From positions 6,383 through 70,382 of the forward strand of contig JAADHN010000176.1 in the NCBI GenBank assembly GCA_013151865.1: a stretch of 64,000 bases of DNA, in the 5' to 3' direction. This document shows, piece after piece, positions 1 to 64,000 of this stretch. Below the pieces are notes generated by a model, which ran no database searches, was not told the DNA's origin, and was given only the letters and a program-made list of their open reading frames with translations. Position numbers and translations under genes: made by a program. Position 1 is the stretch's first letter, and the number at the start of each line of letters is the position of its first letter. Origin of the DNA: Kiritimatiellota bacterium (GTDB lineage: Bacteria; Verrucomicrobiota; Lentisphaeria; Oligosphaerales; JAADHN01).

Positions 1-89
1 CGTCATCTTCTGTAAAGTAGTCGCCCACACTGGCGGTGACTGTGACAAAAAAAAGAGGGCATTCTGCTTTACAGCGTTACCGAGTTCTG
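1..89 (+). repeat. MITE-like dispersed element, copy 1 (cut by window edge)
   Basis: This is the right-hand part of the element seen complete at 1533-1738 and 10411-10615. It keeps the internal pair CTGTAAAG (10-17) and CTTTACAG (67-74), which is a perfect inverted repeat in this copy, and ends with the terminal sequence GAGTTCTG at 82-89. The next six bases, GAGCAC (90-95), should be the target-site duplication, so the same six bases are expected just left of the element outside the window. Confidence 0.75.
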
Positions 90-280
90 GAGCACGGTCA
101 AGGGCGATGCATTGACAACGAGCTGTTCAGTCGGCATCGTTCAGCTCCTGGCTCAGCTCTTTGTGTGTATACTGGGGCTAACGTCCGGGGCCCGAGCACT
201 GCCGGTTTTGATACAAATCAAGAGAGAATGGCGTCCACCATGTCCCGCCTATAAGCCATCGGGCAGCACAGTCAAACCGG

Positions 281-928
281 TTACGAATGGGGATTGTGTG
301 GGTCGAAGCTGAAATTCTTGAAATAGCTTTGGTCCGGCGACGCCTTGATCCATTTGACGTGGCCGTCCAGGAACAGATTATTCGTACCGTTGCTGTGCCG
401 TTTCAGTTCGGAGTTATTCGCGCGCCCCCACCAGCAATGGCCGGCGCCCATCCGATTACATCCGGCACCATCCCCTTCGGTCACGGCCACGGTTTCACTC
501 GGGTACTTGAATTGAACCGTCTTGCGCGACGACCACCAGACGTTGCACGTGCCGGCATAACCGCCGTAGTGGCCCTCATATTGATGGCAACCGCGGTGCT
601 TGTCCTGGAGGCTTGCAACCTTATCCGCGGGGCAGATGTAGACCTTGGAGTCCCCAACATAGATCAGGAGACGACTGTCCCACCAGCCGTCGAACTTGAG
701 AACGGGGTCGTCGGTTATGCCGAAAGTGGGAGTACGTTCGCTCGAATCCTCGGTGTACATGTGAAAGGCGAGTCCGATCTGTTTCTCATTGTTTACACAG
801 GACGCCTGCAAAGCCTTCGCTTTGGCCTTTTGCAGGGCAGGCAACAGCATGCTTGCCAGGATTGCGATGATCGCAATGACCACCAACAGCTCGATCAGTG
901 TGAATCTCCGTCGGGTTTCTGAGCGCAT
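281..928 (-). CDS. Type II secretion-like pseudopilin (prepilin-type N-terminal methylation domain)
   Basis: A 215-residue protein of the type IV pilin/type II pseudopilin superfamily. The N-terminus is a short basic leader (MRSETRRR) followed by [20 protein letters not shown]: prepilin peptidase would cut before the Phe, Glu+5 is present, and the hydrophobic helix serves as membrane anchor and assembly core. The C-terminus has [16 protein letters not shown], the H-x9-DG signature common in large PVC families whose substrates are unknown. The start at 928 is chosen over an upstream in-frame start because GGAGA lies just before it and the leader is then of normal length. A perfect sigma70 promoter lies upstream. 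There is no secretion-system neighbour, as is usual for these orphan pseudopilins. Confidence 0.9.
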
Positions 929-1023
929 TCTGTGTCTCCTTCCTGTTGTGCCCCGACACATCCGGTATTCCAACCAGATCTGTCCCTGAGATCGCAATCA
1001 CCACAATTCACAAAACTTTCATG

Positions 1024-1052
1024 ATTATAGCGTTCTCTCATGTGGATGTCAA
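1024..1052 (-). promoter_or_regulatory. Perfect consensus sigma70 promoter of the pseudopilin gene
   Basis: Read on the minus strand, TTGACA (1052-1047) is followed after exactly 17 bases by TATAAT (1029-1024). Both hexamers match the consensus fully and the spacing is optimal. Transcription would start near 1017, giving a leader of about 90 bases before the ATG at 928. Confidence 0.85.
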
Positions 1053-1532
1053 CCTGCTGGAGATGAGGAATCTCTCTTCTGTCACGGGAACGAAGATCGC
1101 GTAGAACGGCTGGCAACGCAATAGTAACGCAATGATTTGGGCGAGATCCGGGGTCTGGCAGGCCTGTATACCCCCGGCGGAAAGGGGCGTGGGGAAATGG
1201 GGGCGGGAAAAAGGGCGAAAGCGACGCGGTAAAACGGTACCGAACGAAGCGAGACGGGCGGCAACGAAGCGGCAATACCCTTGGGGCTTGGGCCGCGGAG
1301 TTCAGAAGGTCGTGAAAAACTCGTCGGTGTCTGCGTACCCAATTCCAGCACCACTTGCTCAGTAACGGTCGCAGCAGGCAGGCCCCGCTGATGCCGGCCG
1401 GTCCCACGGACCGCAATGCCGGAGGATGTGCTCGACGACATCGGGTTGATCGCACTGTTCGATGCGGGCGACCTCCTCCATGCGCACAACTACCGACCAC
1501 CGACACGCGCACGCCGTCACGGATCGGTCAAC
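1053..1532. other. Intergenic stretch, no gene recognised
   Basis: No credible coding region was found. The part from about 1165 to 1270 is purine-rich on the plus strand (many GGGG and GAAA runs). The right end abuts the MITE-like element; its last six bases GTCAAC (1527-1532) are the left copy of that element's target duplication. Confidence 0.5.
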
Positions 1533-1738
1533 CAGAACTCAGTGAATTGAGCTTGGAGGTCTGTAAAGTCGAATACCCTTTCTCGGGCGGACTTCCTGGC
1601 ATGGGCGTGGGAGATTGCTTTACAGTTGCCCGTGAATTCGAGTTCGAAAGCGTGATCTTCTGTAACGCAGTCGCCCACGCCGGCACTGTCGGAGGCAAGA
1701 AAAGAGGGCGATCAGTTTTACAGATTCACTGAGTTCTG
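1533..1738 (+). mobile_element. MITE-like element, copy 2 (complete, 206 bp)
   Basis: A non-coding element bounded by a perfect 15-bp terminal inverted repeat, CAGAACTCAGTGAAT at 1533-1547 and its complement at 1724-1738, and flanked by a 6-bp direct duplication, GTCAAC (1527-1532 and 1739-1744). Inside are two further inverted pairs: CTGTAAAG/CTTTACAG (1561-1568, 1618-1625) and CTGTAACG/TTTTACAG (1660-1667, 1716-1723). A single strand could therefore fold into a closed stem with two side hairpins. It is about 90% identical by eye to the copy at 10411-10615, which lies in the opposite orientation. It encodes no transposase, so any movement would depend on an enzyme supplied from elsewhere. 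Confidence 0.85.
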
Positions 1739-1760
1739 GTCAACACCACCCGGGCCGAAC

Positions 1761-2777
1761 CTACATGACGACGACGACTTTAAACGCCTCGCGCGTTCGA
1801 ATTTTTCGGACGGCCTCCGCAAAGTTCGCCAGGGTTTCAGTGTGGGAGTAGAAGCGCCGCGGATCCAGTTGTCCCGAGCGCACCATGTCCACCACCTCGT
1901 CGTGCACTTCGTGCTCGCCAACCGGCCACTGCAGGACGTGCAACGAGGTGTTGTTGCGAATGTCGCGGATCGTGACACCGGGGTCGGACTGCTTCAAGAC
2001 CCCGAATACGGCTATCTTTCCGCCTGTTTTCAGCATCGGAAAGCCCTGCTTGATAATCGATGACGCCCCGACCGCGTCGACGATCATGTCGAACGAACGA
2101 CCGCCGAGCAACGCCTTGACGTCGTGTGTCTTGCCGTTCACAACACAATCGGCGCCGCCGTCGGTCTTGATCCGTTCGAGCCGATTGTCCCAGTGCCCGA
2201 CGCACCCGAGCCAACCCGCCCCCAGAAGGCGCATCAACCGAATCAATGCCAGCCCGATGGGGCCGTCTCCGAAGAGCAACACGTCCATGCCCGGAGTGAA
2301 TCCGAAGTTCTTCAGGGCGCTGTAGGTTTCCTTGAAGGTCAAGAGAATGGCCGCGTCGGCCGGAGAAAGCGGCAGGGACACGCGCCGGGTGCAATGGGCC
2401 CGAAACGCCTTGTCCTCGATGCCCATTTCAGCCATTGCCTCGAAGTCCTGTGCGACTGCGTACTCCACAAAATGACCGCAATCGGGGCGGTATCCGGTCT
2501 CGCCTTCGGTTCGGAATGCGGGGTCCGTAACGAGATCGCCCAGCTTGAAGTTCCGGACACGCGAGCCCACTTCAACAACCTCGCCGACACCTTCGTGACC
2601 GAGAATGAACGGGTAGTGCAACGCATCCCCGACATGACCGTCGATCATCTTCAGGTCCGTGCTGTTGCAAAGCCCGCACGCGGTCACTTTCACCAGGCAT
2701 TCGTACTCGCGGATCACCGGCCGCGGCAACTCGACAAGCTCGATGCTCTCGGGTCCGGTAACAGCTATCGCTTTCAT
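1761..2777 (-). CDS. Zinc-type medium-chain alcohol/sugar dehydrogenase
   Basis: A 338-residue member of the medium-chain dehydrogenase/reductase superfamily, which oxidises or reduces alcohols, polyols or aldehydes with NAD(P). The N-terminal catalytic domain has CGLCNSTD (zinc-ligand Cys) and GHEGVGEV (zinc-ligand His). The nucleotide-binding fold has the glycine motif GDGPIGLA. The lobe that usually carries four Cys for structural zinc has only one, so structural zinc is probably absent. The start MKAIAV at 2777 has AAAGGA upstream; an upstream start would add an unlikely tail. It is the last gene of a minus-strand run behind the glycyl radical enzyme (200-bp gap), so its substrate may be that enzyme's product. 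The substrate is unknown. Confidence 0.85.
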   Translation of the reverse strand: MKAIAVTGPESIELVELPRPVIREYECLVKVTACGLCNSTDLKMIDGHVGDALHYPFILGHEGVGEVVEVGSRVRNFKLGDLVTDPAFRTEGETGYRPDCGHFVEYAVAQDFEAMAEMGIEDKAFRAHCTRRVSLPLSPADAAILLTFKETYSALKNFGFTPGMDVLLFGDGPIGLALIRLMRLLGAGWLGCVGHWDNRLERIKTDGGADCVVNGKTHDVKALLGGRSFDMIVDAVGASSIIKQGFPMLKTGGKIAVFGVLKQSDPGVTIRDIRNNTSLHVLQWPVGEHEVHDEVVDMVRSGQLDPRRFYSHTETLANFAEAVRKIRTREAFKVVVVM

Positions 2778-2977
2778 GGAGTCGTTCCTTTCCGAGCTGA
2801 CATACCGCCGAATCATCAATCAAAAGTATATCTCCACGGCGGTGGGTGGGAGACGCCGTCCCCCGTGCCCCCGGCAATTCTCCACCGGCCCCAACTCGGC
2901 GCCGGGAATCAGGCCGCGCTTCGCGCACCCCCAAGCTCACATCGCGACTGTCCCTGAATGCATCGGGGCGTTCCCGG

Positions 2978-5380
2978 TTACTCGGCCGGAGACGGCGCCA
3001 GCGAGGTGCGTGCGATGATCTCGTCCTGGATCGCCCGATCGAGGTTGCAGAAGTACTCGCAGTAGCCCGCGACCCGCACGATGAGGTTCGCGTACTGGTC
3101 CGGGGCGCGCTGGGCGGCTCGAAGCGTCTCCTGGTCCACAAAATTCACCTGGATCTGGAGCCCGCCCTTGCGCATGTACGTTTGCAGCAACGCCGTCAAC
3201 TTCTCCCGGCCGCACTCGCCTTGGATCATTGCCGGGTTGAGCTTGACGTTGAACGCGCAGCCGCCGGTCATTTTCGAAAAGTCGAAACGCGTCACGGAGT
3301 TGATCAGGCTCGTCGGACCGGCGGCGTCCTTGCCCTGCGTCGGCCCGAGCGCGTCGCTGATCGGTTCTCCGCGCCGCCGACCGTTCGCCGTGGCGGCCAC
3401 CCATTCTCCGAAACGGACGTGGTCGTTGTAGCTGAACATGTTGGGCACATACACGCAATGATGCCGACTGCGTGTTTCACGGAGCGTGTCGGCGTACGCG
3501 TTGTAGACCGCGACCGCAATGGCGTCCACCTCGGCCAGATCGTTTCCGAACGCCGGCGTGCGATTGGCCAGGAGACGTCGGACGTCCTCCGCACCCTCGT
3601 AGTTCCGTGCGAGGATCGCCCTGAGTTCGTCCAGGGCCAGTTTCCCACGCTCGAACACAAACGTCTTGATTGCGGAAAGCGCATCGATGGCCGTACCGAT
3701 CCCGCGCGATCCCATCGAGCGGATCAGGGGACACGCGGCCCCGCCCTGTTCCACATCCAGGCCGGACTCGATGCAGCCGTCCACGAGCGCCGAGGCGAAC
3801 GGGTCGAAACGATGACTGATCATGGCCTCATGGTTCGCTTCCGACCGCGCCACGGCATCGCGAACACAGTGACGAATCTGTTGGAGATAGGCCGCGAGGA
3901 ACTGGTCGAATGTCCGAAACGAGGCCAGCTCACCGGTGGCCGGTCCGGTTTCACCCCACATATTCGCGGCGCCGTTCGTAAAGACCAGTTCGAGCAGACT
4001 TGGAAACACGACCTCACGGCCCGTTCCGCTCCAGGTCGGGCTTTTGCCCTGGATCATGATCTCGACGCAACCCATCGGGTAGTAGTCCCGCGCCTGTTCC
4101 CGAAGGTACCCGATACCTACCAGCCCCGGAATCAGGATCTCGTCGTTGAAAAGCTGCGGCTGTCCGCAACCGCTGCATATCGTGTCGGTGACCAATCTCC
4201 AAAGTCGCGCGGGCGTCCGAGCGGTGATGCGCACGCAAGTGTTCGGATACGGCTCGTGAACAGCGGCCGTCACTTCCAGGCAGAGGTAGGTCAGGTCGTT
4301 AACGCCGTCCTCACCGCCGGGCGTCAGACCCCCGAGGCAGACGCTCTGGACGGTGCGCATGTGCGGCTCGTTCACTTTCAGCCAAACGCATTCCAAGAGT
4401 TCCCGGGTCTGCTCGCGGGTGATGCGCCCCTCCTGCAGGTCGCACTCGTAAAACGGAAACAGATACTGGTCGAGGCGCGCAAACGAGAGCGCGCTGCCGC
4501 CGCCGATGTTCCCGATAACGTGGACCAACCACGTCAACTGGAGCGCCGCGCGGAAACCGAGCGGCGGTGCTTCCGCGACCGCCTCCACGATCCGGGCCAT
4601 CTCCCCCAGTTCGGCCCGGCGACGCTCGTCGGGGCACCGTGCCGCGTGCTGGCGTACGGTTGCCGCATAGCGTCGTACGAACGCGATTGCCGCCTGAATG
4701 GCAAGGTAAGACGCCTCGTAGAACCGACGCGTCTCCGGCGGCGCGTTTGCAGCCAGTTTGTCTTTGATCCGGTCGCGGATGCCGCCCAATCCCAGCCGAA
4801 GCGGCTTGGCGTAGTTGAGGTGCAGGTGGTTCGATGCAAACCAGGGCAGCTCCTGCAAACGCCGCCTCACGTCGGCGCCGTAATCGAATTGGAAATGGTC
4901 CTCCAACAAGCGGTAGATCTCCGCAAACGTGACCAGCCCCTCCGCCTCGAACTCGACCGCAAGTCGGCGCGCCGTGTGTTGCAGCTCCTCAAAGGGAATC
5001 GACGCATCGTAGTGGTCGCGCCGGTGCAGCGCCCAACGCGGTGCGAGTCGGCGCCATGCCTCGCGAGGCCGACCGCGACGGGAATCCGCGAACTCCGCAA
5101 CCAACGCGCGCGCCTCGCACAGCCGTTCCTCGGAGGAAGGCAGCCCGCGAGCCGGGGGCCACATGCCCAGAATCGAGCCGACCACCAGCTCGTGCGGCAA
5201 CACAACCTGGTCCACACGGCTCAACAAATGCGCAAAGGCTTTCGCGCGCCGGATTCGGGCCGGCTCTCCGGTCGTTGCCTTGAGCGACTCGTCGATGAGC
5301 CCGTAAAACGTGGTCCGGCGCACGCCCGCTGCGTTCAGGGCGTGAATGTGCGCTCGCAGTCGTTCGGTGCGCTCGTTCAT
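2978..5380 (-). CDS. Glycyl radical enzyme (PFL/diol dehydratase superfamily)
   Basis: An 800-residue oxygen-sensitive glycyl radical enzyme. The thiyl-radical site is PMGCVEIM (Cys438 from this start). Its GCVE form, with the Glu two after the Cys, is that of dehydratases and lyases such as glycerol or propanediol dehydratase, CutC and HypD, rather than the double Cys of pyruvate formate-lyase. The C-terminal glycyl loop is RVAGYCEYF (radical Gly772, 28 residues from the end), followed by QDEIIART. Size and domain order are standard. The start MNERTERL is preferred over an upstream TTG. No radical-SAM activase is seen in the window; one must be supplied in trans. The isomerase upstream and dehydrogenase downstream suggest anaerobic deoxysugar or diol use, but the substrate cannot be read from sequence alone. 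Confidence 0.9.
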   Translation of the reverse strand: MNERTERLRAHIHALNAAGVRRTTFYGLIDESLKATTGEPARIRRAKAFAHLLSRVDQVVLPHELVVGSILGMWPPARGLPSSEERLCEARALVAEFADSRRGRPREAWRRLAPRWALHRRDHYDASIPFEELQHTARRLAVEFEAEGLVTFAEIYRLLEDHFQFDYGADVRRRLQELPWFASNHLHLNYAKPLRLGLGGIRDRIKDKLAANAPPETRRFYEASYLAIQAAIAFVRRYAATVRQHAARCPDERRRAELGEMARIVEAVAEAPPLGFRAALQLTWLVHVIGNIGGGSALSFARLDQYLFPFYECDLQEGRITREQTRELLECVWLKVNEPHMRTVQSVCLGGLTPGGEDGVNDLTYLCLEVTAAVHEPYPNTCVRITARTPARLWRLVTDTICSGCGQPQLFNDEILIPGLVGIGYLREQARDYYPMGCVEIMIQGKSPTWSGTGREVVFPSLLELVFTNGAANMWGETGPATGELASFRTFDQFLAAYLQQIRHCVRDAVARSEANHEAMISHRFDPFASALVDGCIESGLDVEQGGAACPLIRSMGSRGIGTAIDALSAIKTFVFERGKLALDELRAILARNYEGAEDVRRLLANRTPAFGNDLAEVDAIAVAVYNAYADTLRETRSRHHCVYVPNMFSYNDHVRFGEWVAATANGRRRGEPISDALGPTQGKDAAGPTSLINSVTRFDFSKMTGGCAFNVKLNPAMIQGECGREKLTALLQTYMRKGGLQIQVNFVDQETLRAAQRAPDQYANLIVRVAGYCEYFCNLDRAIQDEIIARTSLAPSPAE

Positions 5381-5622
5381 GATGAAAAGCCTTTGCCTCG
5401 ACGCCCCCATTTTCAACGGGTACGGTGCGACCGCTGATTTGATCGAGCCCGCCCTGCACGTTCCGGATCTCCCGGCTTGGCGCTTCTGCGGTAACTGTCA
5501 GGCACGCCTACCGGAGCGACCGCGGAGCACAACGGACCCGATGCGGGCCCGGGGACCCGCTTCCGACTTCGGGCGTCTTTTCCAGGGGGGCCCCAACACG
5601 TGCCGCCTTCAAGGGGCGTAGG

Positions 5623-7146
5623 CTACCGCGAAAACACACTGCAACTCGCCCCCTGTTCCGTCGGCATCGGCGGCAGGTCGGCTTCAATTTGATCGAGGTC
5701 CAGCGGTGCGGCCGCCAAATCGACGACGTCCAGCCCGCGGAAGCGCAGCGCCCGCGTCACCTCACGCCCCACGTGACCGTGCATGGCGACGAAATGATGA
5801 ATGCTTCTGTGTTCCATTGCCTGCATCACCTCGGGTAAGTTCGGGACAAACGCCCAACCGCTCGAACCACGCAGGCCCGGATCGTCCCGCAGGAAATGGC
5901 CGGAAAAGACGGTTGCGTGGAACGCAGCGGCGGAGGTGGCCGCCGCGACGGCCGTGAACGGCGCCGGAGCCATCACTCCCTGGATTTCGCCGTTCGGCGT
6001 CATGCTGACGCCATCGCGCAGCCACGACACGGGCGTCTGCGAGCAGTGGAAGACATTGAATACGCGGGGGTCCCACCCGTTGTTGTTGATGTCCAGAATG
6101 ACTCCGGCCCGGCCCGTCACCGCCCAGGCCAGGCGCGCCATCGCAGCATGACAGATATCAAGTTCACACACCACCGGCTTCCCCAGCAACTCGTTGGCCA
6201 GCATCGAGAACGAGCATGGCCTCACCCCAAAGTACTGCTCGAATTCCGGCCAACAGTGCACTGCGCCGGCGTCGATCCCGTCGCGTTCGAACGTACGTTG
6301 CACCCACGCAAGGCAGCGGGCGGTCATGTCCGGCTTGCGCTCGTCGTCAGGCAGACGGGGCAGGGTCTCGGCGAGTTGCCGCCGGAAATGGGCCACGGCC
6401 GGATCGTTCTTCGTGATCGGTTGCCGCAGTTTCACACAGCCGAAATCCCCCTCGTAGACAGACGCGCCGGATTCCAACCGCGCGCCGAGCACTGTGTCGC
6501 CCCACATGTCCAAGAGTTCATACGGATGCAGCGAGAATCCGAGTTCGAACAACTTCATCTGGTTTGTAAACGTGGTGGCGAACTCGACCGGATTCACCCC
6601 CAGCATCCCGATCCGCATGTTGCGCAGAGACTCGATGCCGTCCGCAATGCGTGCGAACTCCGCAATGACCTCGCGCAGGCATCCTGCGTCGCTCATGTCG
6701 ATACGCGCGCCGGCCGTCAGTTCCCGGCCGAGCATACGCAAATTGTGGACCACCGAGAACGAGCCGCAAAGTGCGTCGCCGAAAACCCCTTGCCTCATGG
6801 CGACCGGATCGTCGTTATTGACCACCAGGAACACCGGCACATCGGGCGGCAGCAGGCGCACCGTGTCCTGCACGGCGCGTTCCCGCATGAAATCCGCACT
6901 GAACACGACCAGCGCCTTGAGGTCGGCCAAGTCCGCGCGCCATGCGTCGAAGTAAGCGCGCACGTCCGAGTCCCCGTTGATCAGCCCTTCGGTGCAGCCG
7001 GAATCGTCCGGGAAGATTGCGTCGATGGCGAGTTCGGCGCAGGCGTTCCGCACTGCGGCCTTTGCGGCCTTGGTCATATCGCGGTTGTAGAACCCCCGGA
7101 TCACCGGCAAGAAGAGGACCTTGTTGCGGTTTGCGGCGATAGCCAT
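5623..7146 (-). CDS. L-fucose/L-arabinose isomerase-like protein
   Basis: A 507-residue cytoplasmic protein resembling the L-fucose isomerase and related proteins (COG2407 type), which interconvert aldoses and ketoses with a divalent metal. The N-terminal part starts KVLFLPVIRGFYNRD and runs through alternating alpha/beta segments; the C-terminal part has CELDICHAAMARLAWAVTGR and a His-rich MHGHVGREV segment. The start MAIAANRN at 7146 is fixed by GAGGGAGA eight bases upstream; longer forms read into non-homologous sequence. It is the first gene of the minus-strand run isomerase, glycyl radical enzyme, dehydrogenase. A 242-bp gap separates it from the next gene, so a shared transcript is likely but not certain. 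It could act on another deoxy or pentose sugar. Confidence 0.7.
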   Translation of the reverse strand: MAIAANRNKVLFLPVIRGFYNRDMTKAAKAAVRNACAELAIDAIFPDDSGCTEGLINGDSDVRAYFDAWRADLADLKALVVFSADFMRERAVQDTVRLLPPDVPVFLVVNNDDPVAMRQGVFGDALCGSFSVVHNLRMLGRELTAGARIDMSDAGCLREVIAEFARIADGIESLRNMRIGMLGVNPVEFATTFTNQMKLFELGFSLHPYELLDMWGDTVLGARLESGASVYEGDFGCVKLRQPITKNDPAVAHFRRQLAETLPRLPDDERKPDMTARCLAWVQRTFERDGIDAGAVHCWPEFEQYFGVRPCSFSMLANELLGKPVVCELDICHAAMARLAWAVTGRAGVILDINNNGWDPRVFNVFHCSQTPVSWLRDGVSMTPNGEIQGVMAPAPFTAVAAATSAAAFHATVFSGHFLRDDPGLRGSSGWAFVPNLPEVMQAMEHRSIHHFVAMHGHVGREVTRALRFRGLDVVDLAAAPLDLDQIEADLPPMPTEQGASCSVFSR

Positions 7147-7693
7147 TGGCGGTCTCCCTCGAATGGTGGGCTTTCCATGGACTCGCGGACTTCGACGACG
7201 GCGGATCGAAGAATCCGGAGCCGGTTCCACCGGTTTGTAAAACTGCGGACCTTCGCGGGCACCGGTATTGTAGGTCGTAGGTCCGGGAACATCCAGTCGC
7301 CGCCCTCAGGCTGGCGTTCCCGGCACGGCAAGCCACAGGGAAGAAGAGGCCTGGGTACGGACAGCACGATTCGACCCCGACTCCGCGGGGAGGCGCGCCA
7401 TTTGGCCTGGACGATCCACAAGCCGGGCAGCACGAGGGGCAACTTGCACAGGTCCAGGGCTCGCGTCAACCGATGGACGAGGCTTTGTGAAACCACCGCC
7501 TCGGTCGGTGAGCGACGGCAATATTTGGAGGCGTGTGAGATGCGTCATCGCAGCAGATGACTGAAGAATCGTTCCGGTACCGTGCTATGGTGGAGCAATC
7601 CGACTCGATCCCGCTCGAAAACGGCGGGCGAACGGGGTACTGTCAAGTTCGGAATGAAAACGCCATGCCGAATGAGTGACAAGGAGAAGAGAA
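7147..7693. other. Divergent intergenic region with one strong inverted repeat
   Basis: This 547-bp gap separates two divergent genes and should hold both promoters, but no good sigma70 pair stands out. The only clear structure is CCGGGAAC at 7283-7290 facing GTTCCCGG at 7316-7323, with an inner CCAG/CTGG pair. It could be an operator or an RNA hairpin. No coding sequence is credible here. Confidence 0.4.
7283..7323. repeat. Inverted repeat, candidate operator or hairpin
   Basis: Perfect 8-bp arms (CCGGGAAC/GTTCCCGG) with a second 4-bp pair inside and a roughly 14-base loop, located between the divergent isomerase and secreted-hydrolase genes. Function is unproven. Confidence 0.4.
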
Positions 7694-10354
7694 ATGGCTC
7701 CGAGACCAAACCGTGCCGTGGCGGCGACAGCCCTGCTGGTCGTTCTTGCGACTCCAGGCGACGCCGCTGCCGGAGACGGGGACGGGCGGTGGGTCCGGGA
7801 CGCCTTGGTCATCGTCTCACCGGGGATGGACGCATTGGGCGGAAAAATCCCCGGCGCGTGGTATCCCCGGGGCCGAGCCGAGATCGCCCTGTCGCAGGCA
7901 CGGGCGTTCGCGGGCCGAACCTCGCTGAAGATTCGGCTCAAGGGCGACTCGGGCGGATGCTCCCGGCTCGTACAGCCGGCGGGCGGGAACTATCGGCTGA
8001 CGTTCTCGTGCCGCGTCTTTGTGCCGAAAGGCCAAACCTTCACACAAATGCCGGCGGTCCATATCTGGCGCAGCCAGGGGACCCTCGTGGCCCGCGGCAA
8101 CCCGGTGAACGAAACCGGGAAATGGGTCGAGACCACGCTCGACATCGAGCGGCCGGCAGGGCAACTCTTCTATGTCGGCGTGTCCGCGGCAGGCAAGAAA
8201 GGCGCACGACCGTTCTTCTACGTGGACCTGTTCGCGTTGAAACGGGACGGGGAGGAATCCCTGCCGCTGGCGAATGCGGATTTCGAGCAGGACACCGGCG
8301 ATAAGCGGGCGCAAATCATCGCCGACTTCGAGCCGGACCTTGTCAATATCTGGTCCGCGGCCAAACTCAACAAAGACGGGCTCTTTCACAAGGCCGGAGC
8401 GCGCATTGCCAGTTGGGGCAAGGTGGAATACGATGCCGCGCTCGACTGGGACAGGCGCCTGGACGAATTTAAGAAAACGGCGGCCGCCCGCGACATCGAC
8501 GGCAAGATCGTCCCGCGCAAAGGCTATCCGCCCTTCATGTACCGCATGTGCCACCATTCTCCGACTTGGCACGAGTACCAGAAGTCCGGCCTGCTTCGGA
8601 TACTCGGCGAAAACGACGCCTTGGGCCAGGACAACCTCTGCAACCCCACCTTCCGCGGCGGCAAGGATCAGTGCTTCTGCCAACACTGCCGGCGCGATTT
8701 TCGAAAGTACCTCCAGAAACGCTTCAACACCGAACAACTCGACCGTATGCTCCCGGGACCGGTCGAGGAGTTCTCCATCGCGGACTACATCAAGCGAATT
8801 CGCCCCACTCACCCCGGATTCAAACTCCTCGACGACCCGGTTGCGCGCGAATTCGTGCGAGCCCAATACATGTACGGCAAGGGCTTCATCGCCGACATCG
8901 CGGCGTCGATCCGCCGAACGGCGGCAAAACAGGGCCGCGTCGTGCCCTTCTTCGGCAACCAGGGCGCAGCCTGGGGGGGCAACCGTTTCCCGGTTTTCAG
9001 CGTCGTCATCTCCGACGTCGTCGACGCCCAGTGCCTGGAGAACTCCCCCATGGAGCCGTACCGGCGCACCCATCGCCACGCGTGGAATGCACTGCAGTAC
9101 AAACTGATGGCCGCCGCCACTCGCTGGGAAAAGCCCGTTTGGCCGCTCATCGATGTGAGTGCGTTCGACAAATTCCCCACGAGCGAAAGGCTGTATCCCG
9201 GCGAGGCGTTGAGCAATGGTGCAGTCCCCATGCTGATCTGGTCGCCTCACACGTGGCCGTCCGAGCGGACCTACAAAGCGCACGCGGAATACGCACGATT
9301 CCTCAACAGCTATCGCGCCCTGTACCTCCAGCGACGTCCCATTGCCAGGGTCGCGCTCGGTTACTCCGTGCCGACCTGTGTCTGGCGCAGTTTCTTCAGC
9401 TACTGGGTCTACTGGCGTGCCGCAAGCAATCACGGCCGCTGGATCGGCACGGTCGCGCGCGTGCTCGAGGATGCCCATATTCCCTATGATCCGATCGTCT
9501 TCGGCCACCCCGATCTGCTCGACGACAAGGCCCAACTCGCCGCCCTCGACAACTACGATGTGCTCGTGCTCACCGAAGTGGACTGCGTGTCCGAGCCGCA
9601 GGCCGCGGCCGTGCGCCGGTTCGCCGAGCGCGGCGGGCGTGTTGTGGTTATCGGTGAATTCGGCACGCGCACCGAGGACTATCTCCCGCGCCGGAAATCG
9701 CTCCTGGACCAGCTTAAAGCCGTTCCCGGCCTGCGCGACCGAGTCGTTTCGCTTCCGGCGTCTTGCGTTCTCGACTTCAAAAACTTGAAAAGCGAATCGG
9801 AAAAGGTCCGGACAGCTTACGCGACGTTGGCTGACGCGATGCGCCCCGAGGCCCGACTCATCCAAACCAATGCGCCCAAGACGCTATGGTTGAACCTGTG
9901 GAAGGACGCGGAACGCCGTCGAATTGCGCTCCACATGGTAAACTACAATGTGGACCTCCAGCGCCACGAGTTTCGGGCGGCGAGGAACGTCGAAGTCAGT
10001 CTCGATGTGCCCGAGGATTTCGCTTTCAACCGAATCCTCCTGCTCGCCCCCGGGACGCCTGCGACGGACTTGGCCTTCAAACACGGGAACAGCGCCGTTT
10101 CTTTCCGAGTGCCGGCAATACGGTGCTACGCGGTCGCGGTCCTCACCACGGACAATGAACTGAATGTGGCCGACCTGATTGCCACCGCTCGGCGGAATCT
10201 CGACCGGGCCCGGGTTGCCGGCCGAAACGACGGAGCTTCCGCGAAAACCGCCCGCGCAGCCCTGGCCGAAGCCGAACGCCTCTATCGTGCACGGCAATAC
10301 GCCGACGCGCAAAAAGCTGCGACAGCGGCCGTACAGGCAAGCGCGAAACCGTAG
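7694..10354 (+). CDS. Secreted glycoside-hydrolase-like protein with beta-galactosidase-type C-terminal fold
   Basis: An 886-residue exported protein. The signal peptide is residues 1 to about 28 (MAPRPNRAVAATALLVVLA then an Ala-rich cleavage region). Residues about 30-210 look like a carbohydrate-binding jelly roll. Residues about 210-560 look like a TIM-barrel hydrolase domain containing a Cys-rich stretch (CNPTFRGGKDQCFCQHCRRD) that may bind metal. Residues about 600-680 resemble the flavodoxin-like trimerisation domain of GH42 galactosidases (DVLVLTEVDCVSEPQAAAV, GGRVVVIGEF). The tail is an Ala/Arg-rich helix. The start at 7694 follows AAGGAGAAGAG. No catalytic Glu pair can be assigned with confidence, so the substrate is unknown. 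It faces the isomerase operon divergently. Confidence 0.6.
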   Translation: MAPRPNRAVAATALLVVLATPGDAAAGDGDGRWVRDALVIVSPGMDALGGKIPGAWYPRGRAEIALSQARAFAGRTSLKIRLKGDSGGCSRLVQPAGGNYRLTFSCRVFVPKGQTFTQMPAVHIWRSQGTLVARGNPVNETGKWVETTLDIERPAGQLFYVGVSAAGKKGARPFFYVDLFALKRDGEESLPLANADFEQDTGDKRAQIIADFEPDLVNIWSAAKLNKDGLFHKAGARIASWGKVEYDAALDWDRRLDEFKKTAAARDIDGKIVPRKGYPPFMYRMCHHSPTWHEYQKSGLLRILGENDALGQDNLCNPTFRGGKDQCFCQHCRRDFRKYLQKRFNTEQLDRMLPGPVEEFSIADYIKRIRPTHPGFKLLDDPVAREFVRAQYMYGKGFIADIAASIRRTAAKQGRVVPFFGNQGAAWGGNRFPVFSVVISDVVDAQCLENSPMEPYRRTHRHAWNALQYKLMAAATRWEKPVWPLIDVSAFDKFPTSERLYPGEALSNGAVPMLIWSPHTWPSERTYKAHAEYARFLNSYRALYLQRRPIARVALGYSVPTCVWRSFFSYWVYWRAASNHGRWIGTVARVLEDAHIPYDPIVFGHPDLLDDKAQLAALDNYDVLVLTEVDCVSEPQAAAVRRFAERGGRVVVIGEFGTRTEDYLPRRKSLLDQLKAVPGLRDRVVSLPASCVLDFKNLKSESEKVRTAYATLADAMRPEARLIQTNAPKTLWLNLWKDAERRRIALHMVNYNVDLQRHEFRAARNVEVSLDVPEDFAFNRILLLAPGTPATDLAFKHGNSAVSFRVPAIRCYAVAVLTTDNELNVADLIATARRNLDRARVAGRNDGASAKTARAALAEAERLYRARQYADAQKAATAAVQASAKP

Positions 10355-10410
10355 GGCTGTCCCCGCCGACGCCCCCTCGCCGTCCGCGATCTTCCAACGG
10401 ACACTGGGAC

Positions 10411-10615
10411 CAGAACTCAGTGAATCCGCAAAACTGAACGCCCTCTTTATTGCCTCCGACAGTGCCGGCGTAAGGGACTGCTTTACAGAAGATGACGCTT
10501 CCGAACTCGAACCCGCGGGCAACTGTAAAGCAATCGCCCACACCCATGCCAGGAAGTCCGCCCGAGAAAGGGAATTCGACTTTACAGACCTCCAAGCCCA
10601 ATCCACTGAGTTCTG
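10411..10615 (-). mobile_element. MITE-like element, copy 3 (complete, 205 bp, inverted)
   Basis: Same element as 1533-1738 in opposite orientation. Terminal inverted repeats are CAGAACTCAGTG at 10411-10422 and its complement at 10604-10615. A different 6-bp direct duplication, TGGGAC, flanks it (10405-10410 and 10616-10621), independent evidence of transposition. The internal CTGTAAAG/CTTTACAG pairs are kept. It lies in the gap between two convergent genes, 56 bp after the stop of the plus-strand hydrolase. Confidence 0.85.
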
Positions 10616-10839
10616 TGGGACAGGAAAGATCCCGACCGAGACAGGAGACGTGAGTCGCACGAGTCGGCGCGCGCCTGCTGCCCGGCTTCGCTGCCGCCCA
10701 TCCGACGGCCAACACCCTCGACCGGAGGTTGTTGCACAACCGGCCCGACCCGACAGGCCATGCGGGCTGCCCCGCGAAACGCGACTGTTCGCCCGAGGGA
10801 ATACTCGCGGTTGCACCGCCCTCTTTCGCCCGGTGCCGA

Positions 10840-13104
10840 TCAGGGGTTGCCGTTGTCCCCGTCCTCCGTGCGGGCGAATTGCAGGACAAGGTCGGCATCG
10901 AGCAAGGGCACTGCAATGGAAAGCCGACCGTCCCGGACGGTCACGTTCCGGCTCCAGATTCTCCTGCCGTGAACTGTCGACACACCTGCGATGCGCCAGC
11001 GGCCGGCGGGCACAGGTGTAAGCTGCACGGTGACATTCCTGAGGACGACCGGTTGGCCCCCCAGGAACCGGCGTGCCGTAGGGCCGGCGCTCGCGTTCTC
11101 GATCCAGGCCAGTCCGCGGCGCGGCCCGATTCGACCCGTTCCGTCCACGAGATCGGCCGGGCGCCGAGCGGACCAGGCGAACAAGAGCCGGCGCAATCGT
11201 ATCCAGTCGCCCCGGGGCGCAATGTTGTCGAGCATGACTCGACAACGGCCGGCGGGCAGCGAGGCTTCGACGCGCCGTTCATTCTCCCGGAGGTAACGCC
11301 GCCCGCCACGGAGGGAGACCCGCTTCGCGAGCGTGCCGTTGATCGTGATGCCGAGAATCTGGTCGCCGGCGCCGATCTCGGACAGTTCGACGATCAGTTT
11401 TCCGGGCACGGGCAGATTCAATTCGAAGAGTGGCGGATTCCGCCATTTCACCCGTGCGGGTGACGAACCGTACAACGTCCGGCAGAACCCGTTCAACCAT
11501 TGATTGCCCCGGTTCACATCCAGGGAGAAGTGACTCCTCGGGGCTTTCACGCCCCACTCGGGGACGTCCCCGTACGGAGACGCTTCGACGACGCGCCACA
11601 CCTGCCGGCCGCGCATGTCCGCGTCCGCGTCCAGTACCGTGAGGAGCAGCGGTTTGCACCCCTCGCGGTTCATGTCCAAACCGGCGCAGAAGCGGGTCGC
11701 CGGTCGGAAGATGTCCCACGCGCCGGTACGGTCCACGAGCGGATGCGGCCACACCATGACCGTGGCCAGGCCGCGGGCAATGCCGGACCAAAGCTGTCGG
11801 CGCAGCACCGGAGTGAACCAGAGCGGATCATCGGCGTAGTAGCATTCCTGGACCACATTCGGTTTGTCGGTGCGCAAATCGACTCCGGCCTGCGCGTAGT
11901 CCATGATGTCGTTGGCTGCGTACCGGAAGTTCGCGCCGTATATGATGGGGCGCCAGCCGCGGCAGAGATCGTGCACGGTCCGATGCATGTCGCGAAGCCA
12001 ATCGAGTTGGGCCGGCGTCGGTCTCGAGTAGTCGTTCCAGGCGTTCAGCGCCCAGAGCGCGGTTTCCGCTCCCCATCGCGCCAGGATGTACCGTAGTCGC
12101 TGGCGATATGCCCGTCGAGCGGCTGCGGATGAGAAGACGTCCGCAGGCGTCTCGCACGGCCCGCCGTTGGTGCGGTTGTACGGATTGAAGGTCCACCGAT
12201 CTCCGCCCCTGCCGCGCATGTGCTCGTCGTTGTCGTCGGTGACGAGCATCACCCGGAGGCCGGCCTCGTCGGCCAGGGCGAAGACCCGGTCGAGCGCCGC
12301 GGCGATCATCTGGTTGTAGACGCCCAGACCGCCGTAGCCCTCCCAGGAAGACCCCGGCGCGTCCTTCACCGGCATCCACTCGAGCCAAGCCCAGTGGCAA
12401 AGCCAAACCCGAGTGGCGTTCGTACAGCCGCGTGCTTTATCGAAGTAGTATTCGTAACACGGCGCCGGCTTTCCGGGGTCCTCGGCCCGGGTCCACGCCA
12501 CGTTCGTTCCAACGCCGAGAAAAAGCGAACCGTCCGCGGAATCCTCGAAATACATGGGGTTTTTCGGTGAGACCCGGACAAACCCTCTCCGTTGCGAAGT
12601 CCGCACATCAAAGCGGATGTCCTGTGAAAAGCACGTCCGCCCGAGCCGGTCGCGGGCGCGCAGTCGTACCGTGTGCCTCCCCGTCCGAAACGCGCTGAAC
12701 CGAAGGCGCCAGTGGGGTTGCCCGGTCCGTCGGTACCGGACACCGCCCGTAAGCTGCGTCAAACCGTCCACCGGTTCCCACGGCTCATAATAGAATGCGG
12801 GGACTTGGATGCGGGAACCGTCCGGCAGGGTCACGAGGCCGTCCACTCGGACGTCATTCGGGTCGAACGGATTCATCCACGTTCCGTCGAGTCGAAACCG
12901 TATGCAGATCGGCGAGAACCGTCCCACGATGGTCCGATCCGGGTGTGCGTCCCGAATCGCGAACACCGCGGACCGGTGCGCCAGACGCCGGCGCATTCGC
13001 GCGGCCCGTTCCCGCACCGTTTCCGCATCCAGCGCGAAGGCGAATGCCGCGAGCACCGGCACAGTGGTGCGAAGGACGCCCGCCGCTGTGCCGCAAATCC
13101 ACAA
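10840..13104 (-). CDS. Secreted DUF5060-type glycoside hydrolase (TIM barrel)
   Basis: A 754-residue exported protein. The N-terminal hydrophobic stretch (VLRTTVPVLAAFAFAL) acts as a signal. Residues about 45-130 match the DUF5060 beta-sandwich (GTWMNPFDPNDVRVDG, VPAFYYEPW) that precedes many GH5- and DUF4038-type hydrolases. A TIM barrel follows at about 165-480 (PMYFEDSADGSLFLGVGTNVAW, TRVWLCHWAWLEW, WALNAWNDYS), with beta-sandwich domains at the C-terminus. The usual acid/base position after the fourth strand reads WALNAWND, so a catalytic Glu is not obvious there. The start is a TTG at 13104, chosen because GGAGGGAG sits just upstream; no better ATG exists. It is probably a polysaccharide hydrolase of unknown specificity. 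It lies 423 bp beyond a sulfatase on the same strand. Confidence 0.75.
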   Translation of the reverse strand: MWICGTAAGVLRTTVPVLAAFAFALDAETVRERAARMRRRLAHRSAVFAIRDAHPDRTIVGRFSPICIRFRLDGTWMNPFDPNDVRVDGLVTLPDGSRIQVPAFYYEPWEPVDGLTQLTGGVRYRRTGQPHWRLRFSAFRTGRHTVRLRARDRLGRTCFSQDIRFDVRTSQRRGFVRVSPKNPMYFEDSADGSLFLGVGTNVAWTRAEDPGKPAPCYEYYFDKARGCTNATRVWLCHWAWLEWMPVKDAPGSSWEGYGGLGVYNQMIAAALDRVFALADEAGLRVMLVTDDNDEHMRGRGGDRWTFNPYNRTNGGPCETPADVFSSAAARRAYRQRLRYILARWGAETALWALNAWNDYSRPTPAQLDWLRDMHRTVHDLCRGWRPIIYGANFRYAANDIMDYAQAGVDLRTDKPNVVQECYYADDPLWFTPVLRRQLWSGIARGLATVMVWPHPLVDRTGAWDIFRPATRFCAGLDMNREGCKPLLLTVLDADADMRGRQVWRVVEASPYGDVPEWGVKAPRSHFSLDVNRGNQWLNGFCRTLYGSSPARVKWRNPPLFELNLPVPGKLIVELSEIGAGDQILGITINGTLAKRVSLRGGRRYLRENERRVEASLPAGRCRVMLDNIAPRGDWIRLRRLLFAWSARRPADLVDGTGRIGPRRGLAWIENASAGPTARRFLGGQPVVLRNVTVQLTPVPAGRWRIAGVSTVHGRRIWSRNVTVRDGRLSIAVPLLDADLVLQFARTEDGDNGNP

Positions 13105-13527
13105 GATTCACTCTCCCTCCGAGCCGGGAAAAGCCGTGCGCCGTCTGTCGGGATCGAGACCGGGAGCGCGTCTCGGGAGCGACAGCGACAGTCCCGCCAA
13201 GCCGCGAACCCAAAGTCCGGGGGCCGCGCGTCCGTTGGTTCTTGCCCGGCGCGCACTCAAGCGCCCAACAGACTCCGAACTACGAGCACCTGCCGTCAGG
13301 GCTGGTTCACCGACGTCCGGCGCGGCCATTCCTGCGTGCACCCACAGCAGGCGCCCGTTGTCGCCGGTCTTCGCGTCGCCCGCGACCGACAGCATCAATC
13401 CGGCCGCGACGCCCCCGCACCACGGAAAGGCCGGCCCGGCAAATCGCGGACGACTTGCGGTTTCACGTGGTGCGAACATCGGCTGCATCCCGGAATCGCC
13501 CCCCGCGCTTCGGTCCGTCGGAAACGA
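13105..13527. other. Intergenic stretch, no gene recognised
   Basis: Between the sulfatase stop and the hydrolase start. Open frames exist on both strands but they lack ribosome sites and recognisable domains. Apart from the GGAGGGAG site of the downstream gene, nothing is seen. Confidence 0.5.
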
Positions 13528-14949
13528 TCAGGGCTCGAAGTCCGCTGCGTACGGCCCGACGGCGGCGGTGCGGAGCGTGGCGTAATGAGTGTTGAGCAGC
13601 GATTCGTCACCGATCCGGGCCATTTGCCGCCACATCCGCCGGGTCATGTCGATCAGGACATGGCGATACGCCGGGTCGGCGGCCAGGTTGCGGGCTTCGT
13701 GCGGGTCCTCGTCCAAGTTGTACAATTCATCGATGCCGCCGGGAGAAAAAACAAACTTCCAGGCGCCGTGCCAGACCAGACGCTGGGTATAGACGAAACG
13801 CTGGCCGAAGAATTCCGCGTACGCGTCCTGCCATTCGCTGGGGACCGCGGCGCCGTCGAATACGGGGCGCAGACTGCGGCCCTGGGCGACCGGGAGCGGG
13901 TCGAGCCCGCAGAAATCGAGCAGGGTGGGCCCCAAGTCGACCAGGCTTGTCACGGTGGTGCGATCCTCGCCGCGCGCCTGGGCCCGTGGGCCCGCTATGA
14001 TCAACGGAATATTGTACACCTCTTCGTAAGCGGTCCCGACACCCTTGGTTGCCAGGCCGTGCCCCCCGAGCATGTCCCCGTGATCCGAGGTGAAGACGAC
14101 AATGGTGTCCTCCGTAAGGTCCAGTTCGTCGAGTACGGCCAGGATCCGACCAACTTCGTGATCCAGGAACGTGATCAGGGCCCAGTAGGCCGCCCTGATC
14201 TGTCGCCAGTCGCGTTCGGTGAAGCACTGCCAGACCGCCTGCATCCGGCGCAGAATTTCGGGCTTTCCCTCGAGTTTGTCGTGGAGGGTGGGGCTGAGCG
14301 GAATTCGTTTGCGGTCGTACAAATCGAGGAAGCGTTTTGGGGGAATATAGGGGTCGTGGGGCTCCGCGGTGGAGACGAAACAACAGAACGGTCGATCCGG
14401 TGATTCCCGAGTGCAGCGCCGCAGGAAATCGATGCCCCGGTCGAAAGCCGGATGCGTCGGCGCCGTTGTGCCGTCGTCCTCGCCCGTCGCCGCCATCAGG
14501 TAGTCCTTGTACCCCGCTTTGTTCGCGATGATTTCACTGCCGGGGATGACGTGCCGGCGGCGTCCGCCGATGCCGATGTCGTATTCGTGCCAGCCGAACG
14601 CCTCGAGTGCTTTGGTCTGCTCGACGTGCCATTTCCCGAAATAGCCGTTCCGGTAGCCGGCCGAAGCAAGGATTTGAGACCAATGGGTGAGGCGCACGTC
14701 CACATTCACCCATTCCCGCCGTTGCGTGTGCGTGCAGTCCCACATGCCGTGAGTGGAGGGAAAGACGCCGGTCATAAGCGAGGCGCGTGCCGGCGAGCAG
14801 ATCGCGTTGGGAGTATAGCAGCGTGCAAAACGGGTGCCTCGAAGGGCGAGTCTGTCGAGATTGGGGGTCAGGCATGGACCGACCGGGGCAACGGCCGCCG
14901 CATTCGTGTGATCGGTCATGAGAAAAAGAATATTGGGCGCACCTCTCAT
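13528..14949 (-). CDS. Formylglycine-dependent sulfatase
   Basis: A 473-residue type I sulfatase that hydrolyses sulfate esters, most likely from sulfated carbohydrate. The modification motif is CSPARASLMTG, with Cys51 to be oxidised to formylglycine; the C-x-P-x-R core is intact. The N-terminal metal site NILFLMTDH and the later metal-binding segment VVFTSDHGDMLGGHG are typical, as are LYNLDEDPHEARNLA and the central PHDPYIPPKRF segment. The start at 14949 follows GGAGGT by seven bases. There is no clear signal peptide, so the protein may act in the cytoplasm on imported sugars. It lies 127 bp after a C45-family hydrolase gene and is probably co-transcribed with it. A formylglycine-generating enzyme is required and is not in the window. 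Confidence 0.93.
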   Translation of the reverse strand: MRGAPNILFLMTDHTNAAAVAPVGPCLTPNLDRLALRGTRFARCYTPNAICSPARASLMTGVFPSTHGMWDCTHTQRREWVNVDVRLTHWSQILASAGYRNGYFGKWHVEQTKALEAFGWHEYDIGIGGRRRHVIPGSEIIANKAGYKDYLMAATGEDDGTTAPTHPAFDRGIDFLRRCTRESPDRPFCCFVSTAEPHDPYIPPKRFLDLYDRKRIPLSPTLHDKLEGKPEILRRMQAVWQCFTERDWRQIRAAYWALITFLDHEVGRILAVLDELDLTEDTIVVFTSDHGDMLGGHGLATKGVGTAYEEVYNIPLIIAGPRAQARGEDRTTVTSLVDLGPTLLDFCGLDPLPVAQGRSLRPVFDGAAVPSEWQDAYAEFFGQRFVYTQRLVWHGAWKFVFSPGGIDELYNLDEDPHEARNLAADPAYRHVLIDMTRRMWRQMARIGDESLLNTHYATLRTAAVGPYAADFEP

Positions 14950-15076
14950 CAGGGACCTCCACGTTCCGAGGCGCCTATCGGCCCTCGCTTCGAGAGCGGC
15001 GCCCCACCGTCGGTCCGCCCGACCGAAATCCGCCCGATTCGACGGTTGCAGCAGTGAAAGAGGACACGCAGAGCAC

Positions 15077-16294
15077 TCAATCGCCGGGCCGGCGGACTCG
15101 GAACAGACTCCGCATATCGAGACGGATGTAGGGCCGGTCATAGGCCGCGAGCGGCGGCGGTTCGCCGTGCTCGACGGCAGCGGCGTTGGCGGTCCAGACG
15201 ATTTGATTGGTGAGATCGTACACGGCAACCTGGAGATTGCCCGTCCCGACCGTAGGGAGGATCTCACGGACGGTGAGCTCCGGCGTGAGCTTGCCGTAGT
15301 GCTTCACGAGCATGTCGTGCAGTCGCTTGTCGTATTTGGGCACGTCCCAGCTCATTCCCCAGTACACAATGTTGGGGATTCGGGGGTGTGTGGGGGTGAG
15401 CGGCTCCAGGTCCTCCGGCGAGTATACGTTGAACACCGTGCGCGATGCCTGAACGGCACGGAATTCGCCCGACTTGCCGTCGCCCACTGCGTACAGCAGC
15501 GACGTTGTCCGGCGCGCCCGGCGGATGCGGCGCAAAGCCGCTTCCAGCGAAGTGTCGAACTGCAGGATATCACGCAGCAGGAACATGAACGGGGTCCCTT
15601 GGAGACTGTCGTGCATGGCATCGTAATCGTCGCCGATCTCGCTGATCGCCAGCGGCACGCTCGACATGCCCGTGACACTGCCCACAATGCCGGCCCAGCC
15701 GAAATTCGCAAAAGGGTGACCGCGGTCCGGATGGTAGACGGTGATCACGGGGAAGCGCTGGATCCCGGCCCGAGTCTCATAATCCAGTGCCCGAAGCTGC
15801 AGAAGTCGCCCATCCCGGGTCGCCGGTCCGGAGGCCGCGAACAACGAACAATGCCACTCGCTCGTTTCCCCGATCATGTTGGCTCGAACAACAGACTCGA
15901 AACCGATTCCCGCGCCGTCGGCCAACCCGCGCATTTCCGGTTCGAAATGCGGGGGCCAAAACCGCCGGGTCGTTTCGGCGGTCCGGTCCAGTTTGCCCAG
16001 GTCGCCGCCCATCTTGCGCCCCATGGCCTCGATCACGGCGGGCAAGCCCTCGACGATCTGCTTCTTGAGCAGGACGCCCTGGGCCCGTCCCATCTCATAA
16101 GGCGTACCCCAGAGGTGCAGGACAAACACACGATCCGGGCCTTTACCCACCTCCGCGAGCAGCCCGTTCGGTGCGGAGCGAATTTGGCGCGGCGGAGCGG
16201 TGTATATCGGCTCCCGGTTGACGCGGACCTCGAGCCCGGCAGCCGCCAGCGTCGCTCCGAGCACGGCGATTGTCAGTCGAAAAGGAAACGCCAT
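15077..16294 (-). CDS. C45-type Ntn hydrolase (acyl-CoA:6-aminopenicillanate acyltransferase-like)
   Basis: A 405-residue protein related to the C45 peptidase/acyltransferase family, Ntn hydrolases that cut themselves to expose a nucleophilic Cys and hydrolyse amide bonds. The likely nucleophile is Cys149 in WHCSLFAASG, followed by the family-type ATRDGRLLQLRALDYE segment. LHLWGTPYEMGRAQG near residue 75 is also typical. The N-terminus (MAFPFRLTIAVLGATLAAAG) looks like a signal peptide, so the protein is probably exported. The start at 16294 follows GAGGTG. The neighbour downstream is a sulfatase, but the true substrate is unknown. Confidence 0.75.
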   Translation of the reverse strand: MAFPFRLTIAVLGATLAAAGLEVRVNREPIYTAPPRQIRSAPNGLLAEVGKGPDRVFVLHLWGTPYEMGRAQGVLLKKQIVEGLPAVIEAMGRKMGGDLGKLDRTAETTRRFWPPHFEPEMRGLADGAGIGFESVVRANMIGETSEWHCSLFAASGPATRDGRLLQLRALDYETRAGIQRFPVITVYHPDRGHPFANFGWAGIVGSVTGMSSVPLAISEIGDDYDAMHDSLQGTPFMFLLRDILQFDTSLEAALRRIRRARRTTSLLYAVGDGKSGEFRAVQASRTVFNVYSPEDLEPLTPTHPRIPNIVYWGMSWDVPKYDKRLHDMLVKHYGKLTPELTVREILPTVGTGNLQVAVYDLTNQIVWTANAAAVEHGEPPPLAAYDRPYIRLDMRSLFRVRRPGD

Positions 16295-16385
16295 GCGATC
16301 ACCTCGGTCTCGCTCGATCCGCCCGCAAACCACGGTTTCCGGAACGTCTCCGGCCCGGCCCGGTTTTTCCGCCGCCCCCATTACG

Positions 16386-18062
16386 TTACGACTCCGGTGT
16401 CCCGAAGCGGCGGAACAGGGCCTTTTCGGTCTCGATTGTGTAAAACCCGTCCGGGGACAGCGTGTCCCGGATTTCCGGCGCCAACTCGGGCAGGTCGTCC
16501 ATCGAGGTGAGAGGCAGCTCCTCGCAGTGAGGGAAAACGACCGTCTTCCCGGGGAAGCGGGCGTCGGCCACCCCGTTGATCCCTTCCCACAAGGAACGCA
16601 TGCCCCCCACGGCCGCCAACGCCGAGGCCGGGTTGATCTGACCGCTCTCCACCAAATGCAGGGTGTGTCGTAAATGGTGGGTGCGACTGCCGCTGGACCC
16701 GATGTGGCGTACGCCGCGACGCACGATCGCCCCCACGTCGAGGATCGCGTCGTTGCCCGTCGGAATGCCCGCGAAAATATTCATCAATCCGTCGTCGGCC
16801 AGGAACGGAACGGCACTGTTCAAGATCGGGACCACCGGAACCAGCATCACGATGTCGTCGTAGCCGCCGGGGGCGAATTCGCCGACCGCGGCGTTGAAGG
16901 CGTCCGGAGACGGAAACGATTTCGGGTTCAAGGCCTTGAATTCAATCCCTCGGGCCTGGATCGCGGGGGCCAGACGGGCCGATAGTTTCGCGATGCGCGT
17001 ATCGTCGACGTCCGTCACCAGGATTCGGTCCGGCCCATCCGGCGCCTCGACCGCCAGTTGCGTATGCATCTGGCCCATGGCGCCGGCGCCCCCGAGGAGC
17101 CAGCACGTGCCTCCCTTGCGCAGACGCGACCGGACATTGCGGCCGTAGGCCCGTCGGACGTCCCGGCCCTCGCATCCCTGGTAAAGCCAGCCCTGGTAGT
17201 GGATGCTGCCGACGTCGAAGGCCCAACCCTCGTTCGGGTAACGCCCCACGAAACTGATGAGTGCGTCCTGGGCGCCGCACCGGGCCAGGGACTCGGCAAG
17301 TCCGCGGTCGCGGAGTTCGCAGAGCACGATGTCGTCGTACCGGACCTCGGGACCGGGGGGAGCGTCGATGTCTCGGAAACGCGCTGTAGGGAAGGCGCGG
17401 ACCAGGGCCGCTCGCGTGGCGGCGTTCACGCTCAACAGGTCGATTTCAGCCGGACCCTCAGCCGCCGAAGCCGTGCCGAACGTAAATTCGTCGGGGGTCC
17501 CGACCGCCATTGCGACCAACATCCGCCCTCCGGTTCGGGGCGCCGTCCGATGCTCGATCATGTAGCTGGCAATAACACAAGTCCACGGCTCGATCAGGGC
17601 CGCGAGCCCCGCCGGGGTCTCGGGAGCGAGGGGCAGCAAGTAACAACCCTCGTCGCCATTCAGGACGCGCTGGTCGAGAAGGCTGTACTGGGCCATGCCG
17701 CCGTTGATCGCATAACCGTAGGCATAGCCGACGCCGTTGACGTAAATGTCCGCCTGGATGATGAACCGGTCGCCGGGGCGAAACCGGTCCGCAATGTCTT
17801 CTCCGGCCTCGACCACCGTCATGACGGCCTCGTGACCGGGAATGACGGGATCCCGACTCAAATCTTTCGAGATCACTCGCGGGTGCTTCTCGCCGGCCCG
17901 GATCAACTTCACGTCCGAGAAGCAGAGGCCGATCGCGTCGATTCGGACCAGGAGTTCATCGGGGCCGGGCCGGGGAATATCCCATTCGCAGGGCTGACGG
18001 TTTCTGCCGAGGTTCTCGAAGCCAACCCCGAACAGCGGCCAGCAGAGCATCTTTTTCTTCAT
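16386..18062 (-). CDS. Enlarged zinc-type dehydrogenase with an inserted domain
   Basis: A 558-residue member of the medium-chain dehydrogenase superfamily, about 200 residues longer than usual. The N-terminus has the catalytic-zinc pieces GLCFSDVK and PGHEAVMTVVEAG. After IEPWTCVIASYM it enters a first Rossmann-like segment (GGRMLVAMAVG), then an insert of about 140 residues, then the apparent nucleotide-binding motif GGAGAMGQMH. No four-Cys structural zinc lobe is seen. The start MKKKMLCW at 18062 has AAGGGGAAA upstream. Long homologues of this design occur around sugar or polyol use, so a polyol or sugar-phosphate dehydrogenase is plausible. It is divergent from the DUF3604 gene and 91 bp upstream of the C45 gene. 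Confidence 0.75.
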   Translation of the reverse strand: MKKKMLCWPLFGVGFENLGRNRQPCEWDIPRPGPDELLVRIDAIGLCFSDVKLIRAGEKHPRVISKDLSRDPVIPGHEAVMTVVEAGEDIADRFRPGDRFIIQADIYVNGVGYAYGYAINGGMAQYSLLDQRVLNGDEGCYLLPLAPETPAGLAALIEPWTCVIASYMIEHRTAPRTGGRMLVAMAVGTPDEFTFGTASAAEGPAEIDLLSVNAATRAALVRAFPTARFRDIDAPPGPEVRYDDIVLCELRDRGLAESLARCGAQDALISFVGRYPNEGWAFDVGSIHYQGWLYQGCEGRDVRRAYGRNVRSRLRKGGTCWLLGGAGAMGQMHTQLAVEAPDGPDRILVTDVDDTRIAKLSARLAPAIQARGIEFKALNPKSFPSPDAFNAAVGEFAPGGYDDIVMLVPVVPILNSAVPFLADDGLMNIFAGIPTGNDAILDVGAIVRRGVRHIGSSGSRTHHLRHTLHLVESGQINPASALAAVGGMRSLWEGINGVADARFPGKTVVFPHCEELPLTSMDDLPELAPEIRDTLSPDGFYTIETEKALFRRFGTPES

Positions 18063-18455
18063 GGCCAATTTCCCCTTGGCGTAAAAAACCACAGCCGGTC
18101 AGGCAAAACGGTTCGGAATCGTCCGAACGACTCGTTGGGCCCGGCGCGCAGGTCACGTCACCGCCGGATTGCCTCGAGGCGCTCGGCAGGCGCCGGGAGC
18201 GCAAGGGGGGGCATCCGAAACGGGCGGGCCACGGGGGGACGATCCGTCCCACAGGCATTACAGTGCGTGTTGGATTTGTCCGGACGACGGCCGGGCCGGC
18301 GGGCGAATCTGCTCGTGCGCCGCATTCTTCCGAGATGATCGGTAACTTACCGGAAACCGGGTGTTTTTCCAACGGCCGGACGGCCCCGGCGTTGCACAGC
18401 CGCCGCCTTGCAAACGGGGTACGCGCCGAAAACCGAAACAGGAGCAGGGCCGACC
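18063..18455. other. Divergent intergenic region
   Basis: 393 bp between the dehydrogenase and the DUF3604 gene. It should hold both promoters. The clearest symmetric site is CGGTAACTTACCG at 18340-18352; no convincing -35/-10 pair was found. Confidence 0.4.
18340..18352. promoter_or_regulatory. Palindrome, candidate operator
   Basis: CGGTAACTTACCG is a perfect 6-bp inverted repeat around one base, placed 104 bp before the DUF3604 start in a divergent promoter region. A repressor site is possible; no cognate regulator is in the window. Confidence 0.3.
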
Positions 18456-20036
18456 ATGAGCGAGTTTCGCATTTTCTGGGGTGAGACACACGACAACACG
18501 CTCCAGTTCGAGAACAGTCCGACGCCGTTCGACGAAAGCCTCCGTCGGGCCGCGTCTCATCTCGATTTTTATGCCGCCGCCTACTACACCGCGTGTTCGT
18601 CGGCTTTCCAGCCCGGCGGCCACCTCTCCGAAAGCGACCGACCAAGCCGGATTCCCCTCGAAGGCTGGAAGTCTCCCGAGCGGCTGGAACGGGAGTGGGC
18701 CCTGGTGAACGAAATCTGCCGGGATTGCAACCGGCCCGGCGAATTCGTCGCCTTCCCGGGATACGAGTGGCAGGGAAACGGTTCGTCCGGAGATCACAAT
18801 GTTTTCGCACTCGAGGCAGGCCTGCCGATCTTCCGAGTGAATACTCTTGCCGAGTTGTACGCCGCCCTCGAGCCCTGGCGGGGAAAAGCGCTGGCCATTC
18901 CGCACCACACCGCGTACCGTCCCGGCGTGCGGGGCCGGGACTGGTCCGTATACGACGAAGAACTCTCGCCTTTCACCGAGATCTTCTCGATCCACGGCTG
19001 CTCGGAGACGGACGAAGAATGGGTCGGAATGCGCGGCAACCCCCACATGGGACCGGGGATCGGACCCGGCACATGGCAGGCCGCGTTGGACCGCGGTCAT
19101 CGTCTCGGGGCGATCTGTTCCACGGACAACTGGGGCGAGATGCCCGGTTGCTACGGCCACGGACGAATGGCCTGTCTGGCCCGGGAGTTGAGCCGTGAAG
19201 CCCTGTGGGAAGCCTTCCGCGCCCGCCGGGTCTACGGCGTGACCGGCGATCGGATTCAGCTCGAATTCACGGTGAACGGCGCGCAAATGGGCCGGATCAT
19301 CACTGCCGACGGAACGCGCCGCGTCCGGGTGCGGGTTGTCGGAGCCGACGCTCTGGACCGAATCGAAGTGCTGCGCAATGGCCGGGTGATTGCCACGCAT
19401 TGCCACCAGGGCGCCTGGGCCCCGCCCGCCGACGGTCGGCGGTCGCGGTTCAAGATGCGTGTCGAAGCCGGCTGGGGGCCGCGTCCGAACGAGATGCCGG
19501 TCCAAACCCGGGACTGGGACGGGCGGGTCCGGGTGGACGGAGGGTGCTTCGTCGGAGTCGAAAAGTGTTGGATCTCGCCGGGGCACGGCGAGCCGCAGTT
19601 CCGGGGCGATACGGCGCGCTTCGGTCTGCGGACGTCGACTCGCAATACGGGCGCTCGGTGGCAAAATTCGGAGATCTTCGAGTTCGAGGCCCGGCCCGAG
19701 TCCCGACTCGAACTGCAGATGAATGGGGCCGTCGAGACCGGTACGGTCGCGGAGTTCGCAACCGCCAGTCGGGAAATCTGGTTCAAGGACGAATGCGTCC
19801 GGATGCTCGAGGACGCCTTCGGAATCGCGCCCGGATCTCCGGAGCGGGCCGACATCTATCACCATTTGGCCTTCAAAGTGAAAGTGCACCGCCCAATTCC
19901 GGCGGCGGCGTACACCGCGGAATTCGACTTCGACGACGCGGAACCGTTTGGCCGCGAGATTCACTATCGCGTACGAGTCGAACAACGCAACGGCCAGCGG
20001 GCATGGTCGAGCCCGGTCTGGGTTCGCCCGGCTTGA
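18456..20036 (+). CDS. DUF3604/PHP-like protein
   Basis: A 526-residue protein resembling DUF3604, a family with a PHP-phosphoesterase-like fold and no settled function. The N-terminus FRIFWGETHDNT aligns with the first metal motif, but the usual HxH reads HDN, so one ligand may be missing. Other blocks fit the family: FPGYEWQG, GKALAIPHHTAY, ICSTDNWGEMPG and the tail with LEFTVNGAQMG and a beta-sandwich. A second, longer DUF3604 protein is at 32309-34234 and keeps HxH. The start at 18456 is preceded by AGGAGC at a rather long spacing. No signal peptide is seen. Role in glycan or phosphoester metabolism is inference from context. Confidence 0.7.
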   Translation: MSEFRIFWGETHDNTLQFENSPTPFDESLRRAASHLDFYAAAYYTACSSAFQPGGHLSESDRPSRIPLEGWKSPERLEREWALVNEICRDCNRPGEFVAFPGYEWQGNGSSGDHNVFALEAGLPIFRVNTLAELYAALEPWRGKALAIPHHTAYRPGVRGRDWSVYDEELSPFTEIFSIHGCSETDEEWVGMRGNPHMGPGIGPGTWQAALDRGHRLGAICSTDNWGEMPGCYGHGRMACLARELSREALWEAFRARRVYGVTGDRIQLEFTVNGAQMGRIITADGTRRVRVRVVGADALDRIEVLRNGRVIATHCHQGAWAPPADGRRSRFKMRVEAGWGPRPNEMPVQTRDWDGRVRVDGGCFVGVEKCWISPGHGEPQFRGDTARFGLRTSTRNTGARWQNSEIFEFEARPESRLELQMNGAVETGTVAEFATASREIWFKDECVRMLEDAFGIAPGSPERADIYHHLAFKVKVHRPIPAAAYTAEFDFDDAEPFGREIHYRVRVEQRNGQRAWSSPVWVRPA

Positions 20037-20094
20037 TTCGGTCCCACGGCGCGAGTCTCCCGGGTCCGACTCGGAGTGCTCGGGTCGGATGCAG

Positions 20095-20123
20095 TTGACT
20101 TTTCTCCCGGGATTGTGTATCGT
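20095..20123 (+). promoter_or_regulatory. Candidate sigma70 promoter
   Basis: TTGACT at 20095-20100, a 17-base spacer, then TATCGT at 20118-20123. The -35 matches five of six positions and the -10 four of six. It sits about 40 bases before the ATG of the membrane protein gene at 20162. Confidence 0.5.
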
Positions 20124-20161
20124 TCCCTTATTGCAAACAAACGTTGGCGTGGGAGGAGGCC

Positions 20162-21049
20162 ATGAAGTTTTGTCGCCTGACGTTGCGGTTCATGGGGGAG
20201 GACCGCCACCTCGAGCAGCCCTTTCTCGAAGACTATTTCAACCGCTCCATCAGGCTGCTGCGGTTCTTCCTGCTCGCCGGCTGTCTGTTTTATGCCGCTT
20301 TCGGCATTTTGGATGCCGTCGCCATCCCCGCGGTCAAGCTGCAGTGCTGGACGATTCGCTATCTGGTGGTGTGCCCGATGATTCTCGCGTTGTGGGCGCT
20401 TTCTTTCACGCGGGCATTCAAGAACTACTGGCAGGCGGTGGTTTCGCTGGCGGTTTTCATCGCCGGAGTGGGTATTATCGCCATGGCGGCCATCGCGCCG
20501 CCGCCGGGCAACGCCGACTACTACGCCGGCCTTATCCTGGTCTTCCTTTTCTGCTACATGTCGTTCCGGACCCGCTTCCTTTGGGCCACGGGCGTGTGCT
20601 GGCTCCTGATCATCGTGTATGAGGTCGCCGCCGTTCAGTGGATGCGACTCTCGCTCCCCGAGTTGGTGAGCAACAATTTCTTCCTGGTGGGCGTCAACAT
20701 CGTCGGCATGTGTGTCTCGTATTGCCTTGAATACTTGGCGCGGGAGGCCTTCTTTCTCCGTCATCTTGTCGAGACCGAGAAAACTCGGGTGATCAAGGCG
20801 AACCGTCGGCTCGAAAGCAAGGTTCGGGAACTTGAGGCGGCCACCGAAAAAATTCGGGTGCTCACCGGCTTCATCCCGATCTGTGCACGATGTAAAAAAA
20901 TCAGGGATGACAAAGGGTTCTGGAACCAGTTGGAAGAGTATATCACCCGGCATTCGGACGCCGAATTCAGCCATAGTCTCTGTCCGGAATGCGCCAAGGC
21001 ACTCTATCCGGAACTCTGGCCCGACCCAACGACAGAACTCGAGGCGTGA
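20162..21049 (+). CDS. Six-helix membrane protein with coiled coil and C-terminal Cys-rich signalling tail
   Basis: A 295-residue protein. Residues about 30-200 contain roughly six transmembrane helices (for example RFFLLAGCLFYAAFGIL and YAGLILVFLFCYMSF). A coiled-coil stretch follows (LVETEKTRVIKANRRLESKV). The tail has GFIPICARCKKIRDDKGFW, LEEYITRHSDAEFSHSLCPEC and ALYPE, a short module with two CxxC pairs usually found at the C-terminus of PAS/GAF sensor proteins and response regulators. Here no kinase, GGDEF or cyclase domain is present. The start at 20162 follows GGAGGAGG closely. A sensory or scaffold role is inferred. It shares a strand with the zinc-ribbon gene 77 bp downstream, so they may be one unit. 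Confidence 0.75.
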   Translation: MKFCRLTLRFMGEDRHLEQPFLEDYFNRSIRLLRFFLLAGCLFYAAFGILDAVAIPAVKLQCWTIRYLVVCPMILALWALSFTRAFKNYWQAVVSLAVFIAGVGIIAMAAIAPPPGNADYYAGLILVFLFCYMSFRTRFLWATGVCWLLIIVYEVAAVQWMRLSLPELVSNNFFLVGVNIVGMCVSYCLEYLAREAFFLRHLVETEKTRVIKANRRLESKVRELEAATEKIRVLTGFIPICARCKKIRDDKGFWNQLEEYITRHSDAEFSHSLCPECAKALYPELWPDPTTELEA

Positions 21050-21126
21050 ACGGGTGAGCTTGCCGCGAAAACGTCCGGGGGCGCAGGGCCGACGCCCGGA
21101 CTGAAAACGAAAAAAGGAGACGCGCA

Positions 21127-21483
21127 ATGCTGTTCTACGGAAGCGCACGCACGTATGATCCGTCGGCCCACACTGCCGCCGCGGGCGCCCGGTCCGAAGC
21201 CCGCCGAGCACAGACCAAGGCCGAGTCGCTGCAGCTCGATGTCGAGCGTCTCCTGATGATCACGGAAGCCCTTTGGACGATCATGAAAGAAGAGCACGGG
21301 TACTCTGACGACCAATTGATCGAAAAAGTCTCCGAAATCGACATGCGCGACGGGCGGTTGGATGGTCAGGTCAAGGCCGCCGGTGTCCTCAAATGCCCGA
21401 GTTGCGGCCGCACGCTGATGAAGCACCGTCCCGTCTGCCTGTACTGCGGTGCGGCCGTCGCCGTGAGTCCCTTTCAACGCTGA
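21127..21483 (+). CDS. Small coiled-coil/zinc-ribbon protein
   Basis: A 118-residue protein. Residues about 20-85 are charged and helical, probably a coiled coil; residues 88-111 form a zinc ribbon with CPSCGR and CLYCGA. AAAAGGAG lies before the ATG. Similar small proteins are unnamed. It follows the membrane protein with the Cys-rich tail and may work with it, but no function can be assigned. Confidence 0.8.
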   Translation: MLFYGSARTYDPSAHTAAAGARSEARRAQTKAESLQLDVERLLMITEALWTIMKEEHGYSDDQLIEKVSEIDMRDGRLDGQVKAAGVLKCPSCGRTLMKHRPVCLYCGAAVAVSPFQR

Positions 21484-21615
21484 GCCCCGGGCCGAGGGCC
21501 TGCAAGCCGCGGCCACCCACCGCACGGGGCCCGCGCCTGATCCCGACGCATCCATGGAACCCGAGGCGGGATACATCATCGCCGCGGACGCCTCGCGGAG
21601 AATCCTGATCAGTGA

Positions 21616-23502
21616 TCAGAGTTCCGGGGTAACCGCGGTCCAGCCGCCGTCGTTCTCATAAGCCGATCGATACATGGCGTCGAGCACGGCCTGGGTGCGG
21701 CGTCCGTCGCGTCCCGAACAAACGAGCGGGGCCCCGGTCCGCAGCGCGGCGGCAAAGTTGTCCGCCGCGTTCAGCCACTCGGATTCCATCTTGACTTCGG
21801 GGGGCGGCGTCCCCCAGGCGCCGTCCAGAAACCAGCGCTCGAACGGCTGTTCGAACGGACCGCCGGCCGCGAGAAAGATTGCGCCGTCCGTCCCTTGGAT
21901 CTCGCTGCGGACATACCAGGTGGCATGGGGATAGGAACTCGTGGCGAAATAGGTCACCACCAAGCCTGAGTCATATTCCCAAACGGCGCTGCCCAGGTCC
22001 TCCGCCTCGATTTCGTGGGCCTGCGTCCAAATGCTGCAGCGGACTCGGGCCGGTACGCCCAGAACGAAGACCAATTCGTCGATGTGGTGAATGCTCTGAT
22101 TCGAGAGCACGCCGCCGCCGTCCCAGCGCCGTGTGCCGCGCCAGCCGCCGTTGGCCCGGAAGTACTCCATGGTGCGCAGGATCTTCAATTCCATCGTGCC
22201 GTTGAGCAACCGGCCGAACCGCTTTTGCTCGACCGCGGCCCGGAGAGAAAGCGGACCCGGTTCAAAACGGCGCCCGAAATCGACGCCGAGGAGCAATCCC
22301 TTCTTCTCGGCCGCACAAATCATGCGATCGCACGCCTCGAGCGACGCTTCCATCGGTTTGGTGGTCAGTACATGTTTGCCGGCTTCAAGTGCCTCGAGGG
22401 CGATCTCGGCGTGACGGCCGGTCTCGGTCATGACGTACACGACTTCGACGTCATCGCGTTCGAGCCATTCCCGGAAGTCCAATGTGTAAGGCACGGCGCA
22501 GGTTTGGGAGGTGCGTTCGGCGCGTTCCTTGCGAAGATCGCACACGCCGACCAATGTAGCTCCCGGTGTTTTCACCACCTGTTGGGCGCGGTTATGCCCC
22601 ATGCCCAGTCCAATCACCACGAAACGAACCGGATCGGCCTCGTACGTCCGCACGCGGGTCGCCGTCGATCGCGGTGTGCCGAACAAGCCGCCCGGCGCGG
22701 CCGAGGGCCAGGCGCGCCGGATGACTTCGACGACCCGCCGCGACATCTCGCGGTCGTCGCCGGCCCGGTCCGGATTGTGCGTTTCCGCACTCACCGGTCC
22801 GCGCACCCCGGCGTTGTCGGCAGTCTGCAGGACGAGTTCGTACGGGATTTCGACCGGGGCCAGACCCGAAACGGCGCCCCGGGCCTTCACATGCAGGAGT
22901 CGCGCACGCAGAGCCAAGCGTCGCAAGTAATCTTCGACACTCTCGGTATCCGGCTTGCACCTCCAGCCGTTGTACACGTCCCACGCCAGACCCCATGAAG
23001 GGATGGCAACGGCATCGAGAAACGCCAACACCTCGTCCGGGGTGACTCCGCAGTTCTCGAAGGCCAGGATCAGACCTGCTTCGCGGGCCCGCCGCGCCAA
23101 CGGAGCAAAGAAGTCCAGGGTCTGCTCCAAGGCGTCGGATCGGTCGCCCAGGCTGCCGGCCTCTTCTTTCGGGGGTTGCCAGAAGAAGAACGACCGAACC
23201 AGCCGGCAGTCCAAGACGTCCGCCGCCCGGATGATCGCCTCGAGTTTCCGGGCTTCTGCCCGCCGGCGTTCTGCATCCGGCAGGTGGACCTTGGCCAGAG
23301 AGGATTCGAGACAGCCCACTTTCAAGCCGGCATCCCCCAGCAAGTTCCGAACCCGTTTCAGCTCATCCGGCGCCAGCTCCTCAAAATGCTTCCCCAGCAC
23401 TCGGGCACGGAGATCGCAATGCGCCAGTCCCCAGTCCCGTAGGAAGGGGACTGCATCGACAAGGTCCAAGCCCAGTTCGTCAGTGAAGATGGACGGGAAC
23501 AT
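21616..23502 (-). CDS. Fusion: xylose-isomerase-like TIM barrel + Gfo/Idh/MocA oxidoreductase
   Basis: A 628-residue protein joining two domains usually made as separate proteins. Residues 1 to about 275 are a sugar-phosphate isomerase/epimerase (IolE/AP-endonuclease 2 fold) with GLILAFENCG, WGLAWDVYNGW and LLHVKARG. Residues about 288-628 are an NAD(P)-dependent sugar or inositol oxidoreductase with RFVVIGLGMGHNRA, the catalytic-region EALEAGKHVLTTKPM and SIHHIDELVFVLG. The start at 23502 follows GGAGCACGCC. The reading frame is continuous across the junction (linker rich in Pro, Arg and Thr), so this is a true fusion. It could oxidise a sugar to its keto form and then isomerise it, as in inositol or keto-sugar pathways. 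It lies 388 bp after lepB. Confidence 0.88.
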   Translation of the reverse strand: MFPSIFTDELGLDLVDAVPFLRDWGLAHCDLRARVLGKHFEELAPDELKRVRNLLGDAGLKVGCLESSLAKVHLPDAERRRAEARKLEAIIRAADVLDCRLVRSFFFWQPPKEEAGSLGDRSDALEQTLDFFAPLARRAREAGLILAFENCGVTPDEVLAFLDAVAIPSWGLAWDVYNGWRCKPDTESVEDYLRRLALRARLLHVKARGAVSGLAPVEIPYELVLQTADNAGVRGPVSAETHNPDRAGDDREMSRRVVEVIRRAWPSAAPGGLFGTPRSTATRVRTYEADPVRFVVIGLGMGHNRAQQVVKTPGATLVGVCDLRKERAERTSQTCAVPYTLDFREWLERDDVEVVYVMTETGRHAEIALEALEAGKHVLTTKPMEASLEACDRMICAAEKKGLLLGVDFGRRFEPGPLSLRAAVEQKRFGRLLNGTMELKILRTMEYFRANGGWRGTRRWDGGGVLSNQSIHHIDELVFVLGVPARVRCSIWTQAHEIEAEDLGSAVWEYDSGLVVTYFATSSYPHATWYVRSEIQGTDGAIFLAAGGPFEQPFERWFLDGAWGTPPPEVKMESEWLNAADNFAAALRTGAPLVCSGRDGRRTQAVLDAMYRSAYENDGGWTAVTPEL

Positions 23503-23890
23503 GGCGTGCTCCTTTCCGGATTATGCCGTCGGCCCTGGCTTTCCGCACTTCTCCGAAACAATCTGGCCGGGCGTGCGCGTTTTTCAAGGATCGTTCCGCG
23601 GGCATGAGGGATGCCCGGAAGCCCGGGCGGAAAGTGTATCCCGCTCGGTGGGCACGCGGTCTCTTCGGCCCTTTTCGCCCGTCCATCGTCTTTGCGGGGG
23701 GATGCGCCGGGCCCTCTGCCCGTCCTTTTCGATTGACGGCGACCTTGGGCCGTATTGGATGCTTGAAACGGACCTCGGGAGGGACGCTGTTGTCAAGCAC
23801 TCCGACCCCGTTGCCGTTCCCCACAGGCCCCTCGGGCTGGGGTCGAACTCATGCGCTGACCGGATTGTCCCCACCGGCATCGCACAGTCG
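23503..23890. other. Intergenic stretch, no gene recognised
   Basis: Between lepB and the fusion gene. On the minus strand there is a TTGACA near 23795 but no matching -10 at the right distance. An inverted CGACCCC/GGGGTCG pair lies just after lepB and might be a weak terminator. Nothing else is seen. Confidence 0.4.
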
Positions 23891-25210
23891 CTATTTCATG
23901 GTCGGAGGAGTGGGGAAAGGCAGGGGCGCGGCACGGTCGACCAATCCCCAACGTCGGGTAAAGGGCCACCACACCAGGAAAGCCCGCCCCACCAGGTTCC
24001 GCCTCGGGACCGTACCCCAAAAGCGACTGTCTTTGCTGTTCTCGCTGTTGTCCCCCAACATGAAGTAACTGTCCTCGGGGACCTTGAATGTATCGTTGTT
24101 CGTCTTCAGGTAGGTACTCCCGGGGAAATGGGAATAGCCGCGATACCCTCCTTTGAACGTGTACATTCGTTCGAAACCAGGGCGTATGGAAGCGTCGACC
24201 AGTGCGAACCGGTCCTCACCCGGTTTCCGGAGGTAGAGCCGGTGGTCCCGAATCCGGAGTTCGTCTCCGGGCAGTCCCACGAGGCGCTTGATATAGTACC
24301 GCCCCTCGAGGCTCGTTCCGTCGGTGTCCCGGATGCCGTCGGTGAGAAAAACGGTGATATCTCCGCGCCGCGGTTCGGTGAAGTCGAACCGGGTCCGATC
24401 CACGAAGAGATGATCTCCCAATTCGAGGTAGCCGCAGGCCAACACTTCCCCTTTTTCGAAATAGAGTCCCCCCTGGGTTTCGGGGCCGCCCAACATGAGG
24501 TATCGATACACTTTGTCGCAGTACTTCCGAACATTCTCCGGCGCGCCGGGCAGGATGTACTTAACACCTTCGATTTGAATGACCGTCGCGGGGAAAAAGA
24601 AACGGACGATCCCGAGTCGGAAACCCGGTACCGGTTCCGGCGGCGGCGCGGGATAGATTCGCTCGAGGTAGCCGGCTTTTTCTATTGTGGTGTACACGTA
24701 CCGCCGGGACTGGTTCAGGTAACCGAAGAACCGTCCCGCCGCTCCCGGGATGTCCTCCGGTTTCGTCCGCTCGAAATGGATCCCGAACAGAGTGGGCTGC
24801 ATGCTGCCGGTCGGAATCTTGAACGGCTGCAAGAACAGCGTCCGAAACCCGAAAACAATCGCCAGTACGACCACGAACACCTCGAAGTACTCGCGGACCC
24901 AGCCGCCTTTCCGGGGCGGAATCAGGGCGCTCGCCTCGGTCTCGATGCCGGCCAGACAGGCCTCGCGGTCTGCAACGCACGCGGTCCTTCGGGCCGTGCG
25001 GAGTTCGCGGATGCGTTCCTCGAGCGTAGCGGCTTCCTGGGCGGTCAACCGATCCCGGTCGAAGTCGCACCGTCTCCGCAGCACCCGTTCGTAGTCTTTG
25101 AGCCGCCAGCGAACCCTGTAGCGCCGCGGTGCGAACCTGCGGACCAGGGAATGACCGAACAGGAAATAGAACAGCGCTGCGTCGACCAGGTAAGGCAGGA
25201 TTTGCGTCAT
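23891..25210 (-). CDS. lepB: Signal peptidase I
   Basis: A 439-residue inner-membrane serine protease that removes signal peptides from exported proteins. The catalytic Ser is in IPTGSMQPTL (Ser136) and the Lys in YYIKRLVGLPGDELRI (Lys308). The box GDNSENSKDSRFWGTVP is intact. It has an N-terminal helix (ALFYFLFGHSLV), a charged coiled segment, a second helix (YFEVFVVVLAIVFGF) before the Ser, and an enlarged beta domain between Ser and Lys, as in the long forms of PVC bacteria and Bacteroidota. It follows lepA by 88 bp, the classic lepA-lepB order. Demand is expected to be high given the many exported hydrolases nearby. Confidence 0.95.
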   Translation of the reverse strand: MTQILPYLVDAALFYFLFGHSLVRRFAPRRYRVRWRLKDYERVLRRRCDFDRDRLTAQEAATLEERIRELRTARRTACVADREACLAGIETEASALIPPRKGGWVREYFEVFVVVLAIVFGFRTLFLQPFKIPTGSMQPTLFGIHFERTKPEDIPGAAGRFFGYLNQSRRYVYTTIEKAGYLERIYPAPPPEPVPGFRLGIVRFFFPATVIQIEGVKYILPGAPENVRKYCDKVYRYLMLGGPETQGGLYFEKGEVLACGYLELGDHLFVDRTRFDFTEPRRGDITVFLTDGIRDTDGTSLEGRYYIKRLVGLPGDELRIRDHRLYLRKPGEDRFALVDASIRPGFERMYTFKGGYRGYSHFPGSTYLKTNNDTFKVPEDSYFMLGDNSENSKDSRFWGTVPRRNLVGRAFLVWWPFTRRWGLVDRAAPLPFPTPPTMK

Positions 25211-25260
25211 GGTGTCGGTCCGCCAATAGTGTAGTAGAGCGTTCGTTCGGACGCTCCCGG

Positions 25261-25297
25261 AAACGAAAAGGCCCGGGACGCCTCCCCCGGGGAGGGC
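25261..25297 (-). terminator. Possible intrinsic terminator or attenuator after lepA
   Basis: Directly after the lepA stop the minus strand can form a GC-rich hairpin (25280-25297, arms CCTCC/GGAGG) followed by TTTTCGTTT (25269-25261). The distance from hairpin to T-run is longer than ideal and lepB follows at once, so it may only reduce read-through. Confidence 0.3.
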
Positions 25298-25298
25298 T

Positions 25299-27104
25299 TC
25301 AATCCGTGCTCCTGAGAACGGCGACGAAGGCTTCCTGAGGGATATTGATCTTGCCCATTTGTTTCATCCGTTTCTTGCCTTCCTTCTGCCGTTCGAGCAG
25401 TTTGCGTTTACGCGTGATGTCGCCGCCGTAGCACTTGGCGGTCACGTTCTTTCGGAGGGCACGAATGCTCTCCCGAGCCACGACCTTGCCGCCTACCGCG
25501 GCCTGGATGGCCACTTGAAACAGGTGCGGCGGGATGACTTCCTTGAGCCGTTGCGCCAATTGCCGGCCTTTGGCATAGGCGGCGTCCTTGTGGACAATGG
25601 TCGCAAACGCGTCGATGGGTTCGCCGTTCACGAGGATTTCCAGCTTGACCAGCGGGGCCGGGCGGTAACCGCCGGGCTCATAGTCCATGCTGCCGTATCC
25701 CCGTGTGACGGTCTTGAGGCGGTCGTAAAAATCCACCACGATCTCATGTAGCGGGAGGTTGGCCGTGATCAGCACGTGGGTCGGGTCGATCGTTTCGGTC
25801 GCCGTGCACTCGCCGCGTCTTTCGAGGATCAAGTTCATGACCGCCCCGAGGTGACGCACCGGGAGAATAATCCGCGCCTTGATCACCGGCTCCTCGATGC
25901 GGCTTATTTCGGTGGGGTCGGGCAGGTGAATCGGGTTGTCCAGCCGAATGAGTCGGCCGTTCTTCAGGATCACGTGGAACTCGACGCTCGGGTAGGTGAG
26001 GATGATTTCCATGCCGTATTCCCGACGCAACCGTTCCTGGACGATCTCCATGTGGAGCAGGCCCAGGAACCCGCAGCGGAACCCCGCGCCGAGGGCGGCC
26101 GAAGTCTCCTGCTGCGCGATCAGGGCGGGGTCGTTGAGACGGAGTTTGGAGATGTTCAGGCGCAGAGCGTCGAAGTCGCGGCTGTCCACGGGGTAGATGC
26201 CGCTGAACACCACGGGTCGCGCCTCGCGAAACCCGGGCAACGGTTTCGGGGCCGGGTTGGCGGCGTCCGTCAAGGTGTCGCCGGTGCGAATCTCGGTCGT
26301 GTCCTTGATCGTCGTGATCACGTATCCCACGTCCCCGGCCCTGAGCCGATCCGTGGGGGCCATGGCGGGCTTGAAGACACCGACTTCCTTGACTTCGGAC
26401 TGGGCGCCGGTGCTCATCAGTCGCACCCGCCGGCCGGGGGCCAGGTCGCCTGAAGCGATGCGTGCGTAACTGATCACTCCCCGGTAGGCGTCGTAACACG
26501 AGTCGAACACGAGTCCGCGGAGCAGATCGTCTTCGCCCGGGCGAGGCGGCGGTATGCGCTCGACAATGGCCTCCAGCACCTCGTCGATGCCGATGTCCTC
26601 CTTGGCACTGACCAGCAGCACCTCCTCCGCAGGCAGCGCCAGGAGTTCCTCGATCTGGGTCAGGCAGGTCGGAATGTCCGCCGCCGGAAGGTCGATCTTG
26701 TTGATGATCGGAATCAGATGCAGGTCCTGGCGCAGAGCCAGGTCGACGTTGGCCACGGTCTGGGCCTGGACGCCCTGAACCGCGTCCACGACCAGCAGAG
26801 CGCCCTCGCACGCCGCCAGGCTGCGGCTGACCTCATACGAGAAATCAACGTGCCCCGGCGTATCGATCAGGTTCAGCTCGTACTGTCGGCCGTCCGGAGC
26901 GGAGTAGAGCATTTGGACCGGGTGAGACTTGATGGTGATGCCCCGCTCGCGCTCGAGGTCCATGTCGTCCAGGACTTGGTCGCGGAAACGACGCTCGTCA
27001 ATGGAGTGCGTATGCAGCAGCAGGCGATCGGCCAAAGTGGACTTGCCGTGGTCGATGTGGGCGATAATCGCGAAATTGCGGATGTCGGTCGTCTGTAACG
27101 CCAT
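25299..27104 (-). CDS. lepA: Elongation factor 4 (LepA), ribosome back-translocating GTPase
   Basis: A 601-residue translational GTPase. The G1 loop is AHIDHGKSTLADRL, G2 is in RERGITIKS, G3 is DTPGHVDFSYEV and G4 is NKIDLPAAD. The EF-G-like domains and the LepA-specific C-terminal domain follow, ending in NIPQEAFVAVL. All expected domains are present at normal length. The start MALQTTDIRNFAIIAHIDH at 27104 gives the usual N-terminus; its ribosome site is weak. It works in the cytosol on ribosomes and sits upstream of lepB as in many bacteria. Confidence 0.97.
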   Translation of the reverse strand: MALQTTDIRNFAIIAHIDHGKSTLADRLLLHTHSIDERRFRDQVLDDMDLERERGITIKSHPVQMLYSAPDGRQYELNLIDTPGHVDFSYEVSRSLAACEGALLVVDAVQGVQAQTVANVDLALRQDLHLIPIINKIDLPAADIPTCLTQIEELLALPAEEVLLVSAKEDIGIDEVLEAIVERIPPPRPGEDDLLRGLVFDSCYDAYRGVISYARIASGDLAPGRRVRLMSTGAQSEVKEVGVFKPAMAPTDRLRAGDVGYVITTIKDTTEIRTGDTLTDAANPAPKPLPGFREARPVVFSGIYPVDSRDFDALRLNISKLRLNDPALIAQQETSAALGAGFRCGFLGLLHMEIVQERLRREYGMEIILTYPSVEFHVILKNGRLIRLDNPIHLPDPTEISRIEEPVIKARIILPVRHLGAVMNLILERRGECTATETIDPTHVLITANLPLHEIVVDFYDRLKTVTRGYGSMDYEPGGYRPAPLVKLEILVNGEPIDAFATIVHKDAAYAKGRQLAQRLKEVIPPHLFQVAIQAAVGGKVVARESIRALRKNVTAKCYGGDITRKRKLLERQKEGKKRMKQMGKINIPQEAFVAVLRSTD

Positions 27105-27437
27105 GATGTGAAAGCAGATTCCCGGCAGAAACGGCCGGCGAATCGGCCGGAGCGGTGCTGCCGTGTGTCCCGGACTTGTCAACGCCCCGAATTCGATGGT
27201 TCCAGTGTGCCGCAGGGCTCCGGCGCTGCGGTCTCGATCACCTCGAAATAATCTTTAAGAACACCCGCGGGCGGACGCTCCCGCGACTGCGGATCGCATC
27301 GACGCGGCCGGCCCGGAGTCAGGCCTTGCCCAAAGCCCTCAGTCACGCCCGAGGGAGCGTGGGTGCGATTGCTTCTTGAACGGCATCTGGTATGAGCCCG
27401 TCCGAAAAGGGTGCGTGGGCCGCGGGAGTTGTCGCTC

Positions 27438-27600
27438 TTCGCCAGGGGCGAATCGCTGTCCGCCTGAGGCGGACCCGTCTCTCCCGCCAAGCGGGATCCG
27501 GCTGGGAGCGCAGGGCGGCAGAACAAGTCCCCGAACGACCCTGCGCAGCAGGGATTGCGGAGTTCGCTTCAGGCGGACGTGCCTGTCCCGCTCAGCGGGA
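27438..27600. repeat. Cluster of five mini-hairpins
   Basis: Five short perfect palindromes in 163 bp: TTCGCC-agg-GGCGAA (27438-27452), GTCCGCCT-g-AGGCGGAC (27458-27474), TCCCGC-caa-GCGGGA (27482-27496), CCCTGC-gca-GCAGGG (27539-27553) and TCCCGC-tca-GCGGGA (27586-27600). Four have 6-bp arms with 3-base loops, and two share the same arms. They lie 330-500 bp upstream of lepA in a 661-bp gap (27105-27765) with no convincing gene. They look REP-like. Confidence 0.6.
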
Positions 27601-27765
27601 TTGCCGCTGCGGGCAGCCCCGTTGGGTCAAAAAACGGCGGAAGTCCATCCCGAAACCGGCTCGCGCGCCGCCGCGCACCCTATTGTGGACGGGGTTTAGT
27701 ATAGCACCCTAACGCGGCTTTTCCGGCAGGTTGCAGCGTCCTCGGTATTCGGAAGGTCTACGGTC

Positions 27766-29418
27766 TCAGCCTCGGTCGCGGTCGGTCCGCACCGGCGTCG
27801 GTCGGTCGGAAACGCCGCCCGCCGCCGCGCTCCAACGTGCGAGGAGGCGGCGGAGATTCCCCCCCAGGATGGCGGTCTTGTCCGAAGGTGGAATGTCCGC
27901 GAACAAGATCGGCCCCAGCCCCCAGGCAATGGGCAAGTCCTCGAGGTCGGACCCGAACAGCAAGCGCTCCGCGCCGAGCACGGACACGGCCTCTTCGCAG
28001 GCCCGAGGGCCGAGCAGCGGACAGGTGCACACAAAAAGATTGTCCACGCGTTTCATCAACTCGGCATACTCCAGCGTCATGTGCCCGGTGATATAACACG
28101 CGTCCGGGTATCGGTCGATCAAGCGCTCAAGGCGCGCGCACGGGCCCCAATGATGGTTCAGAATGATCCAACGTCGCTCGTGCGCCCAGCGGCACGCTGC
28201 CTCGATACCGGGGCCGTCCACGGGATAGCCTTGGTACGAGGGAATCAGCTTGATGCCCCGGAGCCCGCGCGCTGCACCGCGCTCGAGTTCGCGGAGCATC
28301 TCGCCTTCACCGCGGTGCGGGTTCAAGAGAACGAACCCCGTGAAAAGCTCCGAGTGGTCCCGGACGGCTTCGGCGACCGCGTCATTGTCGGGACGTTCGT
28401 CGCTGACGACCCCGGAAAAACCGAACACGCAGGCATGGCGGACGCCGATTCGTTCCATTTCCCGAACGACGGCGTCGAGCGAACTGTCCGGGATGTGGTA
28501 GTGCGAGAGATGTTGTCCGATATGCCCGTGGCAATCGTGGACCACGACCCGCTCAGACCGTTGACCGGTTCGCCCGAGTTGCACGTATTCGTCGGACGGG
28601 GGCGGTGCGCTCCATTCGGGGTGTTCGGGTCCGCACCAGGCAATGAGGCGTCGCCAATTGTTGCCCGCAATGGCGCGCTTATCTTTGTCCGAGACCTCGG
28701 CAAAGGCCAGGGTGGCGAGCGTTCGGTGCATGCCGGCGTACGGCCAATTCGAACCGAACACGAATCGGTGCGGTCCCCACGTCCGCACGGCGTACTCGAT
28801 GAATCGGTACAACCAGCAGGCGCCGATTTCGATGTGGAGGTTCTCGCACGCGTCGAGGGCCCGGTACATCGTTCGTTGGGAACGACGGATGCGTTGCTCG
28901 CTGATCACGACGGGCAGGTGCGGCCAGCGCCGGCACAGCGCGACCACACCGTCCCAATCGGTGGCGTCCATGCCGGGCTCGATCCGGGGACCGATCTCGA
29001 CCGGATCGATTATCACCGGGACACAGGCGGCGGCCAGCGGTTCAAGAAAGGCGTCCACGCACCAGTCCGCCAAACTGAACCGGTACTGACGCGGAAACAG
29101 GCAGACAGCACCGACCTTGTGCCGACGCATGGCCTCGAGGAACACTTCCGGCGCCGGCTGTTCGTCCGGCTCGCCGTGCGGGAGCGCCGTCCACATGGAA
29201 TGGAGGCGAGGGCGGGCGGCGGTCGTCTGCGCGACCCGGGCGTTCCCGTCGGCCGGGTGACATTCCCGGCCCAGACAATCCAGAACCATCGCCTCGGCGA
29301 TGCCGTGTCGGTCCATGGCCTCGATCAGGTCGGCAGCGGTCTCCGGCTCCCCCGGGCGCCAGTGAAGGCGGCGGCCGACGGTGCAACGGATGTCGAAAGC
29401 ATTCAGTGAATCCGCCAC
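27766..29418 (-). CDS. Tandem amidohydrolase-2 protein (two fused domains)
   Basis: A 550-residue protein made of two metal-dependent-hydrolase (amidohydrolase 2, decarboxylase-like TIM barrel) domains. Domain 1 (about 1-270) ends in RFVFGSNWPYAGMHR and DKRAIAGNNWRRLI; domain 2 (about 290-535) ends in RLLFGSDLEDLPIAW and DKTAILGGNLRRLL, so the same C-terminal pattern occurs twice. Domain 2 begins HDCHGHIG, which has the HxH metal motif. The matching spot in domain 1 reads FDIRCTVG without it, suggesting a non-catalytic first domain. The start is GTG at 29418, supported by GAGGAGAGG upstream. Family members hydrolyse or decarboxylate lactones and aromatic acids; the substrate here is unknown. 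Confidence 0.8.
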   Translation of the reverse strand: MADSLNAFDIRCTVGRRLHWRPGEPETAADLIEAMDRHGIAEAMVLDCLGRECHPADGNARVAQTTAARPRLHSMWTALPHGEPDEQPAPEVFLEAMRRHKVGAVCLFPRQYRFSLADWCVDAFLEPLAAACVPVIIDPVEIGPRIEPGMDATDWDGVVALCRRWPHLPVVISEQRIRRSQRTMYRALDACENLHIEIGACWLYRFIEYAVRTWGPHRFVFGSNWPYAGMHRTLATLAFAEVSDKDKRAIAGNNWRRLIAWCGPEHPEWSAPPPSDEYVQLGRTGQRSERVVVHDCHGHIGQHLSHYHIPDSSLDAVVREMERIGVRHACVFGFSGVVSDERPDNDAVAEAVRDHSELFTGFVLLNPHRGEGEMLRELERGAARGLRGIKLIPSYQGYPVDGPGIEAACRWAHERRWIILNHHWGPCARLERLIDRYPDACYITGHMTLEYAELMKRVDNLFVCTCPLLGPRACEEAVSVLGAERLLFGSDLEDLPIAWGLGPILFADIPPSDKTAILGGNLRRLLARWSAAAGGVSDRPTPVRTDRDRG

Positions 29419-29928
29419 AACAACCTCTCCTCGGGAATCGCTCTCGGCGGAGGAGGACTATTGGCCGGACCTCACTCGCGCAAACCCGAAAGCGCACGAA
29501 TTGAACGAACGCACCCCCTGGACCCCCGCCTGTGGAGGGCGGTTCCACCGGACGGGAGCACCGTGCCTCCCGGCAAACCGAGACGCCGACCGCCAGTCAA
29601 CCAATGCGCCTGCTCCGCTTGCGCATCTCAACGGGCCTGGACTCACCTGCCTGGAAAAAGGCGAACAACTGGCTCGCTTCCATAGCCATCCCGTTGCCGC
29701 CAAAAACAAAGCAGCTTGCGGACAACGGCCCGCCCGGGGCTTCCGTTTCCGCCCGACCGTCGCACCGGAGACAAGCGGCAGGGGAACGGCCGCGCATCGT
29801 TTGCGGACGGGGCCTTTCGCTCGGGCGACCCGAGGGACGGACCGTCTCGGAATCTTCCGGCCTGTTCTGTAGAGGCAGCGACTTCTCCTGCCCACCAAAG
29901 TTGTTTCAAGACGATCGGGGGCTCCGCA
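29419..29928. other. Intergenic stretch, no gene recognised
   Basis: 510 bp between the aminotransferase stop and the amidohydrolase start on the minus strand. Only the GAGGAGAGG ribosome site at its left end is clear. Long open frames on both strands look like composition artefacts. Confidence 0.45.
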
Positions 29929-31251
29929 TTACAGCCAACCGGGCGGCGCGTCCGCGGGCGTACAGTACGCGGCCAGCACCTTGTTGATGCCGGCGGCCAC
30001 GCAATCGGCGTCCGTATCCGACCACCATTGATCCACGCCGATGCCGATGCATCGGGCGAAGAGGTCGTCGGCCCTCGGGCAACGGCCCGGACGCCATTCC
30101 CGCTGAGGGTCGGCGCCGACCACCGGGACCATGTCGCTGTAGATGTGCCAGTCCGGGGGCCGATTCGGACCACGCATCGAGGCCCCGATACCTTCCGCTC
30201 GGAGCGCCTCGCACACCTGCACCCCGAGTTCGAAACGCGCCGGGAAAAACCGGAGCATGTAACCGATCTCGCCCGCTGAATCGTTGACCTTTTGCGGCGT
30301 GATCTCTTCGAACCGCCGAAGTTGTCGAAGGATGCGTCGGCTGACGCGGCGGTACCGTCCGACCACGTTTTCGAGCTTGCGGAGTTGAATCACGTCGACG
30401 GCACTTTCGAGTTCCGAGAGCCGGTAATTGGTGCCGGGGAACAGCTCACCTTCCCAGCGGGGCGGCCCGAAGCGGTCGGGACGCCACAGTCCGCCGCATT
30501 CCGCCAGTTGGCACACTCGAGCGAAGAAATGCTCGTCGTCCGTGATGACCAGCCCGCCCTCGCCGCCGCCGATGATCTTGTACGCCGAAATGCTGAAACA
30601 GCCGATGTCCCCGAGTGTCCCGACGTGCCGTCCGCGATATCGGGCCCCCGGGGCCTGGGCGCAATCCTCGATCACTTTCAGATTGTGCCGGCGCGCAACC
30701 TCGAGGATCGGATCCATGTCGCACACGGTCCCCCAATGATGCGTCGGAGCGAGCGCCACCGTGTGCTCGGTGATGAGCGGCTCGATCCTGGCGGGGTCCA
30801 TCTGCAACGACTCGTCCACGTCGCAGAATACCGGCTTGCCGCCCAGCAGAGCCACCGCGGAGGACGTCGCCATGAAACCCAGGGCCGGCAGGATCACTTC
30901 CGCACCGGGTCCAACACCCACCGCGTGGAAAGCGCAGTGCAATGCCGCCGTCCCCGACGTAATCGACAGCGCATGCTGCACCCCGAATATCTCTTTCGCA
31001 AGCCGCTCGAACTCTTCGCCCTTCGGCGGTGCGGGGAACGCACAGATATAGCGCGCCAAATTCGGCCCGTTGCCTTCCAGGTCCTCGTTGCCGACGGTTT
31101 TCCGCAACCGTTCGAGCGCGTCAGGCTTGAAGCCGAATCGTTCGGCGATGGACAGGAACTCCTCGACGCCGACCTTGGGCTGCGCCCGGCCGGTCCGGGA
31201 GGCAAACGCCTTCTCTCCGCCGTTCAACGCGAGTTCCGGGTGATCGCTCAT
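29929..31251 (-). CDS. DegT/DnrJ/EryC1/StrS-type PLP aminotransferase
   Basis: A 440-residue fold-type I PLP enzyme. Members transfer an amino group to keto-sugars or related compounds. The likely Schiff-base Lys is Lys225 in FSISAYKIIGGGEGG. Other family blocks are ITSGTAALHCAFHAVGVGPGAEV, PALGFMATSSAV, THHWGTVCDMDPI and the C-terminal MRGPNRPPDWHIYSDM. The N-terminus SDHPELALNGGEKAF is typical of the subfamily, which supports the start at 31251. No sugar-nucleotide genes lie nearby, so a role in catabolism or amino-sugar conversion is as likely as in cell-surface glycan synthesis. It is upstream of the amidohydrolase gene on the same strand. Confidence 0.88.
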   Translation of the reverse strand: MSDHPELALNGGEKAFASRTGRAQPKVGVEEFLSIAERFGFKPDALERLRKTVGNEDLEGNGPNLARYICAFPAPPKGEEFERLAKEIFGVQHALSITSGTAALHCAFHAVGVGPGAEVILPALGFMATSSAVALLGGKPVFCDVDESLQMDPARIEPLITEHTVALAPTHHWGTVCDMDPILEVARRHNLKVIEDCAQAPGARYRGRHVGTLGDIGCFSISAYKIIGGGEGGLVITDDEHFFARVCQLAECGGLWRPDRFGPPRWEGELFPGTNYRLSELESAVDVIQLRKLENVVGRYRRVSRRILRQLRRFEEITPQKVNDSAGEIGYMLRFFPARFELGVQVCEALRAEGIGASMRGPNRPPDWHIYSDMVPVVGADPQREWRPGRCPRADDLFARCIGIGVDQWWSDTDADCVAAGINKVLAAYCTPADAPPGWL

Positions 31252-31649
31252 TTCTGGCAGCTCCGTACCTGTTTGGGACGTTTCGCGAACGCATTTCCAC
31301 GATGCACTGTGTCCGCACTGCGGTTTACGCGTCAACGTCAATGTATCGCAACCCGACGTCGTTCCAATACAGACCGGGAAAACACGACCGTTGCTCGGGC
31401 GCGTTGCAACTGGAGTCGTTCGATATCTTCGGACCCGTGTTTCCACCCTTTCACCGGCGGTACGGCGTGACGATATGCGACAAACTGCAGAGGATCACAG
31501 GACCCCAAGGGCGGACTGGAGAACGGTCCCTTCAAGGTTGGCTTCGGCCGGGGGAGGGGACTATGGTATTCGGAAAAAGACGATCAGGATCTCGGGCAGA
31601 CATTGGGCGGCGGAACGGGACGAAAGTTCCGAAGAGGCTTCCGACGGAA

Positions 31650-31844
31650 GCCGCAACGCGGCGCGGCAACGGGTTCGGGCCGGCGACGCAACGTCGGGTG
31701 CGGTATTGGGCGGACGGCGCGATCATCGGCTCGAAGTCGTTCGTTCGGGATGTGGCGTCAACGATCATGGAGCCGGCGCGGGCGAAACAGGGAAAAGCGG
31801 AGGCGGGCGTGTACTCCCGGCGATTGTCCCGCTTGGATGTGTGA
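31650..31844 (+). pseudogene. Relic of a REP-associated Y1 (IS200-like) transposase
   Basis: The last 51 codons of an open frame ending at 31844 read RRVRYWADGAIIGSKSFVRD and finish VYSRRLSRLDV, the C-terminal pattern of REP-associated tyrosine transposases common in PVC genomes (RYFTDG, IGS.EFV, LR.LR). No catalytic HUH or Tyr region is found upstream in any frame, so only the tail remains. Such enzymes mobilise short palindromic repeats, like those seen at 27438-27600 and 55677, but a link is inference. Confidence 0.6.
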
Positions 31845-32308
31845 GAGGTTGGCGGACCTTCCCTTTGAGGGCGGACCGACAAAGCTCGCCGGGGCGCGCA
31901 AGCGGACGCGGGAACGCGCTCAGCCCCGGCCGCCGCGAACTCGGCTCCGCCGGATGACGGGTGCGGTTCGTTCGTCCGGCGGGATCGCCTTCCCGCAAGT
32001 TGTCGCACCGCCAGGTTTGCGCGGGCAAGCCCTGCGGGACGTCGGCCCCCATGCCCAGACAAAGTCCATTCTCCGCCTCTGCCGTATCCCGAGGCCCCGA
32101 GCCGAGGCGGATGGTGGATGGGATGGTTGGGACGCTTGCACATCTTTGCAGCGAGTGACTCGCGTACGGCTGGAGACTCTCGCGCTCGAGAAGGGGGCGT
32201 TTGACTTTGCGGCCCGCCGCTCCGAACTGAGATCACCGAACTCCGGGTGTCCGAGTCTCCAAAGTCGACCCTGCTCCCGAAGATCCCCCAAAGGACAAGA
32301 GACGGACA
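31845..32308. other. Intergenic stretch, no gene recognised
   Basis: Follows the transposase relic and leads to the second DUF3604 gene. No coding sequence is credible. AAAGGA near 32290 may be the ribosome site of that gene. Confidence 0.45.
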
Positions 32309-34234
32309 ATGAATCGTGCAAGAATCCTCGCAAACCTGGGAAGGCGACACACGGCGCACGACGTCTACGACCTGTGGGTGGAGCTGCGGGGCGAGTGCAT
32401 TCTGGTCGGGTGGGACGGTTCCGACGGGGGACATCACACTTTCTGCATCCTCTCCGATGGCGGCGTTCAACCGGTCGGCAGGCCTTGGGCCCCCGTACCC
32501 CGGGATGAAGCATACGCCTGTGCGGAGTCCGCACACGGTCGACTCCGGGTGCGAACTGAATGGACAGCTCGAGACGGCGGCGGTCCCGGTATTGTCTGCA
32601 CTTTTCCGAACGGCATGGAGCATGTGTTCAGCGAATCGGGCGTCTCGCTCGTGAACCCTGCGACCTGCTTTGCGTCGGACGGCACGCCGTGGGTCGCCTG
32701 GATCCGGTGCACCGACGTCGAGAACCCAGACGGCGTGATCGACCAGATCAACGAGATCGAGTGTGCGTGTTTCCGGAACGGGACATGGATGCGTGAAACC
32801 GTGGCGGACCTGCGCTCCGGTCTGTTGCCGAAGACAAACGTCTGGGGATATCCGGGCCGCCGTCGTCGTCCGTTCCTGGCGCCCGACGATCGCGGAGGCG
32901 TCTGGCTGTTTTGGGAGCGGAAAGAGCCGCACAACGGCCCGACGACCCAAGCAGTGGGCGCACTCTGCGGACGGCGTTGGGCGGACGGGACTTGGCAGGC
33001 GCCCGTCCGCGTGATCGAAGATGGCTTCTTCGGTTACGTTCCGGCGTTGCGCGGGGTGGAGAACGGCGCCCTGACGGTAGCGGCCCAAAACGCAAACGGA
33101 GAGGACCGCGGCGGGGTCGTGGTGCTCACCGTGTCGGTCGACGGCGCTTCGACGCTGGGGTCCGACAGGGGTTTTCCGCCGTGGCGGTGCGTGAACCTAC
33201 TGGAAAGAAAGTGGTTCGAGCCGGCGGACCGTGACCTGGCCCACAATGGCAAGGAGTACCGCCTGCTGTTCGGCGACCCGCACACACACACCGCGTTCTC
33301 CGAGGACGCGGAGGGCGAATTCGCCGAACTCCTGGCCTATGCCCGCGACAAGGCCAAAATCGATTTTGTGGCATTCACCGACAACGACTATATCTACGGC
33401 GGACGGCTCAGTGACCGAGACTGGCGCCGAACCATGGCCATCGAGCAGGATTGGAGCGAAGACGGGCGGTTCATCGCCGTACCGGCCTACGAATGGACCC
33501 AGGCCCGCTGGGGCCCGATTCAACCCCAGCATCGCTCGATCCTGTTCACCTCATACGACCAACCCATCCTGCGTTGGAGCGACGTCGAGGGCGATCCCAT
33601 AGAAGCGCTTGTTGCCTGGATTCAGACCACCGACGGCATCATGAACACGCAACACTCCCAATTCCTCCTGACCCAAAGCGACCGGGAAGCCAACATGGAG
33701 GTCTGTTGCGGCTGGGGCGATTACATCAATAGATCGGCTTGCTTTCACGAACACCTCGACCGCGGCTTTCGGGTAGGCTTCGTGGGAACGTCCGATGGAC
33801 ACCGTCGCACCCCGGGGCTCGGGGGCGGCCTGACGGGGCTCTGGGTGCGGGACTTCACGCTTGCCGGCATCATCGACGCCTTCCGGCAGCGGCGCTGCTA
33901 CGCTACCGCGGGAACACGGATCGGGCTCAAGTTCTGGGTCAACGACGCATTCATGGGGGAAACGCTGAAGGCGGACGCTCCCCCGGCTGCCCGGGTCGTG
34001 GTGGAGGCACCGCGGGAGATCGAGAAGATCGAACTGTTCGGGGATGGTCGCATCCTCGCCATGCGGGAAACGCTGCCGGCCGTGTGTGACGTACGATTTC
34101 CGAACCTGCCCCGCTGCTCGTGGTACTATGCCAAAGTCACGCTGCCCGACGGCTTCCCCGAGTACCCCGGCAACATCGCGCCGGCCGAAGGTCCCTGGGC
34201 CTGGAGTTCCCCTGTGTTCATGGAGAAAATCTGA
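32309..34234 (+). CDS. DUF3604 protein with N-terminal beta-propeller-like region
   Basis: A 641-residue protein. Residues about 1-310 are beta-rich and look like a propeller or sandwich (LWVELRGECILVGWDGS, GTPWVAWIRCTD). Residues about 325-640 match DUF3604: RLLFGDPHTHTAFSEDAEGE carries the PHP-like HxH motif, then VAFTDNDY, VPAYEWTQ, VGFVGTSDGHRRTPG and CYATAGTRI. Compared with the shorter relative at 18456-20036, this one keeps both His residues and is more likely to be active on metal. The family's reaction is not settled. It is followed by a URO-D-like gene on the same strand, 152 bp on, so they may work together. Confidence 0.78.
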   Translation: MNRARILANLGRRHTAHDVYDLWVELRGECILVGWDGSDGGHHTFCILSDGGVQPVGRPWAPVPRDEAYACAESAHGRLRVRTEWTARDGGGPGIVCTFPNGMEHVFSESGVSLVNPATCFASDGTPWVAWIRCTDVENPDGVIDQINEIECACFRNGTWMRETVADLRSGLLPKTNVWGYPGRRRRPFLAPDDRGGVWLFWERKEPHNGPTTQAVGALCGRRWADGTWQAPVRVIEDGFFGYVPALRGVENGALTVAAQNANGEDRGGVVVLTVSVDGASTLGSDRGFPPWRCVNLLERKWFEPADRDLAHNGKEYRLLFGDPHTHTAFSEDAEGEFAELLAYARDKAKIDFVAFTDNDYIYGGRLSDRDWRRTMAIEQDWSEDGRFIAVPAYEWTQARWGPIQPQHRSILFTSYDQPILRWSDVEGDPIEALVAWIQTTDGIMNTQHSQFLLTQSDREANMEVCCGWGDYINRSACFHEHLDRGFRVGFVGTSDGHRRTPGLGGGLTGLWVRDFTLAGIIDAFRQRRCYATAGTRIGLKFWVNDAFMGETLKADAPPAARVVVEAPREIEKIELFGDGRILAMRETLPAVCDVRFPNLPRCSWYYAKVTLPDGFPEYPGNIAPAEGPWAWSSPVFMEKI

Positions 34235-34386
34235 GCGCCTCGACCGGCGGCCGCCCGGTGCGGCGACACGCCGGCCGGGGCTCGGACCTCGAGAGCGCTT
34301 GCCGGAGCATCCCGTGTCGCGCCGAAGCGATTCGGAAACATTTGGGGGCGATGGTGCGAGGCGGCAATACAGGGGAAAGCACGCAA

Positions 34387-35412
34387 ATGATAGGTCCGTC
34401 ACGACAGCGAATGCTGGATGCTTTCCAGTATACGGCCCCCGACCAGATTCCGGTGGTCTATCATCCGTCGCCCGCCGGGCTCCATGTTCACGGCGAGAAA
34501 CTCCTCGAGCTTTTTCGGCGCCACCCGCCGGACAACCCGATCACGTTCGAAAGCGTGCCGCATCCTGCACCGGAAACTGTGGATGCGCACGGGAATTACC
34601 ACGAACTGCGCAAAGACGCTTGGGGGACCGTCTGGGAGTTTCGGATTTTCGGAATCCAGGGGCATCCGTGTGAGTATCCGTTCCCTGACTGGGATGCCGC
34701 GGCACGCTACGAGTTCCCGCCGATTCCCACCTCCGCCGCCCTGCAAGCGGAAAAACACCGCATCGAAGAACTCAAGAAAGAGTACCTCGTCTTTCGCGGC
34801 GGCGTCTCCATTTTCGAGAGGCTTCACGCCCTCCGCCCCATGGACGAAGCCTTGATCGACCTTCACGCAGGCACTCCGGCCCTGTATCGCTTCCTCGAGC
34901 GGCTCATGGCCTACTGGCTTCGCATGATCGACGTTTGGCTGACACTCGATGTGGACGTCGTCACGTTCGGCGACGATTGGGGGACGCAGACCGCCCCGTT
35001 GATTTCTCCCGCCCTGTTCCGCCGAGTTTTTCGACCCCGCTACGAGGTCTTGTTCGAGCCGATCAAACGGACGGGAAAACGGGTGTTTTTCCATTCCTGC
35101 GGACGACTGGGGCCGATCCTCGACGATCTCCTGGAACTTGGAGTGGACGGTTTCTGGCCGCAGCTCGCCTGCTACGACGAACGGGAACTTGCCCGTGCCT
35201 GCCGCGAGCACGGCGTCGCCATGTATATCCACCCCGATCGCCAGCGGCTCGTGCCGCTGGGCACGCCCGCGGAAATCGACGCCCGCATTCGCCAATACGC
35301 CGAACGGTACCGGGCCATGGGCGGCGGCGGAATATTTTATGTCGAGATGGAAAACGACGCGCCGTGGGAGAATGTTCGGACACTGATCGAATCCATCCAC
35401 CGATATCGCTGA
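34387..35412 (+). CDS. Uroporphyrinogen decarboxylase-family protein (URO-D/MtaA-like)
   Basis: A 341-residue TIM-barrel protein of the URO-D superfamily, which includes haem-pathway decarboxylases and methylcobamide methyltransferases. Blocks seen: SRQRMLDAFQYTAPDQIPV at the start, DVVTFGDDWGTQTAPLISP, FFHSCGRLGPILDDLLELG and YIHPDRQRLVPLGTPAEID. The HSCGRLGPILDDL segment is closer to the methyltransferase-like branch than to HemE. Start at 34387 follows AGGGGAAAG. PVC genomes carry many such paralogues among sugar genes; O-demethylation of methylated sugars is one possible role. A second paralogue lies at 42746-43708. The exact reaction is unknown. Confidence 0.8.
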   Translation: MIGPSRQRMLDAFQYTAPDQIPVVYHPSPAGLHVHGEKLLELFRRHPPDNPITFESVPHPAPETVDAHGNYHELRKDAWGTVWEFRIFGIQGHPCEYPFPDWDAAARYEFPPIPTSAALQAEKHRIEELKKEYLVFRGGVSIFERLHALRPMDEALIDLHAGTPALYRFLERLMAYWLRMIDVWLTLDVDVVTFGDDWGTQTAPLISPALFRRVFRPRYEVLFEPIKRTGKRVFFHSCGRLGPILDDLLELGVDGFWPQLACYDERELARACREHGVAMYIHPDRQRLVPLGTPAEIDARIRQYAERYRAMGGGGIFYVEMENDAPWENVRTLIESIHRYR

Positions 35413-35758
35413 CGGCCCTGCCGCCTCCCTGGACGGCTTCGAATTCGGTGGCGATCTTTGGGCCGCGTAGGGTCGGTCGTTCCCTGAGACCATATCCGGG
35501 TTCGCTCCTCCCATGCCCTCTTGTAAGAATCGCCGAGAACCGGCAGGATGAAGGCCCGCGTCTTGCGCCGCGCTCGCCGTCGTCCCCGTCGTCGCCCTCG
35601 GACCCGCTTGCCGGGACGATTCTCACAGTCGTTTCAGTTCCCGGGCGCCGGTTCCTTTCAGGCACGGACCAACGCAAGGACGGCGCAACTTGCAGGACAG
35701 GTCCAATGAGTTTTGGAGCACCCTGCAGCCACAGGCGCTCGCCGAACGAGGTGCAGCC
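35413..35758. other. Intergenic stretch, no gene recognised
   Basis: 346 bp between the URO-D-like gene and the large GH2-like gene. Nothing beyond the GAGGTG ribosome site of the next gene is seen. Confidence 0.45.
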
Positions 35759-38700
35759 ATGAACAGCAGATTTGTGCGGTCTCTTGTCGGGCTCGGCATC
35801 CTGATGCTGGCCGTCGGCTTCGGTCCGGGGGGACGGACAAACGCGGCCCCTGCGGTATCGATTCGGTCGCGGGCCGCCCGACCGCAATTGACGTCCTCGA
35901 CACGGGAGCGCATCTGCATCAACGGCCTGTGGCGATTCCGGCCGGAGACGGTGGTCCGCGGTCCGCGCCGTGTCTTTTTCGAGGGGTTCGAAGATCCCGC
36001 CTTGCCCGGCTGGGAGCGAGGGAAGCCGGCTCGCGGATCCTGGACGCCTGTGTCGGACACGCAGGTGGTGCACGGCGGCAAGCGCGCACTCCGCATCGCG
36101 TTTCACCTGCCCGCCGGCACGAACTTCTACCACTTCCACCGTCGGGTCGACCTCGAGCCGGACACGCCGTACCGTTTGACGGCGTACGTACGGGCCCACC
36201 TGGATTCAGGCCAGCTCCGCATCGAGATCCAGGACGCACGCGGCTACAAATTCTTTACGACCGCCACAAACAACCTCGGGCGTACACTGCAGTGGCGCAG
36301 GGTGCGCCTGGACTTTCGCACGCCGAAAGATACGCACGCCGTCAATGTCTACGTGCGCTACTACGGGCACCCGCCGGCGCTCGAAGGTACGGTCTGGCTG
36401 GACGACCTGACCATAGACGAGGTCCGCGAACCGGACCTTGCGAAGTTCGCACCGCCGGAAAACGCACCTTGGGGTCGCCTGAAGGTCCCGGGAAACTGGG
36501 CCGGACCATACTTCAGGGCGGAGCCGCCGCCGGACGAGCCCGCGGGCGGCGATTACCGGGGGCTCCAATACGCTTGGTACGAGCGGGAACTCGCGATTCC
36601 CGCCGCCTGGAAAGGTCGCCGCGTTCTCCTGCGATTGGACAAGGTGGCGACCGACGCCGTGGTCTGGTGCAACGGACGCCGCGCCGGCCGGCTCGGGTAC
36701 ATGGGCGGCACGGTGGACCTGACACGGTTCGTCACGCCCGGCATGACCGCACGAGTGGACATATTCCTGGCCGCCCGCGATCCGGCCAACGTTCTGGCCG
36801 GTCTCGGCGGAAAGCGCATTCTCGGCTGGCGTCCCTGGCAACGGGGCCTCAAAAGCCGGGGCATCGTGGGCGACGCATGGCTCGAGTCGGAACCCGTGGC
36901 GCCCCCGCGTCTCGGACCGTTTCTCATCATTACCAGCGTGCAGAAACGGGAAATCGCCGTGCGGGCGGAGATCGATGCGCCGGACGGTGCTCCGTCCGGC
37001 TGCGAACTCCGCATCCGGGTTCTGGACGGCGACCGCGTGGTCAAGCGTTTCTCCGGGACCATGCCGGCCGGAGCGCGACGCGCCCGCGCGGCCGCTTCCT
37101 GGCCGGACGCCGTGCTCTGGGACGTGGGCACCCCCAAACTCTATCACCTGGTCGCCGGTCTCTATCGAAACGGCCGGCCCCTGGACGAATCTCTGCCCGA
37201 GCGGTTCGGTTTCCGCGAATTCGAAATCCGCGGCAAGTATTTCTATCTCAACGGAACTCGAATCAATCTTCGGCCGGCCTCGTACACCGCGACGATCCTT
37301 GCCTGGGCTTCCCGGGATTGTATGGAGCGCTGGCTCGACAAAACGGTGGCGGAGGGACACAACTTCGTGTACACGGCCACAGTCGATTTTCCCGGCCGGG
37401 TCGGCTGGGTCCGGCATTTCCTGGATGTGTGCGACGAAAAGGGCGTGCTGACTGCGATCACACCGGCGGAGATCAAACTGTGCTGGGACATGCTGGACCG
37501 GCCGGAGGTGCGGCGCCCCTGGGAGGAGGCGGTGCGCGCCAGAATCACGCGCGACTGGAACCATCCTTCGCTGGTGCTTTGGCGCATGAACATGAATCTG
37601 TGCGGCTACAACCAGGACCAGCACCCGCTCCTGCTCGATTCGTCGATGCGGTTGCCGGCCGACTCCGACAAAGCGAAGAAAGCCGCCGCCGCGCTCGCGT
37701 CCAACGCGTTCGTGGAGACCCTCGACCCCACGCGCAAGACATACAACCACGCCGGCGGCGACACCGGCAACATCTACACCCTCAACAACTATCTGTGCTG
37801 GCCGCAGCCGCAGGACCTGCGTGAGTGGTTGCGCACCTGGGCCGAACGCGGCAAAAAGCCCCTGATGATGGTCGAATTCGACCTGCCCTATCCCGGCTCG
37901 TTCAGCATGAACGACCCGACCCATTGGTGGAGCAACGAACCGCTCATGGCCGAGTACGGCGCCATCCTGCTCGGTCCCCGCGCCTATCGCCTCATCGAGC
38001 CCGACTACCTGGATTTCATCGACGATTACGCCTGGGACCGCGAGGGCAAGACCTGGCGCAGCGCGTACGGGTACTACTGTTTTGCATTTCCGCGGATCAT
38101 CGATGAGTGTTCCAGCGAGTTTTATCGGATCGTGGCGCCCGCCTGGCGCACCTGGGGCATTCCCGGCGGCTTGAACTCATGGGAAAACACCGGCCGGCGG
38201 CTCCGCAAGATAGAGAGCACTCCCGGTCGCTGGAAAATGCGGGCGTACGCTCCCGACCTGCCCCTGTCCGCCGACGAACGGAGCGCCCGGCAGCCGGGCT
38301 TTCATCCCGACGTCTTCCACTACGCCCGCGGCGGAGGCGGGGAAATCCGCTGCAATTTCGACCTCGGCCGCCCGGAAGAGAAAGAGTACTTCGAGCCCAC
38401 CCTTCGCGGACGCGTGATGCACGAGGTCTGCCAGCCCGTCATTGCCTGGATCGCCGGCCCGGCGCGCGATTGGACGTCGGTGGACCATGCGTTCTATGCC
38501 GGCGAACGCGTGCAAAAAGATCTGATCATCATCAACGATTCGCGTCGAACCGCCCGGTTCTCGGTCCGGTGGCAGGCGCGCGGCGAAAGCGGCCTGGTGG
38601 CCGAAGGCCGTTCGGAGACGACCGTTCCGCCCGGCGCCAATGCACGCATTCCCATGGCGTTCACTGCGCCGTCCGTCGCCGATCGCGAAGAGGTGGTCTT

Positions 38701-40204
38701 CTCGGCTGTGGTGCGGTCGGCCGACGGCGAGATCCCGGTCCGACCGTTCGCGGTGCAGGTCTTTGCGAAGTCCGCACCTGTCCGGGCGGAGTTTCGAGGC
38801 TGGACCTTGTACGATCCCGCGGGCCGCACCCGCGCTGCCCTCGAGCGCATCGGCGTGCGCATTCCGCCGCTCGAGGCCGGGACGTCGTTGCCGCCGGACC
38901 TGCGCGTGCTGGTCATCGGCTGCCTCGCGCTGGACCAGGGGCCTCGGCCCGCCTGGTTCAAAGAACTGTCCGGCCGCATTGCGGACGGCCTCCGGGTGCT
39001 GGTGTTCGAACAGAGCGCCGCCGTGCTCGAGGCCGACTTCGGCCTGCGCGCGGTCACCCGCGGCACGTCGCGGATGTGGTTGTGCGACGCCGCGAGCCCG
39101 CTGGTTCGCGGACTCCGCAGTGAAGATTTCCGTAACTGGCGCGGCAGCAGCACGCTCGCGCCGCCCGACGGAAAACCAGAGAGTCCACTCGATAGCCAGC
39201 GCTGGAACCACGTCTGGCGGTGCACGCAACGCAACGTCGTGGCCTCGACCGTGGTCGAGAAACCGCACTGCGGAGCGTTTCACCCCATCGTGCATGGAGA
39301 GTTCGACCTGCGGTACATGGCGCTGTGGGAAGCCTTCGAAGGCCGGGGTCGCCTGATCTTCTGTCAACTCGATGTAACCGACCGCCTCGGACGCGATCCG
39401 GCGGCGGACCGCGTGGTTCGCAACCTCTTGACAGCGTTGAACGAACCAAGCAAACCGCATCGTCCTCTCGAGGTCTTTCTCGCCGGCGACGCCGAACTCA
39501 TTGCACGGAACATCGCCCCGTTGCGCCTCGCGCGTGCGAAGTCCGCACCCGCCGTTCTCCCGGGCGTGAACCCGGACGCCGCTCTGCTCGTGCTCGTGCG
39601 GGGGTGCGGGCCGTGGGTGCGGCGGAACGCCGCCGGCATCCGGGCGTTTCTGGCGTCGGGCGGAAGGGCCGTGGCCGTCGGGCTCGCCCCCGGGGACGCC
39701 GGAGAACTGGCGAACGCCGCACAAACTTTCCGGGTCCGCACGATACGCAGGCTGACCTTCCTTGATGCCGCCGCACCGAAGGGACGGGGCCCGGCTTCGA
39801 CGTTTGGCGGCGTCGGTCCGGCCGAGCTGTGCTGGCGCGAACCGCGCGCCGCGGTCATGCCGGCGCCGCGTGATGCCGCAGGCGGGAAAGAGTATCCCCT
39901 GTACATCGTGGACCAGGCGCCCGTGGGCAAGGGGTGGATCGCCTGGGTCCCGGTGCTCCCATCGGATTTCGATCCCGAACGGCGGCCCGACCTGATCTTC
40001 ACGAAGGTCAATGCCCAGCGGTTGCTGGCGTTGGTCCTGACCAATCTCGGAGTCCGCTCGACCATTATGTGGTCCGGCGGTTTTCTCAAGCCGCCGCCCG
40101 ATTCGGCGGACCGCCCCCTCCCGGCCCACGCACTCGCCCCCACCCGGTTCTACCTCGATGGCCGCCGCCCGCGCGACGATCCCTACGCCTACATGCGCTG
40201 GTGA
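35759..40204 (+). CDS. Very large secreted GH2-like protein with a degenerate active site
   Basis: A 1481-residue exported protein. Signal peptide residues 1-30 (SLVGLGILMLAVGFGPGG). Residues about 60-230 are a carbohydrate-binding jelly roll (PALPGWERGKPARGSW, HAVNVYVRYYGHPP). Residues about 240-390 resemble the GH2 sugar-binding domain (WYERELAIPAAWKGRRVLLR, ATDAVVWCNGRRAG) and about 480-720 the TIM barrel (FREFEIRGKYFYLNGTRI, DWNHPSLVLWRMNMN). The GH2 acid/base position, Glu in WSLGNE-type motifs, is Asn613 here, while a plausible nucleophile Glu706 is kept in MMVEFDLPY. C-terminal sandwiches and a GATase-like region (VLVIGCLALDQG) follow. The start at 35759 follows GAGGTG. Activity is uncertain; a binding or altered mechanism is possible. 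Confidence 0.72.
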   Translation: MNSRFVRSLVGLGILMLAVGFGPGGRTNAAPAVSIRSRAARPQLTSSTRERICINGLWRFRPETVVRGPRRVFFEGFEDPALPGWERGKPARGSWTPVSDTQVVHGGKRALRIAFHLPAGTNFYHFHRRVDLEPDTPYRLTAYVRAHLDSGQLRIEIQDARGYKFFTTATNNLGRTLQWRRVRLDFRTPKDTHAVNVYVRYYGHPPALEGTVWLDDLTIDEVREPDLAKFAPPENAPWGRLKVPGNWAGPYFRAEPPPDEPAGGDYRGLQYAWYERELAIPAAWKGRRVLLRLDKVATDAVVWCNGRRAGRLGYMGGTVDLTRFVTPGMTARVDIFLAARDPANVLAGLGGKRILGWRPWQRGLKSRGIVGDAWLESEPVAPPRLGPFLIITSVQKREIAVRAEIDAPDGAPSGCELRIRVLDGDRVVKRFSGTMPAGARRARAAASWPDAVLWDVGTPKLYHLVAGLYRNGRPLDESLPERFGFREFEIRGKYFYLNGTRINLRPASYTATILAWASRDCMERWLDKTVAEGHNFVYTATVDFPGRVGWVRHFLDVCDEKGVLTAITPAEIKLCWDMLDRPEVRRPWEEAVRARITRDWNHPSLVLWRMNMNLCGYNQDQHPLLLDSSMRLPADSDKAKKAAAALASNAFVETLDPTRKTYNHAGGDTGNIYTLNNYLCWPQPQDLREWLRTWAERGKKPLMMVEFDLPYPGSFSMNDPTHWWSNEPLMAEYGAILLGPRAYRLIEPDYLDFIDDYAWDREGKTWRSAYGYYCFAFPRIIDECSSEFYRIVAPAWRTWGIPGGLNSWENTGRRLRKIESTPGRWKMRAYAPDLPLSADERSARQPGFHPDVFHYARGGGGEIRCNFDLGRPEEKEYFEPTLRGRVMHEVCQPVIAWIAGPARDWTSVDHAFYAGERVQKDLIIINDSRRTARFSVRWQARGESGLVAEGRSETTVPPGANARIPMAFTAPSVADREEVVFSAVVRSADGEIPVRPFAVQVFAKSAPVRAEFRGWTLYDPAGRTRAALERIGVRIPPLEAGTSLPPDLRVLVIGCLALDQGPRPAWFKELSGRIADGLRVLVFEQSAAVLEADFGLRAVTRGTSRMWLCDAASPLVRGLRSEDFRNWRGSSTLAPPDGKPESPLDSQRWNHVWRCTQRNVVASTVVEKPHCGAFHPIVHGEFDLRYMALWEAFEGRGRLIFCQLDVTDRLGRDPAADRVVRNLLTALNEPSKPHRPLEVFLAGDAELIARNIAPLRLARAKSAPAVLPGVNPDAALLVLVRGCGPWVRRNAAGIRAFLASGGRAVAVGLAPGDAGELANAAQTFRVRTIRRLTFLDAAAPKGRGPASTFGGVGPAELCWREPRAAVMPAPRDAAGGKEYPLYIVDQAPVGKGWIAWVPVLPSDFDPERRPDLIFTKVNAQRLLALVLTNLGVRSTIMWSGGFLKPPPDSADRPLPAHALAPTRFYLDGRRPRDDPYAYMRW

Positions 40205-40370
40205 ATGCCCTACTGATCCCGGCGCGAAAACAGGCGCACACGGACCGCTGTCCCCGCCCCGGCATCTCGATCTCGGTGTCCGGTGTCCACGTCGGATCAT
40301 GCGTTGAACGGGCACATCCCCGGAGCGCCGGGCCTGACGTCGGAGATTGCGCGGTCACCTGCTGCCGGTT

Positions 40371-42476
40371 TCAACGACGACGCCAGATCCAGTAACGTCG
40401 CCCGAGAGCAGCGCGCGTCTCGAGGGTTTTTTTCATGTCGGAGTAGGCGCTGGCAGGAGCTTCGAGACCGTCGCGCCGGACTGTCACCGTCGTTCGCACC
40501 AAGGCGCCGCGCGTTTCCACGTCGGCGACGAGCTGGACGGGGCCGGCCCGACGAGAAACGGCAGACGGTCCGGCATAAGCGGCAAACCCGGTCGGTCCCT
40601 CGATTTCGACTGTCACACGGTCCTGTCGCGCCTGTTCCCAAAAGAGCGGGAAACGGCGGGTGTCGCGCCCGACGGCACGAGCCTCGTATTCGAGCCAGGG
40701 GGGCCGAAGGGCGCACAGGGTCGACCGACAGTCGGCGAATTCAGGGATGGTATAAGACATTTCGAGGCTGATCTCCGGCTTGTTCCGGGTAACGTCGCCA
40801 CCGATTTTCCAGGTGAGGTCCGCGGCGCGGCTGTCCACGTCTCGCACCCGCCGCTGGACCTGGTTGCGGATCTCGTCCGGAGTCAGCCGTCGCCAGGCCC
40901 GAAGCGCGCGCGCGGCCGCGCCGCGGTAGACGGTTCGTTCCCGGACCCGGGCATTGCCTTTTCGGTCAAGCTGCACCCGGACGAGACGCTCGGTCCCGAG
41001 CGCGTCGGCCGGGGCCACGGCGAGCTTGTCGAGCCCTCTCCCCGCGATAAGGCAGGCGGCGCCTCCCAGGCGCGCGGCGGGTTCTTCGGGCGCGTCCAGG
41101 TCGTCGCCCGGGACGAGGAGCATGGTTTTTCCGGTGCGCGTCTCAAACTGCACCCCGGGCACTTCCAGGAAGTTCAGGGCGGGCGTTTCCGGGACCAATC
41201 GCCCCCAAGATCGCGGGCGAAGCCAGACCCAGCGCACGTTGGCGACCCCGGCGATCTGGAGCCAGCGATACAAAAGGTATGCCCGGTCGATGGGAGCGCC
41301 CGAGCGCATCTTCCATGTCTCGGCAGGGCTGCGCGGGACACGCCCGGAAGCGAATATGGGAACCCCAAGGCCTTTTACCTCCCGGGAAACGCGCCGCCAG
41401 AGTTCGATGGGATCTTTCGACGGCGGTGCAGGGATATCCCCGAACTCGCGTTCGAGCCGGTCGAGCAGCCCGGCATATTCGGCGGCGATCGCCTCCCATG
41501 TCCGCGAATCGGCGGCGACCACCAAACGGGGAGTCACGTCCGCCCACGGCGGCATCATGGGTTCGGGCATGGTCTGCGGACTGTGCAACCGCTCCCAGCG
41601 GTGCAGCACGCCGCCCTCGACGGCGCGACGCGTATACGCAACCGCCTTGTCGGGATCGTTGACTATGCGCCATGAGAAAGGACATCCCGCGGGAACAAAC
41701 ACTTCGACGACGCGTTCCAGCACGGGGTCCGGTCCGCCGAAGACGAATTCGGCGGCGAACCGCATGAAAGGCAAGGCCTTCTGCCGGTCGGTTTCCGTCG
41801 CGGCGTCGAGGATGACCCCGGCTTTCCCTTCCGGAAGGGCAAACCGGCGGCGCTTTACCGTGTCGTAACGCTTCAGTCCGGCGTAGACCGATCCGTCCTG
41901 GACCGCCGTATCCTGGAGATGAAGAACGCGACCGTCGGGGCGGACCGTGATGGCGTGGACGATCCGGGTTCCATCCACGTCGTTGCGGTAAAGTATGTTC
42001 CGGACAGAGGCGCTCTCGCCGTGTTCATTGAGCACCTGCACCACGGTCCGGCGTTGGGTGGACCACAACTGCGGACTCCGCAATCTGACTTTGGTGTATT
42101 CATACAGCGTGGCCGTTCCCGCGCCCGGGTAGCGGCCTGGCTGGACCCGGACTTTCAGGCATTTTTTCAAGACCGGGTCCGAGATTTGTTCGGCCCGGTC
42201 GAATTCATCCCACTGGCGTCGTTTCTGGAGGCGGATGTGGACGACTTGGGCCCGGGGATAGCGGATTTCCTTGCCGTCTTGTCGAAAGACCACTTCATCG
42301 CCGTCGGTTCGCAACAGAGCACCTTCGTATTCGCGGCCGTCGCGCAGGACGATCAGATCGGCATGGACCGAGGGCTGCGAAAACCACAAGAGCCCCGCGG
42401 TCAACAGGAAAATCCCGATCCGCGGTCGGTGACGACACAGGGAAAACCGATTCGACGGGGTAAAACTGCCTGTCAT
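40371..42476 (-). CDS. Exported DUF3857/transglutaminase-like protein without the catalytic Cys
   Basis: A 701-residue exported protein (signal peptide residues 1-40, RIGIFLLTAGLLWF). It begins with a short SH3-like part (LIVLRDGREYEGALLRTDGD), then a DUF3857-like beta domain (RRTVVQVLNEHGESASVRN). The helical region RSGAPIDRAYLLYRWLQIAGV aligns with the transglutaminase-like segment GDCKDKALLLVALLRAAGI, but the nucleophilic Cys is replaced by Pro. The C-terminal third is beta-rich (VTVEIEGPTGFAAYAGPSA). The start at 42476 follows AGGAG. It is probably a structural or binding protein at the cell surface. It is downstream of the URO-D-like gene on the minus strand. Confidence 0.7.
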   Translation of the reverse strand: MTGSFTPSNRFSLCRHRPRIGIFLLTAGLLWFSQPSVHADLIVLRDGREYEGALLRTDGDEVVFRQDGKEIRYPRAQVVHIRLQKRRQWDEFDRAEQISDPVLKKCLKVRVQPGRYPGAGTATLYEYTKVRLRSPQLWSTQRRTVVQVLNEHGESASVRNILYRNDVDGTRIVHAITVRPDGRVLHLQDTAVQDGSVYAGLKRYDTVKRRRFALPEGKAGVILDAATETDRQKALPFMRFAAEFVFGGPDPVLERVVEVFVPAGCPFSWRIVNDPDKAVAYTRRAVEGGVLHRWERLHSPQTMPEPMMPPWADVTPRLVVAADSRTWEAIAAEYAGLLDRLEREFGDIPAPPSKDPIELWRRVSREVKGLGVPIFASGRVPRSPAETWKMRSGAPIDRAYLLYRWLQIAGVANVRWVWLRPRSWGRLVPETPALNFLEVPGVQFETRTGKTMLLVPGDDLDAPEEPAARLGGAACLIAGRGLDKLAVAPADALGTERLVRVQLDRKGNARVRERTVYRGAAARALRAWRRLTPDEIRNQVQRRVRDVDSRAADLTWKIGGDVTRNKPEISLEMSYTIPEFADCRSTLCALRPPWLEYEARAVGRDTRRFPLFWEQARQDRVTVEIEGPTGFAAYAGPSAVSRRAGPVQLVADVETRGALVRTTVTVRRDGLEAPASAYSDMKKTLETRAALGRRYWIWRRR

Positions 42477-42745
42477 GTTCGACGTTCTCCTGGATCCCTC
42501 ATGCGTGGAGTGCCCGGCACGCCGCGGCGCGACAGGGCAAGGCGGATGGCTCGCGCCGCAGTCGGTTCGAGGCTCGGACTGTAACCTTGGGCGGCGGGGG
42601 ATGCAAGACCCCGTCGACTGTCCGGCCGGATGGATTCGGTCCTCTCAGTACGTTCCGCGCCCGGAGTTCTTGCCGTCGGCGACCTGCAACTGTACCACCG
42701 TGCCGACGGGGCAACGCCGTACGGGTATCGGTCGAAAAACGGTAC

Positions 42746-43708
42746 TCAGGCGGTGTAATCCCGGATAAAAAGGACATTCTCGGGAGGGGTCTCGTACGGC
42801 AGGGCGCCCGTGCCGAGGAGGCAGTTGGGGCGGCCGCGGGCAATCTGCACAACGCGATTCACGGCCCGGGCAATCGCGGCTTTCGAGCCGTGCGCCACGG
42901 TGTGCGGATCAAGGTTGATGCGGACCGCAACTTCGGGGCAGTGCCGGACCTTGGCGAGGAAAGCGACCTGATCGGTCTCGGCCGGACAGATCACGAATCC
43001 GGTCCCCACGGCCAGGATGTCTTCGAGAATCGGCGTGGTGTCACCGCCGATGATACAGGGGACCGCGTGACCGCACGCCGTTTCGGCCAGTTCGATACAG
43101 CGTTTCAGGGCCGGCAGTTCGACGGCTCGAAACAGGGCCGGCGACAGCAGCGGCGGTGCGGCCGCGGATTCGAAGAACGCGATGTCCAGACCGCGGCGGA
43201 GTGCGGCACGACAGAATTCGCCCTGGTTTTCTGCGAGCCGGATCAGCCAGTCCCGGGTCTGGGTTGGGTACAGAACTGCATCCTCGAGCAGACCTTCGAT
43301 GCCCCGCAAACTGACGGCAACCGAAAACGGTCCGCTGATCGGCACTCGGATGTCGGCGTCCGGGAACTGCTCCCCGAGGCCACGGGCCACATCGAGCACC
43401 AGGGGTACGCGCCCGGCGACTTCGGGATCGAACGGCGGGAGGTCTTGCGCCTCGGCCAGATTCCGGCACGGCGGTTCGGTAACCGCCGGAATCCCGTTGC
43501 CGCCCGGGTCGCACACCACGGCGCCCAGGGCCTCGGCCTCAAGGTTGTAGATGTCGATGCCCACCACGACCGGGTCGTGACCGTAGAGACGCCGGGCGGC
43601 GGCGTGGGCCTGGAACAGCAGGTCCGGGTCGCGCGAGACTTCCCAGGGCGACCGCCCGATCAGGGCCGCGGCATGTTCGTACACGGAAGGGGAGAAAGGA
43701 AGTTTCAT
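42746..43708 (-). CDS. URO-D/methylcobamide methyltransferase-family protein
   Basis: A 320-residue TIM-barrel protein. Blocks: VVVGIDIYNLEAEALGAVV, GPFSVAVSLRGIEGLLEDA, PCIIGGDTTPILEDILAVG and NCLLGTGALPYETPPENV. The GGDTTPIL segment matches the zinc/methyl-donor part of MtaA/MtbA-type methyltransferases rather than HemE. The start at 43708 has a GGAGAAAGGA stretch upstream. It may move methyl groups from O-methyl sugars or methylated amines to a cofactor, but no corrinoid protein is in the window. It is divergent from the hydrolase operon at 44229. Confidence 0.78.
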   Translation of the reverse strand: MKLPFSPSVYEHAAALIGRSPWEVSRDPDLLFQAHAAARRLYGHDPVVVGIDIYNLEAEALGAVVCDPGGNGIPAVTEPPCRNLAEAQDLPPFDPEVAGRVPLVLDVARGLGEQFPDADIRVPISGPFSVAVSLRGIEGLLEDAVLYPTQTRDWLIRLAENQGEFCRAALRRGLDIAFFESAAAPPLLSPALFRAVELPALKRCIELAETACGHAVPCIIGGDTTPILEDILAVGTGFVICPAETDQVAFLAKVRHCPEVAVRINLDPHTVAHGSKAAIARAVNRVVQIARGRPNCLLGTGALPYETPPENVLFIRDYTA

Positions 43709-44228
43709 TCGTTGTCGTCCGTGTTGCGGGATGGTGTCCGCACGCTGGTCCGTGCGTCCGTCGGCTTGTGTGCCGGGGAGGGGCGTCCGTCAATATCTTC
43801 GTGCCGGTTTCCGTTATGAAACTTGTGTCGTATGGTAACCTTCCTGCCTCCCGTGCACAACCCGTTGTTTGCCATCGCGTCGGATGCGGACCCCGCAGGT
43901 CCGACCCGCCGCACATTGGACGGCCCCCCCTCGCGGAATCGGCAAACACGTTTTCCCGGGAACGCCGCCGCAAGCGGTTGAATTCGGGCGTCGGAAAAAC
44001 ATTCGGGTCTTGTTGCAAGAAAGGTGCGGTGCATTACCCTGCGGTCCCGGATGGCGGTTGACGGGTTTCCAACGCTCCGTGGCCGAAGCAGGCTTGAGAT
44101 CACACCGGAAATCCCGCCGTTTCGGAATCGCAACCCCCAATCCGGCACGATGCTGTGGGGGAGGGCGCCGGACAGGTGCACCTGCGGGTCCGTCAGTTCC
44201 GCCCGAGCGTTTTCTTGGGAGTCCAGCA
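43709..44228. other. Divergent intergenic region
   Basis: 520 bp between the URO-D-like gene (minus) and the two-domain hydrolase gene (plus). It must hold promoters for both, including the long plus-strand operon, but no strong -35/-10 pair was recognised and no gene is credible. Confidence 0.4.
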
Positions 44229-47219
44229 ATGCACACTGCTTCCCGGTTGCGGATGTGTTCTCGAGCCGACCTCGGAGCTTTCGGGCTCGTGTTCCTGGCG
44301 GCTTCGGTCGTTGCCGCGGCTCCCCCGATACAGGTCGAGCAGTGGAGTGTCTTGCCGGTCGTTCTGCGGTCCCGGGAAGTTCCACAGAATCCATTCACCG
44401 AAGTGGACCTGCACGCCGTGACCAAGGGACCGGACGGCACGACCCGCACGGTGACCGGGTTCTATGACGGCAATGGCGAGGGCGGTCAGAACGGCGTTAT
44501 CTGGAAACTTCGTTTTTGTCCGGACCTTCCCGGGACTTGGACGTGGACGACCCGTTCGAATCTGCCGGAACTCGACGGTGCAACCGGTCGGTTCGAGTGC
44601 GTGCCGTCGGCCCGTCCGGGACCGGTGATCGCCGCCGGGAGGTCCTTCCGGCACGCAGCCGGCGACCCCGTCTTCCTGATCGGAAACTTCCTGGACGACG
44701 CGGCCCCTCCGCGGCGGCGCTACAGCCACACGCTGTTCAGCGAGAGACTCAGCGACCTGGATCGGCGCGCCATTGTCGAGCGGGCCGCGGGCGTGCACGG
44801 CGCGAACAAGATCAATGTCTACCTTGCCAATCGCGGCGATTACGGGGGCCTGTCCACAACGCCTTGGCTCGGGACCGCCGGCCGGAACGACAAGACCCGT
44901 TTCGACCTGAAGCGCTGGCACATGTTCGAGGATCTCGTGCGAGGGCTGGACCGGCGCGGCATGATCGCCGAGCTGTGGTTTTTTGCCGATGACAGTAATT
45001 TCGGCAAACTCTCGACGGCGGACCGACATCGGCTGATCCGCTACGGCATGGCGCGCCTGGGTGCGTTTCCCAACACGATGTTCGTGCTGTGCCTCGAATG
45101 GCAGGAAGGTTGGTCCCGGGAGATGGTGGCGGCCGACGTGAAGTTCGGCCAGGCGCACAACCCGTGGAAACGCTTGTGGAGCGTGCACGGAGTGAATGGA
45201 AACTTCGCATTTCCGGATCAACCGTGGGTGGATTTCAAGGCCACTCAACCGGGCAACGACATCCGTCCGGTCGCCTGCAACGCCCACACCCGCTACAACG
45301 TCGAGGTGGGGGAAGGGCCTCTGCTGGTGGAAGAACTCGGCCACTCCTCCGCGGCAAACCGGGTTCGCGTCCGGGCCAACGCCTGGGCGGCGTTTTGCGG
45401 CGGGGCCGCCGGCGTCGGCACCGGCGCGGATCTCGACCGGTTACGGACGTTCATCGAAACCCGTCACGTGCCGTTCTGGCGCATGGTGTCCGACAACAGC
45501 ATTGCGAGCCGAGGCTTTGCCCGGCTCGAATACGGTCGCGAAATCGTGGTGTACGTGCCGGCCGGCGTCGGACCGATCCGGATCCTGCTCGCCCCCGGAG
45601 TCTGGCGCGGGGTCTGGTTCAATCCGCGGGACGGCGCATCTCCCGGCCAAGTGGCCGTGCACGAAACGGAGGGTGGAGGGAGACGCCCGTTTTTTCCGCC
45701 TGGCGCCGGCGACTGGGTCCTGCACCTGCGCAACCAGACCCCCGCGCGGAAAGCGACGTCGGACGCCACGCCCCTGGTCCGGAACGGTTGGATCGTTTGG
45801 AACGAACGCGCCGTGCTGGGCTGGGTCCAGCACAACGGTTGGTGGCGACCGGGCCAGCGCCCGAATCTGGCCCGGAACAGCATCGGCGATCCGCACGGCG
45901 ACGTCCGTCCCTGCCGCACGGAGGATTTGGACCAACTGACCGACAGCATGCTCCGCTACGGTTACCCCGGATTCGAACACAACTTCGGTCTCTGGTTCGA
46001 CCGGCGTCGCGATGCGCACGACACGCGGCGACGGAGCGATCCGTTCGTCCGCCCTCCGTTCCTCGAACAGCCTTGGGCGCGCAGCGGTTCCGGTCGGGCC
46101 GCCGACGGACTCAGCCGCTACGATCTCACTCGCTTCAACCCGTGGTACTTCTACCGAATCAAAGCATTTGCGGACCTGTGCGACGCCAAGGGGACTGTGC
46201 TCTTTTACAAGTTCTACATGCAGCACGCTCTGCTCGAACAGCCGTGTCACTACATCGATTTCCCCTGGAAGCCGGGCAACTGCGTCCAACAAACGGGGAT
46301 GCCGGCGCAGATTCCGGCAGCCAATGCCTTTTACGACGTCTCGAATCCGGTCCGCAGACGACTGCACCGTTTGTACATCCGCCACTGCCTCGATGTGCTG
46401 AGCGGCAATCGCAATGTGGTGTTTTTCCCCGCCGAAGAATACACGGGTGGCTTGGGATTCGTGCAATTCATCATCGACACGGTGACCGAGTGGGAGCAGG
46501 AAAACGGCAGAAAGGTGACGCTTGCCGTCGGCGCTACCAAAGACGTGCTGGACCGCGTGCTGTCCGATCCGACCCGGAGCCGGGCCGTGGATGTCCTGGA
46601 TCTCCGCTACTGGTGGTTGCGCAGGGACGGTTCGCTATTTGCCCCGCCTGGAGGAAAACAGGTTCCCGGGCGTGACGTGGAAAACGGGTTCAAGGCCGCG
46701 CGCGAGACCTCCCCGGAAGAGGTCTATCGCAAAATCGGCGACTTTCGGCGGCGTTTCCCGGACAAAGCCATTGTGGACGCCCTCGAGGCGGACCGGGGCA
46801 CGACCTGGGCGTTCTTCATGGCGGGCGGCAGTCGGGGCCAGATTCACTACCCCGGCAAAGCAGACCCGCCACGCTACATTAAACCCGCGGACATGGATAT
46901 CGTCCTTCCTACGTATACCTTTCTGAGGACGTATCTTGCCGAGGCATGGCCGCGTCTGCACATCGCCGAGGTGGCCCGCGCCGTGCCCGGTCCGGTCTGG
47001 TCTCGAGCCGATGACGGACGGACCGTACTGGTTTATACACTGCACGGCGGTAGAGTTCGGCTCGACCTCGGCGCGTTTCCCGGTGCCTTTCGGGTCCGTC
47101 GTTTCGATCCGACCTCGGGGAAACTGACCGATGCCGGCGTCGTGAAAGGCGGACGGGAACTCGATCTGGAATTGCCCCCGAATCGCGACGGCGTCCTGTG
47201 GCTGACGCGCAGCGAGTGA
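44229..47219 (+). CDS. Secreted two-domain glycoside hydrolase (DUF5060/DUF4038-type + DUF6298-like)
   Basis: A 996-residue exported protein. The signal peptide ends near residue 32 (GAFGLVFLAASVVAA). Residues about 33-110 are DUF5060 (VPQNPFTEVDLHAV, LPGTWTWTTRS). Residues about 120-490 form a DUF4038-like TIM barrel (GDPVFLIGNFLDDAA, FVLCLEWQEGW, VEELGHSSAANRVR). From about 515 a second hydrolase-like unit begins (HNGWWRPGQRPNLARNSIGD, YGYPGFEHNFGLWFDRRRDA, FFPAEEYTGG) and a beta-sandwich ends the chain (VRLDLGAFPGAFRVRRFDP). The second unit resembles DUF6298. The start at 44229 follows GGGAG. It leads a tight run of secreted-hydrolase genes, so it probably acts on the same glycan. Confidence 0.78.
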   Translation: MHTASRLRMCSRADLGAFGLVFLAASVVAAAPPIQVEQWSVLPVVLRSREVPQNPFTEVDLHAVTKGPDGTTRTVTGFYDGNGEGGQNGVIWKLRFCPDLPGTWTWTTRSNLPELDGATGRFECVPSARPGPVIAAGRSFRHAAGDPVFLIGNFLDDAAPPRRRYSHTLFSERLSDLDRRAIVERAAGVHGANKINVYLANRGDYGGLSTTPWLGTAGRNDKTRFDLKRWHMFEDLVRGLDRRGMIAELWFFADDSNFGKLSTADRHRLIRYGMARLGAFPNTMFVLCLEWQEGWSREMVAADVKFGQAHNPWKRLWSVHGVNGNFAFPDQPWVDFKATQPGNDIRPVACNAHTRYNVEVGEGPLLVEELGHSSAANRVRVRANAWAAFCGGAAGVGTGADLDRLRTFIETRHVPFWRMVSDNSIASRGFARLEYGREIVVYVPAGVGPIRILLAPGVWRGVWFNPRDGASPGQVAVHETEGGGRRPFFPPGAGDWVLHLRNQTPARKATSDATPLVRNGWIVWNERAVLGWVQHNGWWRPGQRPNLARNSIGDPHGDVRPCRTEDLDQLTDSMLRYGYPGFEHNFGLWFDRRRDAHDTRRRSDPFVRPPFLEQPWARSGSGRAADGLSRYDLTRFNPWYFYRIKAFADLCDAKGTVLFYKFYMQHALLEQPCHYIDFPWKPGNCVQQTGMPAQIPAANAFYDVSNPVRRRLHRLYIRHCLDVLSGNRNVVFFPAEEYTGGLGFVQFIIDTVTEWEQENGRKVTLAVGATKDVLDRVLSDPTRSRAVDVLDLRYWWLRRDGSLFAPPGGKQVPGRDVENGFKAARETSPEEVYRKIGDFRRRFPDKAIVDALEADRGTTWAFFMAGGSRGQIHYPGKADPPRYIKPADMDIVLPTYTFLRTYLAEAWPRLHIAEVARAVPGPVWSRADDGRTVLVYTLHGGRVRLDLGAFPGAFRVRRFDPTSGKLTDAGVVKGGRELDLELPPNRDGVLWLTRSE

Positions 47220-47330
47220 AGTGAGGCGTGGGGACCGGTCCGGTGACACGGAATCGACATTCCCGGAAAGGCCCCCCGAGTGATTCTACCGGCGAGCCCG
47301 GCGAAGTGGCAGCGGTCCGAGGAGACGATC

Positions 47331-48758
47331 ATGCCTGGCAGATCTTGCCGAACCCTCACTTCCACGTTGCTGCCCATGGTCGCGGCCATGGCAGCCCCGG
47401 ATACCGGCGCGGCGATTCAGTCCAGTTGGATCGACCCCGGCCGCATCATGGTGATCTACAACACCTCCCGGATGGACAGCGTCGATCCGGGCGAACCCGA
47501 CAGCTTTTCCCGCGATATCGCTGCCTGGTACATGAAGCGATACGGCATGCCCACGACCCACCTGTTCGGCTTCGACATGGGGACCCGGGTACGCTGGGAC
47601 AATCCGGGCGCGTTCGATTTCCTGCAGGCTGTCGCGGACTACATCGCACGCCATGACATCCAGATTGTCCTGATGGCGCCCGGCACGCCGATGATCGTCC
47701 GCGATCTGAACAACAAACACAACTTGGCTCTGGACAGCCTGGCCGGCCATGCGTTGTGGTTCGCGCACGTCAAACAAGAAGCCCCGACTTGTTCTTCCGC
47801 CAAATCCGTCGGGCCGGAAGACTCGAACCTTTATTTTCCCTATCTCGACATGGGCGACGGGGCGAGTCCGTTCGTTGTGCGAACCAATGATGCGCGGCGC
47901 TGGTGCCCGGAGGGCGGCAACCTGCTGCCCTTCAACCGGCAATGGTACGACACCTTAAGGCGCGACCTGCGCGGCCATCCATCGGTGCGGCCGTATGGCC
48001 GTATCGGGTTGCCGTATTACCCCGAGGCGTATCCCGACAAGGCGCCGGAAATGCAGGTCCCGCTCGAGAACTCGCGATTCGTCAAGACGCTGGTCAACGG
48101 CGGCCTGACCGCGACGACCTCCATCGAGGCGTTCAATGCCCAATCGCGCCGCTGTCTGCTGTTTTTCGGCCGCGAGGGCAACACCGCCTCCTTTATCGAC
48201 GTCGAATCGAGCCTGTGCGAGGCCATGGCGCAGGACGCGATGAGCCTGGGGGTCGACAGCGCCCGCATTGTCCGGGTGAAATCCGCCAGGGGCTGGACGC
48301 GTGGCAGTTGTCTGCCCGAGCCGACCTGGGACTACACCGCGGCCCAATTCATGCGAGGGAGCATTTCTCCGAAACTCAATCCGCTGGTTTTCGCCGCCGG
48401 GGGCATTAACAACACGAAGGAGGATTCGGCCCCCTGGCCCAACAGTCTCGACGTGCAACCCGGGTTGGTCGCGTCGGTTTCGGTCAGCAATGGCAGGAGT
48501 TTTGCCGGTTCACTGCTTAAACGAGGGGCGACGACCATCGTCGTGAACATCCAGCACCCGCAAAACGCGCGGCTCCACGCTTGGCTCAGTGTCTTTCGAC
48601 AATTGGTCGCCGGCGCGACCGTGACCGAGGCGATGATTACCAGCGGCGGCTCGGAACGGGGGGGCTATGTGACCGGCAGCATCTGGGGCGATCCGCTGTA
48701 TGCGCCGTTCGGGCACAACAAGTCCAAGCCCTATTGGTTTACGGGCGGCGCCCGGTAG
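47331..48758 (+). CDS. TIGR03790-like exported protein
   Basis: A 475-residue protein with an N-terminal signal-like segment (TLLPMVAAMAAPDTGAA). Conserved-looking blocks are RIMVIYNTSRMDS, YIARHDIQIVLMAPGTP, IGLPYYPEAYPDKAP, RCLLFFGREGNT and near the C-terminus TIVVNIQHPQNAR and GSIWGDPLYAPFG. The ending GDPLY.PFG fits the TIGR03790 family, which has no known function. The start at 47331 follows GAGGAGAC. It lies 111 bp after the two-domain hydrolase and 72 bp before the GH127 gene, so it is probably co-expressed. A peptidase-like fold has been suggested for similar proteins; not assignable here. Confidence 0.6.
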   Translation: MPGRSCRTLTSTLLPMVAAMAAPDTGAAIQSSWIDPGRIMVIYNTSRMDSVDPGEPDSFSRDIAAWYMKRYGMPTTHLFGFDMGTRVRWDNPGAFDFLQAVADYIARHDIQIVLMAPGTPMIVRDLNNKHNLALDSLAGHALWFAHVKQEAPTCSSAKSVGPEDSNLYFPYLDMGDGASPFVVRTNDARRWCPEGGNLLPFNRQWYDTLRRDLRGHPSVRPYGRIGLPYYPEAYPDKAPEMQVPLENSRFVKTLVNGGLTATTSIEAFNAQSRRCLLFFGREGNTASFIDVESSLCEAMAQDAMSLGVDSARIVRVKSARGWTRGSCLPEPTWDYTAAQFMRGSISPKLNPLVFAAGGINNTKEDSAPWPNSLDVQPGLVASVSVSNGRSFAGSLLKRGATTIVVNIQHPQNARLHAWLSVFRQLVAGATVTEAMITSGGSERGGYVTGSIWGDPLYAPFGHNKSKPYWFTGGAR

Positions 48759-48830
48759 GAGCAACGTTGGCCGCTTGCGAAGCGTAAGCGTCCGGGCATT
48801 GTCAAGCCTCAAACATGGAGAGGTCGTACC

Positions 48831-50843
48831 ATGACGAAGAACGAAGCTGTGCGCCCGCATGCCGCCCTCAACCTGTTGCCGATGGATGCCGCGCGTTGGA
48901 CGGAAGGGTTCTGGGCCCAGCGGTTCGAACTCTGCCATCGGACCGTGATCCCGAAGATGAAGGAAGCGCTCGAGCATCCCCGGAACAGCGCTTGGCTCGG
49001 CAACTTTCGTATTGCGGCCGGGCTCGAAGAAGGCCAGCACCGCGGGACCAACTGGAGCGACGGCGATTGCTACAAGTGGATCGAAGCCATGGCCCACGTG
49101 TACGCCGTCACCAAAGACCCGGCCCTCGACCGGGAAATGGACTTCTGGATCGACCTGATCGCCCAATCCCAGGAAGACGACGGCTACATTTGTACGCAAG
49201 TGCAATTGGACCCGGAAAAAAAGCGTTGGGGTCTGCGGATCTACCACGAACTTTACAACATGGGGCACCTGATGACCGCGGCGGCCGTCCACTGCCGTGC
49301 CACGGGCAAGGAAACCTTCGTTGCCGTCGCACGGAAGCTGGCCGATTACCTGTGCGACGTTTTCGGGCCGCGGCCTGAAAAGCTGGCGCACTTCGGCTGG
49401 AACCCGTCGAATATCATGGGCCTTGTGGATCTCTACCACGTCACGAACGAACCTCGCTATCTGGAACTGGCCGGGATCTTTGTGGACATGCGCGGGTCCG
49501 CGCCAACCCCACGCAATGCCGAGAACACGATCTGGGCCCACGACCCGCCCACCGGCGACCAGAATCAAGACCGCACACCGCTGCGCCGGGAAACCGAAGC
49601 GGTGGGTCACGCGGTCACGGCTGCCTACCTGTGGTGCGGCGCGGCCGACATCGTTGCGGAGACCGGCGAGCGGGAGCTGATGGCCGCACTCGAGCGTATC
49701 TGGGCAAACATGGTCGGCAAGAAAATGTACATCACGGGGGCCATCGGGGTCTACCACCTGGGTGTGTCCTCGCGCAGCGACAAAGTCCACGAGGCTTTCG
49801 GCCACCAATACGAGTTGCCGAACCGCACTGCCTACAACGAAACGTGCGCCAATATCGCCAACGCCATGTGGAACCGCCGTATGCTCTCCCTGACCGGGGA
49901 CGCGAAGTATGCGGAGGTGATGGAGCGGGTGCTGTACAACAGCGCGCTCTCAGGCATGAGCGTGGATGGGACCCGCTTCTGCTACACCAACCCACTGGCG
50001 CGAAACGCGGGCGGTCCATTGCTCAGCAATGACTCCGCCGAGCGCTGGTTCCTGTTTTCTTGTTACTGTTGCCCGCCCCAAGTCGCACGCACTCTCGCAA
50101 GCGTGCATGAGTGGATCTGCAACACGTCGGCCGAGACACTGTGGCTGCATCTTTACGGCAGCAGCACGGTTAACGCCCACGTGCCCGAAGTCGGCCCTGT
50201 AACGTTGGTTCAGCGCACCGATTACCCCTGGGACGGTCATGTTGCCGTGACGGTCGAGGAAGCTCCGGGGTCCCGGTTCACAATCATGCTGCGCATTCCG
50301 GCCTGGGCCGAGGGTGCGGCCGTGGCGGTCAACGGCGAGGACGCGGGGCTTGCGGTCGAGCCCGGCGCCTACCTCCCACTCGAACGCCGGTGGCGGGGCG
50401 GGGATGTGATCGAGTTGTCTCTGCCCATGCGCGTACGCTACACACTCGGGCATCCCTTGGTCGAGGAAACGCAAAACATGGTCGCGGTTATGCGCGGCCC
50501 GATTGTCTACTGCCTCGAGTCCGTCGATCTTCCGGAAGGAATTCCACTGCATGAGGTCCGTCTGTTGACGGCTTGCGACCTGACCCCGCGGTACGATGCC
50601 GATTTGCTCGGTGGGGTCGTCGTGTTGGAGGGGCACGCCCGGCGATGCCCACAACCCGAATGGACGGACCGATTGCTCTACGCGGAACTTACGCAGGCGC
50701 CGGCCGCGGACGTGCCGGTGCGCCTTGTGCCGTACTTCAGTTGGCTCAACCGAGGACAGCACAGCATGCGCGTCTGGCTGCCGTTCTCGGATTGCGGCGG
50801 GCGGGACAGCCGAACGTCCCAAGGCGCGCCTCGCGATTCGTAA
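48831..50843 (+). CDS. GH127 beta-L-arabinofuranosidase-like enzyme
   Basis: A 670-residue enzyme of the GH127 (DUF1680) family, which removes beta-L-arabinofuranose through a zinc-bound Cys nucleophile. The catalytic set is complete: Glu337 and Cys339 in YNETCANIAN, and Cys413-Cys414 in CYCCPPQ, matching the Glu, Cys, Cys, Cys site of HypBA1. The (alpha/alpha)6 barrel shows WSDGDCYKWIEAMAHVYA and HELYNMGHLMTAA; C-terminal beta-sandwiches follow. No signal peptide is seen, so it acts inside the cell or by another export route. The start at 48831 has GGAGAGG upstream. It is 20 bp before the next gene, so co-transcribed. The substrate may be another L-sugar. Confidence 0.93.
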   Translation: MTKNEAVRPHAALNLLPMDAARWTEGFWAQRFELCHRTVIPKMKEALEHPRNSAWLGNFRIAAGLEEGQHRGTNWSDGDCYKWIEAMAHVYAVTKDPALDREMDFWIDLIAQSQEDDGYICTQVQLDPEKKRWGLRIYHELYNMGHLMTAAAVHCRATGKETFVAVARKLADYLCDVFGPRPEKLAHFGWNPSNIMGLVDLYHVTNEPRYLELAGIFVDMRGSAPTPRNAENTIWAHDPPTGDQNQDRTPLRRETEAVGHAVTAAYLWCGAADIVAETGERELMAALERIWANMVGKKMYITGAIGVYHLGVSSRSDKVHEAFGHQYELPNRTAYNETCANIANAMWNRRMLSLTGDAKYAEVMERVLYNSALSGMSVDGTRFCYTNPLARNAGGPLLSNDSAERWFLFSCYCCPPQVARTLASVHEWICNTSAETLWLHLYGSSTVNAHVPEVGPVTLVQRTDYPWDGHVAVTVEEAPGSRFTIMLRIPAWAEGAAVAVNGEDAGLAVEPGAYLPLERRWRGGDVIELSLPMRVRYTLGHPLVEETQNMVAVMRGPIVYCLESVDLPEGIPLHEVRLLTACDLTPRYDADLLGGVVVLEGHARRCPQPEWTDRLLYAELTQAPAADVPVRLVPYFSWLNRGQHSMRVWLPFSDCGGRDSRTSQGAPRDS

Positions 50844-50863
50844 CCACAGGGCGCCCTGTACCC

Positions 50864-53800
50864 ATGAAATCTTCGAACTCTCCGGTTTGGCGAACCTGCA
50901 TCTCGCTGGCGAGCCTGGCGGCGCTGGCCGCGTACGCTCCATCCGTGCTCCGGGCCGACGTCACGGTCGACGGTATCGGCGTGTTCCCGCTCAGCGAACA
51001 GACATGGCGCAGCCGGGTGATGATCTACCCGGAAAAAGTGACGGACCAGGACCGCGTCTGGTCCGGGCCGGATTTTTTCACCTTCGAATACGGCGAGCCC
51101 TGCGCCTTCCGCAACAGAGACTTCGTCAAGGACTACGGCTACCACGGAGGCGGCGACTACCGAATCGAGGATGGCAAGATGGTGTTCACCGTCGGCGCCA
51201 AGGCGTTCCACTTCGGCTTCGGTGGGACCCATGGTGACCTCGAGCGCCCTTCCAACCGCTTCGGAGTATGCTGGGGACCGAACCTGAAGGACCGATACCG
51301 GCTCCGCATGGTCCTCGAACAGGACCGCCCGACGACGTGGTACTTCGGCCTCGAGTCGGAACGAAAAGGCGGCCTGCGCCGCAGCCGTAAGACCTTCCAG
51401 GTACCCGGCAAAGGCCGGCGAGTCTTCGAAACGGACCTCGGGTTCGTGCGCAACCTCTGGCCGCGAAAACGCAACATCGGCATCCGCTTCGATTGCGCGA
51501 CTCCCGGGGCCACGGTGCGCCTCGAGTCCATCAAGATCGCTCCGTCCTCCGCCAACCTGTATTTCCGCAAAGGCTTCGAAATCTCCGAAGCCCCGGTTCT
51601 GGCGCATGCCACCTTTCAAGTCACCCCCGTGTACGACCTGTACGTGAATGGCCGGAAGGTGGATGCGGGGACCCGCTTTTACGCGACGAGTACGGCCCTG
51701 CAGAAGACCGTTGACCTGCGGCCCTATCTCCGGCAAGGCCGGAACGTCATTGCCTTTCGCAGCGAGTTCTTCAACTGGCTGGGCCCGTCCAGCGCGAATT
51801 GGCGTTTCGAAGGCGTCGCCGTGGACCGCCAGGGAAAGGTGACCCGTATTCTGGGTGACGCGGACTGGAAATGCAGCCTGTCGGCGGCTCCGGATTGGAT
51901 GGCGCCGGAGTATGACGACAGCAATTGGAAAAAGCCCCGGCTCTTACCCTACTCCAATCGCCTGGACCGGGTCAAGACGCTGGTAAGCAGCGGCATGAAC
52001 CCCAGGCACATGGGCCTGCTCGACGTCTCGGTGATGAATCAGCGTTATCCCGTGTTCGAGGACGGCAGCCCGCCGCTCTTTCGCGTGCGCCTGCCTGCCG
52101 GCGTCAAAGGAAAATGCGCGCCGCTGGTCGAGGTGTTCAGGGCTGGAACCGACGAGCGTGTCGAGGTCGCGCGGGGTACGCAAACGGGGGAAGATGCGGA
52201 CTTCGTCGCCTATCGCGTGACCTTGAGCACCCGGGAAGTCGGGCCCTATCGCCTGATCTGGAAACTCGTGGACGAAAACGGGGAAGTAGTGGAAACGCGT
52301 CGCGAGGAAATGGTGATCGTCGGCCCCATTCCCCAGGAACGAGTCCCGCTGGCCACCTTCGAGGAGGAACTCGGCGAGCGCCTGGAACTCGTGCGCCGAA
52401 TCGACTGTGCAAAGCCGTTGAGCGACCCGAAGAGTTTCATCGACCACAGCGGCATGTACCAGCGACCCGCCATCAACAAGAGCCGCGTGGTGCGGACGAA
52501 CGGTTTGGCCTATCGCGAAACCGGCGGAGACGCGTTCGACTACTTCGGCTACGCCCTGCGCCTCGAACAGCGGGGCGAACCATACCTGGTCGAGGTCACC
52601 GTGCCCGACGACCAGGACCGGTACATCTATTCGTGCGTGGTGGAACTCCATCCGGTGCGCTACCGGAACAACTCGCCGCGCAAAGCAGTCATCAGCGCCA
52701 CGGGAAGCAGCCTGACGGGCGGACGCTTCCCTCTCACCCACGGAACGCGGAAGATTCGCTACATTTATTTCCCGGGCAGCGAGACGGCGGCCGTGATGGT
52801 GATGAACGGCCGCCGGGACAGCCGCGCGGCCGCCTGCGCCATCAACATCTATCGTGTCCGCGGCGGGCTCCCCGCGCTCGATGTGCCCGACACGCAACGT
52901 TTGCTCGGCACGCACAACGAACGCCTCTCGGTGATGGCGCGAACCTTGAGTTGCGAGAACCCCGTGGAAAACGACCGCATCCTGCAGCTCAACGAACACC
53001 GAGACGGATGGTATCATTGGTACCGCATGTTCGAGCGCAAGATTCGTCTCCTGCGTTTCCAGGGACGTAACATGACGGTCGAGGGCCTGTTCATGTACAC
53101 CCGCGCGGAATACCCGTCTCTGCGGAATTCGCCGGGAGCCGCGAGCCAAGATTTCGACCCGGCATACCTCGGCTTCAAGATGTACGAATACAACAGAATC
53201 CACTGCCTCGTCGGATTCGAGTACATGTGCAACCAGGCCATGCTCGTGGCGAATGTGGATACGGTCAGCGACCGGCGCATGTGGCAGGGCGAGCCGTCCC
53301 TGCAGCACGTGGACCGCTACGGCCGCCAACTCGCCTGCATGTACAATGCCGGCGTCAATTTCCTGCACCCGACCGTCGAGAAGTACTTCATGGACGTGGT
53401 GCGGGAAATCCGCGACCGGTACAGCGGCTGCAAGGCCGTCGTCGGCATGGAGATGGTGGTGAGCAACTGGTATGCGCCCGGGTTCGGAATGCGCGGCTTC
53501 CTCGACCTGCTGCCCATCGAGATCGGCTACAGCGATTACACCGTGGGGCTTTTCGAGCGGGAAACGGGCATCCGCCTGTCCGTTGCCGGCAGCGGTCCGG
53601 AGCGCTTCGCGCAACGGTACAGTTTGCTGACCGGCAAGCACAAAGCGACATGGCTGGCCTGGCGTGCCGCGAAGCTCCGGCAATTCGTGCAACGTATGTC
53701 CAACACGCTGCGCTCCGGCGAGAATCCGTGGCAATTGTACATCTACCCCACTTTCAAGCACCAGCAGATCGACCAAATGCCCTGGCTGGACAGTCCGGCC

Positions 53801-54742
53801 GCCAACCGCGAGGCCTGCGTCTCCGGCCTCGAATCGTTCCTGCGTCAGAGCGGCTTCCCGCTCGAACTGTATGAGAACGACCCGAACATCCGCCTGGTGG
53901 CCCCCCTGGTCACCGTCGGCTTCAAAAGCCGGACCGCGGCCGAGCACCTGCTGGATCATTACGCCTGGGACACGAATCCCGGGACACTGGCAGGCGTGCA
54001 GAAACTCGGGAGCTTTTTCATCAACACGGCCCTCGACGAGGTGGACTGCCCGGCGACCAAGGCCCCGGCCTGGCCCTGGCGGGGCACCTCGCGCGGCGTG
54101 TTCGTGGCCCGCGGCGCGGGCGAGAACGCCATGACCGATTTCGTCAACGTACTGGCCTCCACGACGCCCCAACTCATCATCACCCAGTGGATGGACTGCA
54201 ACATGGAGACCGGGGCCGGCGCGCAACTGCGCCGCCTGGCCCGGGAGTTCTACGTCACGCCGCAGGCGGATTTCAGCCCCCTGCCCGCCGGCCGGGCGCA
54301 CGGGGTCACCGCCCAAACCGCGCCGCGCGAGACGGGCGGCATCTTTCTGCGGCTGGTCAACAACTCGCCCTACGCCTCCACCGGCACGATCAAGGCCGCC
54401 GGCGCCGTACGCGACCTGGTGTACGAGACTCTTCTCCCGGCCGTGGCCGGCCGGACGCACCGGCTCACCCTGCTCCCCAACGACATCCGCACCTTCGCCC
54501 TGCCCGGCGCCCGCCGCGAAGGCCTGCAATGTCGCTTCTCATTCGCGCCTGAAATCGCCGAGAAACTGTTCAATCGCGCCGCGACCGTTCTGGACCGCGC
54601 CACCCTGCCGCCCCACAAGGCCCGCCAGCTCCTCGAAGCGCGCGCCTCGCAAGACGCGTTCGCCGTGTACAGCCTGCTCGTCGATTACGAAGTGCTCGAC
54701 CGCACGCGCACGGCCCTGAAACAACCCGTGCCCTGGCCGTGA
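50864..54742 (+). CDS. Secreted 1292-residue glycoside-hydrolase-like protein, unknown specificity
   Basis: An exported protein; signal peptide residues 1-33 (ISLASLAALAAYAPSVLRA). Residues about 60-240 are a beta-sandwich (WSGPDFFTFEYGEPCAF). Residues about 245-360 are a jelly roll of the kind before rhamnosidases and GH2 enzymes (YDLYVNGRKVDAG, TALQKTVDLRPYLRQGRN, DWMAPEYDDSNWKKP). Residues about 640-1120 look like a TIM-barrel domain (RNMTVEGLFMYTRAEY, GCKAVVGMEMVVSNWYAPG, NPWQLYIYPTFKHQ). The C-terminal helical tail is Arg/Ala-rich. The start follows the GH127 stop by 20 bp. It probably helps cut the same glycan as its operon partners. No catalytic pair can be named. Confidence 0.65.
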   Translation: MKSSNSPVWRTCISLASLAALAAYAPSVLRADVTVDGIGVFPLSEQTWRSRVMIYPEKVTDQDRVWSGPDFFTFEYGEPCAFRNRDFVKDYGYHGGGDYRIEDGKMVFTVGAKAFHFGFGGTHGDLERPSNRFGVCWGPNLKDRYRLRMVLEQDRPTTWYFGLESERKGGLRRSRKTFQVPGKGRRVFETDLGFVRNLWPRKRNIGIRFDCATPGATVRLESIKIAPSSANLYFRKGFEISEAPVLAHATFQVTPVYDLYVNGRKVDAGTRFYATSTALQKTVDLRPYLRQGRNVIAFRSEFFNWLGPSSANWRFEGVAVDRQGKVTRILGDADWKCSLSAAPDWMAPEYDDSNWKKPRLLPYSNRLDRVKTLVSSGMNPRHMGLLDVSVMNQRYPVFEDGSPPLFRVRLPAGVKGKCAPLVEVFRAGTDERVEVARGTQTGEDADFVAYRVTLSTREVGPYRLIWKLVDENGEVVETRREEMVIVGPIPQERVPLATFEEELGERLELVRRIDCAKPLSDPKSFIDHSGMYQRPAINKSRVVRTNGLAYRETGGDAFDYFGYALRLEQRGEPYLVEVTVPDDQDRYIYSCVVELHPVRYRNNSPRKAVISATGSSLTGGRFPLTHGTRKIRYIYFPGSETAAVMVMNGRRDSRAAACAINIYRVRGGLPALDVPDTQRLLGTHNERLSVMARTLSCENPVENDRILQLNEHRDGWYHWYRMFERKIRLLRFQGRNMTVEGLFMYTRAEYPSLRNSPGAASQDFDPAYLGFKMYEYNRIHCLVGFEYMCNQAMLVANVDTVSDRRMWQGEPSLQHVDRYGRQLACMYNAGVNFLHPTVEKYFMDVVREIRDRYSGCKAVVGMEMVVSNWYAPGFGMRGFLDLLPIEIGYSDYTVGLFERETGIRLSVAGSGPERFAQRYSLLTGKHKATWLAWRAAKLRQFVQRMSNTLRSGENPWQLYIYPTFKHQQIDQMPWLDSPAANREACVSGLESFLRQSGFPLELYENDPNIRLVAPLVTVGFKSRTAAEHLLDHYAWDTNPGTLAGVQKLGSFFINTALDEVDCPATKAPAWPWRGTSRGVFVARGAGENAMTDFVNVLASTTPQLIITQWMDCNMETGAGAQLRRLAREFYVTPQADFSPLPAGRAHGVTAQTAPRETGGIFLRLVNNSPYASTGTIKAAGAVRDLVYETLLPAVAGRTHRLTLLPNDIRTFALPGARREGLQCRFSFAPEIAEKLFNRAATVLDRATLPPHKARQLLEARASQDAFAVYSLLVDYEVLDRTRTALKQPVPWP

Positions 54743-54824
54743 TACCGGAGCTGGGAGGATCGCGAAACAGCGCCGCCGCGCGCCAACGGCGCTGGAGACC
54801 GGATATCGAGCCGGAGAATAATTG

Positions 54825-55436
54825 ATGGACGAAACAAACACCAGCAACACAATCATTCCGCTCGAGCGCATAGAGCGGGCAATTCTGCTGATCCGCGGTC
54901 AGAAAGTCATGCTCGACCGGGATCTGGCCGCACTCTATGGCGTGGAAACCCGCATCCTCAAACGTGCTGTTCGCAGGAACATTGAACGTTTCCCCGACGA
55001 TTTCATGTTCGAGCTGAGTAAAAACGAGTTCGCCGATTGGAGATCCCAATTTGGGATGTCCAATGCGGACCGCATGGGGCTCAGGCATCCGCCCATGGCT
55101 TTCACCGAGCAGGGCGTGGCCATGCTCTCCAGCGTGTTGCGGAGTCCGCGTGCAGTGCAGGTCAACATCGCCATCATGCGCGCCTTTGTGCGGCTCCGGC
55201 AAATGCTCGCGTCCAACGCCGACCTCCAGCGCCGTCTCGATGAACTCGAGGCCAGGTACGACGAGCAATTCCGGGCCGTGTTCGAGGCCATCCGGCAATT
55301 GATGACGCCGCCGGAGCCGCCCAAACGCAAGATCGGCTTCGAAATCGACGAAGCCTCCGGAGAATACCGTGCCCGGCCCTACGAACCGCTCGCTCGGCTA
55401 ACCGTGAACAGCACCCCAAAAACAAGAGGCCGGTAA
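54825..55436 (+). CDS. ORF6N-domain DNA-binding protein
   Basis: A 203-residue protein. The ORF6N domain (residues about 9-95) includes [55 protein letters not shown] and [16 protein letters not shown]. The rest is a coiled coil ([19 protein letters not shown]). The domain occurs in phage antirepressors and in many chromosomal copies of unclear function; DNA binding is likely. The ATG at 54825 follows GGAGAATAATTG; a TTG one codon earlier is possible. It is 82 bp after the hydrolase operon. A truncated copy of the same domain lies at 58590-58706. Confidence 0.9.
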
Positions 55437-55777
55437 AACCAAACATCCGAATCGACATGTACAAAGACATTGCGCTCAAGCTTCCCGGCAACCCGAAGCG
55501 CCTCTGGATTAATAAACTTGTCTGCTGCGACAACAAACGACTGGCGGGAAGAACTCCCCCATGCAAGACCACGCCCATCAGGAACAAGTGCTTGCCCAAT
55601 ACCTTGACGGATTGCTCCGTGAGCATGTCATCTCCAGGGGCATGACTCGCGAGCACGATTTTGGAGGGCGAGCGGCCTCGCGAGCCGTGCATTTGCTGTC
55701 GTTTGTCAATAAAAAGACAGGCCCTTCACGCGGAAGCCTCAGGAAGCTTCAGCGACCGGTTCCCGAAGCCCCGCAGG
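55437..55777. other. Intergenic stretch with two CTCGCGAG palindromes
   Basis: About 340 bp after the ORF6N gene. CTCGCGAG occurs near 55646 and near 55677, the second within GGAGGGCGAGCGGCCTCGCG, a REP-like sequence that seems widespread in PVC genomes (from memory, not checked). No gene is credible. Confidence 0.4.
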
Positions 55778-55867
55778 CCGCCTGCTGAAGCACGAACTCA
55801 ATACAGTGCAACGCCGGCACGGCATGTACGGTGTTCACACTTCAGTGTGTCCGGCTCGAACGGCGCC
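55778..55867 (+). repeat. 90-bp direct repeat, copy A
   Basis: About 87% identical (78 of 90 bases by eye) to 57747-57836 in the same orientation. It contains the imperfect inverted pair CTGAAGCACGAAC and GTTCACACTTCAG, so it can form a hairpin. Together the copies bracket the membrane-hydrolase gene. Confidence 0.75.
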
Positions 55868-55877
55868 GGCGCGGCTC

Positions 55878-57404
55878 TCAGGAATCCGGTTCCGATCGTG
55901 CATTCAGGGCGACCGCGAGCCGGCGATAGGCATGGTAAGCCGGGCGTTTTCGTCCCCGTGAATTGATGAGTCCCATTTTCTCCACATAATCGCCCAGCGC
56001 GAAGACGCAGGCGCCCGCAAACCGGGGCTGCCTGGCCGCCCAGCGCGTCACCCACTGGATGTAATGGCTCTGCGCCCGTTCCCCGCCCATGGTCAACGGC
56101 GACTGACCGAACTCGAACACCCAATGCTCCCGGTTGCCCCCGGATTGCTTGATCCACTCGGATACACGAGCCAACTGCTCGCCCATCTGCTCGCGTGTCT
56201 TATAAAGGGCATAAAAACTGAACCCGACCGCGTCCACCTTTGAGGCCGGCCCGCAGACAAGAGCATACAGGAGTCCGTCGTTTTCTTCCTGTCCGAAATA
56301 GACCGCGCAGCGGACGCCCGGGGATTCCCGGTGAATCGCGGCGGCGGATTCGTCCAGGAGTCGTGCCCACTCGGTCGGTGGGTACTTATTCCGCGTGATG
56401 GCGACGAATGCACCATACGGCTCGATGAACGGCACCAGATAATCCGGGCGGAAACGTGCCGCCAGGAATCGCTGGAACGGCAGCATTTCCTGCAAGACCT
56501 GGTCGCTGTCTGCCGGCGGCGACCTGAACCATTGGTTGGGGTATTCGGCCGTCAGGATTACCGCAATGTCGCGCCGGCGCAATTCATCGAGGAAGCGCGT
56601 AAGGGTTGCGGTCTTTTCGTTGTCGGTCATCAGATCATTGTGCACGAACAGGTTGACGGCGCGCAGGCCGAGGTCCTCGATTCGCGTCAGTTCCCGGTCG
56701 AGGACCTCCTCGCTCAACGGGGAATCGGCGTTGATGCGGAGGACGACACCCGCGCGAAAACCTTTGCGAACGCCGGTCGGGACGTCGGGCAACGGCCGCC
56801 GCCAACTGGCTGCAATCTCGCAACCGAACGGCAGTAAGATGAGATTCAGCCCCACGTACAAAGCACACGGAACGACAGGCAACAGGTTCAGCCGATGCAC
56901 TCGCTTCCCAGATGGCGAAACAGGCAGAAGGAGCACGGGACACCAGTCGAGGATGGGGAAAAAGATATAGAGGAAGAAGGCGACCAGACTTTGCGTCATT
57001 GCGTAACTGACGTGCAGTCCGTTGAAAAGGACCCCGACCGGCAGACCGAGATAGGCCAGGTATCGCGTCAGGGAAACGAGAGCCAACAGCAAATTGAACA
57101 AGGGCACCGCCAGCATCCAGCGCGGGAACTGTTCGCGTCGCAGACAACCGAAACCGCTGTACGCAGCCAGCAGGAAGGAAACCGGATAGAGCCAGGCAAA
57201 GTTCAGGAGATACGCCCTCTCCGGGCTCATTCCCGCGCCGGCGCAAATCAAGGCAGGGATCGAGAGAACAAGCCCCAGATAATATGTGCGGCGCAGAATC
57301 CGCGGCCAGTTCCGCCGCCGGCGAAAAACAGCCAGGCAGGCAAAGGCGTTCCAGAGCAGAGTGGCCAGCATCATCGGTACGTAGAAGAGGAAAGGACTGG
57401 GCAT
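55878..57404 (-). CDS. Membrane-anchored TIM-barrel hydrolase-like protein
   Basis: A 508-residue protein. The N-terminal 200 residues have about six transmembrane helices (FLFYVPMMLATLLWNAFACL, YYLGLVLSIPALICAGAG, MTQSLVAFFLYIFFPILDW). The rest looks like a GH-type TIM barrel (AGVVLRINADSPLSEEVLDR, AVILTAEYPNQWF, RPDYLVPFIEPYGAFVA, DAVGFSFYALY) with a plausible nucleophile Glu in HWVFEFGQSPL and an acid/base candidate in FIEPYG. A polytopic membrane part joined to a hydrolase is unusual. The start at 57404 follows GAGG. It lies alone on the minus strand between two direct 90-bp repeats, so it may be a mobile cassette. Specificity is unknown. Confidence 0.7.
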   Translation of the reverse strand: MPSPFLFYVPMMLATLLWNAFACLAVFRRRRNWPRILRRTYYLGLVLSIPALICAGAGMSPERAYLLNFAWLYPVSFLLAAYSGFGCLRREQFPRWMLAVPLFNLLLALVSLTRYLAYLGLPVGVLFNGLHVSYAMTQSLVAFFLYIFFPILDWCPVLLLPVSPSGKRVHRLNLLPVVPCALYVGLNLILLPFGCEIAASWRRPLPDVPTGVRKGFRAGVVLRINADSPLSEEVLDRELTRIEDLGLRAVNLFVHNDLMTDNEKTATLTRFLDELRRRDIAVILTAEYPNQWFRSPPADSDQVLQEMLPFQRFLAARFRPDYLVPFIEPYGAFVAITRNKYPPTEWARLLDESAAAIHRESPGVRCAVYFGQEENDGLLYALVCGPASKVDAVGFSFYALYKTREQMGEQLARVSEWIKQSGGNREHWVFEFGQSPLTMGGERAQSHYIQWVTRWAARQPRFAGACVFALGDYVEKMGLINSRGRKRPAYHAYRRLAVALNARSEPDS

Positions 57405-57746
57405 GTTTCGCCTCGTCGCAAACAATTTGCTCCCGGCAGTCGATCCGTGAGAAGCACTGCCGGACGCGAAACCCGCGAGGTTCGCAACCTTCCTCGTTTG
57501 AGGATTGGCGCCGTCGATGTCTTCACGGTGAGTAATGAATGATAATGTAAGGAGAGTTCTGCAAAAAGCAGAGAAGCATTCCAGACCGGGGCACGGAGCC
57601 GGCAACAGAATTTGCGCTGAGAGCGCACCGCATTAAGACACCACGCGACCAGGCCGCAATCTCTGAGCCAACTTATCCTCCACATCGTTTTCAGCCCGAA
57701 AAACCGTCCCGTTACCTGGATGCCGAAAAACGAGAGCGCACACAAA

Positions 57747-57836
57747 CCGCATGCTGAAGCATGAACTCCATACAGCGCAACGCCGGCCCAAAATGTGCGG
57801 TGTTCACACTTCAGTGTGTCCGCATCGAACGGCACC
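57747..57836 (+). repeat. 90-bp direct repeat, copy B
   Basis: Partner of 55778-55867. The inverted pair is CTGAAGCATGAAC and GTTCACACTTCAG. It lies between the membrane-hydrolase gene and the vapBC promoter. Confidence 0.75.
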
Positions 57837-57848
57837 CGTACCGGCAGC

Positions 57849-57877
57849 TTGCGCCCACATCCCGTCTACGCTATGGT
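57849..57877 (+). promoter_or_regulatory. Candidate vapBC promoter
   Basis: TTGCGC (57849-57854), a 17-base spacer, then TATGGT (57872-57877). The -10 lies in the left arm of the inverted repeat at 57872-57902, as expected for an autorepressed toxin-antitoxin operon. Confidence 0.45.
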
Positions 57878-57902
57878 ATGCAATAAGCAATATGCATACA
57901 TA
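57872..57902 (+). promoter_or_regulatory. Inverted repeat, candidate VapB operator
   Basis: TATGGTATGCA (57872-57882) faces TGCATACATA (57893-57902) across 10 bases; the arms match except for one extra base. It overlaps the candidate -10 box and ends 26 bp before the antitoxin ATG. Confidence 0.5.
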
Positions 57903-57928
57903 CCAACTCAAACGAGGAGCTTCTCGCC

Positions 57929-58150
57929 ATGGATGCGATTGTCGGTGAACGGGGACAGGTGACCATCCCGAAACCGTTGCGGGAACGACTGGGAATCGGG
58001 GCGAAGACCGTTCTCGACTTCGAGGAAGAGAACGGACGCCTGGTGGCAACGAAACTGGTGGCGGACGATCCGGTGACCAAGATCATCGGACGTCTCCGGT
58101 TGGACCGGCCGACCGACGAGCTGATCGCTGAAATGAGAGGGGATGCATGA
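57929..58150 (+). CDS. vapB: VapB-type antitoxin (AbrB/SpoVT fold)
   Basis: A 73-residue protein with the AbrB swapped-hairpin DNA-binding fold: VGERGQVTIPKPLRERLGIG then LDFEEENGRLVATKL. The C-terminal tail (LDRPTDELIAEMRGD) should wrap the toxin. The ATG follows GAGGAG. Its stop overlaps the toxin start by 4 bp, so the pair is translationally coupled. It is expected to repress its own operon through the inverted repeat upstream. Confidence 0.9.
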   Translation: MDAIVGERGQVTIPKPLRERLGIGAKTVLDFEEENGRLVATKLVADDPVTKIIGRLRLDRPTDELIAEMRGDA

Positions 58151-58590
58151 TCACCGCCGTGGACACCAATGTCCTGATCGATGTTTTGCGGGACGATGTC
58201 GAGTACTGTGCGGCATCGGCCAATGCCTTGCGTCAATGCCTGCGCCAGGGACGCCTCGTCCTGTGTGACGTGGTCTGGGCCGAGTTGGCCGCGCTTTTCC
58301 CGTCGGCCGAGCAGTTGATCGCTGCCATGGGTGATTTGGGAGCCGAATTCATGCCGTGCAACCAAGAAACAGCGTTTTTGGCGGGGCGCTGCTGGAGAGC
58401 CAGTCGCCAGGCGGGCGGCACGCGGCGGCGTGTTCTGGCCGACTTCATTGTGGCGGCGCACGCCATGAACCAATGTGATCGGCTCCTGACCCGTGACCGC
58501 GGATTCTATCACAGCCACTTCCAGGGCTTGTGCGTCATGACGCCTGCGGCGCCGGCCGGCGCAGACAGCGGGCTGCCTGAAAAGGAGTGA
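58147..58590 (+). CDS. vapC: VapC-type PIN-domain ribonuclease toxin
   Basis: A 147-residue PIN-domain RNase. The acidic metal site is complete: Asp6 in VDTNVLIDVL, Glu46 in VVWAELAAL, Asp99 in VLADFIVAAHA and Asp117 in LLTRDRGFY. VapC toxins usually cut tRNA or rRNA when the antitoxin is lost. The last codons overlap the start of a truncated ORF6N frame (58590). Confidence 0.92.
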   Translation: MITAVDTNVLIDVLRDDVEYCAASANALRQCLRQGRLVLCDVVWAELAALFPSAEQLIAAMGDLGAEFMPCNQETAFLAGRCWRASRQAGGTRRRVLADFIVAAHAMNQCDRLLTRDRGFYHSHFQGLCVMTPAAPAGADSGLPEKE

Positions 58591-58706
58591 TGGTGACAAA
58601 TAGGAAAACCATCCCTGTCCCATTCATCCCGTTCCTGCGCAGCGAGCGGGCGATCCTGTCGATCAGCGGCCGAAAGATCATTCTCGACCGGGACTTGGCC
58701 GCGCTG
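58590..58706 (+). pseudogene. Truncated ORF6N fragment fused in frame to the next gene
   Basis: Begins at an ATG overlapping the vapC stop, with AAAGGAG just before it. It encodes FIPFLRSERAILSISGRKII then LDRDLAAL, clearly matching the start of the ORF6N protein at 54825 ([20 protein letters not shown] then DLAAL). The domain stops after 39 codons, where the frame runs without a stop into the signal peptide of the next gene. Confidence 0.8.
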
Positions 58707-60833
58707 ATGATAATTACGACGGCCTTTTCCGCCTGGCTTCTTCTCGCGTCGTCCGTCTTTGGGGCCGTGCTCGAGGTCGAGAGCGCTTCGACGCGGCTGC
58801 GGATCGACTCGGACAGCGGCCGGCTCGTTTCCGTGACGGATAAGCCGACTGGGCGCGAGTTCCTGTTCGAGTCCGACGTGCCGCTGTACGAACTGTCGTT
58901 CGCCGCACCCGAATTGCGCCTCACGTCGCGGGATGCGGAGCGGGTCAAGGTGCAGCGGCTTCCGGACGGCCTGCGCATCGAGACGACACGACACAAACAA
59001 GCCTCGATCACGGTTACGTGTACGTTTCGCACGCAGCCGGGCAGCCCCTTCATCGTCGGCCGCATCGCGGTGCAATGCGATCCGCCGCGCCTGATTTCGT
59101 GGGTCCGCTTTCCGATCCTGCGTGTCGCACTGCCGCTGGGTGATGCGCAGGCGGACGACGCGGTGCTTTTGCCTCAATGCGACGGATCCGTCGTGCGCAA
59201 TCCCTTGAAAAACGGACTCCATCGCCTACTGCCCTATCCCGGCGCGGCCTCCATGCAACTTATGGCCGTGTTCGGCAAACAGGCCGGGATCTACCTGGCT
59301 TCGCACGATGCGAAGGCTTTCACCAAGACGCTCACCGCACGGCGCGCAGGCCGGGGGGTCGAATTGAATGTGGCCCATCTTCTGTCGCGAACACCGCAGC
59401 GGCGATGGGAACTTCCCTACGACATGGCTCTCGCCACCTTCCGCGGCGCGTTCGGCGCCGATTCGACCACTTGGGAAGACGCGGCCAACCTGTATCGCAC
59501 CTGGGCCGTGAAGCAGCCGTGGTGCCGTCGCACGCTCGCCGCGCGGGTCAAGGCGGGCGACGTGCCGAAATGGCTCACCGAGCCGTCACTCTTCTACTCC
59601 TTCTCGCTCCGCGGACAGAATCGGGACAAAAGAATGGTCAACCGCCTGCCCGATGTGGTCGGACAGGCCGAGGCTTGGCGCGAGGTGCTGGGCGGGCCGG
59701 TCACGTTCATGCTGATGGCCTGGGAAAAACGCGGACCATGGGTGACGCCGGACTACTTCCCGCCTTTCGGCGGCGCGGAAGCTTTCAAGCGCGTCACCGG
59801 CGAACTGCACGCCCGCGGCAACCGTACTCTCGTGTTCCTCTCAGGACTGAAATGGACGCTGCACAAGAAACGCGATGGAGCCGTTATCGACCAGCAGGCC
59901 GCCTTCGACCGGAGAGGCCGTCCGTCCGCGATTTCGGACCCCGGCGGCAAACCGCTCATCTACGGAAAACCCACCGATGGCGTGGGGCGGTATGCGCAAA
60001 TCTGCGCGGCCACGCCGCTGGCCCGCGAGATTCTGCTGGGCTCGGCCATGCGTTGCCAGGATCTCGGGATCGATTGCGTGCAAGTCGACCAGATCGTCGG
60101 CGGCGGCCTGCCGTTATGCTATCATCCCGAACACCCCCATCCGCCCGGCGGGGGCGATTGGTGCGCGAAAAGCCTCTACGCCCTGTTCGCGGAAATACGA
60201 CGCAAAGGCAAGGCAGCCGATCCCGACTTTGCCTTTGCCATCGAGGAGCCGGCTGAGTTCTTCATCCCCGTGCTCGACACGTACCACGCCCGGGAATACA
60301 AACAGGCGAGCTGGCCGCGCACGGGACGGGGAGTGATGGGAGTCCCGCTTTTCGCCCATGTGTATCACGACTACATGCTCGGGTACGGCGGAGACGGCTG
60401 TCAGGTCAGCGACAAACCGTGGCCCGTAGCGCTCTACCAGCAGGCCGCGAACCTGGCTTGCGGCAAGACCCCCGGTGCGGCCGTGTGGACGCGCTGGTTC
60501 GATCCGCGTTCCACGCACGAGTTTCAGCGCCGTCTGCTGCGCGCACACTTCGATCTCTGGCGCGGGCCGGCACGGGAGTTTCTCGTCTTCGGACAGCGGG
60601 TGGCTTCGCCTGCACTGAACGTGCCGTCTCACGAAGTGAGCTTCTACGACTGGCGCAAGAGGACCAGGACGGTGCTGGAATTCCCCAGCGTCCTGCACAG
60701 CGCCTGGCGCCTGCCCGACGGCCGGATCGGCCATGTCTTCGTCTGCATCGTACCCCGGCCCGTGTCGTTCACTGCCCTGGGACGTTCGTTCACCCTGCGG
60801 CCCGGCGAGGCCGCCTTCGAGATACAGGAATGA
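58707..60833 (+). CDS. Secreted DUF6259-like glycoside hydrolase
   Basis: A 708-residue exported protein if translation starts at 58707: signal peptide MIITTAFSAWLLLASSVFGA. A beta-sandwich covers about 20-260 (STRLRIDSDSGRLVSVTDKP, GSPFIVGRIAVQCD), then a TIM barrel at about 280-640 (PVTFMLMAWEKRGPWVTPDY, GIDCVQVDQIVGGGLPLCYH, FAFAIEEPAEFF) with candidate acids Asp and Glu in those two segments. The overall plan resembles DUF6259 and GH101-like proteins. No ribosome site precedes 58707; the only one in reach is AAAGGAG before 58590, so the real product may carry the ORF6N leader. Its position after vapBC suggests an insertion upstream. Confidence 0.68.
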   Translation: MIITTAFSAWLLLASSVFGAVLEVESASTRLRIDSDSGRLVSVTDKPTGREFLFESDVPLYELSFAAPELRLTSRDAERVKVQRLPDGLRIETTRHKQASITVTCTFRTQPGSPFIVGRIAVQCDPPRLISWVRFPILRVALPLGDAQADDAVLLPQCDGSVVRNPLKNGLHRLLPYPGAASMQLMAVFGKQAGIYLASHDAKAFTKTLTARRAGRGVELNVAHLLSRTPQRRWELPYDMALATFRGAFGADSTTWEDAANLYRTWAVKQPWCRRTLAARVKAGDVPKWLTEPSLFYSFSLRGQNRDKRMVNRLPDVVGQAEAWREVLGGPVTFMLMAWEKRGPWVTPDYFPPFGGAEAFKRVTGELHARGNRTLVFLSGLKWTLHKKRDGAVIDQQAAFDRRGRPSAISDPGGKPLIYGKPTDGVGRYAQICAATPLAREILLGSAMRCQDLGIDCVQVDQIVGGGLPLCYHPEHPHPPGGGDWCAKSLYALFAEIRRKGKAADPDFAFAIEEPAEFFIPVLDTYHAREYKQASWPRTGRGVMGVPLFAHVYHDYMLGYGGDGCQVSDKPWPVALYQQAANLACGKTPGAAVWTRWFDPRSTHEFQRRLLRAHFDLWRGPAREFLVFGQRVASPALNVPSHEVSFYDWRKRTRTVLEFPSVLHSAWRLPDGRIGHVFVCIVPRPVSFTALGRSFTLRPGEAAFEIQE

Positions 60834-61066
60834 CCGGTACAGGGCGCGCTCGGGGCGACCGCACTCGACCGGGACACACAAAAGCCTGGCGTGGGTATCG
60901 CCCGCAACCCGAGCGGTCATAGGGCGGGCAGGAAGCCGCCGGGAACAGGGAAACTCGTTGTCTGATTTGGCACTGCTTGAAAACAAACCTGTTACGCATC
61001 CTTCGAAATGAAAGAATCATCAGAAAACAAGTTTTTGGCGGATAGTGGCACGGAGAAAAGGCCGGC

Positions 61067-62503
61067 ATGAACATCATCGTAATCATGAACGACACGCTGC
61101 GTCCGGATCACTTGAGCGCCTATGGCAACGACTGGTGTCGCACGCCGAACTTCGGCTCTTTTGCCCGGACCGCCACCGTGTTCGACAACTGTTACGCCGG
61201 CTCCTTCCCCACCATTCCCAACCGAACGGACCTGTTTACCGGCCGCTATGGCGAACCCCTGCATCCGTGGCTGCCCCTCTCGTTCAACGAGATTACGCTG
61301 CCGGAGATCATGCGGGAAAACGGCTACGTAACGCAGCTCATCTGCGACACCCCGCACCTGATCAACGGCGGACACAATTTCGACTGGCCGTTCCATGCCT
61401 GGGACTTCATCCGCGGCAACGAAGTCGATCGCTACGGCATGGACTCCGATCCCGTGGATCTGCCTTTCAAGGATTTCTCCAAAATCAATCGCAAAACGGT
61501 CAACAAGAGCTTGGTGCAAAACCGCCGCAACAACCGCGGCAGACGCACCGAACGCGACTGGGTGACCTACAAGACGTTCGACCGCGCCGTGGACTGGCTC
61601 GAGCGCAATCTCGGGCACGAGAAATTCTTTTTGTGGATCGACGGGTTCGATCCCCACGAGCCGACAGAAGCGCCCCGGCACTACGTCGATCTCTACGATC
61701 CCGGTTATACCGGCGATCAGTTCCTGTCCCATATTCCGGATCCGAGCAAGCTGACCGCAGCGGAAATCCACAACATCAAGGCGCGCTATGCGGCTTGCGT
61801 GACATTCGTCGACCGCTGCGTAGGCATGGTGCTGGAGGCCGTGGATCGGCTCGGCCTGACTGACAATACCTGCGTGGTTTGCTTGTCGGACCACGGCACG
61901 CACTTGAACGAGCATGGAGCGCTGCTGAGCAAGAACTGCATGTTTACCGAAGTGGCCCGCACCGTGCACATGATTCGCATCCCCGGCGTCACCCACGGCA
62001 CGCACTGCCCGGCCCTCGTCCAACCAGCGGATCTCGCCCCGACCTTGCTGGAGCTGGTGGGAATCGAGATTCCGGCCGTCATGCAGGGCACCTCGTACTT
62101 GCCGATCCTCCAGGGCAAGCCAGGCACGATTCGCGACGTGGCCATCACCGGCGCCGCCCCCAACGCCCGGACGGACAAGGCGGTCATCATTGCTCGCGAC
62201 CAACGGTGGCAACTTCGAGATTCGCCTATCCCGGCCCAGCGCGTCCTGCATGATCTTGAGGACGATCCGCTGCAGACCACGAATGTCGCAGACGATAACC
62301 CCGAGGTTGTTGCGCGCCTGCATGCGGCCGTGATCGATTTTCTGAAAAAACACGAGGCTCAGCCGCAAATCATACGCTGGTTCGAAACCGGCGACAAAGG
62401 CGACATGAGCGGCTATGTGGCCCGGCGTCCCGGCTGCGAGCGTTTCCACGCCTATTTTTCGCACATCCTGGACAGCGGCATGATCCCGAATGAGGCAAGT
62501 TAA
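61067..62503 (+). CDS. Sulfatase-fold protein with Thr at the formylglycine position
   Basis: A 478-residue protein of the sulfatase/alkaline phosphatase superfamily. Metal-site segments IIVIMNDTLRPDHLSAYGND and VVCLSDHGTHLNEHG are normal, and the fold continues with FLWIDGFDPHEPTEAP. Where active sulfatases have C-x-P-x-R-x4-TG, this reads TIPNRTDLFTGR, so Thr49 replaces the Cys or Ser that becomes formylglycine. A classical sulfatase mechanism is therefore unlikely; direct attack by Thr, as in phosphatases and phosphotransferases of the superfamily, or a different ester substrate, is possible. No signal peptide is seen. It is directly followed (2-bp gap) by the next hydrolase gene. Confidence 0.88.
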   Translation: MNIIVIMNDTLRPDHLSAYGNDWCRTPNFGSFARTATVFDNCYAGSFPTIPNRTDLFTGRYGEPLHPWLPLSFNEITLPEIMRENGYVTQLICDTPHLINGGHNFDWPFHAWDFIRGNEVDRYGMDSDPVDLPFKDFSKINRKTVNKSLVQNRRNNRGRRTERDWVTYKTFDRAVDWLERNLGHEKFFLWIDGFDPHEPTEAPRHYVDLYDPGYTGDQFLSHIPDPSKLTAAEIHNIKARYAACVTFVDRCVGMVLEAVDRLGLTDNTCVVCLSDHGTHLNEHGALLSKNCMFTEVARTVHMIRIPGVTHGTHCPALVQPADLAPTLLELVGIEIPAVMQGTSYLPILQGKPGTIRDVAITGAAPNARTDKAVIIARDQRWQLRDSPIPAQRVLHDLEDDPLQTTNVADDNPEVVARLHAAVIDFLKKHEAQPQIIRWFETGDKGDMSGYVARRPGCERFHAYFSHILDSGMIPNEAS

Positions 62504-62504
62504 A

Positions 62505-64000
62505 ATGAGACGACCGACCCCGGTACTTCTCTGTATCGCGCTGAGCACAGGCGCCTGGAGCCAAGCCGCCCCCAAAGTGTACGAATCCGCCGGGGTGCGC
62601 GTGGAGGACGGCCCCCTGATTCGTATCGCCTCCGACCGGTACGAGGCGCTCGTTTCGAGAAAAACCGGTACGGTCATGGAAATGACCAGCCGGGGCGAAC
62701 CGCTCTTCACGAACATCCACCCATTCATCATGATGCACCGGGGGCAGGGGGGGCGCAGGCGGATCCGCATCGGCAAGGCGTCCTTCCGGAAGCTCCCGGC
62801 GGGCGTGGCGATCGACCTGCGCGGATACTCCACCGGCGGCGCGCGAGCCATGCGCTGCGAGATCAACGTGGAAGCGCTCGCCGGCGGCGTCTTCACCGTC
62901 CGCACCACGCTCACGCCCCAAGTGGCCGAAAAGGCGCGCTTCATCTTCCTCCAGACCACCATCCCCGATCGCTTCGCCGGTGCTACGGTGGATGTGGACG
63001 GAGAAAAACAGATCACGCTCCCGGCCCCGCGCCCCGAAAAGTATCGCAACCTGGCCCAGCCCGGAAAGTACCTGGCGATTGCGGCGCCGGACGATCTCTT
63101 GACAGCCCCGTTGCGCGTCGAGTTTCCGGACGGAAACCGGGTTCAACTCGGTTCCTTCCGCGACAAGTACGACATCCAGTTCAAAGATCCCATCGTTACC
63201 GGAGGCGTGCTCGAACCGGACACCCCCCTGCGCTTCGGGGTGCGGTTCCGTATCCCCGCGCGGAAACCGGTCCCCGAACCGCAAGCCGTGCTCGTGGCGC
63301 TTGAGCCGGGCCGATTTGTGCGCAAACTGCACAAGGGCCTGTTCTCGGAAGGCGCCTATCGCTTCGGCGGGGCCGGGGCGAAACTGTTCAACGACTTCGT
63401 GAACAACCACAAGCAAGTCGCCCTGATGCAGGAGTGCGGCATTCCCGCGCTGCGCTTCAACTGCCTGTACACCATTCTCGGCATCCCGGACGGCTGGACC
63501 CGCAAAGTCCCTTACGAAGTCGACCCGGTCTACCCCAAGGACGGCGGCCCCATCAGCACCGCTTTCGCCGACGCCCAGATGCGCGCCATTCGCGAAAAAC
63601 TCGGCTGCGACCTCTACCTCTGCATGAGCTTCTACCGGCCGTCCTGGATGAGGTTCGAACCCGGGAAAGCGATCTATTTTCAGCCCGTGCGCGGGGCGAC
63701 CGACCTGGCCGCGTATGCGCGTTTCGCCGAAAAACTCGCTCGCCACGCCAAACAAAGCCGCTGGAACGTCAAAATCTGGGAGGTTTGGAACGAACCCAAT
63801 GCCGACAATCAGTGGCGCGATGGAACGTGGAGCGAGTACATCGATTTCTATCGGGCCGTGGCCCCGGCCATCAGACGCGGAGACCCCGAGGCGAAAATCG
63901 CCGGCCCCGTGTTCGCCGGTTTCGACGAAGCGCTCCTGGAACAGTTCCTCACGGGCATCGAGGACCTGCCCTGCGACTACCTCGACTGGCATCACTACGG
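62505..64000 (+). CDS. Secreted clan-A-like glycoside hydrolase (incomplete, runs off the window)
   Basis: The first 498 codons of an exported protein. The signal peptide is residues 1-22 (RRPTPVLLCIALSTGAWSQA). A beta-sandwich occupies about 25-270 (LIRIASDRYEALVSRKTGTV) and a TIM barrel follows from about 290. WEVWNEPNADNQW has the clan-A NEP acid/base motif, with Glu430 as donor; the nucleophile should lie beyond the window. Family is probably GH39/GH5-like. GAGG precedes the ATG and only 1 bp separates it from the sulfatase-like gene's stop, so the two are co-translated. Confidence 0.8.
   Translation, partial: MRRPTPVLLCIALSTGAWSQAAPKVYESAGVRVEDGPLIRIASDRYEALVSRKTGTVMEMTSRGEPLFTNIHPFIMMHRGQGGRRRIRIGKASFRKLPAGVAIDLRGYSTGGARAMRCEINVEALAGGVFTVRTTLTPQVAEKARFIFLQTTIPDRFAGATVDVDGEKQITLPAPRPEKYRNLAQPGKYLAIAAPDDLLTAPLRVEFPDGNRVQLGSFRDKYDIQFKDPIVTGGVLEPDTPLRFGVRFRIPARKPVPEPQAVLVALEPGRFVRKLHKGLFSEGAYRFGGAGAKLFNDFVNNHKQVALMQECGIPALRFNCLYTILGIPDGWTRKVPYEVDPVYPKDGGPISTAFADAQMRAIREKLGCDLYLCMSFYRPSWMRFEPGKAIYFQPVRGATDLAAYARFAEKLARHAKQSRWNVKIWEVWNEPNADNQWRDGTWSEYIDFYRAVAPAIRRGDPEAKIAGPVFAGFDEALLEQFLTGIEDLPCDYLDWHHY

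Follow-up and report, generated by a model that had tools for sequence, protein, structure and literature searches.

Bacterial MITEs such as MITEAba12, the TIMEs, and the Coxiella MITEs are short, non-coding, multicopy sequences with TIRs, target duplications, and the ends of an autonomous element. The repeat family described here displays the same features. Transposition in some systems also involves sequences outside the element ends. In phage Mu, an enhancer resembling a transposase-binding site lies away from the tips and enhances transposition. The half-DR of Sleeping Beauty is an extra site, similar to a transposase-binding site, off the tips, with an enhancing effect as well (PMC7827188). 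Among bacterial insertion sequences (ISs), members of the IS1634 family have AT-rich duplications of 5-6 bp, a 5'-C tip, a large transposase, and a length of 1.5-2.0 kb (PMC2266710).

Within the window, meaning the whole 64-kb stretch of DNA that was analysed, two complete MITE copies and one element cut off by the window edge were delineated together with their duplications, putative transposase-binding boxes, and core palindromes (Table 1). Comparison with the rest of the genome and with related genomes indicates that these MITEs are very probably non-autonomous deletion derivatives of a 2.5-kb IS with a Tn5-like DDE transposase, by which they would be mobilised in trans. This origin is proposed because the MITEs and the IS share their tips, the box offsets of 29 and 16 bp, the same 6-bp target, and colinearity over three segments.

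Table 1. Features of the MITE copies in the 64-kb window
Feature	Position	Strand	Details
MITE copy 1	1533..1738	+	subfamily A, 206 bp; parent sense on the minus strand
MITE copy 2	10411..10615	+	subfamily A, 205 bp; parent sense on the plus strand
Window-edge MITE	1..89	+	right-hand 89 bp of a 212-bp subfamily-B copy (C147:6260-6471); without matching target duplication
Target duplication GTCAAC, left of copy 1	1527..1532		6 bp
Target duplication GTCAAC, right of copy 1	1739..1744		6 bp
Target duplication TGGGAC, left of copy 2	10405..10410		6 bp
Target duplication TGGGAC, right of copy 2	10616..10621		6 bp
Subterminal transposase box, copy 1	1561..1578	+	29 bp from left tip, as at the right end of the parent
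Subterminal transposase box, copy 1	1706..1723	-	16 bp from right tip, as at the left end of the parent
Subterminal transposase box CCGCAAAACTGAACGCCC, copy 2	10426..10443	+	16 bp from tip
Subterminal transposase box, copy 2	10570..10587	-	29 bp from tip
Core palindrome, copy 1	1604..1681		arms 1604-1625 and 1660-1681, 34 nt between
Core palindrome, copy 2	10467..10544		arms 10467-10488 and 10523-10544, 34 nt between

An earlier note on this DNA had described two complete copies with 15-bp inverted ends and flanking 6-bp repeats, and their coordinates hold. Both repeats are perfect around their copies, and the inverted ends match at all 15 positions in copy 1 (17 bp once flank bases are included) and at 14 of 15 in copy 2. 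Identity between the two copies, judged by eye at about 90%, was measured at 91%. What had been taken for a partial copy at positions 1-89 is a complete element of 212 bp that is cut by the window edge. With up to three mismatches allowed, the end motif occurs five times in the window, whereas 100 shuffles averaged 0.62 occurrences and never exceeded 3.

The expectation of a family with many members is borne out by a search of the whole 6.2-Mb MAG, which returned 33 matches with 72-100% identity, several of them at contig ends. These elements are 204-213 bp long, multicopy, and devoid of a transposase; their lack of coding capacity supports the MITE reading given in the earlier note. Listing of the flanking 6-mers across the genome, a check which that note had proposed, yielded 111 matching positions out of 138 and perfect duplications in 12 of the 23 copies with both ends. 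Random re-pairing of the flanks (20,000 rounds) gave a mean of 61 and a maximum of 87 matches, with at most five perfect pairs. Ends were placed manually in L004, L009, L010, and L011 for this count, and L017 and L020 show flank matches of 5 bp rather than 6 bp. The element at L018 (1501-1707) has, beyond its 6-bp GACCTT duplication, a longer repeat (gaccttcggttaggcat) in both flanks. The target preference is palindromic, approximately GTGCAC, with G at the first position in 16 of 23 flanks and C at the sixth in 19 of 23. Homology among the copies ends at the tips, and hence they are not pieces of a longer common sequence, the finding that would have spoken against the original description. 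Insertions are mostly intergenic, with 2 of 23 inside an ORF predicted by a crude model.

Two subfamilies, A and B, are about 78% identical to each other, with mean identities of 90% within A and 96% within B; the inverted ends are imperfect in B. One copy, L011 (1499-1711), is a chimera whose left part belongs to subfamily A and whose right part is identical to the B consensus, which indicates that MITE copies recombine, either by recombination or by gene conversion. In 12 genomes of relatives, no MITE copies were detected, and the matches obtained there correspond to the ends or the linker of the parent IS. The subfamilies, the palindromic target, the identity of the parent, and the source of the interior inside a transposase gene all go beyond the earlier note.

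Identification of the parent proceeded through a relative from the same order (G001), in which contigs break inside a repeat that ends in a MITE-like tip. From the coding tail of this repeat, an ORF of 777 aa was traced on contig C57 of the genome that contains the window; it is the transposase gene of an IS of about 2.5 kb that is present there in a single copy and has MITE-like ends. This is the full-length transposon with ends of the same kind that the earlier note had recommended looking for. The collapsed IS repeats of G001 comprise 15 left and 8 right ends in two variants, and their flanks share the consensus GTGCAC with those of the MITEs (G1 and C6 each in 22 of 23). A complete relative element, L111, has a tip match of 14/14 and a perfect GAACTC duplication. 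Its first 404 bp, flank included, are identical to G001:C45, so it probably derives from the same population; the Latescibacterota assignment of L111 is doubtful and its contig likely misbinned. The C57 IS, L111, and the G001 copies thus constitute the autonomous partners sharing MITE ends, and the tip common to MITE and IS reads CAGAnCTCAgt. Since the tips of the intact C57 IS differ from those of the MITEs, the MITEs may descend directly from a different copy that has been lost or was not assembled. The 6-mers flanking the C57 element (GAGATC and GCGATC) differ by one base. An ORF that resembles an IS110 transposase by eye (L075, 3527-4234, minus strand) abuts the right end of this element, and an unrelated gene forms its left flank. 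Another small element with similar tips occurs in G001 (L047, 1226-1544) and encloses three tandem units containing GTGCTGGTACGCCG.

Alignment to the parent accounts for the entire length of the MITE. Numbered in the parent's sense, which corresponds to the plus strand of copy 2, MITE positions 1-66 align with the IS left end, 64-154 with DNA encoding the transposase linker, and 144-206 with the IS right end. Each of the three segment alignments beats its shuffle maximum, and jointly they span the whole element. The 206-bp MITE therefore reads as a three-part colinear deletion derivative composed of the left end, a palindrome from the transposase gene, and the right end. The core palindrome, whose homology to the linker-coding DNA of the parent is seen in copy 1, consists of two transposase-box cores in inverted orientation, with 34 nt between them, and encodes a disordered linker in the parent. 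In L112, the same palindrome, GGCGACTGCCTTACAG...CTGTAAAGCAGTCGCC, sits inside an ORF. Being palindromic, the core aligns partly with the linker in either orientation. Alignment scores are nearly equal in both orientations for L112, and for C57 the antisense alignment covers MITE positions 43-196 with a score of 87, compared with 69 in the other orientation. Alignments of linkers with element ends gave mixed results across elements. Core-stem columns of alignment A4 contain 16 G-U versus 3 A-C on the copy-1 strand. This excess over 1604-1681, antisense to the parent transposase, looks as if single-strand folding were favoured.

The transposase belongs to a broader family, with 36 relatives retrieved from MAGs in a collection scan. 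Their hosts include the PVC group, Acidobacteria, Bacteroidetes, Desulfobacterales, and others, along with two archaeal bins that are possibly misbinned. Residues D305, D384, and E494 are invariant in 20 of 20 aligned proteins, with a spacing of D-77/78-D-109..122-E; of the YREK signature, R and E are conserved and Y and K are missing. The predicted fold is confident except for the disordered linker at 156-203, and its best PDB match is the Tn5 transposase (E 3.4e-7). A sequence search of the PDB returned nothing meaningful, NCBIfam produced no match above cut-off, PHROGs gave none, and no relative was found among plasmid and phage records. Transposase_29 (PF21804) is the nearest described family, which the parent reaches weakly and below threshold: against a curated cut-off of 27 bits, the parent (P0001) scores 13.6 bits, L111 25.1, and L078 28.8, the last of which passes. 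Closer relatives of the parent fall mostly under or near this cut-off, and the distant relatives L087 and L089 match at E values of about 1e-149 and 1e-144. Tips resembling CAGAnCTCAnt recur across the elements of this family. Behind them lies a box similar to CTCGCAAGTTnAAATCCC, with offsets of 16/29, about 27/39, or 38/38; the MITE boxes, at 29 and 16 bp, conform to the parent group. At ends as defined here, perfect 6-bp duplications occur among the relatives in L111 and L120 only.

These features suggest how the MITEs may move. Judging from the predicted DDE fold, the transposase of the parent would act in trans on the MITE tips by a cut-and-paste route, in which it would bind the boxes and subsequently pair the ends. 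Cutting would be followed by integration with a 6-bp stagger at a GTGCAC-like palindromic target. The internal inverted box pair may bind the transposase too and aid synapsis or activation, much as transposition enhancers described elsewhere do (PMC7827188). That the MITEs retained the palindrome alongside both ends suggests that it helps jumping. Whether the pair acts as a third cis-acting site, either a transposition enhancer or a synapsis site, is a tentative proposal to which we give a little less than an even chance; such a role would explain why the miniature form kept its core. Extended to the whole family, the idea is that a broad and apparently unnamed group of ISs hides a third transposase-binding site, formed by inverted boxes at a fixed 34-nt spacing, in the DNA that encodes the transposase linker, that this site is needed for efficient transposition, and that its MITEs are reduced to tips plus core. 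This wider version is likewise put forward with reserve, as conceivable and somewhat short of probable.

The equally tentative counterpart accepts the same MITE and the same parent and regards the palindrome as a passenger: the founder deletion kept linker DNA by chance, and its conservation reflects the protein (SVKQSPTPLP) or the mRNA. All copies may descend from one founder, in which case the retained core could be an accident. The linker peptide is indeed partly conserved itself, and the core boxes show no higher conservation among MITE copies than the remaining sequence does. Codon usage, however, points the other way. Across three transposases, 403 residues are conserved, of which 156 have an identical codon in all three. 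When these shared codons are ranked by rarity, TTA174, TCT187, GTA188, and ACA193 take ranks 1, 2, 3, and 5; all four lie within the linker palindrome and are rare in each of the genes, and the 8-codon window with the highest rarity score is the right-hand box of the palindrome. The DNA itself thus appears constrained, given that the three transposases keep rare codons, the most surprising of the gene, exactly at the palindrome, in a linker predicted to be disordered. Recurrence of the inverted pair at the same spacing in otherwise dissimilar linkers also speaks against a passenger. At the 34-nt spacing of the MITE, 9 of 21 elements have the highest-scoring box pair of the gene inside the linker, where 2.7 would be expected. 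A test with this spacing set in advance covered 17 elements outside the clade of the MITE: shuffle p values of the best linker pair are low for L114, L116, L120, L122, L125, and L131 but not for the remaining eleven, with a combined Fisher p of 3.5e-4 when own sites are left out, or 0.002 without L122. About half of the elements have no box pair at 34 nt, so the internal site is not universal, as a passenger would allow. When spacings were scanned more coarsely, 34 nt did not stand out (spacing 15 had a lower p), an ungapped scan for single 18-bp boxes did not favour the linker, and fold z-scores computed for the parental linkers are not outstanding. Because six settings of the pair scan placed the pair in the linker in anywhere from 3 to 9 of 13, reliance is placed on the test with prefixed spacing. 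The box-pair statistics should be taken as support, not proof, of a wider feature.

Two further readings concern the MITE as a whole. It is unlikely that the repeat is a transcribed, structured element (a terminator, an mRNA stabiliser, or a source of small RNA) kept for the host, with transposition only in its past. The strong fold (z -5.6 and -7.2), the mostly intergenic insertions, and the core-stem departures from Watson-Crick pairing (53 G-U versus 3 A-C cells, on one strand) would fit such a role, yet related copies do not provide independent cells, the covariation term contributes little, no Rfam match was found in the window, and the clean duplications and matching parent account for the structure without a host function. 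Less plausible still is that the MITE is older or stems from another transposon, and that the C57 transposase acquired its linker by capturing a fragment of it. The higher antisense score of the C57 alignment would fit such a capture, whereas linkers of relatives are similar in length or longer than that of C57, L111 and L112 carry the palindrome in genomes where no MITE was found, and the MITE ends, too, align with the IS in the parent orientation. Derivation from the IS remains the preferred reading. It ties an anonymous repeat to a family of transposases that occurs in MAGs of several phyla and is hardly picked up by standard annotation. With ends, target, and boxes given, this family can be annotated.

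Compared with known bacterial MITEs, the distinguishing trait is an interior traced to transposase coding DNA with an inverted box pair, of which no description was found in a non-exhaustive literature search. The transposase shares with Transposase_29 the overall layout and a DDE region with RWxQEN, although it scores far under the cut-off of that family. Its predicted fold is closest to that of Tn5 (IS50), and the D-D-E spacing lies inside the IS4-family range, D(60-110)D(100-150)E; unlike in the IS4 family, the duplications are 6 bp rather than about 10 bp (about one helical turn), and R and E alone remain of the full Y(2)R(3)E(6)K signature. With IS1634, the parent IS has in common 5-6 bp duplications, the 5'-C tip, and a large transposase, whereas its target is GTGCAC-like instead of AT-rich and its length is 2.5 kb instead of 1.5-2.0 kb; no IS1634 model appears among the NCBIfam matches listed. 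In contrast to the Sleeping Beauty half-DR and the Mu enhancer, the candidate internal site would sit within the transposase coding sequence. If this site works, the miniature element reveals the minimal cis-acting parts of its parent, and a coding sequence can hold a control site for transposition under double constraint.
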